A DNA stretch of 46,721 bases from Rhodocyclaceae bacterium (GTDB taxonomy: Bacteria; Pseudomonadota; Gammaproteobacteria; Burkholderiales; Rhodocyclaceae). Every line of letters starts with the position of its first letter. Within the stretch, counting starts at the first letter, position 1. Of this stretch, positions 1 through 46,721 are shown piece by piece. Below the pieces are notes generated by a model, which was not told the DNA's origin, made no database searches, and saw only the letters and a program-made list of their open reading frames with translations. The translations under genes were made by a program, and so were the position numbers. Where the stretch lies: contig JAGRGD010000289.1 in NCBI GenBank assembly GCA_020445665.1, forward strand, positions 1 to 46,721, written 5' to 3'.

Positions 1-126
1 ACATGCCCACTTTGATCACTCCTCGATTCCCCCGCCGAATGAACAGCAGGGTATTCAATCAAAGGTGGGTCAAATTTCGATGCGATTTACCCCGCCAAGT
101 GGGTCAATTCTGGTTGGCCGTCAACA
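1..126 (-). mobile_element. End of an IS21-family insertion sequence (partial)
   Basis: Read on the minus strand, this segment begins TGTTGACGGCC at 126 and carries two copies of a TTGACCCAC(C/T)TT motif, at about 98-112 and 61-77. Terminal TG and repeated TTGACCCACTT-type motifs are typical of IS21-family ends, from memory of the family. A GAGGAG ribosome-binding site at about 20-27 precedes an open frame running off the window edge. Its possible starts are GTG at 19 or 10, or ATG at 4, which would be the N-terminus of istA. The exact tip could be two bases further out (TGTG), and no target duplication can be seen because the other end is outside the window. Confidence 0.6.
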
Positions 127-403
127 CAGAGCCGGAACACGGCGGCGCCGGCCCACGCCGGTCGCCCCCCGCATTTAAACAACTGAATCACGCCGATACA
201 ACGCAGTTGACGCTGTGGTAAACCCTGACGCCAAGCGCGGCGTGCGGCGAATACTGGCCGCTTTGTGCAACTGCAAATGCCGGCCCAATAGCGTGCCCGC
301 CAGCCACCAGCGGCCTCAACGCAGGGGGTTCAAGCACGTTCAATGCCACAATACCCTCCTCATCCGCAGTGCATTTCCCGCAAGGCACAAAATTGCTGAC
401 AAG
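127..403. other. Non-coding stretch between the IS end and ubiX
   Basis: No convincing gene is seen. The only minus-strand frame here (388-188) has no recognisable domain or good ribosome-binding site. This may be the remnant of a sequence disrupted by the insertion sequence. A short inverted repeat (TGACTTGTCA on the minus strand, near 395-404) has too small a loop to be called a terminator. Confidence 0.4.
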
Positions 404-1018
404 TCAGTCGTTTTCGCCCCACCGGGCGATCAAGGTGTTCGGAACGCGCAACTGATCGAGAATTCTTGCGACGACGAAGTCCACCACGTCCTGCACCGAT
501 TCGGGGCGCGTATAGAAGGCCGGGTTCGCCGGCAGGATGCACACGCCGAGCCGTGCCAGCCTGAGCATGTTCTCCAGATGAAGGGCCGAGAAAGGCGTCT
601 CACGCGGGACGAGCACCAGCGGGCGCCCTTCCTTGATCACGACGTCGGCCGCGCGCTCGATCAGATTGTCGGAGAGGCCCGCCGCGATCGACGCGAGGGT
701 ACCCATCGTGCACGGGCACACCACCATCGCGTCCGGAGGATTGGAGCCGGAGGCCGGCGGCGCAAACCATTCCTCGCGTCCGAACACCCGCAACTGCCCG
801 TCGGCGGCGCCAAACCGTGCGCCGAGTTGCTTCGCGACCTCGTCGGGGCGGGACGATAGCGACAGATCCATCTCCTGACGCGCCACGACTTGCGCAACCT
901 GGGAGTAGAGCAGCCAGACCTGACGCCCCTCGGCGAGCAGGGTCTCGACGAGCCGGATCCCGTAGGGCATGCCGGAGGCGCCGGTAAGGGCGACGGCAAT
1001 GGTGTGTGGCACTGGCAT
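404..1018 (-). CDS. ubiX: UbiX/Pad1 family flavin prenyltransferase
   Basis: A 204-residue protein of the UbiX/Pad1 flavoprotein family. Family members make prenylated FMN from reduced FMN and dimethylallyl phosphate, the cofactor of UbiD-type decarboxylases (for example in ubiquinone synthesis). The N-terminal Rossmann motif GASGMPYGIRLVE lies near residues 13-25. The central [20 protein letters not shown] stretch and the downstream LVLVPRETPFSALHLENM motif are diagnostic. I chose the ATG at 1018 because translation then begins just before the flavin motif; an open frame extends upstream without family similarity. It is the last gene after a Liv-type transporter set, 80 bp beyond the binding-protein stop, so it may be co-transcribed. 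No ubiD lies in the window. Confidence 0.93.
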   Translation of the reverse strand: MPVPHTIAVALTGASGMPYGIRLVETLLAEGRQVWLLYSQVAQVVARQEMDLSLSSRPDEVAKQLGARFGAADGQLRVFGREEWFAPPASGSNPPDAMVVCPCTMGTLASIAAGLSDNLIERAADVVIKEGRPLVLVPRETPFSALHLENMLRLARLGVCILPANPAFYTRPESVQDVVDFVVARILDQLRVPNTLIARWGEND

Positions 1019-1098
1019 CGGCGCGCGTCCGATTACGAATACCCGAAGCCTACCCGATCCCCGTCGCGAGGGCTCGCTGCAGCGCGGGGCGGCGGGCC

Positions 1099-2259
1099 TC
1101 AGTCGAGATAGTCGCTGACCAGCTGCCAGCGTCCCGAGACGATACGCGCCATCCGCCCCCGGCGGTTGCCCAGGTGGTCGTCGGGCGAAAATTGGTAGGT
1201 CGGCCCCCCGAGGAAGCCGGGCGTGGTCTTCAGTTGCCCCAGCGCGGCCGAGAAGCTCGCCGCATCCAGATCGCGGCCGGCCGCGCGCAGGCCCTGGATG
1301 AAGGTGTCGGCCACGTCGTAGCCCATCGCGCTCCACACGTTGGGGTCCGCGTCGTAGCGGGTGCGATAGCGTTGAATCCAGTCGTAGAGGTCGCCCTCTG
1401 CCGCGTCCGCATAGGGATGGGGCATGACGCTGACGCCGTAGAGTCCCTCGACCGCCTCACCGCCGAGTTCGTGGGTCTGGGCCGAGTACCCGGACGCGGT
1501 CACCAGCATGTCCACCGCCCAGCCGACCTTGCGTGCCTCGCGCATCGCGGCAACGGTCTCCCGCACCACGGTCGCCAGCACCACGAGGTCGCAGCCGGCC
1601 GCGCGCAACCGGGCGATCTGGCTGGCGTAGTCCGTCGCGCCGCGCTTGTAGCCGGTGCGCTCCACCAGTTCCAGCCCCTGGCTGGCGAGCCCCGCCTCGA
1701 CACCCCGCATCACCTCGAGGCCGTAGTCGTCGTCCTGGTAGAGCAGGCCGACGCGCCGGTAGCCCTTCTCTTGCAGCATGTAGCGGACCGCGGCATCCAT
1801 GTAGTCCCGGTAGGGGGCAAAGAGCTGGTACTTCAGCGGGTGGGTCGGCGCATAGGTGGCCTGGTGGGGCGAGAACGGAAAGAGGTGGGGCAAGCCGGCG
1901 TCCACGATCAGCGGCATCGTCGCCATCACCACCGGCGTGCCGAGGTTGCCCAGGAAAGCGAACACCTCGCCACTTCCGAGCAGGCGACGGGTCGCGAGGA
2001 TGGCCTTCTTCGGATCATAGCCGCTGTCCTCGACGGCGATCGCCAGACGCCGGCCATGGACACCGCCCCGTTCGTTCTCCTCGTCGAGGCGCATCACGAT
2101 GCCATCGCGGATCGGCGCACCGAGCATCGCGATCGGCCCGGACAGGTCCTGGATCGTCGCAATCCGGATGCGGTTCTCGGTGACGCCGGGTGCCGCAGCA
2201 TGGAGCGGCGGGGCGAACTGCACAGCGAGGGCAATGAGTGCGGTCAGGAGGCGTCGCAT
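1099..2259 (-). CDS. Liv-type ABC transporter periplasmic binding protein
   Basis: A 386-residue periplasmic binding protein of the branched-chain amino acid/amide (HAAT) class, type 1 fold. An N-terminal signal peptide (MRRLLTALIALAVQFAPPLHA) precedes a mature region starting with the typical IRIATIQDLSGPIAMLG strand. It would capture a substrate for the two permeases encoded just upstream. The substrate cannot be read from sequence; members bind amino acids, amides, urea or aromatic acids. I chose the ATG at 2259, directly before the signal peptide, over a TTG six codons upstream. It sits 33 bp after the LivM-like stop. No ATPase gene accompanies it. Confidence 0.88.
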   Translation of the reverse strand: MRRLLTALIALAVQFAPPLHAAAPGVTENRIRIATIQDLSGPIAMLGAPIRDGIVMRLDEENERGGVHGRRLAIAVEDSGYDPKKAILATRRLLGSGEVFAFLGNLGTPVVMATMPLIVDAGLPHLFPFSPHQATYAPTHPLKYQLFAPYRDYMDAAVRYMLQEKGYRRVGLLYQDDDYGLEVMRGVEAGLASQGLELVERTGYKRGATDYASQIARLRAAGCDLVVLATVVRETVAAMREARKVGWAVDMLVTASGYSAQTHELGGEAVEGLYGVSVMPHPYADAAEGDLYDWIQRYRTRYDADPNVWSAMGYDVADTFIQGLRAAGRDLDAASFSAALGQLKTTPGFLGGPTYQFSPDDHLGNRRGRMARIVSGRWQLVSDYLD

Positions 2260-2292
2260 GGGTGTCACTCGCGGCAATGGCTGGAGGCCGGA

Positions 2293-3219
2293 TTATCGCC
2301 CGTCGCCGGCCAAACCGGCAGGCCGCGCGAGGACGATCACGACCAGCACCGCGCCGAACAGCAACACTTCGAGCCCCGCCGCCCCGCCCCCCAGCACGGG
2401 CAAGGCGCCTCGCGCGATGGCGATCAACTGTGGCAGGGCCACCATCACCACCCCGCCCAGCAGGGCGCCGGACGGGGTCCGCACGCCGCCGACGAAGACC
2501 ATCATCAACAGCTCGAAGGACAGCCCCAGGCCGAACTGCTCCGGGCTGAGGTAACCCAGCCAGTGGGCCGACAGGGCGCCCGCGAGGGCACCGAGGGCGC
2601 CCCCCGCGACAAAGGCGGCCTGTCGAACGGCGCCGACATCCACGCCGATGGCCATGGCGGCGGCCTCGTTGTCACGGCTCGCTCGCCAGGCCCGGCCGAG
2701 CGCCGAGCCGATCAGTCGCCGACAGGCCAGCCAGGCCAGCGTCAGGACCGCGACCGACAGGGCGGCCTGGGCCACCGGTGAACTCAGTCGCCAGGGCCCC
2801 ACGGTGAACGCGGGCACCACCTGACCGGCCGCGCCGCCGGTCCATGGGGCCAGCCGGACCAGCAACTCCTCGACGATCAGGGCAAAGGCCAGGGTGCTCA
2901 TGCCGAAGGCCAGACCCCCCAGCCGCCGACCCGGCAGGCTGGCAAGCAGGCCCAGTGCGGCCCCCGCCGCGGCCGCCACCGGCAGGGCCAGCAGCGCGGG
3001 CAGGCCGGCCGCGACGAGCCCGGCCTGAACATAGGCGCCGAGGGCGAGCATCGCCCCGTGGCCGAGGGACAACTGCCCGGTCTGACCGACCACCAGCACC
3101 AGCCCGAGACCCGCCAGCGCCCAGGTCGCCACCAGGGCCACCTGCGCGAGGGCATGCCCCCAGCCCCCGCCCGCCACAGCGAGGGCGAACAGGGCGAGGC
3201 CTGCCAGGCCCCGAATCAT
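2293..3219 (-). CDS. LivM-like ABC transporter permease
   Basis: A 308-residue integral membrane protein with about eight to ten hydrophobic segments, of the branched-chain amino acid permease family (LivM side). The family loop is seen as GRAWRASRDNEAAAMAIGVD in the second half, followed by GxxGALAGAL and FVGGVRTPSGALLGG. It would pair with the LivH-like permease to form the translocation channel. The ATG at 3219 overlaps the LivH stop by four bases (ATGA), which implies translational coupling. ATP-hydrolysing LivG/LivF partners are not encoded anywhere in this operon, so they would have to come from elsewhere in the genome. Confidence 0.88.
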   Translation of the reverse strand: MIRGLAGLALFALAVAGGGWGHALAQVALVATWALAGLGLVLVVGQTGQLSLGHGAMLALGAYVQAGLVAAGLPALLALPVAAAAGAALGLLASLPGRRLGGLAFGMSTLAFALIVEELLVRLAPWTGGAAGQVVPAFTVGPWRLSSPVAQAALSVAVLTLAWLACRRLIGSALGRAWRASRDNEAAAMAIGVDVGAVRQAAFVAGGALGALAGALSAHWLGYLSPEQFGLGLSFELLMMVFVGGVRTPSGALLGGVVMVALPQLIAIARGALPVLGGGAAGLEVLLFGAVLVVIVLARPAGLAGDGR

Positions 3220-4079
3220 GCCGCGGCCCCGCGACCACCGAGCCCCCGCGGAAACAGCAGCAGCACGGCCAGCATCAGTCCGTAGACCGCGAGGTCCTTC
3301 GCGCCGTCGGGCAGGTAGAGGCCGGTCAGGGCCTCGAAGACGCCGACCAGCACGCCCCCGGCGAGAGCACCCGGCAGGCTCGACAGACCGCCGATCACGG
3401 CCGCGGGGAAGGCCTTCAGTGCAATCAGCCCCATACCCGGATGGACCAGGGTCACCGGCGCGAGCAGCACCCCGGCGAAGCCCGCCAGGGCCGCCCCCAG
3501 CGCCCACGCCAGGGTATGCATGCGGGTCGGCGAAATGCCCATCAGAGCCGCCACCCGTGCGTCCTCGGAACAGGCCCGCAGCGCCACGCCGGCGCGCGTA
3601 AAGCGGAAGAAGGCGGCCAGCGAGGCGCAGGCCAGGGCGGTGGCGAGAACGACCGCCAGGTGCTCGCCCGCGAGCTGGAGGGGACCGAGGGACAGCACGC
3701 CGGCCAGCGGCAACTCGAGGCGGTGCATCTGGTGGGTGGCGGCAGGCACCATCGTGACCCCGCCGCGCAGCATCAGGCCGAGGCCGAACGTCAGCAGTAC
3801 GGCGGTCAGATGCGGCTGCCCCAAAGCCCTGCGCAGCACCCCGCCCTCGAGCAGCGCGCCGATCGCGAAGAGGACCAGCACCGCCGCCGGCAAGGCCAGC
3901 CAGACGGGCCAGCCGCCGCCCTCCACCAGCAGCACCGCAGCGAAGGCGCCGAGCATCAGCAACTCGCCCTGCATGAAGCTGACGGTCTCCGTTGCCTTGA
4001 AGACCAGCACGAAGGACAGGGCCACCAGACCATAGACGCATCCGGTGGCGATTCCGCTGAGCAGGACCTGGGCGAGCAT
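3216..4079 (-). CDS. LivH-like ABC transporter permease
   Basis: A 287-residue inner-membrane permease of the LivH family. It has the typical N-terminal SGIATGCVYGLVALSFVLVF segment. The C-terminal half has the coupling-loop region ALRACSEDARVAALMGIS, and then AFPAAVIGGLSSLPGALAGG. With the LivM-like protein it should form the transport channel fed by the binding protein at 1099-2259. It starts 45 bp downstream of the nitronate monooxygenase stop and overlaps the next gene by four bases. Assignment to the family is firm; substrate is unknown. Confidence 0.9.
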   Translation of the reverse strand: MLAQVLLSGIATGCVYGLVALSFVLVFKATETVSFMQGELLMLGAFAAVLLVEGGGWPVWLALPAAVLVLFAIGALLEGGVLRRALGQPHLTAVLLTFGLGLMLRGGVTMVPAATHQMHRLELPLAGVLSLGPLQLAGEHLAVVLATALACASLAAFFRFTRAGVALRACSEDARVAALMGISPTRMHTLAWALGAALAGFAGVLLAPVTLVHPGMGLIALKAFPAAVIGGLSSLPGALAGGVLVGVFEALTGLYLPDGAKDLAVYGLMLAVLLLFPRGLGGRGAAA

Positions 4080-4124
4080 GCGCCCGATTATCGGTCGCGG
4101 CCGGCCCGGCGGCCAGTCAGGCGC

Positions 4125-5075
4125 TCAGGGGCGACAGCCCGGGCTCACCGGCAGAGCGCAGGCGGTCCGGTACTCGGCAGCCAGCCGCTCGACCAGTTCG
4201 GCCACCGGCGGCGCGTCGTCGATCGTCGCGACGCCGTGGCCGGCGCTCCAGATGTCGCGCCAGGCGCGGGCCTCGTCGGCCAGGCTCTTGAGCTTGCCCT
4301 TGCCGAGCGACAGGGTCAGCTGCTCGCGGGTGTAGCCCGCCTTCTCGAGGCTCGGCCACAGGAAGTTGGCGTTGGTACCGGAGATGGCGTCGGTGTAGAC
4401 GATGTCGCTCGCCGCGCAATCGACCACCATCTGCTTGTAGGCGTCCTGCGCCTGCGATTCGCGGGTGGCGATGAAGCGGGTACCCAGGTAGGCCAGGTCG
4501 GCCCCGAGCACCTCTGCGGCGCGCACCGCGGCGCCGTCGGACATCGCGCCGCCGAGGATCAGGGTGCCGTCCCAGAAGCTGCGGATCTCGCGCACCAGGC
4601 TGAAGGCGCTCTGGCTGCCCGCGTGCCCCCCCGCGCCCGACGCCACCGCGATGATGCCGTCGACGCCGGCCGCGGCCGCCTTGCGGGCGTGATGGGCATG
4701 CACCACGTCGGAGAACACCAGCCCGCCGTAGCCATGCACGGTTTCGACCACCTGGGCCGGGTTGCCCAGGCTGGTGATGACGAAGGGCGTGCGGTGGCTG
4801 ACCAGAAGTTCCAGATCCGGCGCGACGCGGGGGTTCGACGGGTGAAGAATGAGATTGACGCCATAGGGGGCGCAGCCGGGATCGGACGCCACGCCGTCCA
4901 GGGCCGCCAGCCACGTGTCGAGTTCCTCCGACGTACGGGCATTGAGGGCCGGAAAGGTACCGGCCACGCCGGCACGGCAACAGGCGGTGACGAGCGCCGG
5001 CCCGGAAACCAGGAACATCGGCGCGGCGATCACCGGCAGGCTCATGACGCCTCGGAAGCGCTCGGGTAGTGACAT
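4125..5075 (-). CDS. Nitronate monooxygenase family FMN protein
   Basis: A 316-residue TIM-barrel flavoprotein of the NPD/2-nitropropane dioxygenase family. The N-terminal LPVIAAPMFLVSGPALVTA strand, ASGAGGHAGSQSAFSLV (phosphate-binding and catalytic His region), LILGGAMSDGAAVRAAEVLGA and YLGTRFIATRES follow the usual FMN-binding order. Characterised members oxidise alkyl nitronates or act as enoyl-type reductases, so the substrate is uncertain. The start is well supported: GAGGAG lies six bases before the ATG at 5075. It is the first gene of a run that continues into Liv-type permeases, a binding protein and UbiX, which hints at uptake and oxidation of an organic substrate. Confidence 0.85.
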   Translation of the reverse strand: MSLPERFRGVMSLPVIAAPMFLVSGPALVTACCRAGVAGTFPALNARTSEELDTWLAALDGVASDPGCAPYGVNLILHPSNPRVAPDLELLVSHRTPFVITSLGNPAQVVETVHGYGGLVFSDVVHAHHARKAAAAGVDGIIAVASGAGGHAGSQSAFSLVREIRSFWDGTLILGGAMSDGAAVRAAEVLGADLAYLGTRFIATRESQAQDAYKQMVVDCAASDIVYTDAISGTNANFLWPSLEKAGYTREQLTLSLGKGKLKSLADEARAWRDIWSAGHGVATIDDAPPVAELVERLAAEYRTACALPVSPGCRP

Positions 5076-5209
5076 GCAGTCTCCTCTGTCGGCCCGTGTC
5101 GGCCGTTTCGTGTCGGGCGGGATGCTACAGGGACGACCGTATCACGACCGGCGATGCGGGATTAGTCACTGCATTCTAGGCGCCCGCCCCGTGCTAGCCT
5201 GAGCGAACC

Positions 5210-5830
5210 ATGAGCGGCATCGACTCCCTCCTCTACGGTATCGGCCTTGCCGGCGTCGCGGTCAATGCCGCCTCGGGCGTGCTGGAGGCCGGCCGCAAGC
5301 CCTTCGACATGTTCGGCATGGTCGTGGTCGCCCTCGCCGCGGCGCTGGGCGGCGGCACGCTGCGGGATCTGCTGCTCGACCGGACCGTGTTCTGGATCGC
5401 CGACCGGAGCTTCCTGATCTGCGCCATCACGGCGGGCATGCTGACCTTCGGCGCCGCCCGTCACTGGCGACTGCCGCCGCAGCTGTTCCTGCTGCCGGAC
5501 GCCGTCGGGCTGGCCCTGTTCACGGTCAGCGGCACCAAGATCGCGCTGGCCCTCGGTCACGACTGGCTGATCGCCAGCGTCATGGGCGTGGTCACCGGTG
5601 TCGTCGGCGGCATCCTGCGCGACGTGCTATGTAACGAGGAGCCGCTGATCTTCACCGGGACGCTCTACGCCACCCCTGCCTGGCTCGGCGCCCTGCTGCT
5701 GGCCGGCCTGACCGAGGCCGGCGCGACCTCGGCCGTGGCCGCGCTGGCCGGCGGCAGCTTCGTGCTCATCACCCGACTGGGCGCACTTCGTTGGAACTGG
5801 CGCCTGCCGACCTACTCGGCCCGGCGCTGA
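5210..5830 (+). CDS. TRIC/UPF0126 family membrane protein (YadS-like)
   Basis: A 206-residue inner-membrane protein with about seven hydrophobic segments. It contains two copies of the family's glycine-rich signature: GGGTLRDLLLDR near residues 47-58, and GGILRDVLCNEEPLIF near 140-155. Bacterial members of this family form trimeric cation channels in structural studies; their physiological role is not settled. It is divergent from the nitronate monooxygenase gene (134 bp between starts) and ends one base before the stop of the opposing CHASE2 kinase gene. Length matches the family. Confidence 0.9.
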   Translation: MSGIDSLLYGIGLAGVAVNAASGVLEAGRKPFDMFGMVVVALAAALGGGTLRDLLLDRTVFWIADRSFLICAITAGMLTFGAARHWRLPPQLFLLPDAVGLALFTVSGTKIALALGHDWLIASVMGVVTGVVGGILRDVLCNEEPLIFTGTLYATPAWLGALLLAGLTEAGATSAVAALAGGSFVLITRLGALRWNWRLPTYSARR

Positions 5831-5831
5831 C

Positions 5832-8138
5832 TCACTGCCGGGCGAACGGCAGGCGGATCGAGAAGATGCTGCCCAGGCCCGGCTCGCTGACCACCTCGAC
5901 GTTCCCACCGTGGCGCTCGACGACGGTCTTGACGATCATCAGGCCGAGCCCCAGGCCGGCGACGCGTCGTCCGGTCGTCTTCTCGAGCCGACCGAATCGC
6001 TGGAACAGCAGCCGCAGGTCCTCCGGCCCGATGCCGTCGCCCTCGTCATGGACCTCGAGACGCCAGCCACGGGGTTCGCGCTCGATGCGCAGCCGGACCT
6101 CGCTGCCCTCGGGACTGTACTTGACCGCATTGGTCAGCAGGTTGAGCACGGCGCGCTTGAGCAGGCCGGGTTCGCACAGCACCGGGTATTCCTCATCGGG
6201 CAGACCGTCGCGGCTGATGTGAACCCCCTTCGAGCGGGACAGGGCCCAGGCCTCCTCCACCGCGTCATCGGCGATCTGGATCAGGTCGTACATGACGAAG
6301 CGCCGCACATCCACGCCCTCGGCGCGGACCAGCCGGAACAGGTTCTCGGTCAGTTCCAGGGCCGAGCGGGCGTACAGGCTGACCCGCTGAAGGGCTTCGG
6401 GCGGCACGCCGTGCGCGTGCGCGGGGTCGTCCTCGAAGGCCTCGACCATGGTCACGATCGATGACAGGGGCGAGCGCAGGTCGTGGGACAGATACTGCAT
6501 GGCCGATTCGCGCCGCGCCTGTTCCTGCTTGACCGGCGTGATGTCGTCGAGGGACAGGACTACGCCGTGCATGCGGCTGCGCCGGTCGTGCAGGGCCGCG
6601 ATCGTGACGTGCAGGGTCTGCCCCGCCGCACCCTGCACCTCCACCGAGATCGGCGCCTCGTCGGCAACCGGAAGCCCCCGTTCGAGGCGAACGTCCGCCG
6701 GCCACTGGATGGCCCGCAGCGCCGGCAGCAGGCCGGCCTGCTCCTCGAGGCCCAGAAGCCCGCTGGCCCGGCGGTTGTGCAGTTGCAGCTCGCCATCCGG
6801 GCCGATCACCACGACGCCGGTCGGCAGCCCCTCGAGGGTGTCGAGCATGAAATGGCGCAACTGCCGCTGGCGGCTGGCGGTCTCCCGCAGCGTCGCGAGC
6901 CGCCGGTAGACGGGGTCGCCGGTCCGGTCGGCCACCCTGTCGCCATCTCCGGACACCGGTTGCCAGCGGCCGGCTTCGCGCATCAGCGCATCGAGTTCCT
7001 CATCCAGATAGCGCTGGGTCGCCTCGAGCCGCCGCCAGCTCCACAGCGGATAGGCGGCCATGCAACCGACCAGTGCGCCGGCGGGCGGCAGCCACAGCTG
7101 CCCGTTGGCCAGCAGGAAGAAGGGCGCCAGCAGCACGGCACCACTGATCGCGAAGGCCACCAGCAGGGTCTCCCGCGGCGACAGCCTGACCATCGCGAAC
7201 ATCAGCGCGACGACGGCCAGCGCGGAGAGCAGCGCCGCCATTGCGGGCCGTACGATGTCGATGGTGCGCTGCCCGCGCAGTGCCGAAAAGATGTTGGCGT
7301 TGACCTCGACGCCGGGCATGGGCCGGGTGAAGGCCGTCGTCGGTGTCGGCACGACGTCGCCCATGCCCTCGGCGACCGCGCCGACCAGAATCACCTTGCC
7401 GCGCAGGATGTCCCGCCCGGCCTTGCCGTCGAGCACGTCGACGAAGGAGACGCGCCGGTGTGCCCCTGGCGGGGCCCCAAAGGGTATCCGCAGCCAGTGA
7501 ACCGCCTCGTCAGCCTCGACGGCATCAGGCGCGTAGCGGGCTGCCGATTCGGGCTCCACCAGCGACAGCAGCGCCAGCGCCAACTGCGGCAGCAGCTCGC
7601 GACCATTCGACTCCCACAGGAAGACACTGCGCACGATCCCGTCCAGATCGAATTCCACATGGGCATGCCCGACGGCGGCCGCCTCGCGAACGAAGCGGGG
7701 CTCGCCACCGGGTTCGTAGGCGGCACCGATGCTGGTATTGCCAGCCCAGGGCAGGACGATCCGTCCGTGGCGACGAATGGCCTCGGCCAGCAGAGCATCG
7801 CCGTTGCCGTCCTCACGCCCTTCCGAGAACAGGATATCGAACGCGACGGGACCGGCCCCCGCCTCCCGCAGCCGGTCGATGAGCTCGGCGTGGCGGGCGC
7901 GAGGCCAGGGCCACCGCCCCAGGCGGCCGAGACTCTTGTGGTCGATCGCGACGATCACGACCTGGGTATCGACCTGTTCCGACAGGCTTGCCACCGAGAC
8001 GTCATACACCGCCTGGTCGAGCCGCCAGAGCCAGCCGAAGAAGGCAACGCACGCGGCCAGCAGCGCACAGACCGTCGTCACGACAACCCACTCGGCGACA
8101 CCCCGAAGATCGACCGGCAGCCCCTCCTTCGCCTTCAT
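5832..8138 (-). CDS. CHASE2 domain sensor histidine kinase
   Basis: A 768-residue membrane sensor. One transmembrane segment (about 17-37) is followed by a periplasmic CHASE2 domain (about 40-295, with [20 protein letters not shown] near 61-80). Three closely spaced transmembrane segments follow (about 301-366), then a PAS domain (about 428-536), a HisKA domain with phospho-acceptor His552 in SHDLRSP, and an HATPase domain. The ATPase has its N box near 666-674, DEGDGIG at 698-704 and GLGLGLMIV at 728-736. CHASE2 binds an unknown extracellular signal. The likely partner is the OmpR-type regulator at 8799-9500 on the same strand, although mscL lies between them on the opposite strand. Start ATG at 8138. 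Confidence 0.93.
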
Positions 8139-8305
8139 GCGACTCCCATATCCGTTTCCGCGCGCGCCCCGCGTCGCGGGCCTGGTGGCGTATCGAACAT
8201 TTTACGCATCGCCACCCACTTAAGATCCCGCCGTCTGCTATAAGTCGTCCGATTCCGGCGCCCTGCGAGACGCCGGCCCCACCCCGCAGGCCACAGGAGT
8301 GTCAG

Positions 8306-8734
8306 ATGAGCTTTCTTACGGAATTCAAGGAGTTCGCAGTCAAGGGCAATGTCGTCGACATGGCCGTAGGCGTCATTATCGGCGGCGCATTCGGCAAGAT
8401 CGTCGCGTCCCTGGTCAAGGATATGGTCATGCCGGTGCTGGGCATGATGATCGGGGGCGTCGACTTCAAGAATCTCTACATCAATCTGGGCGATGCGACC
8501 TTCGAGACGATGGAGGCTGCCGAGAAGGCCGGCGCGCCGCTGGTCAAGTACGGCCTGTTCATCAATACCGTCATCGACTTCGTGATCATCGCGCTGGCGA
8601 TTTTCGTCGCGATCAAGGCGATGAACCGCCTCAAGCGCAAGGAAGAAGCCGCGCCGGAGCCCGAAGCGCCCGCACCGGACCCGGAAGACGTGGTCCTGCT
8701 GCGCGAGATTCGCGACCTCCTCAAGCAGCGCTGA
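8306..8734 (+). CDS. mscL: Large-conductance mechanosensitive channel MscL
   Basis: A 142-residue inner-membrane channel that opens under hypo-osmotic membrane tension to release solutes. It begins with the amphipathic N-terminal helix [22 protein letters not shown]1 ([17 protein letters not shown]) and TM2 ([19 protein letters not shown]) follow, then a C-terminal coiled-coil helix after an Ala/Pro/Glu-rich linker. AGGAG at 8295-8299 lies six bases before the ATG at 8306. It is divergent from the CHASE2 kinase; a TATAAG at 8239-8244 could be its -10 box, but no good -35 is seen. Confidence 0.97.
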
Positions 8735-8748
8735 CCTCCGGCCTCCGC

Positions 8749-8771
8749 CCCGTTGCCAGCCAGGCAGCGGG
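8749..8771. terminator. Candidate hairpin between convergent mscL and response-regulator genes
   Basis: CCCGTTGCC and GGCAGCGGG form a 9-bp stem with one G-U pair around the five-base loop AGCCA. It lies in the 64-bp gap between two convergent stops. There is no T-run on either side, so Rho-independent termination is uncertain. Confidence 0.35.
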
Positions 8772-8798
8772 ACGGGAAGGCCAACGGGACGTGGCCCC

Positions 8799-9500
8799 TC
8801 AGGCGTCGGCGTCCTCGTCCGCGAGTTGCTCGAGGCGATAGCCGTAGTTGTAGGTCGGCACCAGCCTGAAACCGTTTTCGGGACGCAGATTGAGCTTGCT
8901 CCGTACCCGGCTGACGTGGGTGTCGACGGTCCGCGTGGCGAGGTTGGCGGTCTGGCCCCACACCGCCTCGAGCATGTGCCCGCGGGACAACAGGCGGCCC
9001 AGGTTGCGGAACAGGAACACCGCCAGTTCGAACTCCTTGTCGGTCAGTTCGATCGGCTCGCCATTCATTGTCACGCGCTTGCTGGGCAGATCGAAGGCGT
9101 ACTGGGCGACCTCGATCTTCTGGCTCTTGGCATGCGGGCGGGCGCGGCGCAGGACCGCGTCGATCCGGGAGATCAGCTCCATCTTGCGCACCGGCTTGAC
9201 GAGATAATCGTCGGCGCCGGCATTGAGCGCCTCGACGATATCCTCCTCGGCATTGCGGGCCGTGATGAAGACCACCGGCGTATCGTTGCAGCGGTCTTCC
9301 CGCAGCCAGCGCAACACCTCGTGGCCGGTCATCTCTGGGAGCATCCAGTCCACCAGGGCCACATCGAAGCTCTCCCGGCCCGCGATGCGCACGAATTCGC
9401 GCGACTCCCTGAACAGATGGACATCTGCCCCCTGCTCCCTGAACCATTGCTCCAGGGCGTCCCCCTGGACCACATCATCTTCGACTATCGCAATTCGCAC
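8799..9500 (-). CDS. OmpR/PhoB-type response regulator
   Basis: A 233-residue two-component regulator. The receiver domain (1-120) has acidic residues ED at 7-8, phospho-acceptor Asp51 (VDWMLPEMTG), Thr80 (VFITA) and Lys102 (VKP). A winged-helix DNA-binding domain (about 130-226) has the LTDKEFELAVFLF helix and the TRTVDTHVSRVRSKL recognition region. The start is GTG at 9500, the first codon of the receiver fold (MRIAIVEDD). Its probable kinase is the CHASE2 protein at 5832-8138, inferred from proximity and shared strand. Targets are unknown. Confidence 0.92.
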   Translation of the reverse strand: MRIAIVEDDVVQGDALEQWFREQGADVHLFRESREFVRIAGRESFDVALVDWMLPEMTGHEVLRWLREDRCNDTPVVFITARNAEEDIVEALNAGADDYLVKPVRKMELISRIDAVLRRARPHAKSQKIEVAQYAFDLPSKRVTMNGEPIELTDKEFELAVFLFRNLGRLLSRGHMLEAVWGQTANLATRTVDTHVSRVRSKLNLRPENGFRLVPTYNYGYRLEQLADEDADA

Positions 9501-9540
9501 TTGTGTCTACCCACTCAGTTCTTATTGTTCGACCTGACAC

Positions 9541-10182
9541 TTACATCGGCTGCGCGACGTAAGGATTGAATCGGCGCTCCTCGCCGAAGCTGGACATCGG
9601 CCCATGGCCGGGGATGAACTGCACGTCGTCCCCCAGAGGCAGCAGCTTCGCGCGAATCGACTCGATCAGGGTCGCGTGGTCCCCCTTGGGGAAATCCGTC
9701 CTTCCGATCGAGCCGGCAAAGAGGACGTCGCCCACAAGGGCGAGGCGGCTGGGCTCGCTGAAAAAGACCACGTGCCCCGGCGTGTGCCCCGGACAGTGCA
9801 GGACCTGAAGGCTTGCTTCGCCCACCGTCACCGTGTCGCCATCTTCAAGCCAGCGGTCGGGCTGGAACGGTCGCCCCTGACCCACACCGAACATCTTCCC
9901 CTGCTGGACCATGGCGTCAATCCAGAAGGCCTCCTCGCGCTGGGGCCCTTCGATCGGCACCCCGAGCCGCTCGGCCAGATCGGCGGTTGCGCCAGCGTGG
10001 TCGATGTGACCGTGGGTGATCAGGATCTTTTCGATCGTGACGCCCTCGGCCTCGACCGCGGCAAGAATCGTGTCGATGTCCCCGCCCGGGTCGACAATGG
10101 CCCCCCGGCGCGAGGTTTCACACCAGATGATCGAGCAGTTCTGCTGGAAGGCGGTAACGGGGACGATTCGATATGCAATCAC
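9541..10182 (-). CDS. MBL-fold hydrolase, glyoxalase-II-like (YcbL type)
   Basis: A 213-residue metallo-beta-lactamase-fold hydrolase. The metal-binding motif THGHIDH is at 56-62, further ligands lie in HCPGHTPGH and GDVLFAGSIGRTDFPKGD, and the closing PGHGP motif is near the C-terminus. This pattern matches the compact YcbL/type II glyoxalase group, which hydrolyses S-lactoylglutathione or related thioesters in vitro. The GTG at 10182 gives the usual family N-terminus (MIAYRIVPVTAFQQNC) and length; the open frame upstream has no family similarity. It lies 40 bp after the start of the OmpR-type regulator, on the same strand. Confidence 0.88.
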   Translation of the reverse strand: MIAYRIVPVTAFQQNCSIIWCETSRRGAIVDPGGDIDTILAAVEAEGVTIEKILITHGHIDHAGATADLAERLGVPIEGPQREEAFWIDAMVQQGKMFGVGQGRPFQPDRWLEDGDTVTVGEASLQVLHCPGHTPGHVVFFSEPSRLALVGDVLFAGSIGRTDFPKGDHATLIESIRAKLLPLGDDVQFIPGHGPMSSFGEERRFNPYVAQPM

Positions 10183-10319
10183 GATAAATGGCCATACAGG
10201 ACCGGAGCGGCCCCATTTAGCAAACAATGATACACAGTCGGGATTGCGGCCGTCCCCTGACAAAGTGCGAATACGGACGTACGGACGATTTCGGGCGACG
10301 AAGCTCGAAGCGCAGGAAA

Positions 10320-10634
10320 TCAGGGCCAGCGGGGGTTTGGGGGCAGGTCGCCAAGGCCTTCGGCCTGCTTGCAAAAATCGATGACGCCGCGCGCGGCAGG
10401 CGAGTCACCGACAAATATCACACGCCCGCCTCGGACCGAAGCCTCCCGCTGAATCAGCAACAGGAGCTGAATGCCGGCCGCGTCGATCGTCGTGAGGCCA
10501 TGCAGGTCCACCTCGACGCAGCAGCCCGGCTGCAGCAACGCGAGCAGCCGGTTTTCCTCGCGCTGCACCGAATGCATCGACAGTTCGCCGACAATCTCGT
10601 GGCGTGCCGCAGACAGGTTTAAGGGCCCATTCAT
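10320..10634 (-). CDS. Small STAS-domain protein without the usual phospho-acceptor Ser
   Basis: A 104-residue single-domain STAS protein (anti-sigma-factor-antagonist fold). The core is CVEVDLHGLTTIDAAGIQLL, near residues 48-67. Where regulated SpoIIAA-type proteins have Asp-Ser, this one reads Asp-Ala-Ala-Gly, so phosphorylation control at that position looks absent. Similar DAAG STAS proteins occur with chemotaxis or lipid-transport genes, from general knowledge, but no partner is adjacent here. Start at ATG 10634 with a GGAG about ten bases upstream. The 277 bp upstream of it (10635-10911) hold no gene I can support. Confidence 0.8.
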   Translation of the reverse strand: MNGPLNLSAARHEIVGELSMHSVQREENRLLALLQPGCCVEVDLHGLTTIDAAGIQLLLLIQREASVRGGRVIFVGDSPAARGVIDFCKQAEGLGDLPPNPRWP

Positions 10635-10911
10635 GTCGTCATCTCCGCCCGGTGTCGGCGACACTGCCGCCACGCGCTCGCACCTGACGCCAGCGGTACG
10701 CAGGAAGCGCGCTGAATGGGCGCGACCGCCAAAGCCGGGTACGAAACGAAGATCGAAGCCGTGCATGTCGGCGCCTCACCGGGTACTCGTCACAAAATCT
10801 AACGAAAGGCGCCTGCAAGGGCAATGGGGACTTTTGCGCCGGCTTCCGTAGAACCCCGCAGATCGCCACTCAGCGGGCGGAAAGCATCGGCCTGGCGCAG
10901 GGTGACCGGCT

Positions 10912-11547
10912 TCAGTGCTCGAGCAGATCCGGATCGGCAGCGAGGGTGAGGGTGACCAGCTCGGCGACCGATTGTGCCTTCATCTTGACCATCAGATTGG
11001 CGCGGTGGGTTTCGACCGTGCGCTCGGAAATGCCCAGCTCGGCGGCGATCAGCTTGTTGCGCTGGCCCGCCACAATGCCTTTAAGGACATCGCGCTCCCG
11101 CCGCGTCAGGTTGGCAAGGCCACTCTCCTCCTGCACCTTGCGGTGCTGGTCTTCCTTCTGGGCCAGCCGGTTCGCCTCATTGACCCGCTCGATCAACTGC
11201 TGCACGTTGAATGGCTTCTCGAGAAAATCGAAGGCGCCCTGGCGCATCGCCCGCACCGCAGTCGGCACGTCCGCATAACCGGTCAGGAAAATAACCGGGA
11301 CGCCCGGGTGCTTGGTCCGCAGCCAGTCGTGAACCTCCGGCCCGGTGACGCGCGGCATGCGGATATCCAGCAGAACGCATCCGACCCGGGCGGCGTCGAA
11401 GCGACTCATGAACTCCTCGCCCGACGCGTACTCTTCGACCGACAAGCCGATGCTCGTCATCACTTCATGGATGAAACCGCGCACCTGCGTATCGTCATCG
11501 ACGATATGGACGGTACCGCTATTCGAGCACTCCAGACCTGATGCCAT
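10912..11547 (-). CDS. FixJ-type LuxR-family response regulator
   Basis: A 211-residue regulator. The receiver domain has phospho-acceptor Asp61 (CVLLDIRMPRVTG), Thr89 (FLTGYAD) and Lys111 (EKPF), a combination typical of FixJ/TodT-like receivers. The C-terminal LuxR helix-turn-helix (about 145-205) shows LTRRERDVLKGIVAGQRNK and ISERTVETHRANLMVKM. It is divergent from the PAS kinase at 11744-13645 with 196 bp between the starts, so the pair very likely forms one two-component system sharing a promoter region. The start ATG at 11547 gives a short N-terminal extension before the receiver; a long upstream frame is not part of the family. Confidence 0.92.
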   Translation of the reverse strand: MASGLECSNSGTVHIVDDDTQVRGFIHEVMTSIGLSVEEYASGEEFMSRFDAARVGCVLLDIRMPRVTGPEVHDWLRTKHPGVPVIFLTGYADVPTAVRAMRQGAFDFLEKPFNVQQLIERVNEANRLAQKEDQHRKVQEESGLANLTRRERDVLKGIVAGQRNKLIAAELGISERTVETHRANLMVKMKAQSVAELVTLTLAADPDLLEH

Positions 11548-11743
11548 CCAACACTCCACGACAGATTGCGGCACGCTCCCCGTGATTGCCCCGGGACGAA
11601 GCGGGAAATCCCGATGGCAAACGAGCCGTCCGGCCCCTATTCTAGCGTCGGGAGCCGAAGTACGAGTCGGCATGTGGTGTGCATGAAGGACAAAAGCCAC
11701 ATTTCGAACGTGGTTACACCCCCCGCGATGGAGCCCCGATCCC

Positions 11744-13645
11744 ATGAGCCAATCCGCAACCGCCCGCTGCGCCCCACCGCCACCGGGCATCGACGCCCTG
11801 CTGGCCCTCATCGAGGAGGGCGCCATCCTGATCGACAGGGGTGGTCGCGCAGGCCACGCCAATGTCCTGGCTGCCGAGTTGCTGGGCTGCGGAATCGAGG
11901 GCATCCGCTCGCAGCGGCTGTGGTCGCCGCCGTGGGAGTGGCGCGACGCCAACGGTCGCCCACTGGGCGAAGCCGGTAACCCGCTGGCCACCGCGTGCCG
12001 CGAAGGCGGGGAGGCCCAGGGTGAGTTCGAACTGCGGCGGGATGCCAAGCCGGGCTTGCGCCTGCACTGCAGGTGTCGGCCAGTCCCCTCCGAATCTGCC
12101 GAATGGCATCTGCTGACAATCCGGCCCGCTTCGGCCGAAGCCGGTGACGGCAGCGAGGAAGCCTGCCGCGCCCTGCTCGACCGATTGCCGGTTCCGCTGT
12201 GGACCCAGGCCGAGCACGAGACCCAGCGCCACATCAACCACACCTGGCGGGAAACCTGCGGCGGCACCGGGCACACACAGCGCTGGGAAGACACGGTCCA
12301 TCCGGCGGATCTGGCCGCCCTGCACCGGGCCTACCGGGCCATGCGCGAGGGCCGCGGCAGCGGACCGACCCAGTTTCGCCTGCGCAGTGCGGACGGCACC
12401 TATCACTGGTACCTCGAGCACATCGTGCACCGGCCTGCCACGCCGGCATGCCCGGCAGGCCATCTCGGGTTGGCGGTCGACATCGGCCTGCTGCAGCAAC
12501 ACGACGATGCGATCCGAACCCTGTCGCGGGCGCTCGAACAGACCGACGCACGCATCGTCATCACGGATCCGCAGGGCAGCATCGAGTACGTCAATACCGC
12601 CTGCTGCGAGGCCTACGGCTACTCCCGAGAAGCCTTGATCGGACAGAATCCACGCCTCTTCAAATCTGGCCGGACGCCGGACGCGGTCTATCGGCAGCTG
12701 TGGTCGGCCCTGGCGGCGGGGGATACCTGGCGTGGCGAACTGACCAACCGCACCCGCGACGGACGGCTCCTGGTCGAGACCGTGACGATCTCGCCTGTCC
12801 GCGACGAGCACGGGCACGCCAGGCACTTCGTCGCCGTCAAGGAGGACGTCACGACGGCGCGCGCTACCGCCCGGGCACAGCGCGAGGCGGACGCACGACT
12901 CGCGCAGATCGAGCGGATGCGCACCGTCGATGCCCTGGCCGGGGGCATCGCCCACGAGTTCAACAACATTCTCGTCGCGATCCTCGGCTATTCGGACCTC
13001 GGCGCCCGCGTGCTCGCGGCCGGCGGAGACGCCGCCCGGGTCGCCAAGTATCTGGTCGAGATCCGCAGCGCAGGGGAGCGGGCCCGGGAGCTGGTAGGCC
13101 GGTTGCGTGCCTTTGGCCGCAGCGGCGAGCACGAGCCTGCGACGGTTTCCCTGGCGCCCCTGCTGGGCGACTTCGCCGCATTGATGGCCGTCGTGCTCCC
13201 CAAGGATCAGCAACTGGAGGTCCAGGTGGCCACCGACCTGCCGGCGCTGGACATCGACCGGGGCGCCATCCAGCAAGTCCTGCTGAACCTGTGCCTCAAC
13301 GCCCGCGACGCGATGGCCGACGGGGGCACCATCCGGGTCTGCGCGTCGCGCCACCTGCCGACCGCGACCGGCGAGGCGCGATGCGACGCCTGCCATCATC
13401 CGATTGCCGGCGACTATGTCGCGATCACGGTCGAAGACGAAGGTCCAGGCATCGCCGCCGATGCCCGGGGCCGCCTGTTCGAGCCCTTCTTCTCCACCAA
13501 GGATCCGGCCAGCGCCAGCGGCCTCGGCCTGTCGGTGGCCCATGGCATCGTCCACCGCCACGCCGGACACATCCTGGTGGGTCACGAGCCGGGCAGCGGC
13601 GCCTCAATCAGCGTTCTGCTGCCGCTGGAGACAGAGGCCCACTGA
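11744..13645 (+). CDS. Soluble multi-PAS sensor histidine kinase
   Basis: A 633-residue kinase with no obvious transmembrane segment, so probably cytoplasmic. Two weak PAS-like regions (about 15-130 and 140-250) precede a clear PAS/PAC module (about 258-375; RIVITDPQGSIEYVN and YGYSREALIGQNPRLFKSG). The dimerisation helix carries His404 in GGIAHEFNNIL, of the NtrB/FixL-like HEFNN type. In the ATPase domain, NLCLNARDA is near 515-523 and the G2-type GLGLS near 593-597. A Cys/His cluster (CDACHH, 547-552) interrupts the domain just before the VEDEGPGI motif. It probably phosphorylates the divergent FixJ-type regulator at 10912-11547. The signal is unknown. Confidence 0.9.
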   Translation: MSQSATARCAPPPPGIDALLALIEEGAILIDRGGRAGHANVLAAELLGCGIEGIRSQRLWSPPWEWRDANGRPLGEAGNPLATACREGGEAQGEFELRRDAKPGLRLHCRCRPVPSESAEWHLLTIRPASAEAGDGSEEACRALLDRLPVPLWTQAEHETQRHINHTWRETCGGTGHTQRWEDTVHPADLAALHRAYRAMREGRGSGPTQFRLRSADGTYHWYLEHIVHRPATPACPAGHLGLAVDIGLLQQHDDAIRTLSRALEQTDARIVITDPQGSIEYVNTACCEAYGYSREALIGQNPRLFKSGRTPDAVYRQLWSALAAGDTWRGELTNRTRDGRLLVETVTISPVRDEHGHARHFVAVKEDVTTARATARAQREADARLAQIERMRTVDALAGGIAHEFNNILVAILGYSDLGARVLAAGGDAARVAKYLVEIRSAGERARELVGRLRAFGRSGEHEPATVSLAPLLGDFAALMAVVLPKDQQLEVQVATDLPALDIDRGAIQQVLLNLCLNARDAMADGGTIRVCASRHLPTATGEARCDACHHPIAGDYVAITVEDEGPGIAADARGRLFEPFFSTKDPASASGLGLSVAHGIVHRHAGHILVGHEPGSGASISVLLPLETEAH

Positions 13646-13661
13646 CGGCGGGCGCCGGAAG

Positions 13662-13695
13662 AAAAACGGCGCGGCCGGCCTTCGCCGGTCGCGCC
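13662..13695 (-). terminator. Rho-independent terminator after the chemoreceptor gene
   Basis: Positions 13668-13679 and 13684-13695 pair as a 12-bp GC-rich stem with one G-U pair around a four-base loop. On the minus strand the stem is followed by five T residues (the complement of 13662-13666). It lies about 30 bp after the chemoreceptor stop and marks the end of the minus-strand run that includes the FIST and sheath-like genes. Confidence 0.88.
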
Positions 13696-13723
13696 CGCTT
13701 GCCGCGTCGGGGTTCCTTGCCCG

Positions 13724-15157
13724 CTACATACCCGCCGCCATGCGCATCGGCCGTCGCGTCCGCTTGCGTTCGAGGCGGAAGCGCTGGGTCGTCTGGTCCA
13801 GACCGTCCACCTGCTCACGCAGGCTGTCCGCGGCAGCGGCCGCCTCTTCGACCAGGGCCGCATTCTGCTGCGTCACCTCTTCCATCCTCGAGACCGCCGT
13901 CGTCACCTGGTCGATGCCCAGCGACTGCTCCCTGCTCGCCTCTGCGATCTCGGCGACCACCCCATTGAGCTTCTCGAAGGCCGACAGCGCATCCTTGACG
14001 ACCGTCTCCATGCGGCCCACTTCGCGAGCGCCGGTGGCGACGCTCTCCTTGGACCTCTCGATCAGCGTCTTGATCTCCTTGGCCGCGTCCGAAGACTTCT
14101 GGGCGAGGTTGCGCACCTCGCTCGCCACGACCGCGAATCCGCGTCCCTGCTCGCCGGCGCGGGCCGCCTCGACGGCCGCATTGAGCGCCAGGATATTGGT
14201 CTGGAAGGCAATGGACTCGATCAGGCTGACAATGCTCGCAATCTGCTGCGAGGAGCCCTCGATCTCGCCCATGGTGCTGACCAGCCGCCCCATCGCCTCT
14301 CCGCTGCGGGCCATGCTCTGGTGCGAGTCGTCGGCCATCTTGCGTGCGGCGACCGCATTCTCCGCGTTCGCGGCGACGGTCGAGTTGAGTTCGGCCATCG
14401 AGGACGAGGTCTCCTCGAGGCTCGCCGCCTGGGACTCCGTGCGGCGCGACAGATCCTGATTGCCGTCGGCGATCTCGCTGGCCGCGATGTTGATCGAGCT
14501 GGCTGCCGACTGGATCTCCTTGATCATCTCGTGCAGCGTCTGCATCGTCTGGTTGGTGTCTTCCTTCAGTTGCCCGAAGACCCCTTCGTATTCGGCCTCG
14601 ATGCGCTCGGTCAGGTCGCCCTCGGCGATCGCCCGCAAGACCTTGGCCACGTCGGACAGGCCCTGCTCGGTCGTCTCGAACAAGGTGTTCACGTCCTGGG
14701 CGAGGGTCAGGAAGAAGCCCTGCTTGCCGCCGATGTCGATCCGCTGCGAGAAATCGCCGCGGGCGGCAGCACCGATCAGCGCGGCGATCTCTTCCTGGGC
14801 GGCACGCTCGATCCGCTCCGCCTCCGCCTTGGCCCTGGCGTTCGCCGCCAGCATGTCGATCGACGCCTGGTTGCGCTCCAGCGCCTTGGCGAACTCGCCG
14901 TGCAAGCCTGCCGTCTGGACACGTCGGTCGTAGTGGCCGTCGCCAGCGTTCTTGAGCACGGTCTGCTGCTCGCGGAAGCAGCTTTCGAGCTGGTCGAGCA
15001 TGTTGTTCACGTACCAGCACAGCTCGCCGATCTCGTCCTTCTCTCCGATGTTGGTGATGCGGCTGGTCAACCGCCCTTCAGCCACTGCCCGGACAACGTC
15101 CTGCAGGCGCGAGATGCGGTCGTCGCCGCCCTCAGGCGGCGAGTACGAATTGCTCAT
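13724..15157 (-). CDS. Soluble methyl-accepting chemotaxis protein with HAMP-like repeats
   Basis: A 477-residue chemoreceptor with no transmembrane segment and no periplasmic domain. The first half shows repeated HAMP-like pieces: [39 protein letters not shown] and [14 protein letters not shown]. The signalling half carries the conserved hairpin tip region, [19 protein letters not shown] then [20 protein letters not shown], which binds CheA/CheW. There is no C-terminal NWETF-type pentapeptide. Its start (ATG 15157) lies 26 bp inside the end of the Aer-type PAS gene, so the two are translationally coupled and together resemble a split Aer/Aer2 receptor. No cheA, cheW or cheY lies in the window. 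Confidence 0.93.
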
Positions 15158-15650
15158 AGCTCACTCCCTTTTCTTTCAGCACGTTGTTCAGCAGTTCGAG
15201 AGACGCCTCACAGGCATCCCGCGCACCGGCGGCCTGCTCGGCCCGGAGCATCTCCCGGTACAGGTTCTCGACGACCGGAAGGGCGGCCCGGTTGGGCGCG
15301 CGACGGACCGACAGGTAGCCACAGATGTTGCCCGCCGCGTCGTAGTCCGGCGTCACGTTGGCAATGACCCAGTAGTAACTGCCATCTCTGGCCATGTTCT
15401 TGACGTAGGCAAAGATTTCCTCGCCCGAACCGACGCTGTCCCAGAGCAGGCGGAAGACTCCCCGCGGCATGTCCGGGTGGCGGATGATGTTGTGCTGGGA
15501 GCCGAGCAGTTCCGACTCCTCGTAGCCCGAGAACTCGATGAAAATCTCGTTTCCGTAGACAATCCGACCCTTGAGGTCGGTCTTCGAGACGATGAAATCA
15601 TGCTCGCGCATGACCCGCTCGACACTGGTCGGCTGAATCTTGTTCTTCAT
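15132..15650 (-). CDS. Stand-alone Aer-type PAS sensor protein
   Basis: A 172-residue single PAS protein closely resembling the N-terminal FAD-binding PAS of the energy-taxis receptor Aer. Residues that I recall as important in Aer fall at the same numbers here: Asn34, Arg57-His58-Pro59-Asp60, Trp70 and Asn85. This suggests FAD binding, though heme or an empty pocket cannot be excluded. The Aer membrane anchor and HAMP domain are missing. Instead the protein ends in a short helical tail (about 127-172) and the chemoreceptor gene begins 26 bp before its stop. Start at ATG 15650, preceded by GGAGGG. The 143-bp gap upstream holds an imperfect hairpin but no T-run. Confidence 0.88.
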
Positions 15651-15793
15651 GCCCCCTCCGGCAGATCCGCGCCCGTCCGACAAAGACAGGCTCACCGGGC
15701 CACGGCAGGCCCTGATGCTGGTATCGGAGGCAATCGGGGGAACTTGAGGCGGCAGCCCGGCCTTGCCGGTCGGGCCATTCGCCGATGCGAGGC

Positions 15794-17275
15794 TCAGCCG
15801 GACTGCCAGGGCCCCGCGATCGGCACGCCGCCGATGCCGATGGACTGCCAGCGCATCAAGCGCGCGGCATTGCGGTTGCGGTAACTGAGCAGGGGCATCA
15901 CGCCCCGTGCAAGGGCCGCATTGCCGGCCGGTTCGCTCATCAGGATCTCGGCACAGGGCTGCTGGCCCGCCTCGCCGTCCTCGCGATAGACGTGGCTCGG
16001 AAGGTCCTCCAGATCGAGCACGTCGTCCGGGTCCATGGCCCAGCCTTCCTGCTGGAAGGCCTGTCCGCAGAGGGTGGCGAGCGCGAGCGCTGGCGGGCCC
16101 CACAGGTAGCGCCCGTGGTCCCGTCCGGCCGCCATCTCCTCGAAGGCGAAGGCAGAAACCGGATCGGTCGCCTTGCCATAGGGCAGGCGCACCAGCACAC
16201 CCGGCAGGGCCAGGCCGACCGAGGCCGCGACGCCACTGGCGCGCAGCGCGTTCCAGGCCGAGAAGGCAGCCTCGTCGGCAGCCGGCCACTCGGCCGCGCT
16301 GGCCAGCGCCTGCACCGAGTCGCAGCCCAGCAGTGCCGGCCGTGCGCCCGCCAGCAGGGCGGAGCCCGACTTGGCGGCCATGGCCGACAGCAGGGTCAGC
16401 AGCGCCATCTCGGCAGCATCCGGCCCGAAGGCCTGGTCGAGCGCGACCACCGACCAGCGACGGCCCTCGGCGCCGGCACCCTCGCGCCCGCACAGCAGCC
16501 GCTGGATCGTCGACGCGGCCATGTTGTCGGCGTGGGCAGAGACGTCCGCCAGCAGGTCCTGCCGGGAATAATCCATCAGGTACAGCTCGAGGGTCTCGCC
16601 GCAGTCGAGCTCGCGCACCATCCGCTCCACGCTTCGCCACAGGGCCTCGAGGGCCTGGAACTCGGGGTGATGGAGAACACGGCGCATGTGGTCGGCGATC
16701 GCATCGTCGGCGGCCGCCATGACCTGCTGCTGTTGCGGGTTGTCATGCACCACATGGGGGGCGACGACGTTGCGGATCAGCGCGTCGATGCCCTGGGCCG
16801 CGGCCTCCTGATGGCCAGCGGGCATCGCCGGTCCACTCGGCTTGCGACCCAGCAGGCGCTCGATGTCGCCACCGGTCTCGTCCGCCGCCGCATCGCCATC
16901 GACCGCTCCGGTGCCCGTCGGCGCGGCACCGAGGGCCGCGGCCGCCCGCGCGAACAGGGCCGGATCGCGTAGTTCCTGGCGCAGGCCCCGCAGCCCGGCG
17001 AAGAGGTCCACGCGCTCGTAGATCGCGTCCGGATGAAAATCTTCGATCTCCGAGAATGCCAGCGCGACCGTGGCGTCGCCCAGGTCGAGGGCGAGGCGCG
17101 GCGCGAATCGGGCCAGCACCTGGTCGATCGAATCGATGTCCACCGCGACCGGCACCCGCTGCGCCAGCGGCAGCCCGCCGTGACCGCTGAAGTTGCCGAG
17201 CACCAGCAGCCGGAACGGCGCCTCGTCACGGGGCTCGCCGCCCGACGGCCGGCCGAAGGAAAAATCGAAGTCCAT
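15794..17275 (-). CDS. TssB-TssC-like contractile sheath fusion protein (orphan)
   Basis: A 493-residue protein that looks like a shortened fusion of the two type VI secretion sheath subunits. The first ~110 residues resemble TssB/ImpB (FRLLVLGNFSG near 21-31, AFSEIEDFHPDAIYERVDLF near 73-92). A variable linker (about 112-150) leads to a TssC/ImpC-like part with LHHPEFQALEALWRSVERMV (201-220), VGLALPGVLVRLPYG (353-367) and a C-terminal MPLLSYRNRNAARLMRWQS. Start ATG 17275 has GGGAGG four bases upstream. No other type VI component (TssA, E-M, ClpV, Hcp, VgrG) is in the window. It lies between a FIST gene (52 bp upstream) and the PAS/chemoreceptor pair (143 bp downstream), so a signalling or scaffold role is possible, by inference. 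Confidence 0.82.
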   Translation of the reverse strand: MDFDFSFGRPSGGEPRDEAPFRLLVLGNFSGHGGLPLAQRVPVAVDIDSIDQVLARFAPRLALDLGDATVALAFSEIEDFHPDAIYERVDLFAGLRGLRQELRDPALFARAAAALGAAPTGTGAVDGDAAADETGGDIERLLGRKPSGPAMPAGHQEAAAQGIDALIRNVVAPHVVHDNPQQQQVMAAADDAIADHMRRVLHHPEFQALEALWRSVERMVRELDCGETLELYLMDYSRQDLLADVSAHADNMAASTIQRLLCGREGAGAEGRRWSVVALDQAFGPDAAEMALLTLLSAMAAKSGSALLAGARPALLGCDSVQALASAAEWPAADEAAFSAWNALRASGVAASVGLALPGVLVRLPYGKATDPVSAFAFEEMAAGRDHGRYLWGPPALALATLCGQAFQQEGWAMDPDDVLDLEDLPSHVYREDGEAGQQPCAEILMSEPAGNAALARGVMPLLSYRNRNAARLMRWQSIGIGGVPIAGPWQSG

Positions 17276-17327
17276 GTCGCCTCCCGAGTTCGGATCGACG
17301 CCAGTGTCACGGCCCGCCGGCCGACGG

Positions 17328-18500
17328 TCAAGGCGAGGCCGGCGCCGGCGCGAGAAACAGGGTCAGGACACCGGTGTATCCATAGAGCCGGTCACGGGCA
17401 ATCTCCCCGCCGGCGAAGAAGCCGGTCAATGGAACGTCGCCAAGGGCATCGCGGATCGTCTCCAGCTCGGCGTTGGGTCGGCCAAAATGCGCGCCGCCCC
17501 GCCCCGAGCAACTGACGTAGAGCGCGCCGGCGATCTGCCGCCCCGCCGCCGCGGCATGAAGTTCGCGCGCGATCCGGGCCAGATCCGCCAGCGCCGCGTC
17601 CGGGTTGCGGGCACAGAAACTCAGTTCCATGCCCTGCTCGAGCGTTTCGGCCACGGCCAGCACCTCTGCCTCGGGATCGACACCCAGGATGTGCCGGACC
17701 AGCGTCTCGCTGCCGAAGCGACCCGGCGCGTGGGCGGTGTCGTCGTGCCCCCGCGATATGCCGACCAGGGTCGCCGCCAGCATGCGGGCCAGCTCGTCGT
17801 GGTCCACCTCCTCGGGCAGCCCCAGGTCGTCGAGGGCACAGCCGAGCGCCGTACCGCCATCGAGGGCGATCAGGTAGTTGCCCTGGCACTCCACGACGCG
17901 CCGCGCCGGGCCCACGGGCTGGCAGCCCTGGGTCACCCGGGAGATCACCTCGACCCGGGGCGAAAAGGCGACCCCGCACAAGCCGCCGGAGAGCACCTCG
18001 TCGGCGATGGCCAGGTTGCGCTCGCGCGAGGCGGAGAGGCCGCCGAAGAGATAACCGGTGGCGGTCCGGTCGGCCTGCTCGACGAGGAGTTCCTGCAGAT
18101 CCGGCGTGCTGCCCTCGGCGTGCACCAGCGCGGTGTGGGCTTCGAAGACATCCCCCCGCCCCAGGGGGCGGCGGCCCGAAAAGACGCGAAAGTCCGCCGC
18201 CGGCAGCGGGGCGAGCAGCAGGGACAGGGCCGGCTGGTCGAAATATTCGACGCCGCTGGCACAGACGCCGACGCCAACCGCCCCGACCCACTCGGTGCCC
18301 GGCAACTGGGCCTTCAGGGTTGCCAGAATCGCCTCGGCGTCGGCCGCGTAGTAGTCGGTGAGGTAGCACAGGCCCAGCGGGTAGGCCATCGGCACGTCAC
18401 GGGACACGATCTGGGCCTGGAGCTGCGCAATGCACAGGTCGACCACGACCTGCCGGCTGGGGTGCGTGGCGTGGGCGGAGAGAAAGGCATGGGCGGGCAT
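17328..18500 (-). CDS. FIST N/C domain signalling protein
   Basis: A 390-residue protein with FIST_N (about 20-215) and FIST_C (about 225-380) domains. The second ends in the characteristic LTGFFAGGEIARDRLYGYTG motif. FIST domains are predicted small-ligand sensors found with chemoreceptors, cyclases and kinases; a role in binding amino-acid-like ligands has been suggested for the family. No output domain is fused here, so it probably acts through partners. It leads a run with the sheath-like protein, the PAS protein and the soluble chemoreceptor. It starts 54 bp after the mocA stop on the same strand, so read-through from the molybdo-enzyme genes is possible. Confidence 0.88.
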   Translation of the reverse strand: MPAHAFLSAHATHPSRQVVVDLCIAQLQAQIVSRDVPMAYPLGLCYLTDYYAADAEAILATLKAQLPGTEWVGAVGVGVCASGVEYFDQPALSLLLAPLPAADFRVFSGRRPLGRGDVFEAHTALVHAEGSTPDLQELLVEQADRTATGYLFGGLSASRERNLAIADEVLSGGLCGVAFSPRVEVISRVTQGCQPVGPARRVVECQGNYLIALDGGTALGCALDDLGLPEEVDHDELARMLAATLVGISRGHDDTAHAPGRFGSETLVRHILGVDPEAEVLAVAETLEQGMELSFCARNPDAALADLARIARELHAAAAGRQIAGALYVSCSGRGGAHFGRPNAELETIRDALGDVPLTGFFAGGEIARDRLYGYTGVLTLFLAPAPASP

Positions 18501-18554
18501 CGTGGCGTTCTCGCTCGGGGGCGCGAGGCAGGGCCCCGCATCGACCCCGCCAGT

Positions 18555-19145
18555 TTAGGGCCTGATGTGCGCCACGTCGCCCACCGGCAGATCGGCCGGA
18601 CGGTCCACGTCGCGCAGGCAGCCCGGGTCGGGCACCTCGCAATCCACCCGCGCCGCGCCTGCCCGGCGGACCAGCTCGCGGGCCCCGACGTCTCCCGTCA
18701 GCGCGGCCAGCGAGTCGCCCCAGCGCGCATCGAATCCGACCGGATGACCAGGCCGGCCACCGTGGCAGGCGCGCGCCACCGAGGCACCGGCGAGCAGAGC
18801 GTCGCGCACGACACGATGCGTTTCGGGCCGCACGAAGGGCATGTCGGCTAGCGCCACGAGCCAGCCCGCCGCATCGCGTCTGGCCCGCACGCCCGCGGCG
18901 AGGCTGTGGCCCATGCCTTGCGCCGCGTCGACACAGACGATGGCACGGCAGCCGGCTGCAACGACGGCCTCGGACAGCGCTTCGTCACCCTCGCCCACGA
19001 CGACGATCACCTCGCGACAGGCCGCCACGAGTTGTCGCGCCGCGACCAGCGCCATCGGCCCCTCGTGCAGTGTTGCCCAGCGCTTGTCGCGACCGAAGCG
19101 CCGACCCTGGCCGGCCGCGAGCAGCAGGCCGACGACCTCAGCCAA
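18555..19145 (-). CDS. mocA: MocA-like molybdenum cofactor cytidylyltransferase
   Basis: A 196-residue nucleotidyltransferase of the MobA/MocA group. The N-terminal VGLLLAAGQGRRFGRDK motif binds CTP or GTP; DMPFVRP and HPVGFDARW-type motifs follow. With XdhC beside it, the likely reaction is conversion of molybdopterin to the cytosine dinucleotide form used by molybdo-hydroxylases. The start is uncertain: TTG at 19145 gives the family N-terminus (MAEVVGLLLAAG) and overlaps the xdhC stop by eight bases, while an ATG at 19196 would add 17 residues and overlap xdhC further. Last gene of the iorA-iorB-xdhC-mocA set. Confidence 0.85.
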   Translation of the reverse strand: MAEVVGLLLAAGQGRRFGRDKRWATLHEGPMALVAARQLVAACREVIVVVGEGDEALSEAVVAAGCRAIVCVDAAQGMGHSLAAGVRARRDAAGWLVALADMPFVRPETHRVVRDALLAGASVARACHGGRPGHPVGFDARWGDSLAALTGDVGARELVRRAGAARVDCEVPDPGCLRDVDRPADLPVGDVAHIRP

Positions 19146-20139
19146 GCCGGCAGGCCGCCTCGGGTTGCCCGGGCGCCGCCGCGAGCACGGCGCCATGAAG
19201 CGCGCTTCGCGCGGCCACCAGTTCGGCAGCCACCGCCACCGCGATCTCCGGCGGCGTGCGGCTGCCGATGGGCAGACCGACCGGTCCGCGCAGGCGACCG
19301 ACCTCTTCGGCCGAGAGGTCGAAATGCTCGAGCAGACGCTCCCGTCGCTTGCGGCTGTTGGCCTTCGAGCCGAGGGCGCCGACGTAGAAAGCTGCCGACT
19401 TGAGGGCCTCGAGCAGGGCCATGTCGTCGAGCTTCGGGTCGTGGGTCAGGGCGACGATCGCGGTGTGGGGGTCGGCCCCCATCGCCAGCACGACGTCGTC
19501 CGGCATGCCGGGCACCAGCGGCGCGCCGGCCACGTCCCACTCGTCGCCGTACTCCACGCGCGGATCGCAGACTTCGACCGAGAAACCGAGGGACTGGGCG
19601 ATGGGCGTCAGATAGCGGGAGATCTGGCCGGCGCCGATCAGCAGCAGGCGCCAGGCCGGCCCATGCTGGGTGACGAGGCGGGCGCCATCCCAGTGCAGCG
19701 GCAAACCGGCCCGCCCGCCGGCCAGCGACACCCCACCGGTCGCGACATCCACAGTTCGCGCCACGAGCTCGCCGGCGGCGATGCGCTGGGCCATCGCGTC
19801 GAGTGCCGCCAGCGCCGGCGCCGGCTCGAGGAGCAGCTCGAGGGTGCCGCCGCAGGGCAGGCCGAAGCGGAAGGCCTCGTCACGGGTCACCCCGTAGCGC
19901 AGCACCCGGGGCGTCTCGCCGTCGAACTCGCCGGCCGCCATGCGCGCGATCAGGTCGTCCTCGATGCAGCCGCCGGACACCGAGCCCTGCACGTGGCCGT
20001 CGGCCCGCAGCAGCATCCAGGCCCCCGGCGGGCGGGGCGCCGAGCCCCAGGTCCGCACCACCGTGACCAGCGCGAAGCGGTACCCCTCGGCCGCCCAGCG
20101 GCGGGCGGCCTCGAGGACCTGCAGATCCATGCTGTCCAT
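19138..20139 (-). CDS. xdhC: XdhC/CoxI family molybdenum cofactor insertion factor
   Basis: A 333-residue maturation protein. The XdhC/CoxI N-terminal domain carries WGSAPRPPGAWMLLRADG and GSVSGGCIEDDL, with a Cys in FGLPCGGTLELLLEP. The C-terminal Rossmann domain shows LLLIGAGQISRYL, LTHDPKLDDMALLEAL and YVGALGSKANSRKRRERL. Family members protect and sulfurate the molybdenum cofactor before insertion into xanthine-oxidase-type enzymes. It lies ten bases after iorB and overlaps mocA, consistent with dedicated service to the IorAB enzyme. Confidence 0.92.
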   Translation of the reverse strand: MDSMDLQVLEAARRWAAEGYRFALVTVVRTWGSAPRPPGAWMLLRADGHVQGSVSGGCIEDDLIARMAAGEFDGETPRVLRYGVTRDEAFRFGLPCGGTLELLLEPAPALAALDAMAQRIAAGELVARTVDVATGGVSLAGGRAGLPLHWDGARLVTQHGPAWRLLLIGAGQISRYLTPIAQSLGFSVEVCDPRVEYGDEWDVAGAPLVPGMPDDVVLAMGADPHTAIVALTHDPKLDDMALLEALKSAAFYVGALGSKANSRKRRERLLEHFDLSAEEVGRLRGPVGLPIGSRTPPEIAVAVAAELVAARSALHGAVLAAAPGQPEAACRLG

Positions 20140-20149
20140 CGCGGCGCCC

Positions 20150-22354
20150 TCAGACCGCCAGCGCCGAGGTGTCGAGGGGCAGGCGGTAGAGGCGCTTGCC
20201 CGTCGCCGCGGCGATGGCGTTGATGACGGCCGGCGCGACCGGCGGCACGCCGGGTTCGCCGATCCCGGTCGGGGGCGCCGACGAGGGCACGATGTGCACC
20301 TCGATCACCGGCATCTCGTGGATGCGCAGCACCGGGTAGCCGTCGAAGTTGCCCTGCTGCACGACCCCGTCCTCGAGGGTGATCTCGCCGTGGAGCAACG
20401 CCGCCAGCGCGAAGCCGACGCCGCCCTCGACCTGGGCGCGGACGTTGTCCGGGTTGATCGCGATGCCGCAATCCACCGCACAGACGATGCGGTCGATGGT
20501 CAACGCCCCGTCCTTCGCCACGCTGACCTCGGCCAGTTGCGCCACGTAGCTGTTGAAGGACTCGTGCACCGCGATGCCTCGGCCGCGGCGGACACCGTCG
20601 GCCCCTGCCGCGAGCGGCGTGCCCCAGCCGCCCTTGTCGGCCGCCAGGCGCAGCACGCCGGCGTGGCGCGGGTGCTTGTCGAGCAGCGACAGGCGCAGCG
20701 CGACCGGGTCCCGCCCGGCGGCGGTGGCCAGCTCGTCGAGGAAGGTCTCGGTGGACACCGCGGTGTGGGTCGAGCCCACCGAGCGCCACCACAGCACCGG
20801 CACCGGCACATCGGTGGGGGTGTGCAGCTCGACCTGCAGGTTCGGGATCGCGTAGGGCAGGTTGGCGGCGCCCTCGACCGACACCTGGTCGATGCCGTCC
20901 TTGACCAGCATCTTCTCGAAGGGCGAGCCCGTCACGATCGACTGGCCCACCAGCCGGTGCTGCCAGCCGACCACGTTGCCGTCCGCATCGAGGCCGGCCC
21001 GCAGCGCGTGGTGGAACATCGGCCGGTAGTAGCCGGCGCGCATGTCGTCCTCCCGCAGCCAGACCAGCTTGACCGGCGCCCGCCCGCCGATCGCCTTGAC
21101 GATCTGCGCGCACTCGAGGACGTAGTCGGAGTCCTTGCAGGCGCGACGGCCGAAGCTGCCGCCGGCATACAGCATGTGGATGTTCACCTGCTCGGGCTTG
21201 AGGCCCAGCAGGCCGGCCAGGGCGTACTGGTCGCCGGTGTGGAGTTGCTCGCCGTTCCACACCTCGCAGCCCTCGGCGCCGAGGCGCATGACGCAGTTCA
21301 TCGGCTCCATCGCGGCGTGGGCGAGGTAGGGAAAGTCGTAGCTGGCCTCCAGGACCCGCGCGGCGCCGGCGAGGGCCGCCGCGTTGTCGCCTTCGGCGCG
21401 GGCGACCAGTCCCGGCCGCTTAGCCATCTCCCGGTAGCCGGCGAGGATCTCGTCCGAGCCCTTGCGGAAGGCCTTCGACTCGTCCCATTCGACGGTGAGC
21501 GCGTCGCGGCCCTTCTTGGCCGACCAGGTGTCCCGCGCCAGCACCGCGACCCCCTGCGGGATCGCGACCACGTCCTCGACACCGCGCACGGCCTTCGCCG
21601 CGCTCGCATCGAAGGACTTCACGGTCGCGCCGAAGCGCGGCGGGTGGGCCACCACGGCCACCAGCATGCCGGGCAGCTGGACGTCCTGGGTGAACATCGC
21701 CCTGCCGGTGGACTTGGCCGCCACGTCCTTGCGGGGCACCCGCTTGCCGATCAGGCGGAAGTCGGCCGGATCCTTCAGCGTCACCTCGGCCGGGGCCGGC
21801 AGCGCGGCGGCGGCCTCGGCCAGTTCACCGAAGGTGGCCGAGCGGCCCGATGCGCCATGGCGCACCACGCCGCCCTCGACGGCCAGCTCTCCGGCCGGCA
21901 CCTGCCAGCGGTCCGCGGCGGCCGACACCAGCATCGCCCGCCCGGCCGCCCCCGCCTTGCGCATCTGCTCCCACGAGTTGGCCATCGCGGTGCTGCCGCC
22001 GGTGCCCTGCGCCGGGCCCCAGAAGAGGTTGTTGTAGCGCTTGGCGTCGGCGGGTGCGCCCTCGACGCGGACCTGTTCCCAGTCGGCATCCAGTTCCTCG
22101 GCCACCAGGGTGGCGAGGCCGGTGTAGGTGCCCTGCCCCATCTCCAGGTGCTTGGAGATCACCGTCACGGTGTTGTCGGCGCCGATGCGCAGGAAGGCGT
22201 TCGGCTCGAAGGTGACCGGCGCCACCGGCCCGCTGCCGGCCTGGCCGGGGCCCGCGCCGGCCATCACGGTGGCCGGCATCATCACGCCCAGGGTCAGCCC
22301 GCCACCCGCCTGCAGGAAGCGGCGACGGCTCAGGTTCTCGATTGCTTGGCTCAT
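20150..22354 (-). CDS. iorB: IorB-like molybdo-hydroxylase large subunit, Tat-exported
   Basis: A 734-residue molybdopterin-binding subunit of the xanthine dehydrogenase superfamily, of the isoquinoline 1-oxidoreductase/aldehyde dehydrogenase type. It begins with a twin-arginine signal ([11 protein letters not shown] near 9-19), so the enzyme should be folded with cofactor in the cytoplasm and exported. Motifs along the chain include [20 protein letters not shown], the SFGRR region near 400 and, close to the C-terminus, [14 protein letters not shown]. That last motif carries the Glu expected to be the catalytic base. The substrate (N-heterocycle or aldehyde) cannot be predicted. It starts one base after the iorA stop. 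No cytochrome c subunit is encoded alongside. Confidence 0.88.
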
Positions 22355-22355
22355 G

Positions 22356-22823
22356 TCAGGCCTCCCCGCCGAGCGAGGCGGCCGCCTCGTGGATCGCCGC
22401 GCGGATGCGCACGTAGGTGGCGCAGCGGCAGATGTTGCCCGCCATCGCCGCGTCGATGTCGGCATCGCTCGGGGCACGGTTGTCGGCCAGCAGGGCCACC
22501 GCGCTCATGATCTGGCCGGACTGGCAGTAGCCGCACTGGGCCACGTCGAGCTTCTGCCAAGCGGCCTGCACAACCTGCCCGACCTTGCCCGAATCGATCG
22601 CCTCGATGGTCGTGACCCGCTTGCCCTCGGCGGCCGACACGGGCGTCGAGCACGAGCGCACCGGGGTGCCGTCCAGATGCACGGTACAGGCGCCGCACAG
22701 CGCCTTGCCACAGCCGAATTTGGTACCGGTCAGCTGCAGGGTGTCCCGCAGGGCCCACAGCAGCGGCGTGTCGGGCGCCACGTCGAGCTGGCGCGCCATG
22801 CCATTCACATTGAGTTCAATCAC
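22356..22823 (-). CDS. iorA: IorA-like [2Fe-2S] small subunit of molybdo-hydroxylase
   Basis: A 155-residue two-cluster iron-sulfur protein. The plant-type ferredoxin cluster uses Cys38, Cys43, Cys46 and Cys58; the second cluster uses Cys97, Cys100, Cys132 and Cys134. It passes electrons from the molybdenum site of IorB to an external acceptor. I chose the GTG at 22823, preceded by GGAGA six bases upstream, because an ATG at codon 9 would cut the first beta strand. It has no signal peptide of its own and would be exported with the Tat-tagged IorB. First gene of the iorA-iorB-xdhC-mocA operon, divergent from an AraC regulator. Confidence 0.92.
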
Positions 22824-22988
22824 CGGGTCTCTCCAGGGTTTGGGAAGCTCCGTCGCGGGAGCCTGGTTACAGTCTGGTCGATGGGCCACCTCGCCGGATA
22901 CGCGAAAAATGCGGGGTTGTTGCCCGATCGTCCACAAATCCGGACTCGCCTCTTTCGCCCACCGGGGCGGCGAGACTAAGCTAGCTGG

Positions 22989-23903
22989 ATGGATATCTCG
23001 ATCGACGCGCCGCTCCCGGGTTCCCCGGCCCGCTCCGAACTGGCGGACATCATCCTGCGCCATTGCCGGACGGACGGCCGCGTCGACACCGCGGTGCCGG
23101 GTGTCGCGTTCTTCCGCGGCTCGAGCACCCAGCAGCCCAGCTGCGCGCTGATGAGCGCGACCTTCGCGACCATGGCCCAGGGCGCCAAGCGCATCGAGCT
23201 GTCCGGTCGCAGCTACGATTACGACGCGCGCCACTATCTGGTGTCGTCGGTGGACCTGCCGATGTTCGCCCAGGTTACGCGGGCCTCGACCGACGCGCCC
23301 TACCTGGGCATGGCCGTCGCCCTCGATCCGCTGGTGATCGCCCAGCTGGTGAACGAGATCGCCGACTCGCCGCTGCGCGCTTCGCCGCCGGAATTGGGCC
23401 TCGCCGTGGCGCCGATGACCGGCGAGCTGCGCGACGTGGTGCAGCGGCTGGCACGGCTGGTGGATCGGCGCCAGGACATTCCGGTGCTGGCCCCCATGCT
23501 CAGTCGAGAGCTGCACTACCGTCTGCTCACCGGTCCGATGGGCGCCCGCCTGCGGCAGGTGGCCGTCAAGGGCAGCCACGGCCACCAGATCGTGCGCGTC
23601 ATCTCATGGATCCGCAGCCACCTCGACGAGCCCCTGCGCATCGACGATCTGACCCACATCGCCTCGATGAGCCGCTCCTCCCTGCACCAGCATTTCCGCG
23701 CCCTGACCTCGATGAGCCCGCTGCAGTACCAGAAGCAGTTGCGCCTGCAGGAAGCGCGCCGCCTGATGCTGATCGAGCAGGCCGACGCCGCCTCGGCGGC
23801 CCACCGCGTGGGCTACGAGAGTCCGTCCCAGTTCAGCCGCGAGTACCGCCGCCTGTTCGGCGCCCCGCCGGCGCGCGACGTCGCCCAGTTCACCGGGGCC
23901 TGA
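22989..23903 (+). CDS. AraC-family transcriptional regulator
   Basis: A 304-residue regulator with an AraC_N-type ligand domain (about 25-185, with [18 protein letters not shown]) and a C-terminal pair of helix-turn-helix motifs (about 205-300). The recognition regions are [20 protein letters not shown] and [22 protein letters not shown]. It faces the iorA gene across 165 bp, the usual position for a regulator of that operon. Whether it also affects the cyd genes that start 48 bp after its stop on the same strand is unknown. Confidence 0.9.
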
Positions 23904-23950
23904 GCTGGCCAGCGTCGATGTGCGCCGGGCGGGGAACCCCTCCGCCACCC

Positions 23951-24211
23951 ATGGTTCATACCGGCATGCCGCCCCGCGTCGCTCCCCTCCGCGCCGACAG
24001 CCCGACCGCCGCTTCCCGGACCGCGCCGCCGAGGCCCCGACGCCTGCGAAAGACCCTCGCCCTGACCCTTGCCCTGAAGGCGCTGCTGCTCCTGATCCTG
24101 TGGTGGCTGTTCGTGCGCGAGGCACGGGTCGAGGTCGATCCGGCGACGGCGGCCAGTCACCTCCTGCCGGCCGTGCCGGCTCGGCCGGTGGGACCCTCCG
24201 GTGATCGCTGA
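23951..24211 (+). CDS. cydP: CydP-like small subunit of cytochrome bd oxidase
   Basis: A short single-span membrane protein of at most 86 residues. A basic N-terminus (RPRRLRKTLALTLALKALLL) leads into a hydrophobic helix ending LILWWLFVREARVEVDP. Putative CydP proteins of this shape are found just ahead of cydA in many proteobacteria. The gene overlaps the cydA start by 11 bases. The start is uncertain: ATG 23951 or ATG 23966; the Pro/Ala-rich stretch before the helix is not conserved in the family as I remember it. Confidence 0.7.
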   Translation: MVHTGMPPRVAPLRADSPTAASRTAPPRPRRLRKTLALTLALKALLLLILWWLFVREARVEVDPATAASHLLPAVPARPVGPSGDR

Positions 24212-25757
24212 GACGCTGGTAGACCTCTCGCGGCTGCAGTTCGCCTTCACCGCGATGGTGCATTTCCTGTTCGTGCCGCTGACCCTGGGGTTGTCCTGGA
24301 TCCTGGTCATCATGGAGTCGGTCTACGTCATGACCGGCAAGACCATCTACCGGGACATGACCCGCTTCTGGGGCAAGCTCTTCGGCATCAACTTCGCCCT
24401 CGGCATCACCACCGGCCTGACCCTGGAGTTCCAGTTCGGCACCAACTGGGCGTACTTTTCCCACTACGTCGGCGATGTCTTCGGCGTACCGCTGGCGATC
24501 GAGGGGCTGATGGCCTTTTTCCTCGAGGCCACCTTCGCCGGCCTGTTTTTCTTCGGCTGGGAACGTCTGTCGAAGACCCAGCACCTGCTGACGACGATTC
24601 TGCTCGCCATCGGCACCAACCTCTCGGCACTGTGGATCCTGGTCGCCAACGCCTGGATGCAGAACCCGGTCGGTGCCGAATTCTCGCCCGAGACCCTGCG
24701 CATGGAGCTGGTGGACCTGGCGGCCGTGCTGTTCAACCCCGACGCCCAGGCCAAGTTCGTGCACACCGTCTCCGCCGGGTACGTCACCGGGGCGATGTTC
24801 GTCCTGTCGATCTCCGCCTTCTACCTGCTGCGGGGACGCGACGTCGCCTTCGCGCGGCGCAGTTTCCGCATCGCGGCGGCCTTCGGACTGGCGTCCGCCC
24901 TGTCGGTGATCGTGCTCGGTGACGAATCCGGCTACACGGTCGGCAAGGCGCAGCAGACCAAGCTGGCGGCAATGGAGGCGATGTGGGAGACCGAGCCCGC
25001 GCCCGCCGGCCTGAAGCTGCTGGCCGGCATCGACGAGGCGGGCATGCGCAACACCTGGGAGCTGGAGATCCCGTGGCTGCTCGGCCTGATCGGTACCCGC
25101 TCCCTCGACCGCGAGCTGCCCGGCCTGAAGGACATCCTCGCCGAGAACCGTGCCCGAATCGTGTCCGGCGTCGCCGCGGTCCAGGCCCTCGCCGCGTTGC
25201 GCGCCGCGCCGGACGACCCGACCAGCCGCGCCCGCTTCGATGCCCACCGTGACGACCTCGGCTTCGGGCTGCTGCTCAAGAAATATACCGACGACTTCAG
25301 TCGGGTCACCCCGGCGATGATCGACCAGGCCGCGCGCGACAGCATCCCCCGCGTCACGCCGCTATTCTGGAGCTTCCGCGCGATGGTGGCCCTCGGCTTC
25401 CTGATGCTCGCGCTGTTCGCGGCCGCAGCCTGGGCCTCGGTCAAGGGCTACCCGGAACGACGGCGATGGTTGCTGCACTGGGCGCTGTGGTCGCTGCCGG
25501 CCCCCTGGATCGCCTGTGAGGTGGGCTGGTTCGTTGCCGAGTATGGCCGCCAGCCATGGACCATCTTCGGCATCCTGCCGACCCACCTGTCTGTCTCCGC
25601 CCTGTCCGTCGACACCCTCCACGCCTCGCTCGCCGGATTCGCCGGCTTCTACGGCCTGCTGGTGATCATCGAGATGGTGCTGATGGTGCGTTTCGCCCGG
25701 CTCGGACCGGCGAGCCTCGGCACCGGGCGTTACCACGGCGAGGCGGCCCATGGCTGA
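24201..25757 (+). CDS. cydA: Cytochrome bd ubiquinol oxidase subunit I
   Basis: A 518-residue membrane subunit that holds the three hemes and oxidises quinol. Expected ligands are present with a two-residue offset from E. coli: His21 (heme d/b595), and His188 and Met395 (heme b558). Glu101 and Glu109 of the proton path are present, and so are Lys254 and Glu259 of the quinol loop. The loop is of the long type, and total length is close to the E. coli protein. The start is GTG 24201, overlapping cydP. It leads cydB and cydX in a standard order. Confidence 0.97.
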   Translation: MIAETLVDLSRLQFAFTAMVHFLFVPLTLGLSWILVIMESVYVMTGKTIYRDMTRFWGKLFGINFALGITTGLTLEFQFGTNWAYFSHYVGDVFGVPLAIEGLMAFFLEATFAGLFFFGWERLSKTQHLLTTILLAIGTNLSALWILVANAWMQNPVGAEFSPETLRMELVDLAAVLFNPDAQAKFVHTVSAGYVTGAMFVLSISAFYLLRGRDVAFARRSFRIAAAFGLASALSVIVLGDESGYTVGKAQQTKLAAMEAMWETEPAPAGLKLLAGIDEAGMRNTWELEIPWLLGLIGTRSLDRELPGLKDILAENRARIVSGVAAVQALAALRAAPDDPTSRARFDAHRDDLGFGLLLKKYTDDFSRVTPAMIDQAARDSIPRVTPLFWSFRAMVALGFLMLALFAAAAWASVKGYPERRRWLLHWALWSLPAPWIACEVGWFVAEYGRQPWTIFGILPTHLSVSALSVDTLHASLAGFAGFYGLLVIIEMVLMVRFARLGPASLGTGRYHGEAAHG

Positions 25758-25778
25758 GGCCGCGAGGCGCAACCCGTG

Positions 25779-26915
25779 ATGCCCGACTACGAGACCCTCA
25801 AACTGGCCTGGTGGCTGGTCGTCGGCGCCCTGCTGATCGGCTTCGCGGTCATGGACGGGCACGATCTGGGCGTCGGCGCGCTGCTGCCCGTCGTGGGCCG
25901 CAGCGACATCGAGCGACAGGTCGTGATCCACACCATCGGGCCCCACTGGGACGGCAATCAGGTGTGGCTGGTGACCGGCGGGGGCGCCCTCTTCGCGGCC
26001 TGGCCGCTGGTCTACGCGACGGCGTTCTCGAGCCTCTACTGGGCGATGCTGGGTATCCTCGGCGCCCTCTTCCTGCGACCCGTCGGCTTCCACTACCGCA
26101 GCAAGCTGACGTCACCGCGATGGCGGCGCGGCTGGGACGGCGCCCTGTGCATCGGGGGGGCCGTCCCGCCGCTGCTGTTCGGGATCGCCTTCGGCAACCT
26201 GCTGCTCGGCGTGCCCTTCGATCTCGATGCCACGATGCGGCCGCACGGACTCGGTGGCCCGGGCGACCTGCTTCACCCGTTCGCGCTCTTGTGCGGCGGC
26301 GTCGGCCTCGCCATGTCGAGCTTCCATGGCGCCGTCTACCTCCAGCACCGCACGACGGGCCCCATCCGCGCACGCAGCGGCCGCGCCGCCAGGGTTGCGG
26401 CCCTCCTCGCGCTGGTCGGCTTCTCTCTCGCCGGCGTCTGGGTGGCTTCGCTGCCCGGCTACCTGATCGTGGCCGGGGCCGACCCGTCCGGGCCCGCCGA
26501 TCCGCTGGCCAAGTCCGTGGTGCGCGAAAGTGGCGCCTGGCTGCACAATTTCCGCGATTACCCGCTGACCGCCGTTGTGCCGGCGCTCGCCTATCTCGGC
26601 ATGCCCGGCGCCCTGTGGCTGGCCGCACGCGGGCGGACCCTGGCCGCGTTCTGGGCCTCGGCGCTGGCCCAGGCCGGCATCATCGGCACCGCTGCGGTCG
26701 CGATGTTTCCGTTCGTGCTGCCCTCGTCGAGCCGGCCCGATGTCAGCCTGACGCTGTGGGACGCCACCTCGAGCCACCTGACCCTCGGCCTGATGCTCGC
26801 GGCCACGCTGATCCTGCTGCCCATCGTGGTGGCCTATACCGGCTGGGCCTACCGCGTCATGGCGGGCCCGGTCCGACCGGAAGACATCGAGGCCGGGCAC
26901 CGCTCGCCCGATTGA
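25779..26915 (+). CDS. cydB: Cytochrome bd ubiquinol oxidase subunit II
   Basis: A 378-residue integral membrane protein paired with CydA. The N-terminus ([20 protein letters not shown], then [13 protein letters not shown]) and the [23 protein letters not shown] motif are diagnostic. Start taken at ATG 25779, although a GTG at 25776 directly before it is equally usable. It begins 21 bp after the cydA stop and is followed 14 bp later by cydX. Confidence 0.96.
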
Positions 26916-26929
26916 GGAGGCACGCAAGG

Positions 26930-27043
26930 ATGTGGTACTTCACATGGGTACTGGGCCTGGGTTTCGCAGTCCTGCTGGCGATCCTGAACGCGCTGTGGGG
27001 CGAGTTCCAGGGGGCTGACGATGACCCGACACAGAATCCCTGA
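26930..27043 (+). CDS. cydX: CydX small subunit of cytochrome bd oxidase
   Basis: A 37-residue single-span protein beginning MWYFTWVLGLGFAVLLAILN and continuing ALWGE, the conserved CydX pattern with its Trp-Tyr start and terminal Glu after the helix. CydX stabilises the heme site of the CydAB complex. GAGGAGG at 26914-26920 and AAGGA just before the ATG provide ribosome-binding options. It is small enough to be missed by automatic gene calling. Confidence 0.93.
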   Translation: MWYFTWVLGLGFAVLLAILNALWGEFQGADDDPTQNP

Positions 27044-27097
27044 TGCAATGGCAGCGTCCCCGCCGCGCCCGACCGCACCCGACACCGGAGGACATCC

Positions 27098-27760
27098 GTG
27101 AGATCCCGCCCCGACAGGACTGCCCGCTTCTGGGACCGCGTCGCCGAGCGCTACGCCCGGCGGCCCGTACCGGACGAGGCGATCTACCAGACCAAGCTCG
27201 AGCGGACCCGCGCGCGGCTGCGACCCGACATGCAGATACTCGAACTGGGCTGCGGGACCGGCACGACGGCGCTGCACCACGCGCCCCACGTGGCGCACGT
27301 CCTCGCGACCGATATCTCGGCGAAGATGATCGAGATCGCGCGACACAAGGCCTCCGACCAGGGTGTGACCAATGTCGATTTCCAAGTCGCTTCGCTGGAA
27401 ACGCTCGGCGCCGGCAACGACCGCTTCGACGCCATCCTGGCCCTCAATCTGCTGCATCTGTTCCCGGACTGGCGGAGCGCCATCTGCCAGATCCACAGCC
27501 TGCTCGAGCCGGGGGGCGTGTTCGTCAGCAGCACGATGTGCCTGGGCGACTCCGCCCTGCGGGTCTTCCGCTGGATCGCGCCGATCGGAGAGGCCGTCGG
27601 CCTCCTGCCCTCCCTGCGGGTATTCACGGCCACCGAGCTGCTCGCGGCCCACCGGGCCGCCGGCTTCGGGATCGACGACGACTGGCGCCCCGGCCCCAAC
27701 CGCGCAGTCTTCCTGATCGCCCGCAAGGCCGGCGCGACCACCGAGGGAGATGGCTCGTGA
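27098..27760 (+). CDS. Class I SAM-dependent methyltransferase in the cyd operon
   Basis: A 220-residue methyltransferase. The SAM-binding motif I is ILELGCGTGT (47-56), followed by ATDISAKMIEIAR and a motif around DAILALNLLHLF. The substrate is unknown; members with this shape methylate small molecules or lipids. Start GTG 27098 has GGAGG six bases upstream. It begins 54 bp after cydX and its stop overlaps the hemoglobin start by one base (TGATG), so it appears to belong to the cytochrome bd operon. Confidence 0.85.
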   Translation: MRSRPDRTARFWDRVAERYARRPVPDEAIYQTKLERTRARLRPDMQILELGCGTGTTALHHAPHVAHVLATDISAKMIEIARHKASDQGVTNVDFQVASLETLGAGNDRFDAILALNLLHLFPDWRSAICQIHSLLEPGGVFVSSTMCLGDSALRVFRWIAPIGEAVGLLPSLRVFTATELLAAHRAAGFGIDDDWRPGPNRAVFLIARKAGATTEGDGS

Positions 27761-28206
27761 TGACGGTGCGCAAACCCTATGACGAGATCGGCGCCGAAGG
27801 CATCGAGCGCCTGGTCGAGCGCTTCTACCACCACATGCAGGTCCGGCCCGAGGCGGCGACGATCCTCGCCATGCATCCATCCGACCTGGGCGTGACCAAG
27901 GCCACCCTGCGCGCCTTCCTGAGCATGTGGCTCGGCGGCCCGGACGACTTCCGGCCAGTCCACGGCGAGCCCTTCCTGCGCCGCCGCCACCTGCGCTTCC
28001 CGATCGACGGTGCCGCGCGCGACGCCTGGATGCATTGCATGCGCCTGGCCCTCGACGAGGTGGTCGCCGACGCGCGCCTGCGCGAGCACCTCGTGGCCAA
28101 CTTCCAGCAGATGGCCGATCACATGGTGAATCGCGCCAGCGCAGCGCCGCCCGGACACCGGGCCGGCCTGCGGGGCGTGGCCGCTGACGGATCCAATGAA
28201 ACCTGA
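27760..28206 (+). CDS. Group II truncated hemoglobin
   Basis: A 148-residue globin of the TrHbO (group II) class. The proximal His77 lies in RRRHLRFPI, Tyr23 in ERFYHHM would be the B10 distal tyrosine, and Trp90 matches the group II G8 tryptophan. Such proteins bind oxygen and nitric oxide and are linked to nitrosative stress or oxygen delivery. Its position at the end of cydPABX and the methyltransferase supports a role near cytochrome bd, which is itself resistant to nitric oxide (established for the family). The last 25 residues are an unstructured tail. Confidence 0.92.
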   Translation: MTVRKPYDEIGAEGIERLVERFYHHMQVRPEAATILAMHPSDLGVTKATLRAFLSMWLGGPDDFRPVHGEPFLRRRHLRFPIDGAARDAWMHCMRLALDEVVADARLREHLVANFQQMADHMVNRASAAPPGHRAGLRGVAADGSNET

Positions 28207-28406
28207 TTGCCCGGACCCGCGACACAAATTGTAGCGGGACCCGCGGGGCCTGCCGGATGGCTGGTGTGTCGGACGATTCCCGCCCGATGACAGCGCGATC
28301 CGTGACATGAGGCCGGCATGGCCCCGGGGCGGGGCTTGACCCTCATGGCCGCTTGGGCCAGATTGAAACGGTCAATGACACTGCCCCGAAAGGACAGGAG
28401 AACACA

Positions 28407-28958
28407 ATGACGGACAGGGACGACTTCAAGCGGCGCGGCCGCCCGACGATCGACAAGGACATCCGGCGGCTCGGCGGCATGCGCCGGACCTTGAAGCCCA
28501 GCGGCGCGTGGGAGCAGGTGCAACCGGGCTCCGGCGGACGGGTCAACACCGTGTTCGGCGGTGTCGGCGTTCAGACGGGAACGATCTATGGCGGCATTTC
28601 CCAGCGATCGACAGGAACGATCTATGGCGGGATATCCCGACGAATGGACACCATCTATGCGGGCAAGGGGCGTATGGACACGATCTATGCCGGCAAGGGG
28701 CGGATGGATACGATCTACGCCGGCAAGGGCCGCATGGATACGATCTATGCAGGCAAGGGCCAGTTGAACCCCGCTGGCAACCAGCTCACCTTCTGGGGCC
28801 GCCCGGCGTCCTCGCCCATCCGCACCCGCACCCTCACCAATCCCAGGGATGGCAAGCCCATGAGCGTCGTGTACAACGGCGCCACATCCCAATACCTCGA
28901 CTCGCAGACCAAGCGCTGGATGCCGGCACCCGGCTGGATGCGCGCCCAGCTCGGCTGA
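28407..28958 (+). CDS. Unrecognised protein with tandem TIYAGKG repeats
   Basis: A 183-residue protein of unknown function with no signal peptide and no membrane segment. A basic N-terminus (1-45) is followed by seven short repeats at residues 46-119 built on a Thr-(Ile/Val)-(Tyr/Phe)-(Gly/Ala)-Gly core. The last four are exact decapeptides (MDTIYAGKGR or ending in Gln). A C-terminal region (120-183) ends WMPAPGWMRAQLG. The start is strong: ACAGGAG at 28394-28400 lies six bases before the ATG. It is followed 13 bp later by another unrecognised gene on the same strand, so the two probably act together. A repetitive fibre, a beta-solenoid or a multi-core peptide precursor are possibilities only. 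Confidence 0.8.
   Translation: MTDRDDFKRRGRPTIDKDIRRLGGMRRTLKPSGAWEQVQPGSGGRVNTVFGGVGVQTGTIYGGISQRSTGTIYGGISRRMDTIYAGKGRMDTIYAGKGRMDTIYAGKGRMDTIYAGKGQLNPAGNQLTFWGRPASSPIRTRTLTNPRDGKPMSVVYNGATSQYLDSQTKRWMPAPGWMRAQLG
28542..28763 (+). repeat. In-frame tandem repeat, period 30-36 bp
   Basis: Seven units whose core Thr codons start at 28548, 28581, 28617, 28650, 28680, 28710 and 28740. The spacing is 33, 36 and 33, then 30 three times. The last four units encode the same peptide but differ at third positions (for example GCGGGC, GCCGGC, GCAGGC), which suggests selection on the protein sequence rather than very recent duplication. Confidence 0.92.
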
Positions 28959-28971
28959 GCGCGCCGCCGGG

Positions 28972-29745
28972 ATGCGCTTCACCGTCACCTTCGAGGCGCC
29001 CGAGCCCGACGCCGCCGGCAGCGGCCCGGTCACCGTGGGCTGGCTGCACAACGTCCGCCAGGGCTCGGTCATTTACGACCCGCCCACGCGGGTCCGCAGC
29101 GACGCCCCCAACCGCGAGGTGGCCAAGTCGGCGAGCCGCTGCCCGGCGATCCTCGGCCTCGAGGGGCGGATGTTCGAGATCGCCTGCCCGGTGGATCTGT
29201 CCCTCGAGTTCGTGCGCGACGACTGCGGCCGCCCGGCCGTGGTCGATCGCCGCGGCGCCGCGGCGCCGATGCGGGCCGACCGCCTCGACGAGCTGATCGT
29301 GTGGACCGAGGAGTCCGAGTGGCGGCACCCGGAGCGGCCGACGCTGCAGCTGATGCTGCCCTACGTCTTTCTCGCGGACGAGCCGGTGTACATGGCCCAG
29401 CTCCCGCCCATCTGCCACTACCGCCCGGAAGGACTGCCGGGCCTGATGCTGGGCGGGCGCTTCCCGATCCACGTCTGGCCACGCCCGCTGATGTGGGCCT
29501 TCGAGTGGCACGACACCACGCGCCCGCTGGAACTGCGCCGGGGCGAGCCCCTGTGCTACGTCCAGTTCGAGACCCTGCCCCAGCACCGGCCGGTGCAACT
29601 GGTCGAGGCGACGCGCACCGCCGACCTGGAGGAATACCTCGAAATGATCGCCGGGGCGGTGAACTACGTGGGCCAGACCTTCTCGCTGTTCAAGGCCGCC
29701 GAAGCCCGCCGACCGGCGCGGCTGCTGGTGCCGCGGGAGCGCTGA
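28972..29745 (+). CDS. Uncharacterised conserved protein, possibly DUF6065-like
   Basis: A 257-residue soluble protein with no motif that I can assign to a reaction. It is rich in aromatic residues and has conserved-looking blocks SRCPAILGLEGRMFEIACPV (about 55-74), LQLMLPYVFLADEPVYMAQL, GGRFPIHVWPRPLMWAFEW and RRGEPLCYVQFETLP. The arrangement reminds me of uncharacterised proteins found in some marine phages and bacteria (DUF6065-type), but this is memory and weak. It starts 13 bp after the repeat-protein stop, so the two genes are likely translated together. It ends seven bases before the stop of the opposing methyltransferase gene. Confidence 0.7.
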   Translation: MRFTVTFEAPEPDAAGSGPVTVGWLHNVRQGSVIYDPPTRVRSDAPNREVAKSASRCPAILGLEGRMFEIACPVDLSLEFVRDDCGRPAVVDRRGAAAPMRADRLDELIVWTEESEWRHPERPTLQLMLPYVFLADEPVYMAQLPPICHYRPEGLPGLMLGGRFPIHVWPRPLMWAFEWHDTTRPLELRRGEPLCYVQFETLPQHRPVQLVEATRTADLEEYLEMIAGAVNYVGQTFSLFKAAEARRPARLLVPRER

Positions 29746-29752
29746 GCGCGCC

Positions 29753-30925
29753 TCAGGCGCGGCCCAGCACCATCAGGTTGCGCGGCGTCAGCGCGCGCTC
29801 GCAGAAGCGCCCGACCTGCGCATCGAAGCCCTGCTCCTGCAGCGCCACCGCCATGTCGAGCACCAGCCACACCTCCAGCGGCCGACGGAAGGCGTGGCGC
29901 ACCACCTCCAGCCGTCGCACCTCGCCACGGCGCTGCTCGCCGATCCGTTCCCAGTGGGCCCAGTCCACGTCGGGCGGAAGGACCAGCGCCTCACGCAGCG
30001 CCAGCGCCCGGGAGAAGTCCTCGAAGCGTTCGTTCATCCAGCCCGCCGGCACCGGCCGGAAGGTGGCCCGCGCCGGCACGCCGAGCCCGGCGCACAGCGC
30101 CTTGAAGCCGAGCTTCCAGGCCTGGTCGCGGGCCAGCCGCCGGCGCACGCCGGCCGGCGCCGTGACGGTCTCGGTCACCGCCATGCGCAGCTCTGCCGCC
30201 GACAGGGCCAGATCCGCCTCCGAACTCATCGCCCAGTAGCCGTCGTCGGCACCGCGGTAGTAGCAGCACGGGGCGATGGCGTAGGCGCGGGCGCCGTCCT
30301 CCCGGGCGTGGCGGACCAGCCGGCGGTGCAACTCCCCGCAGGCGTGCAGGGCCACCACCTCGCGGCCGGCCACCAGCGAGCGGGCGCCGGGGGCCAGCGC
30401 GTCGGCCGCATGCATCTGCTGGGTCACGCCGTGGCGCTGCGCCAGCGCCGCGCCGGCCTCGCACAACTGCGGGTCCAGCTCCAGCGAATCCACGCGGACG
30501 TGGCCGGCCATGGCCATGCGCCGGCCCAGGTGGCCCTTGCCGGCGCACCACTCGAGGAGCGGCGCGCCGTGCATCGGCGCGTGGCGGGCGAAGGCCTCGA
30601 TCTGCTGCCGCTTGGCACCCGGGATGGACCAGTCGAAGCCCCGCGGTGCGTCGGCCAGCTCGCATGCCGGCAACTCGGGCAGATCGGTCAGGGCGAGCAG
30701 GCCGGCCAGCTCGGGGAGGTAGGCCTCAAGCCAGAGGCCGGCCGCCGCCGGGTCGGCGATGAAGGCCTCGAGGCGGGCCTCGTCGAGGGCCAGCGCGTCG
30801 GCCGCCAGCGCCGGATATTGCGCACACCACGCCGGCCGGGGCTCATGGAACGGGGCTGGGCCCCACAGGGCGCGGGCTTCCATCAGCGCGAGCTGAAGGC
30901 GCTGGAATCGGGTGACCAGATCCAT
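29753..30925 (-). CDS. Methyltransferase-domain protein (Methyltransf_32-like)
   Basis: A 390-residue SAM-dependent methyltransferase-like protein. LLEWCAGKGHLGRRMA (about 123-138) is the cofactor motif, followed by SLELDPQLCEAGAALAQRH. HACGELHRRLVR (194-205) and APCCYY (218-223) resemble the Methyltransf_32 group, whose members may act on RNA or proteins. The substrate is unknown. It follows the PPOX-type gene by 30 bp and may be the last gene of the minus-strand run that begins with the ABC exporter. Confidence 0.78.
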   Translation of the reverse strand: MDLVTRFQRLQLALMEARALWGPAPFHEPRPAWCAQYPALAADALALDEARLEAFIADPAAAGLWLEAYLPELAGLLALTDLPELPACELADAPRGFDWSIPGAKRQQIEAFARHAPMHGAPLLEWCAGKGHLGRRMAMAGHVRVDSLELDPQLCEAGAALAQRHGVTQQMHAADALAPGARSLVAGREVVALHACGELHRRLVRHAREDGARAYAIAPCCYYRGADDGYWAMSSEADLALSAAELRMAVTETVTAPAGVRRRLARDQAWKLGFKALCAGLGVPARATFRPVPAGWMNERFEDFSRALALREALVLPPDVDWAHWERIGEQRRGEVRRLEVVRHAFRRPLEVWLVLDMAVALQEQGFDAQVGRFCERALTPRNLMVLGRA

Positions 30926-30955
30926 GCTGGGGTGCGCGCCCGGGCCGGACGGCCG

Positions 30956-31507
30956 TCAGCCGTTCTTCTCGACGATGCCGGTCGGCAGACCGTCGATGCT
31001 GGTCTGGTTCTTCTCGGCCCAGTAGTCGCGGATGCCGCCCTCGCCCTTCTTGTCGGCCCATCGCACCAGCAGGTCGCGCTCGCCCTGGTAGTCGAACAGC
31101 GGCACCGCGAAGCCGCAGGAGGTCTGCACCGACTCGACGGCGAGGTCGAACACCTGGCGGGCACCCATCCGGTCGCCGAACAGGGCGGACAGGGCCGGCC
31201 AGTCCGCGTCGCTGCGATGCACCGCCCGCGCCTGCCCGTAAAGGCGGAGGATCATCGGGCTGCCCTCGAAGGCGCACAGCATCAGGGTCATGCGCGGGTC
31301 GACCTGGACATGGGCGGCCGACTCGTTGCCGCTGCCGGTCAGGTTCAGCCACACCACCCGGTTCGGCCCAAGCACGCGCAGCGCGTCCATCCCCTTGGGC
31401 GACAGGTTGATGCGCCCCTCGGCGGTGGCGGTCGCGACGAAGAACAGCTTCTGGGCCTCGATGAAGGCACGATGGCGATCGGAGATCTCCTCGAAGAGCT
31501 GGGACAT
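30956..31507 (-). CDS. Pyridoxamine 5'-phosphate oxidase-fold protein
   Basis: A 183-residue split-barrel flavin-fold protein. FFVATATAEGRINLSPKGMDAL and the strand VVWLNLTGSGNESAAHV near residues 52-68 are typical of the PPOX-like family that binds FMN, F420 or heme. True vitamin B6 synthesis is unlikely because the PdxH-specific C-terminal motif is not evident. Start ATG 31507. It sits between a TauE/SafE permease (55 bp upstream) and a methyltransferase (30 bp downstream) on one strand. Confidence 0.85.
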   Translation of the reverse strand: MSQLFEEISDRHRAFIEAQKLFFVATATAEGRINLSPKGMDALRVLGPNRVVWLNLTGSGNESAAHVQVDPRMTLMLCAFEGSPMILRLYGQARAVHRSDADWPALSALFGDRMGARQVFDLAVESVQTSCGFAVPLFDYQGERDLLVRWADKKGEGGIRDYWAEKNQTSIDGLPTGIVEKNG

Positions 31508-31562
31508 GGACGGAACTCGCGGCGGAAGGGGTGACCGCCAGTATAGGTTGCCGGCGGCGCGC

Positions 31563-32315
31563 TCAGTCGGCCGCGAGCGCCTGCCACACCAGACGCAGCG
31601 CGAGCAGGGTCAGGACGATGTTGAAGAGCCGCGTGAAGTCGGTGTCCCTCATCCGCTTCAGCAAGTGCAGGCCGGCCCAGGTGCCGACCGCGCCGGCCGC
31701 GATCATTGACGCCATCGGCCCGATCCAGTCGGCCAGATCGACCCCGATGCCGACGAAGACGCCGGCCTTGAAGACGTGCTGCACCGACATCGCCGCCGCG
31801 AAGGTGGCGACGGTGCGAAAGCGGTCGGCATGGATCTGCTTGATGAAGGCCGCCACCAGCGGGCCCGTCGCGCCGACGAAGAGCGTCAGGAAGGTCGTCA
31901 CGGCGCCGGCCGCGGCCGTGCCGGCCGGCCCGAGCACCAGCCTGGGCAGCTTCGGCCCCCAGCACAGGTAGAGGATGGCCGCGGCGATGGAGAGGTAGAG
32001 CACCGAGGGCGGCAGGCTCACCAGCAGCCAGGCGCCCAGGCCGGCCCCGAGCACCGCGCCGGGCAGGAAGGCGGCGATCACCCGCCAGTCGATGTGGCGC
32101 CAGGCCATGATCGCCCGCCCGACGTTCGATCCCATCTGGACGATGCCGTGCACCGGGATGATCACCTGGGGCGGCAGCATCTGGGCCATCACCGCGAGCA
32201 ACATCACGCCGCCACCGGCGCCGAGCGCCGCCGTCATCATCGACGTGAACGCCGCCGTCACGACCAGCGCGGCCCACAGGCCCGGCGACAGCGGTCCGAG
32301 CAGCAGCTCGATCAT
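31563..32315 (-). CDS. TauE/SafE family (TSUP) membrane transporter
   Basis: A 250-residue integral membrane protein with about seven to eight hydrophobic segments. The first repeat contains AALGAGGGVMLLAVMAQMLP and PVHGIVQMGSNVGRAI; the second contains FVGATGPLVAAFIKQI. These are the two signature regions of the sulfite/sulfonate exporter family. The substrate is probably a small sulfur or organic anion but cannot be fixed. The ATG at 32315 overlaps the glutathione transferase stop by four bases (ATGA). Confidence 0.88.
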   Translation of the reverse strand: MIELLLGPLSPGLWAALVVTAAFTSMMTAALGAGGGVMLLAVMAQMLPPQVIIPVHGIVQMGSNVGRAIMAWRHIDWRVIAAFLPGAVLGAGLGAWLLVSLPPSVLYLSIAAAILYLCWGPKLPRLVLGPAGTAAAGAVTTFLTLFVGATGPLVAAFIKQIHADRFRTVATFAAAMSVQHVFKAGVFVGIGVDLADWIGPMASMIAAGAVGTWAGLHLLKRMRDTDFTRLFNIVLTLLALRLVWQALAAD

Positions 32316-32938
32316 GCCGCCGCCACGCGCCAGGGCGGGTATTTGTCCATCACCGCCGCGAACAGCGGCGACGCCAGCCAGCCCTCGAGCCAGCGGCACA
32401 GATTCGGCAGCGGCGCCAGGGCGGCATGGTCCGGCTCGACCCCGGCGAACTGCCGCACGAACGGGAACAGCGCCGCGTCGGCCAGCGAGGGCCTGTCGCC
32501 GCACAGGGCCGGCCCCCGGGAGAGCCGCGCCTCCAGGTCGGCGAGGTGCGCCGCCACCGCCGCTTCGCGCCATTCGGCCCGAGTCCGTTCGGGATGCCGC
32601 TCGGCGTACTTGTAGCGGTCCAGCAGCGGCTTGAAATCGACGTCGTTGCGGCGGATCAGCGCGTCCTGCACCTCGGCCGGTGCGGCCGCCAGCCAGCCCT
32701 GGAGATCGCACCGGGCGAGCGCCCAGCGCATGATGTCGAGGCTCTCGTCCAGCACCCGGCCATCGTCCAGCTGCAGCACCGGCACCGTGCCCTTGGGCGA
32801 GATCGCCAGCATCGCGGCCGGCTTGTCCGCCAGGCTCACTTCGCGATGATCGACCCCGATGCCGGCCGCGGCGAGGGCCAGCCGCGCGCGGATCGCGTAC
32901 GGGCAGCGGCGGAACGAGTACAGCACCGGCAGCGTCAC
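32312..32938 (-). CDS. Glutathione S-transferase family protein
   Basis: A 208-residue protein with a thioredoxin-fold N-terminal domain and an all-helical C-terminal domain. The N-terminus [20 protein letters not shown] has a Cys-Pro motif (Cys12), and [21 protein letters not shown] follows, which binds the gamma-glutamyl part of glutathione. The C-terminal part has [19 protein letters not shown]. This Cys-type form favours thiol transfer or dehalogenation over conjugation, by inference. Start GTG 32938 overlaps the ABC permease stop by four bases (GTGA). Confidence 0.88.
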
Positions 32939-33692
32939 GGCTTGAGGCGGTAGCCGGTTCGGAAGATCCACGCCACCACGCCGATGCACACCGCGAGGAA
33001 CAGGAAGGTCATGCCGAGGCTGACCGCCGGGCTGACGTCGGCGATGCCGTAGAAGCTCCAGCGGAAGCCGCTGACCAGATAGACGACCGGGTTGAACAGG
33101 GTCACGGTCTGCCACAGGGGCGGCAGCATGTTGATGGAGTAGAAGGTGCCGCCGAGGAAGGCCAGCGGCGTGATGATCAGGAGCGGCACCAGTTGCAGCT
33201 TCTCGAAGCCGTCGGCCCAGATGCCGATGATGAAGCCGAGCAGGCTGAAGGTGACCGCCGTCAGCACCAGGAAGGTCACCATCCACAGCGGATGTTCGAT
33301 GCGGATCGGCACGAACATCGCCGCCGTGGCGAGGATGATGACCCCGAGGATGAGCGACTTGGTGGCCGCCGCGCCGACGTAGCTGATGACGATCTCCAGG
33401 TAGGACACCGGCGCCGACAGGACCTCGTAGATGGTCCCGGTGAAGCGCGGGAAATAGATGCCGAAGGACGCGTTCGACAGGCTCTGGGTCAGCAGCGAGA
33501 GCATGATCAGGCCCGGCACGATGAAGCTGCCGTAGCTCACCCCCTCGACCTGCGGGATGCGCGATCCGATCGCGGCGCCGAAGACCACGAAGTAGAGCGA
33601 GGTGGAGATCACCGGCGAGATGATGCTCTGGGTCAGGGTGCGCCAGGCGCGGGCCATCTCGAAGCGGTAGATGGCGCGGATTGCGTAGAGAT

Positions 33693-33696
<4 letters not shown>
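32935..33696 (-). CDS. yadH: ABC-2 type exporter permease (YadH-like)
   Basis: A 253-residue permease with six hydrophobic segments. [20 protein letters not shown] and [20 protein letters not shown] and the closing [17 protein letters not shown] follow E. coli YadH closely, as I remember that sequence. It pairs with the ATPase encoded immediately upstream, whose stop overlaps this ATG by four bases. The transported compound is unknown. Confidence 0.88.
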
Positions 33697-34619
<923 letters not shown>

Positions 34620-34777
34620 CGCCACGACGATAGCAGAGCCGGGTGACTCCCTGCAGCCGCCCGACCCTCATCGAGGCGGGGTTTCTGCGCGCTGGACAGG
34701 TTTCTGCCGCTGGGGCACCCTGCCCCTGAGACCACCGTGGCGCCCAGCGGCGCCCCCACCCCGAGACCGCCCGCCCG

Positions 34778-36622
34778 ATGCAATCCGTCGCCACCCTCGC
34801 CGCCCTGCTGGCGGTCGCCGTCCTGCTGGTTCCCCTGTTCAAGCGCGCCGGGCTCGGCACGGTGATCGGCTACCTCGCCGCCGGCGTGCTGATCGGCCCG
34901 TCCGGCGTCGGCGTCGTCAGCGATCCGGCCAACCTGCTTCACACGGCCGAGGTCGGCGTGGTGCTGCTGCTCTTCGTCATCGGCCTCGAGCTGCAACCCT
35001 CGCGCCTGTGGGCGCTGAGAAAGTCGGTGTTCGGTCTCGGCACGCTGCAGGTCGCCGGCTGCACCGCGATCATGGCGCCGGCGGCCCATTATTTCGGCCT
35101 CGACTGGCCGCTGGCCATCGTCGTCGGCCTGACCCTGGCCCTCTCCTCCACCGCCTTCGTGCTGCCGACGCTGGCCGAGCGGAACGAGATGGGCTCCCTG
35201 TTCGGCCGCGAGACCTTCGGCATCCTGCTCTTCCAGGACCTGCTGGTGATCCCGCTGCTGGCGGTGCTGCCCCTGCTGGGCGCCCAGACCCCCGGCCACG
35301 AGGGCGCCAACCCGATGATCGGCCTCGGCATCCTGGTGGCGGCGATCCTCGTCGGCCGGCCGCTGCTCGACCTGGTGTTCCGCCACGTCACGCGGATCAA
35401 CAGCCGCGAGATGTTCACCGCCGCGGCCCTCGCCACGGCCCTCGGCCTGGGCCTGCTGCTGCAGGCCGGCGGGCTGTCGATGTCGCTGGGCGCCTTCGTC
35501 GCCGGCGTGCTGCTCTCCGACTCGGACTTCCGCCACGAGCTGGAGGCCTCGATCCTGCCCTTCCAGGGCCTGCTGATGGGTCTTTTCTTCATCGCCGTGG
35601 GCATGGGCATCGACCTGGGCATGATCGTCGAGCACCCGCTCAACGTGCTCGGCCTGACCCTGGCGCTGGTGGTCGTCAAGGGCGGCAGCTTCTTCACCCT
35701 GCGACGGCTCACCGGCTGCGACACCCGCCGTTCGCGAATGCAGGCCCTGATCCTCGCCCAGTGCGGCGAATTCGCCTTCGTGCTGTTCGGCGCCGCCCAC
35801 GCCGGCGGCCTGCTCTCGTCCGAGGTGGTGGCCCAACTCAACCTCTCGGTGGCCCTGTCGATGGCGCTCGCGCCCTTCCTGATCATCTGGGGCGACCGCA
35901 TGGACGCCCGCGAGGCCACCGCGAGCGGCGAAGCGCCCCCGCCCCACGACGTGCTGCCCGACGACGAGCACCCGGTGGTGATCGCCGGCTTCGGCCGCGT
36001 CGGCCAGATCATCGGCCGCGTGCTGCTGGCCCGCCGCGTCGGCTTCACGGCGCTGGACAAAGACCACACCGAGGTCAAGATGATCCGCCGCTTCGGCATC
36101 GAGGCCTACTACGGCGACGCCTCGCAGCTCGACGTGCTGCACGCGGCAAAGCTCGACCATGCCAAGGTCTTCGTGCTGGCCATCGACGACATCGAGGCCT
36201 CCCTGTGCAGCGCCGAGACGGTGCGCAAGCACTTCCCGTCGGTCACCATCGTGGCGCGCGCCCGCAACCGCTTCCACGCCTACCGGCTGATGGACCTGGG
36301 CGTCGAGCTGATCATCCGCGAGACCTTCCTGTCGAGCCTCGACATGTCGGCGCGGGTCTTCGAGGCCCTCGGCAAGTCGCCCGAGAAGGCGCGGGAGATC
36401 GTTGACCGCTTCGCCGAACAGGACGCGGTATTGCTGCGACGGGAGCAGGCGCTCTACCACGACGAGACCCAGCTCATCCAGAGTTCGCGGGAGGCCCTCG
36501 ACGAGCTGGCCCATCTGCTCGAGGAGGAGGTGGGCGCGCCGAAGTCGACGATGGCCGAAGCGTCGGCGGAAGGGCCATCCGCCGAATCGCCCCCGCCCGA
36601 GGCCCCTCAGCCCGCCCGGTAG
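34778..36622 (+). CDS. KefB/C-type monovalent cation:proton antiporter
   Basis: A 614-residue CPA2 antiporter. The membrane domain (1-375, about 12 segments) contains [32 protein letters not shown] and [18 protein letters not shown]-terminal RCK/TrkA-N domain (about 399-520) binds nucleotide through [13 protein letters not shown]. The tail (about 520-614) is acidic and Pro/Glu-rich. E. coli KefB/C export potassium under electrophile stress when glutathione is depleted. Whether this one is a glutathione-gated Kef or another CPA2 type cannot be told. Its 3' end overlaps the opposing phosphatase gene by 16 bp. Confidence 0.92.
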
Positions 36623-37835
36623 CGCGCCGCCAGCGCCTCGACGAAGCCGATGTACTGGCGGTGCCCGCCCGGGAAGGCGAACTGGATCGTCAGCGGGTCG
36701 TCCGGGTCTGAGATGCCCACCGCCCGCCGGGCCGCGGGTGCGGCCAGATCGAGCGCGGGCCGGCGAAGCGCGTCGCCGCTGCTGTCCACGAAGAGCACGG
36801 CATTGTCCGTGCCGAAATCCCGCCCCAGGTCCTGCACCAGCTGCAGGAAGCCCCGGTCGCTGCCGCCGCGTACCACTTCGCCACTCCGGGTCCGCTGAGC
36901 CGTGAGGGTGTCGCCGACGCCGACGATGCGCGGCATCCGCGCCGGGTCGATGCGCTCGCGCGCCAGCGCCCGCAGCGCGTCGTGCCCCTGCGGCGCCTCG
37001 CGCACGCTGAAGCCCTCGCCCAACGGATAGCCACCCCCGTCCCGCGCACAGACGCGGTTGAGCAGGGCCAGCACGCCGGCCTCCTTGACGCCGCCGGTGA
37101 GCATGAACTGGAAGTCCGTGGTGCCCGCGAGGCCATCGCCAGCGGGCATCAGCCGCTCGCCGTCCGGCCCCGACCCCAGGTTCGGTGCGAGGTGGAGGAA
37201 GAAGGCCCCGTCGAGCCCTTCTCGCGCAGCCTCTACCAGCAGGCCGCGCGTGAAGGCTTCCGCGGACTTCTGCAGGCCGTGGCAGGCAGCGGCGTCGCCA
37301 CCCAGTGCGGCGAAGGCCATGTTCAGGTTCAGGGTTGGCGAGGCGAGATTGTCGAGCACGCAGGCCGAGACGATGTCCGCCCGTTGCGTCGCCGGCAGGT
37401 CGTAGGGTGCTGCCGCCAGCGTCGCCTGCAGGAAAGTGGCCATGCGCGCCGGCACGCCGGCCAGGAAGCGCATCTCGGCCGCCGATACGCCGGGATGGCT
37501 GACCACCCCGTCCACATCCTGCCACTGCACCCCACCGGCGGCGAGCCCGGCCAGGTAGCGGCCCCGGGCCGCATCGACGCCGCCCAGCGCCCGCTCGACG
37601 ATGCCGTTCATGCCGCGGCTGCCCACGTGCTCGCCGTTGGTCAGCACGAACAGGGTGCCTGCCAGGCTCCGGGCTGCGGCGAGGTAGTCCGTCGACACGG
37701 TCCGGGTCAGGGGATCGCGCACCAGCGCCATGCACACCCCGTCCAGGTCCTGGATCAGCAGCAGCGGCCGGCCGTCGAACAGGCCATCGAGGAGCGCGCC
37801 GTGATCGGTGGAGAGACGGTGATCGGCGAGCGGCA

Positions 37836-37836
<1 letters not shown>
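36607..37836 (-). CDS. Glucosylglycerol-3-phosphate phosphatase family protein (StpA/GgpP-like)
   Basis: A 409-residue phosphatase resembling cyanobacterial StpA, which completes synthesis of the osmoprotectant glucosylglycerol. LLLIQDLDGVCMALVRDPLT (25-44) holds the nucleophile pair Asp30/Asp32. LTNGEHVGSRGMNGIVE and LAAGGVQWQDVDGVVSHPGV follow. GTTDFQFMLTGGVKEAGVLA, RIVGVGDTLTA and VLFVDSSG complete the family pattern as I recall it. The gene is translationally coupled to pgi (TGATG, one-base overlap), linking it to hexose phosphate supply. No glucosylglycerol-phosphate synthase lies in the window, so the substrate in this organism is inferred. Confidence 0.82.
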
Positions 37837-39497
<1,661 letters not shown>

Positions 39498-39588
39498 GGG
39501 CAGGTCCGGCGGTCAGCCCTGACGCGCGCTGCGCGACACGGCTGCCGGCTGGTGTCGCCCCGACTATACCGGATGCCCGTCCGGGCTG

Positions 39589-40233
39589 TCAGAAGGGCAC
39601 CGGGCAGGAAAAGGCCACCGGCTGGCGCGTCCGCGGGTGAAACAGGTGAATCTCCACGGCATGCAGGTGCAGCCGGCCGAAGCGGTCCACCGACGTCGGC
39701 GTGCCGTAGAGGGGATCGCCGACGATCGGGTGACCGATGGCCAGCAGGTGCACCCGCAGCTGATGGGTGCGGCCGGTCAGCGGCTTCAGCGCCAGCCGGG
39801 TCAGCGCGTCGTCGCCCGCGCCCCGGCGCTCGAGCACCGTGTAGCGGCTCAGCGCCGGCCGTCCGTGAACCGTATCGACCTTCTCCCGCGGCCGCCGCTC
39901 GGCATCCTTGCCCAGCGGCAGGTCGATCTCGCCCGAGTCGGCCGCCACATGCCCATGCACCACCGCCTCGTAGCGCTTGCCGATCGTGCGTGCCTGGAAA
40001 TCCCGGTTCAGCCGCCGATGCATCTCTGCCCCCCGCGCCAGCAGGATCACCCCGGAGGTCGGGCCATCCAGGCGATGCACGCTCAGGGCCTCGGGAAAGC
40101 GCGCCTGCACGCGGACCAGCAGGCAATCCTGCCGATCCGCCCCCTGCCCCGGCACCGACAACAGCCCGGCCGGCTTGTCGACGACGATCAGGTCGTCGTC
40201 GAAATGGAGGAGGTGAGCGTCGAGGTCGAACAT
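39589..40233 (-). CDS. rluA: RluA-family pseudouridine synthase
   Basis: A 214-residue RNA pseudouridine synthase without an S4 domain, matching the length of E. coli RluA. IVVDKPAGLLSVPGQG leads into HRLDGPTSGVILLARG, with the catalytic Asp in HRLD. KRYEAVVHGH and LTGRTHQLRVHLLAIGHPIV then GDPLYG are the remaining conserved blocks. RluA modifies 23S rRNA and some tRNAs; the exact sites here are inferred. Start ATG 40233. It is divergent from the GbsR-type regulator, with about 220 bp between starts. Confidence 0.88.
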   Translation of the reverse strand: MFDLDAHLLHFDDDLIVVDKPAGLLSVPGQGADRQDCLLVRVQARFPEALSVHRLDGPTSGVILLARGAEMHRRLNRDFQARTIGKRYEAVVHGHVAADSGEIDLPLGKDAERRPREKVDTVHGRPALSRYTVLERRGAGDDALTRLALKPLTGRTHQLRVHLLAIGHPIVGDPLYGTPTSVDRFGRLHLHAVEIHLFHPRTRQPVAFSCPVPF

Positions 40234-40412
40234 CGGGGCGCGGCGTTTGCGGACGACGCCGGGATTGTGGCATGGCAGAACCGTGGGAGCGGTGCCGGGA
40301 TTGGGCCGGACGCCGCCTTCGGCCGCCGATCGCACCGCGCGGGCGAGTAAAGGCGATGCATGTCATCCGCTCGCAGTAGCACGAACGCCACGCTTGTGAA
40401 TCCGTCATTATT

Positions 40413-40428
40413 TTCTGTATTGACAGAA
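40413..40428. promoter_or_regulatory. Operator candidate 1: TTCTGT-N4-ACAGAA
   Basis: A perfect 6-4-6 palindrome, TTCTGTATTGACAGAA, 27 bp before the GbsR-type regulator start. An identical-arm palindrome lies at 41037-41052 before the next gene. A shorter inverted repeat, ACTGACAGT, lies at 40432-40440. The paired sites suggest binding by the dimeric regulator encoded next to them. Confidence 0.75.
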
Positions 40429-40446
40429 TATACTGACAGTTATAGA
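40420..40446 (+). promoter_or_regulatory. Likely promoter of the GbsR-type regulator gene
   Basis: TTGACA at 40420-40425 matches the -35 consensus; TATAGA at 40441-40446 could be the -10 with a 15-bp spacer (TAGATT at 40443 gives 17). The -35 box lies inside the palindrome at 40413-40428, so a bound regulator would block it: an autorepression layout. Confidence 0.6.
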
Positions 40447-40454
40447 TTCAATCC

Positions 40455-40982
40455 ATGGAACTGAAACCGATAGCGGAAAGATTCATCCTCCACTGGGGCG
40501 AAATGGGATCGCGCTGGGGCGTCAATCGCACTGTCGCGCAGATTCATGCCTTGCTCTACCTTGCTGGTTGCCCAATGGACGCGGAAGAGATCGCCCTCAC
40601 GCTAGGGGTCGCGCGCTCTAATGTGAGTACGAGCCTGAAGGAGTTGCAGAGTTGGCGCCTGGTGCGGGTGGTGCATGTGATGGGTGAGCGGCGCGATCAC
40701 TTCGAGACGTCTACAGATGTATGGGAACTCTTCAAGTTGATCGTTGAAGGACGCCGTCAGCGCGAGATCGATCCAACCATTTCGATGCTGCGCGAAAGCC
40801 TCGCAAACCCGGATCTCGACCGTGAGGAGGCGGGCACGGCGCAGCGCATCAGGGAGACGCTCGAGTTCATCGAGGTGCTGACGACCTGGTCGGACGAGAT
40901 GCTCAGGATGCCGCCCGACAGGCTGATGAAAGCCATGGGCGTCGGTGCGAAGATCAGCCGGGCGGTCAGAAGGAAGACCTGA
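40455..40982 (+). CDS. GbsR/MarR-type transcriptional regulator
   Basis: A 175-residue winged-helix regulator of the GbsR family. IAERFILHWGEMGSRWGVNR (7-26) and AQIHALLYLAG lead into the helix-turn-helix MDAEEIALTLGVARSNVSTS, then the wing SWRLVRVVHVMGERRDHFE. The C-terminal helices would dimerise. GbsR of Bacillus senses choline to repress glycine-betaine genes; the ligand here is unknown. The window has few genes with this lower-GC, A/T-richer upstream region, so the cassette it heads may have been acquired. It probably binds the TTCTGT-N4-ACAGAA palindromes before itself and before the DCC gene. Confidence 0.88.
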   Translation: MELKPIAERFILHWGEMGSRWGVNRTVAQIHALLYLAGCPMDAEEIALTLGVARSNVSTSLKELQSWRLVRVVHVMGERRDHFETSTDVWELFKLIVEGRRQREIDPTISMLRESLANPDLDREEAGTAQRIRETLEFIEVLTTWSDEMLRMPPDRLMKAMGVGAKISRAVRRKT

Positions 40983-41036
40983 CTCGACGATCAGAGGCAA
41001 CGCGGACAGCAATGTCCGTTTTTTCGGCGCCAAATT

Positions 41037-41052
41037 TTCTGTTCTTACAGAA
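41037..41052. promoter_or_regulatory. Operator candidate 2: TTCTGT-N4-ACAGAA
   Basis: TTCTGTTCTTACAGAA has the same arms and spacing as the palindrome at 40413-40428, with a different four-base centre (TCTT against ATTG). It ends 22 bp before the ATG of the DCC-family gene, close enough to block its promoter or early transcription. Confidence 0.75.
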
Positions 41053-41074
41053 CTTCTTGCAAACGGAGAAAGAA

Positions 41075-41521
41075 ATGGACCAGTACCCGATCACACTCTT
41101 CCACGACGGCAACTGCCCGATCTGTCGCCTTGACGTCGCAAATCTGCGCTCGCGCGATGCCGCAGGGAGGCTCGCGTTCATCGACATCGCGGCACCGGCC
41201 TTCAACCCCGATCAATATGGCATGACGCAAGCGGCGTTCGCTGAGCAGATTCGGGCACAGTTGCCCGACGGCACATGGATCACAGGCATGGAGGTCTTCC
41301 GCCGTGCCTACCGCGCCGTCGGACTCGGGTGGGTCATTGCCGCGACAGAGTGGGGGCCTCTGAGGGCACCTGCCGACACCCTCTACCGCCTTTTCGCGCG
41401 ACACCGTCCAGCCATCTCGAAGCGGTTCGGTTTCCTGTTCGAAGGACTCGAAGCCATCCACGTGAAACGCCGTGCCAATGCCTGCCGGTCGGGCCGATGC
41501 GGTATTTCGAACGAGCACTGA
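41075..41521 (+). CDS. DCC-family thiol-disulfide oxidoreductase (DUF393)
   Basis: A 148-residue protein of the DCC/DUF393 family. The N-terminus ITLFHDGNCPICRLDV carries the CPxC motif (Cys14, Cys17) of a thioredoxin-like fold. WITGMEVFRRAYRAVGLGW and LYRLFARHRPAISKRFG are typical later blocks. Two further cysteines lie near the C-terminus (NACRSGRCG). Start ATG 41075 with GGAGAAAGAA upstream. It lies between a regulator and a radical-SAM gene; a redox service role for that enzyme is possible but inferred. Confidence 0.85.
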   Translation: MDQYPITLFHDGNCPICRLDVANLRSRDAAGRLAFIDIAAPAFNPDQYGMTQAAFAEQIRAQLPDGTWITGMEVFRRAYRAVGLGWVIAATEWGPLRAPADTLYRLFARHRPAISKRFGFLFEGLEAIHVKRRANACRSGRCGISNEH

Positions 41522-41671
41522 AGACGACACAGTTGCCGTCGGATACGACGCTGGCCTGCCCTGAAGACATGCCCGCGACCTGCACGAGATGCCTCAACAG
41601 CGCCAAGCGCCGCGTCTCGGGGCGGCAGCCGCCTCCAGGACTTCCCGGCGCCACCACGGAAGGAGTACCCC

Positions 41672-43198
41672 ATGCGCATTCTTCTGATCAATCCCCCATA
41701 TCGCGCCATGACGATTCATGGCATGGGGCCGCAGGTACCCTTGGGACTCCTGGCCATCGCTGGACCGATGATCGACGCGGGTCACGACGTGCAATTGTTG
41801 AACGCCGAGCAGCCGATGCTCGGCAATGCTGAGATCGTCCAGAGGGTGCGTGCGTTCAGGCCGGACGTCATCATGACAGGTCACAGTGGATCGACGCCCG
41901 CCCATCCCACCGTCCTGCGCATGCTGGCTGCGATCAAGGCCGCCATGCGTCAGGTCGTGTCCGTCTACGGTGGCGTGTATCCCAGCTATCACGCCAGGCG
42001 CATTCTGGAAAGCTCCCGTCAGGTGGATGTCATCGTGCGCGGCGAGGGAGAGCAAGTCGCGGTTCAGTTGGCCGCAGCGCTCGCCGCTGGCGAGACCCTC
42101 GCGACGATCGCAGGCATCGCCTACCGCAGCCCCGATGGAAGCATCGTCGAAACTCCGCCTGCGCCGGTCATCCGCGACCTCAATGCCTGCCGGGTCGCCT
42201 GGGAACTGATCGACGATTGGGATGCGCACCAGTGCTGGGGGCTGGGGCGATCCGCCATCATCCAGTTCTCTCGCGGCTGCCCTCACCGATGCAGCTATTG
42301 CGGACAGCGCGACTTCTGGGTGCGATGGCGGCACCGGGACCCAGGTCGCGTTGCCCAGGAAATCGCCCTGCTTCACCGCCGGCACGGTGTGCGCTTCGTG
42401 ACTTTCGCCGACGAGAACCCAACCACCAGCAGCAAGCATTGGCAGCGCTTTCTCGAGGAAATGGCCGCGCAGTCGGTTCCGGTAGCGCTGACCGCCGCGA
42501 TGCGGGCCAGCGACATCTGCCGCGACGCCGACCTCCTGCCGCTGTATAAGCGGGCCGGCTTCTGCGCCGTGTTGATCGGAATCGAAACGACCGAGGCGAC
42601 AACCATCGAGCGCGTCGGCAAGGGCTCGAACAGGGATGTCGATCGCGAGGCGATCCGCTTACTGCGAAGAAACGGCATCATCGCGATCGCCGCCCATGTC
42701 GCAGGGCTGGAGGACGAAGGATGGGGCAGTCGCTGGCGCGCGTTCCGCGGTCTGTTGCGGTACGACCCCGACCTGGTGAACGTCATGTATGCGACGCCCC
42801 ACGACTGGACGCGTTTCGGCGCCGAAACCACCCACATCGAGCGGGTCGAGCCTGACATGGGCCGATGGGATTTCCGGCATCAGGTGCTCGCCACAACGCG
42901 TCTGCGAGCGTGGCAGCTTTTCGTTGCGATCAAGGTGTCCGAACTTGCGCTACACACTCGACCTCGCTTCCTGTGGCGCATGGCCTTCCACCCCGACGCG
43001 GCCATCCGCCGACAACTGCGCTGGTGTTTCCGCAATGCCGCCAAAGTCTGGCTGGCAGAGATTACGGACTTCCGCTTCACCGGCGCAAAACGAGATTGCG
43101 TCCCGCTCGGCAGCTTGGCTGCGCGTCTGCGCATCGAGAAGTCGACCACAAAGCAGGCAACTGCACGTCAGGAAGGTCGCCTCGGGACGGGTCCATAA
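41672..43198 (+). CDS. BchE-like B12-binding-domain radical SAM protein
   Basis: A 508-residue protein with an N-terminal cobalamin-binding-like domain (about 1-160; MRILLINPPY and VYGGVYPSYHARRILES) and a radical SAM domain with Cys203, Cys207 and Cys210 (RGCPHRCSYCGQ). The stretch RDFWVRWRHRDPGRVAQEIA, then FVTFADENPTTSSKHWQRFL, resembles BchE, the oxygen-independent Mg-protoporphyrin ester cyclase. No other bacteriochlorophyll genes are present, so the substrate may be a different tetrapyrrole or unrelated. AAGGAG lies seven bases before the ATG. It follows the DCC gene by 150 bp with no other gene between. Confidence 0.85.
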   Translation: MRILLINPPYRAMTIHGMGPQVPLGLLAIAGPMIDAGHDVQLLNAEQPMLGNAEIVQRVRAFRPDVIMTGHSGSTPAHPTVLRMLAAIKAAMRQVVSVYGGVYPSYHARRILESSRQVDVIVRGEGEQVAVQLAAALAAGETLATIAGIAYRSPDGSIVETPPAPVIRDLNACRVAWELIDDWDAHQCWGLGRSAIIQFSRGCPHRCSYCGQRDFWVRWRHRDPGRVAQEIALLHRRHGVRFVTFADENPTTSSKHWQRFLEEMAAQSVPVALTAAMRASDICRDADLLPLYKRAGFCAVLIGIETTEATTIERVGKGSNRDVDREAIRLLRRNGIIAIAAHVAGLEDEGWGSRWRAFRGLLRYDPDLVNVMYATPHDWTRFGAETTHIERVEPDMGRWDFRHQVLATTRLRAWQLFVAIKVSELALHTRPRFLWRMAFHPDAAIRRQLRWCFRNAAKVWLAEITDFRFTGAKRDCVPLGSLAARLRIEKSTTKQATARQEGRLGTGP

Positions 43199-43320
43199 AT
43201 GTAGGACGCCACCATGAACGCAATGGACCGCTACCCATTGCCCTCAAGACGGGGAGGTCCGACCGAACCGGTTTTCCGCGCCGGTCGATCGGCCGCCACG
43301 GGTGGGACGCATCCCGCCCG

Positions 43321-43368
43321 ACGGCCCTTCGATATCGTTCGGCTCAGGTGGGCGAACGACCGGGCCGT
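43321..43368. other. Imperfect long hairpin in the 43199-43416 gap
   Basis: ACGGCCC (43321) pairs with GGGCCGT (43362-43368), and inside it TCGTTCG (43335-43341) pairs with CGAACGA (43353-43359). The two stems are separated by an unequal bulge. A separate 8-bp stem (GGGTGGGA/TCCCGCCC) lies just upstream. Neither has a T-run. The gap lies between convergent genes, so a transcription-stop role is possible. No gene is supported in this 218-bp gap. Confidence 0.35.
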
Positions 43369-43416
43369 CAGATCAACCCCGGCTTCGCGATTGCGGGCGC
43401 CGGAAGCCACCGGACT

Positions 43417-45792
43417 TTATCCACCCTCCGCGCCCCCTTCCACCCACCGCATCGCCGCCACCCACCCGGCCAGCACACGCCCGAGAAAGGCCTGGGGGCG
43501 GATGCGGTCGGTCATCGCGTAGAACGGGATGCGGGAGAGCATCAGGTGGCGCAGGGCGAGGCCGAAGCCGGTGCGCCAGGCGGCGGGGTCGAGGGCTTGC
43601 CCGGTGGCGGCCTCGAGGCCGCGGCGGTGGCGTTCGAGCCAGTGGGGGGCCTCGCTGGCCATGGCGGGGGCAGGCACGACGAAGCACAGCAGCTCGGCGA
43701 GGTCGCCCTGGGGCAGGCCGACGGCGGCCAGTTCCCAGTCGTAGGCGCAGCAGACGAGGCCGGTGGCGGTCGGGCGGAAGGCCAGGTTGCGGGGGTTGAA
43801 GTCGTTGTGCACGAGGGTTTGGGGCGCCGCCTGCCAGGCTGGCCACCAGGCAGGTAGCGTGCTCAGCACCTGGCGCTGCAGATCGGCGAGGCGGGCGATG
43901 CCGAAGCCGTCGAGGTGTTCCCGGGTAGCCGCTTCGAGGGCGCTCCAGAGGGGCTGGGCGTCTGGCACGTCGGGTCCGTTGGCGTGGGTGTCGAGCCACG
44001 CGGCCTCGGCCAGAGCCACGTCCTCGCCGAGCCAGCCGGCGTGGATATCCACCAGGGCATCCACCGCCGCCGCCAGGTGCGCCGGGCGCCAGTCGCCCGG
44101 ACGGTCGGCCGAGTCGATCAGGGAGGCGTCGCCGAGCCACTGGTTGACGGTCAGGCCGGGGGCCAGCGGCGCGGCCGGGCCGAACTGGGCGGGCATGTGG
44201 CGACGGATGCCCGGCCCGCCGTGGCGCCAGACACCGAACTCCCGGTCCTGCCCGCCCCGGTGGGGCAGCACCGGGAGGTGGTCGCGCACCACCGCGCCAA
44301 GCCCCGGCCGGGTGAGTTCCGCCAGCTCGACGGCGAGCCGGTCGAGGGTGGCATCGTCGGCGCGCTGCTTGAGCAGCACCGCGGTCGCGAGCCCGTCCGC
44401 CCCGGTGAGTGTGGCCCGCCACAGGCCGCTCGGGCGGCCGCCGGCCTGGGCGCCCAGCTCGCTCAGCAGGCCACTGCCGGCCGCCTGGCGCCGCAGCGAG
44501 CCGGGCTGCAGGTGGTAGTCGGGGGCGAGCCCGTCCAGCGCCGCACGCAGGTGGTCGCGCGCGGCGGCGGCGGCGTCCGTGGCATCGGGTTCCCCGGGCA
44601 GGTAGCCGACCCGCCGGAAGTAGTGCAGGTAGCGGGCGAGCAGCGGGGCGTCGAGTTCCGGCACGGCGATGCCCCGCTCGGCGAGCCAGCGCTGGGAGGC
44701 CCCGTCGTCGATGCGCTGGCCGGCGCCGCCCAGGTAGAGCTCGGGCAGGCTGCGGCCGTCCATGCCCGCCGGGCGGGCGAGGAAGAAGCGCTGCAGCGCG
44801 TGCAGGCACGGGGCCCGCCCGGCGGCGTCGCGCCGGACGAAGGTCTGCCATGCGTCGAGCGGCGTGAGCCGCTGCGGATAGCCGCGCAGCTGCAGCCACA
44901 GCACCAGCTCCCGCCAGTGGCGGGGCCGGGGATGGCGCAGGTGGACAGTGCGCAGGCCCTGCGGCGGCGAGGCGGCGAGGTGGCGCAGGGCGGTGGCGAC
45001 GGTGTCCACCGGGATGCAGTCGAGGCGCCAGTCCACGTCGGGGGCGAGGCCGGACAGGGCGCAGCCGCGCAGCATCCGCGCGATCAGGTCGCTGGTGTTG
45101 GCCTCGCCGCTGCGGGAGTCGCCGCAGATGAGCGCGGGGCGGGCGATGCTGACCGGCAGGCCCCGCGCCGCGGCCTGGCGCGCCAGCCCCTCGGCGAGGC
45201 ACTTGGCCTGGGCGTAGCCGAGGGGGATGCGGTCAAGCCAGGGGCGCATGTCGGTGGTCTCGTCCACCTGTGCCGGGCCGTCGCTGGCGTAGCAGACGGC
45301 CAGCGTGCTGACGAGGACCAGCGACTTGGGCCGGCCGGTGCAGGCCAGCGCGATGGCGTGGCGCGTGCCTTCGACGTGACTGCCCGCGAGTCCCTGCCAG
45401 CGCTTCAGCCAGCTGACCTGGGCCGCGGCGTGGATGATCGCGTCCACCTGGTCGCCGATCCACGCGAGCCGTGCGGCGGGGAGGTCGAAGCCCGGGCGCT
45501 CGACCCGGCCGGCCAGGGCCTGCCAGCGCCCGGCCAGGGGCGGCAGGTCGTCGCCGAGATCGGCCAGTGCGGCCTCGAGGCGCCGGCGGGCGTGGGCATC
45601 GTCCTCCGCCCGGACCAGGCAGACGAGCTGCCAGTCGGTGTGGCGCAGCAGCTCGGCCAGCAGATGGCGGCCCAGAAAACCGGTGGCGCCGGTCAGCAGG
45701 ACGGTGCGCAGCACGCTTGCGGCGGCGCCGACGGGGCGGATGTGCTCGTCGAGCCAGGCCACGTCGGGCAGGCGGAGGGCGGGGGCGTCCAT
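43417..45792 (-). CDS. Thioester reductase fused to an APH-fold kinase
   Basis: A 791-residue two-domain protein. The first part (about 25-380) is an extended SDR of the thioester-reductase type seen in carboxylic acid reductases and Lys2. It has TGATGFLGRHLLAELL (34-49), HAAAQVSWLK and the YxxxK pair Tyr193/Lys197. The second part (about 410-785) is an aminoglycoside/choline-kinase fold with VHNDFNPRNL (Asp664, Asn669) and YDWE (Asp685). The reductase would release an aldehyde or alcohol from a thioester and the kinase could phosphorylate the product. That sequence of steps is inference, and no carrier or adenylation domain is present. It starts five bases after the UbiA-like gene. Confidence 0.82.
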   Translation of the reverse strand: MDAPALRLPDVAWLDEHIRPVGAAASVLRTVLLTGATGFLGRHLLAELLRHTDWQLVCLVRAEDDAHARRRLEAALADLGDDLPPLAGRWQALAGRVERPGFDLPAARLAWIGDQVDAIIHAAAQVSWLKRWQGLAGSHVEGTRHAIALACTGRPKSLVLVSTLAVCYASDGPAQVDETTDMRPWLDRIPLGYAQAKCLAEGLARQAAARGLPVSIARPALICGDSRSGEANTSDLIARMLRGCALSGLAPDVDWRLDCIPVDTVATALRHLAASPPQGLRTVHLRHPRPRHWRELVLWLQLRGYPQRLTPLDAWQTFVRRDAAGRAPCLHALQRFFLARPAGMDGRSLPELYLGGAGQRIDDGASQRWLAERGIAVPELDAPLLARYLHYFRRVGYLPGEPDATDAAAAARDHLRAALDGLAPDYHLQPGSLRRQAAGSGLLSELGAQAGGRPSGLWRATLTGADGLATAVLLKQRADDATLDRLAVELAELTRPGLGAVVRDHLPVLPHRGGQDREFGVWRHGGPGIRRHMPAQFGPAAPLAPGLTVNQWLGDASLIDSADRPGDWRPAHLAAAVDALVDIHAGWLGEDVALAEAAWLDTHANGPDVPDAQPLWSALEAATREHLDGFGIARLADLQRQVLSTLPAWWPAWQAAPQTLVHNDFNPRNLAFRPTATGLVCCAYDWELAAVGLPQGDLAELLCFVVPAPAMASEAPHWLERHRRGLEAATGQALDPAAWRTGFGLALRHLMLSRIPFYAMTDRIRPQAFLGRVLAGWVAAMRWVEGGAEGG

Positions 45793-45797
45793 CGGTC

Positions 45798-46391
45798 TCA
45801 GGCGCTCCAGGCGGCGAGGGTCGCCAGCGTCAGCACGACGAGGCCGACGGCGATCAGCACGCGGCCGGTCGGGCTGTCGCGCCAGGCGGGCTCGGTCAGG
45901 ATCTCGAAGAGGGCGATCAGCACCCACGCCAGCACTGCCCACGGCCAGCGCTGTGCGGGGGCCGCCAGTAGCACGAAGGCCGGGTACTTCAGCAGCACCA
46001 CCTGGGCGCGCCACAGGCGGGGCAGCCCGCCGGCGGCCGCGTAGAAGGTCACGAACCCGGTCAGCAACGCACCGTAGCCGACGGTGCCGGGCCAGCCGCC
46101 GCCGGCCGCCAGCAGCAGGCCGGCCGGCACGACCAGCGCCAGGGCCCAGGGGCGCAGCGCCGCCGCGGCCGGATGGGTCACCGTCACCCGGTGGGGGTGG
46201 GCCACCGCGTCGTGGGGCCGGTCGGCGAAGTCGTCGAGCATGCGGAACTGCACCACCAGAAGCGCCAGCAGGAAGATCGCCCCCGGCGACGGATCTCGCC
46301 CCCCGGCGGCCAGCACCAGCACCGCGAGAAGCAGCACGATACGACCCCGGAGCAGCCGCTCGCGCAGGTAGCGGTGCGCGAACTCAGCCAA
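45798..46391 (-). CDS. UbiA-like prenyltransferase-family membrane protein
   Basis: A 197-residue membrane protein with about six hydrophobic segments. VQFRMLDDFADRPHDAVAHP followed by HR looks like the UbiA-type Asp-rich motif (N/D-D-xx-D-xxx-D), which binds prenyl diphosphate with magnesium. It is shorter than typical UbiA proteins (about 280-300 residues) and a second Asp-rich motif is not clear, so catalysis is uncertain. Start taken as TTG 46391, overlapping the upstream stop by eight bases with a GAGG nine bases before it; GTG 46406 is an alternative. Confidence 0.65.
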   Translation of the reverse strand: MAEFAHRYLRERLLRGRIVLLLAVLVLAAGGRDPSPGAIFLLALLVVQFRMLDDFADRPHDAVAHPHRVTVTHPAAAALRPWALALVVPAGLLLAAGGGWPGTVGYGALLTGFVTFYAAAGGLPRLWRAQVVLLKYPAFVLLAAPAQRWPWAVLAWVLIALFEILTEPAWRDSPTGRVLIAVGLVVLTLATLAAWSA

Positions 46392-46721
46392 GGATGCGCA
46401 CCTCACCCCGGTCGCCGTCCACGAACAGGCGCTGTCCGCTCGCCAGGCGCCGGGTCGCGTCGGTGACGCCGACGACGGCCGGGATGCCGAACTCCCGCGC
46501 GATGATGGCACCGTGGGAGAGCATGCCGCCCCGCTCCACCACGAGGCCGCTGGCGAGGAAGAAGACGCTCGCCCAGCCCGGGTCGGTCTGGCGTGTGACG
46601 ACCACGCGCGGGCCATCGAGCGCCGCGCCTTCCGCGGCGTCGGCGAGCACCGCGGCCACGCCCTCGACCTGACCGCTGCAGGCGCCGATACCCCGCAGGC
46701 CCTCGCCACCCTGCGCGGCCG
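46384..46721 (-). CDS. PEP-utilising enzyme mobile (phosphohistidine) domain protein, partial
   Basis: The C-terminal 112 residues of a protein whose N-terminal part lies beyond the window. LRGIGACSGQVEGVAAV begins the swivelling domain, and ERGGMLSHGAIIAREFGIPA holds the phospho-acceptor His, as in PEP synthase, pyruvate phosphate dikinase and rifampin phosphotransferase. The sequence ends GEVRILG directly after the domain, so the swivel is C-terminal. Whether an ATP-grasp pyruvate/PEP-binding domain precedes it cannot be seen. It is the first visible gene of the unit with the UbiA-like protein and the reductase-kinase. Confidence 0.85.
   Translation of the reverse strand, partial: AAQGGEGLRGIGACSGQVEGVAAVLADAAEGAALDGPRVVVTRQTDPGWASVFFLASGLVVERGGMLSHGAIIAREFGIPAVVGVTDATRRLASGQRLFVDGDRGEVRILG

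Follow-up and report, generated by a model that had tools for sequence, protein, structure and literature searches.

Gene layout and boundaries of the locus

The window, i.e. the whole stretch of 46,721 nucleotides analysed here, is contig C201 of a 4.8-Mb Rhodocyclaceae genome in 341 contigs. From the ORF listing and the sequence itself, four minus-strand open reading frames (ORFs) were read, in the transcription order FIST, sheath homologue, PAS and chemoreceptor (MCP). The first gene (17328..18500) encodes a FIST-domain protein of 390 aa, a member of a free-standing sensor family, in which FIST N (PF08495, 1.8e-26) and FIST_C (PF10442, 5.3e-26) were matched and no other domain was found. 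The second (15794..17275, 493 aa) encodes a single-chain, C-terminally truncated TssB-TssC sheath homologue, the third (15132..15650, 172 aa) a CetB/Aer-type PAS protein and the fourth (13724..15157, 477 aa) a CetA-type chemoreceptor, soluble here, with HAMP, HAMP_2 and MCP signalling domains (MCPsignal, 5e-49). These coordinates and Pfam matches agree with the first-pass annotation, which had placed four same-strand genes for FIST, sheath-like, PAS and MCP proteins at this site.

The FIST and sheath genes are separated by 52 bp and the sheath and PAS genes by 143 bp (15651..15793, minus strand), the same distances as annotated before, and the PAS and MCP genes overlap by 26 bp. The scan for sigma70 promoters and terminators, which is uninformative in sequence this GC-rich, listed nothing, the 143-bp gap included. 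In the orthologous loci L035-L038, the gap between the sheath and PAS genes is 138, 188, 192 and 190 bp, respectively, and in all five genomes that carry this module the four genes lie on the same strand with every gap ≤192 bp. We infer that the genes are co-transcribed. Upstream of the FIST gene, mocA (18555-19196) follows on the same strand after only 54 bp and itself overlaps xdhC, so the four-gene unit has no visible 5′ boundary.

At the other end, 3′ of the MCP gene, the sequence can be read as a stem resembling a terminator (13662..13695, minus strand), which contains a single mismatch and has a run of five T after it. This element had been called a clear terminator, and its stem and T-run are indeed readable; however, it was not listed by the terminator consensus scan, and its fold (z = -0.66) is no better than that of shuffled sequences, 49 of 200 shuffles being equally good.

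The truncated sheath protein and type VI secretion

In a single chain, the sheath-like protein matches both T6SS_VipA (PF05591, 3.3e-13) and VipB (PF05943, 1.7e-50), each above the curated cut-off. Residues 14-104 (16964..17236, minus strand) form a TssB (VipA)-like core that covers positions 21-122 of 155 in PF05591, and residues 184-478 (15842..16726, minus strand) form the TssC (VipB) N-terminal domain, which covers positions 2-299 of 301 in PF05943. The linker between the two (residues 105-183; 16727..16963, minus strand) is partly of low confidence in the predicted model, with pLDDT <50 at residues 120-140 and 143-161, and holds a conserved short motif at residues 137-146. In alignments, this motif occupies the position of the N-terminal LL motif of TssC, a correspondence drawn by eye, and we take it, likewise by eye, to resemble the ClpV-type motif of TssC.

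The TssC C-terminal domain (PF18945) gave no Pfam match in this protein at an E-value of 0.001; it is present in the canonical TssC of the same genome, on contig C156. When the predicted model was compared with TssC, the alignment stopped at TssC residue 400. Moreover, the equivalog cut-offs of NCBIfam were missed, with 176.4 bits against 271.5 for TIGR03355 and 46.5 against 97.25 for TIGR03358. The protein consists of a TssB core and the N-terminal, but not the C-terminal, domain of TssC. The description of the gene product as a TssB-TssC-like fusion was correct in that domains of both proteins share one chain, but since PF18945 is absent the fusion is incomplete. The NG86 dN/dS of the gene is 0.18-0.27 in four pairs, with dS of 0.6-0.9; this indicates purifying selection, and the idea of a decaying relic is rejected.

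Relatives of the protein were located through two peptide patterns, and their taxonomic spread is therefore a lower bound: judged by locus titles, the family occurs at least in Beta- and Gammaproteobacteria, Rhodospirillales, Rokuibacteriota, Acidobacteria-type lineages, Gemmatimonadota and Verrucomicrobiota. After 14 of 42 loci had been dropped as canonical TssC (L069, L070 and L072-L083), 28 carrier loci remained. The protein ends ≤20 residues from the same motif in all 24 relatives among them with a readable end. An N-terminal strand pattern, which by eye resembles the TssB arm, is found in 20 of the 28 rows; several of the remaining rows stop short of the N-terminus, and L048 and L053 were not counted because their aligned piece starts later. 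Alignment A4 was made without L060 (internal stop), L061 (end fragment) and L064, and fold alignment A5 without L062 (masked bases), L033 and L034. In the literature searched, we recognised no description of a single-chain truncated TssB-TssC family; in the two papers found that use ‘fused TssB’, the term stands for GFP-tagged TssB (PMC10781749, PMC5614524).

The truncated sheath family goes with type VI secretion. Canonical TssC (PF18945) was found in 22 of the 28 carrier genomes, compared with 51 of 274 genomes of a class sample that includes the genome of the window, is taxonomically unmatched to the carriers and is set against carriers with several close relatives among them. Upon removal of the four in-cluster carriers, the proportions were 18/24 against 50/273 (Fisher p = 2e-8), and upon further removal of four same-genus carriers they were 15/20 against 50/273 (Fisher p = 2e-7). 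In the family sample, a second, canonical-type TssC match was obtained in all seven carriers, compared with 50 of the 192 other genomes. On contig C156 the genome of the window itself carries a canonical type VI cluster (tssA, B, C, tagJ, E, F, G and the beginning of tssH), and TssK is encoded on C285.

Type VI genes were seen in the flanks examined of seven carrier loci (L047, L052, L054, L058, L066, L068 and L071) and in none of the other 21, where contig ends cut many of the flanks; some family members sit within Rhodobacterales plasmid type VI clusters. Among 20 hand-picked neighbours, those of orphan carriers are mixed (transglutaminase-like, kinase-HDOD, SET, ankyrin and others), and several of the 20 matched no family. 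L062, which belongs to the 21 loci, and L066 have a PAAR-like protein cluster in common. PF18945 gave no match in six of the 28 carrier genomes. Among these six is G201, apparently identical with the assembly G140, which does give a canonical-type TssC match.

Receptor pair, FIST protein and conservation of the gene order

The PAS protein matches PAS_3 (PF08447, 1.5e-13). As published (PMC12442639), FAD in Magnetospirillum CetB2 is contacted by His54, Asn55, Arg58, Phe67, Trp71, Asn86, Val100 and Arg117, and all eight of these residues recur in the PAS protein with matching spacing. The label of a free Aer-type PAS protein agrees with the domain match, and FAD binding by the protein, inferred from its sequence, would follow the CetB2 pattern. 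PAS matches occur in 128 of the 199 genomes of the family sample. Among the best 30 PAS loci of a longer list, window included, an MCP match lies next to the PAS gene in all 30. In each of the 10 relatives inspected, a start codon of the MCP frame precedes the end of the PAS gene; overlapping cetB and cetA genes have also been described (PMC12442639). Because of the constant MCP partner and the FAD residues, the pair reads as an ordinary CetBA-type energy-taxis receptor, a type reported to have been first described in Campylobacter (PMC2628428, PMC3558505). Since its own genome gives 26 MCP-domain matches, this receptor probably joins a normal chemosensory array.

The MCP in the window contains no membrane-like stretch, its top 19-residue hydropathy (1.52) lying within the signalling tip. 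The MCPs of L035, G060 and G175 also have no membrane anchor, and those of L036-L038, G172 and G012 have a hydrophobic N-terminal stretch. The receptor had been annotated as soluble, which is true for the window and L035, but in three of the five module genomes (L036-L038) a membrane anchor is predicted. A 20-row PAS tree places the window together with G194, G060 and G175 (support 98/98). G060 and G175 hold the nearest relatives of the soluble pair, and neither has a sheath gene beside it; only canonical-type TssC matches of 27% identity were found in these two genomes.

The FIST protein is a free-standing sensor and an ordinary part of the locus. NCBIfam gave no family match for it, and a sequence search for solved relatives gave only weak FBXO22 matches (E ∼0.005). 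One of the free-standing FIST proteins is NosP, a haem-based sensor of NO that is often encoded with a histidine kinase (PMC12570481). Homologues 54-63% identical occur in 17 loci outside the module (L089-L105), with no sheath or PAS gene within 1.5 kb. Among 29 FIST loci besides that of the window, a sheath gene adjoins in four. Neither a sheath nor a PAS match was seen within 1.5 kb of the remaining 25, of which one (L111) shows an MCP match.

Homologues of the sheath-like protein were searched for in the family sample of 199 genomes, which includes that of the window, and close ones were found in seven: the genome itself, G194 (78%), G140 (71%), G104 (70%), G170 (68%), G028 (53%) and G050 (46%). 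The first five belong to one uncultured Rhodocyclaceae genus, and all five keep the order FIST-sheath-PAS-MCP. In G028 and G050 the sheath-like gene is present, and FIST, PAS and MCP matches are absent from the stretches read. Beyond the genus, the flanks examined at the 24 other carrier loci, where called ORFs were rechecked, gave no FIST, PAS or MCP match. The co-occurrence in this order holds for five of the six sampled genomes of the genus and for none of these 24 loci, on which ground the four-gene set is rejected as a general module.

In the sixth genome, G049, no such close homologue was found. At what appears to be the same locus, the FIST gene is kept (60% identical, no closer than the FIST genes of other genera) and the sheath, PAS and MCP genes are all missing; a folE-like gene and an aminotransferase-like gene, then a hydrolase gene, occupy this place, all three named from their translations. 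Downstream the locus matches the window neighbourhood, with a response regulator (75%), mscL and other shared genes, and upstream of FIST it carries different genes. Given these differences and the distance of the FIST gene, the assignment of the G049 locus rests on its downstream side.

Possible roles of the sheath protein and comparison with known systems

The locus would join three things that are normally separate: a CetBA receptor, a FIST sensor and a truncated sheath relative. We give roughly even weight to the reading that the sheath-like protein serves the cell's own type VI system as an accessory relative of its sheath, perhaps by capping the end, and is encoded next to an ordinary redox receptor. 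In that receptor, the FAD-holding PAS protein would sense the redox state and bind to the MCP, and the MCP would signal to the chemotaxis kinase of the cell. Type VI sheath subunits are linked to one another by strand exchange. The truncated protein would fold like one sheath subunit, with the TssB-like N-terminal strand kept and the C-terminal part that links one subunit to the next missing, and could dock on the canonical sheath or on its assembly partners. Once docked, it would stop, cap, seed or tune the growth of the sheath instead of forming a filament itself, since it would fit the lattice but could not pass on the C-terminal linkage. Capping or assembly control of this kind is deduced from the domain missing in one predicted single-chain model. 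This accessory role has to be squared with the finding that no type VI gene seen in the window lies near the sheath homologue, with the 21 carrier loci lacking type VI genes in their flanks and with the six carrier genomes without a PF18945 match. A natural subunit without the linking domain would offer a direct tool for testing how type VI sheath growth starts and stops.

It is also possible, if rather doubtful, that a chemotaxis pair, a FIST gene and a type VI accessory gene share this stretch by descent only and work separately. Each part is found alone elsewhere, a gap of 138-192 bp precedes the PAS gene in all five genomes, and the sheath label needs two changes on the PAS tree. Moreover, synteny within the genus reaches past the four genes and takes in unrelated ones, including a Mo-hydroxylase-type subunit, xdhC and mscL, so the conserved order is partly plain relatedness. 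Against mere neighbourhood stand the single strand with its short gaps, and the block-wise presence and absence amid changing flanks: the block is whole in G140, whose locus has neither xdhC nor mocA, and in L036-L038, which carry other genes downstream than the window does.

The same block-wise behaviour, with sheath, PAS and MCP present together in five genomes and absent together beside the G049 FIST gene, would agree with a scheme in which the output of CetBA and FIST sets the truncated sheath protein and hence the type VI machine; all seven carriers in the family sample also gave a canonical-type TssC match. Such a coupling of the sensors (CetBA and FIST) to type VI secretion through the sheath protein is a hypothesis with modest support that we consider improbable. 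We consider its full form, with redox and ligand signals setting the trimmed protein as a type VI brake or cap and truncated TssB-TssC proteins forming an unrecognised class of assembly factors in several phyla, improbable as well. The pattern records one gain or loss event only, 25 of the best 30 PAS loci have no sheath match within 1.5 kb (the five with a sheath gene beside PAS being the exception), none of the carrier loci outside the genus has a sensor gene in the flanks examined, and the G049 FIST is no closer than that of other genera. If true, the full form would join energy taxis to contact-dependent killing; in any case the chemoreceptor neighbourhood gives a testable candidate link between the sheath family and redox sensing.

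The proposal that came with the first annotation, a cytoplasmic chemosensory array with the sheath homologue as scaffold or filament and FIST and PAS as inputs, could draw on the gene order conserved in the genus and on the soluble MCPs of the window and L035, but is disfavoured and very unlikely to hold, since the protein lacks the domain that links subunits, its family goes with type VI secretion and, with the MCP predicted to be membrane-anchored in three of five module genomes, a cytoplasmic array is not conserved. The soluble receptor is ruled out as a reason for a scaffold by these membrane-type MCPs and by the soluble CetBA relatives in G060 and G175, which have no adjoining sheath gene.

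The accessory sheath relative favoured here differs from type VI TssB/TssC (VipA/VipB), which are two chains, in being one chain, in having neither PF18945 nor the C-terminal part of TssB, and in having no type VI gene found beside it within the window. Single-chain sheaths are known from phages, R-pyocins and extracellular injection systems; in contrast to these, the homologue is TssB/TssC by sequence and is missing the C-terminal linking part. The FIST protein shares its FIST N and FIST C domains with NosP but, unlike in the NosP operon described in PMC12570481, has no same-strand histidine kinase gene beside it. The receptor pair resembles Campylobacter CetA/CetB and Magnetospirillum CetBA2 in having a separate PAS gene just upstream of, and overlapping, a HAMP-MCP gene. 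CetA2 is drawn with a membrane anchor, whereas the MCPs of the window and L035 have none and those of L036-L038 have a hydrophobic stretch; and, unlike in known CetBA systems, the pair is placed here after a sheath homologue.

Upstream genes and relatives of the chemosensory pair

Directly upstream of the four-gene block, and on the same strand, lies a molybdenum-hydroxylase-type gene set (window 18555-22477), whose members include a gene for what we read as a large oxidoreductase subunit, xdhC and a mocA-like gene. This set is conserved across the window's genus, with the exception of G140, a genome with the FIST-sheath-PAS-MCP order, where the locus lacks xdhC and mocA. Soluble CetBA pairs with no adjoining sheath gene were also found at two loci (L116 and L119) of a different genus in the same family. 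Both pairs are among the nearest relatives of the window pair and cluster with the window in the PAS tree, a kinship possibly reflecting gene transfer or in-place replacement.

Truncated sheath genes with other neighbours

In a Rhodocyclaceae genome (L055), the truncated sheath gene is immediately preceded by two genes (L055:7501-8787): one encodes a SET-domain protein, and the product of the other has a peptidoglycan-binding match below the cut-off. Three conserved neighbours, clusters c18-c20, accompany the truncated sheath gene at each of two acidobacterial loci (L053:10320-12969 and L059:5381-7238). Judged by eye, the first of the three, which has no match in Pfam, resembles a small membrane protein, and the other two resemble a sigma/anti-sigma pair.

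Truncated sheath genes close to vgrG

Rhodobacterales plasmid type VI clusters encode truncated TssB-TssC proteins of 1063-1136 aa (L033:14363-17773 and L034:14522-17713), with vgrG close by in both. These proteins are annotated solely as 'contractile sheath large subunit', and both termini carry long, acidic extensions. In one Gallionellaceae and one Rhodospirillales genome, vgrG and a truncated sheath gene lie close to TPR-methyltransferase proteins (L047:2247-3617 and L058:10321-11658), an arrangement that may be a recurring vgrG-linked cassette.
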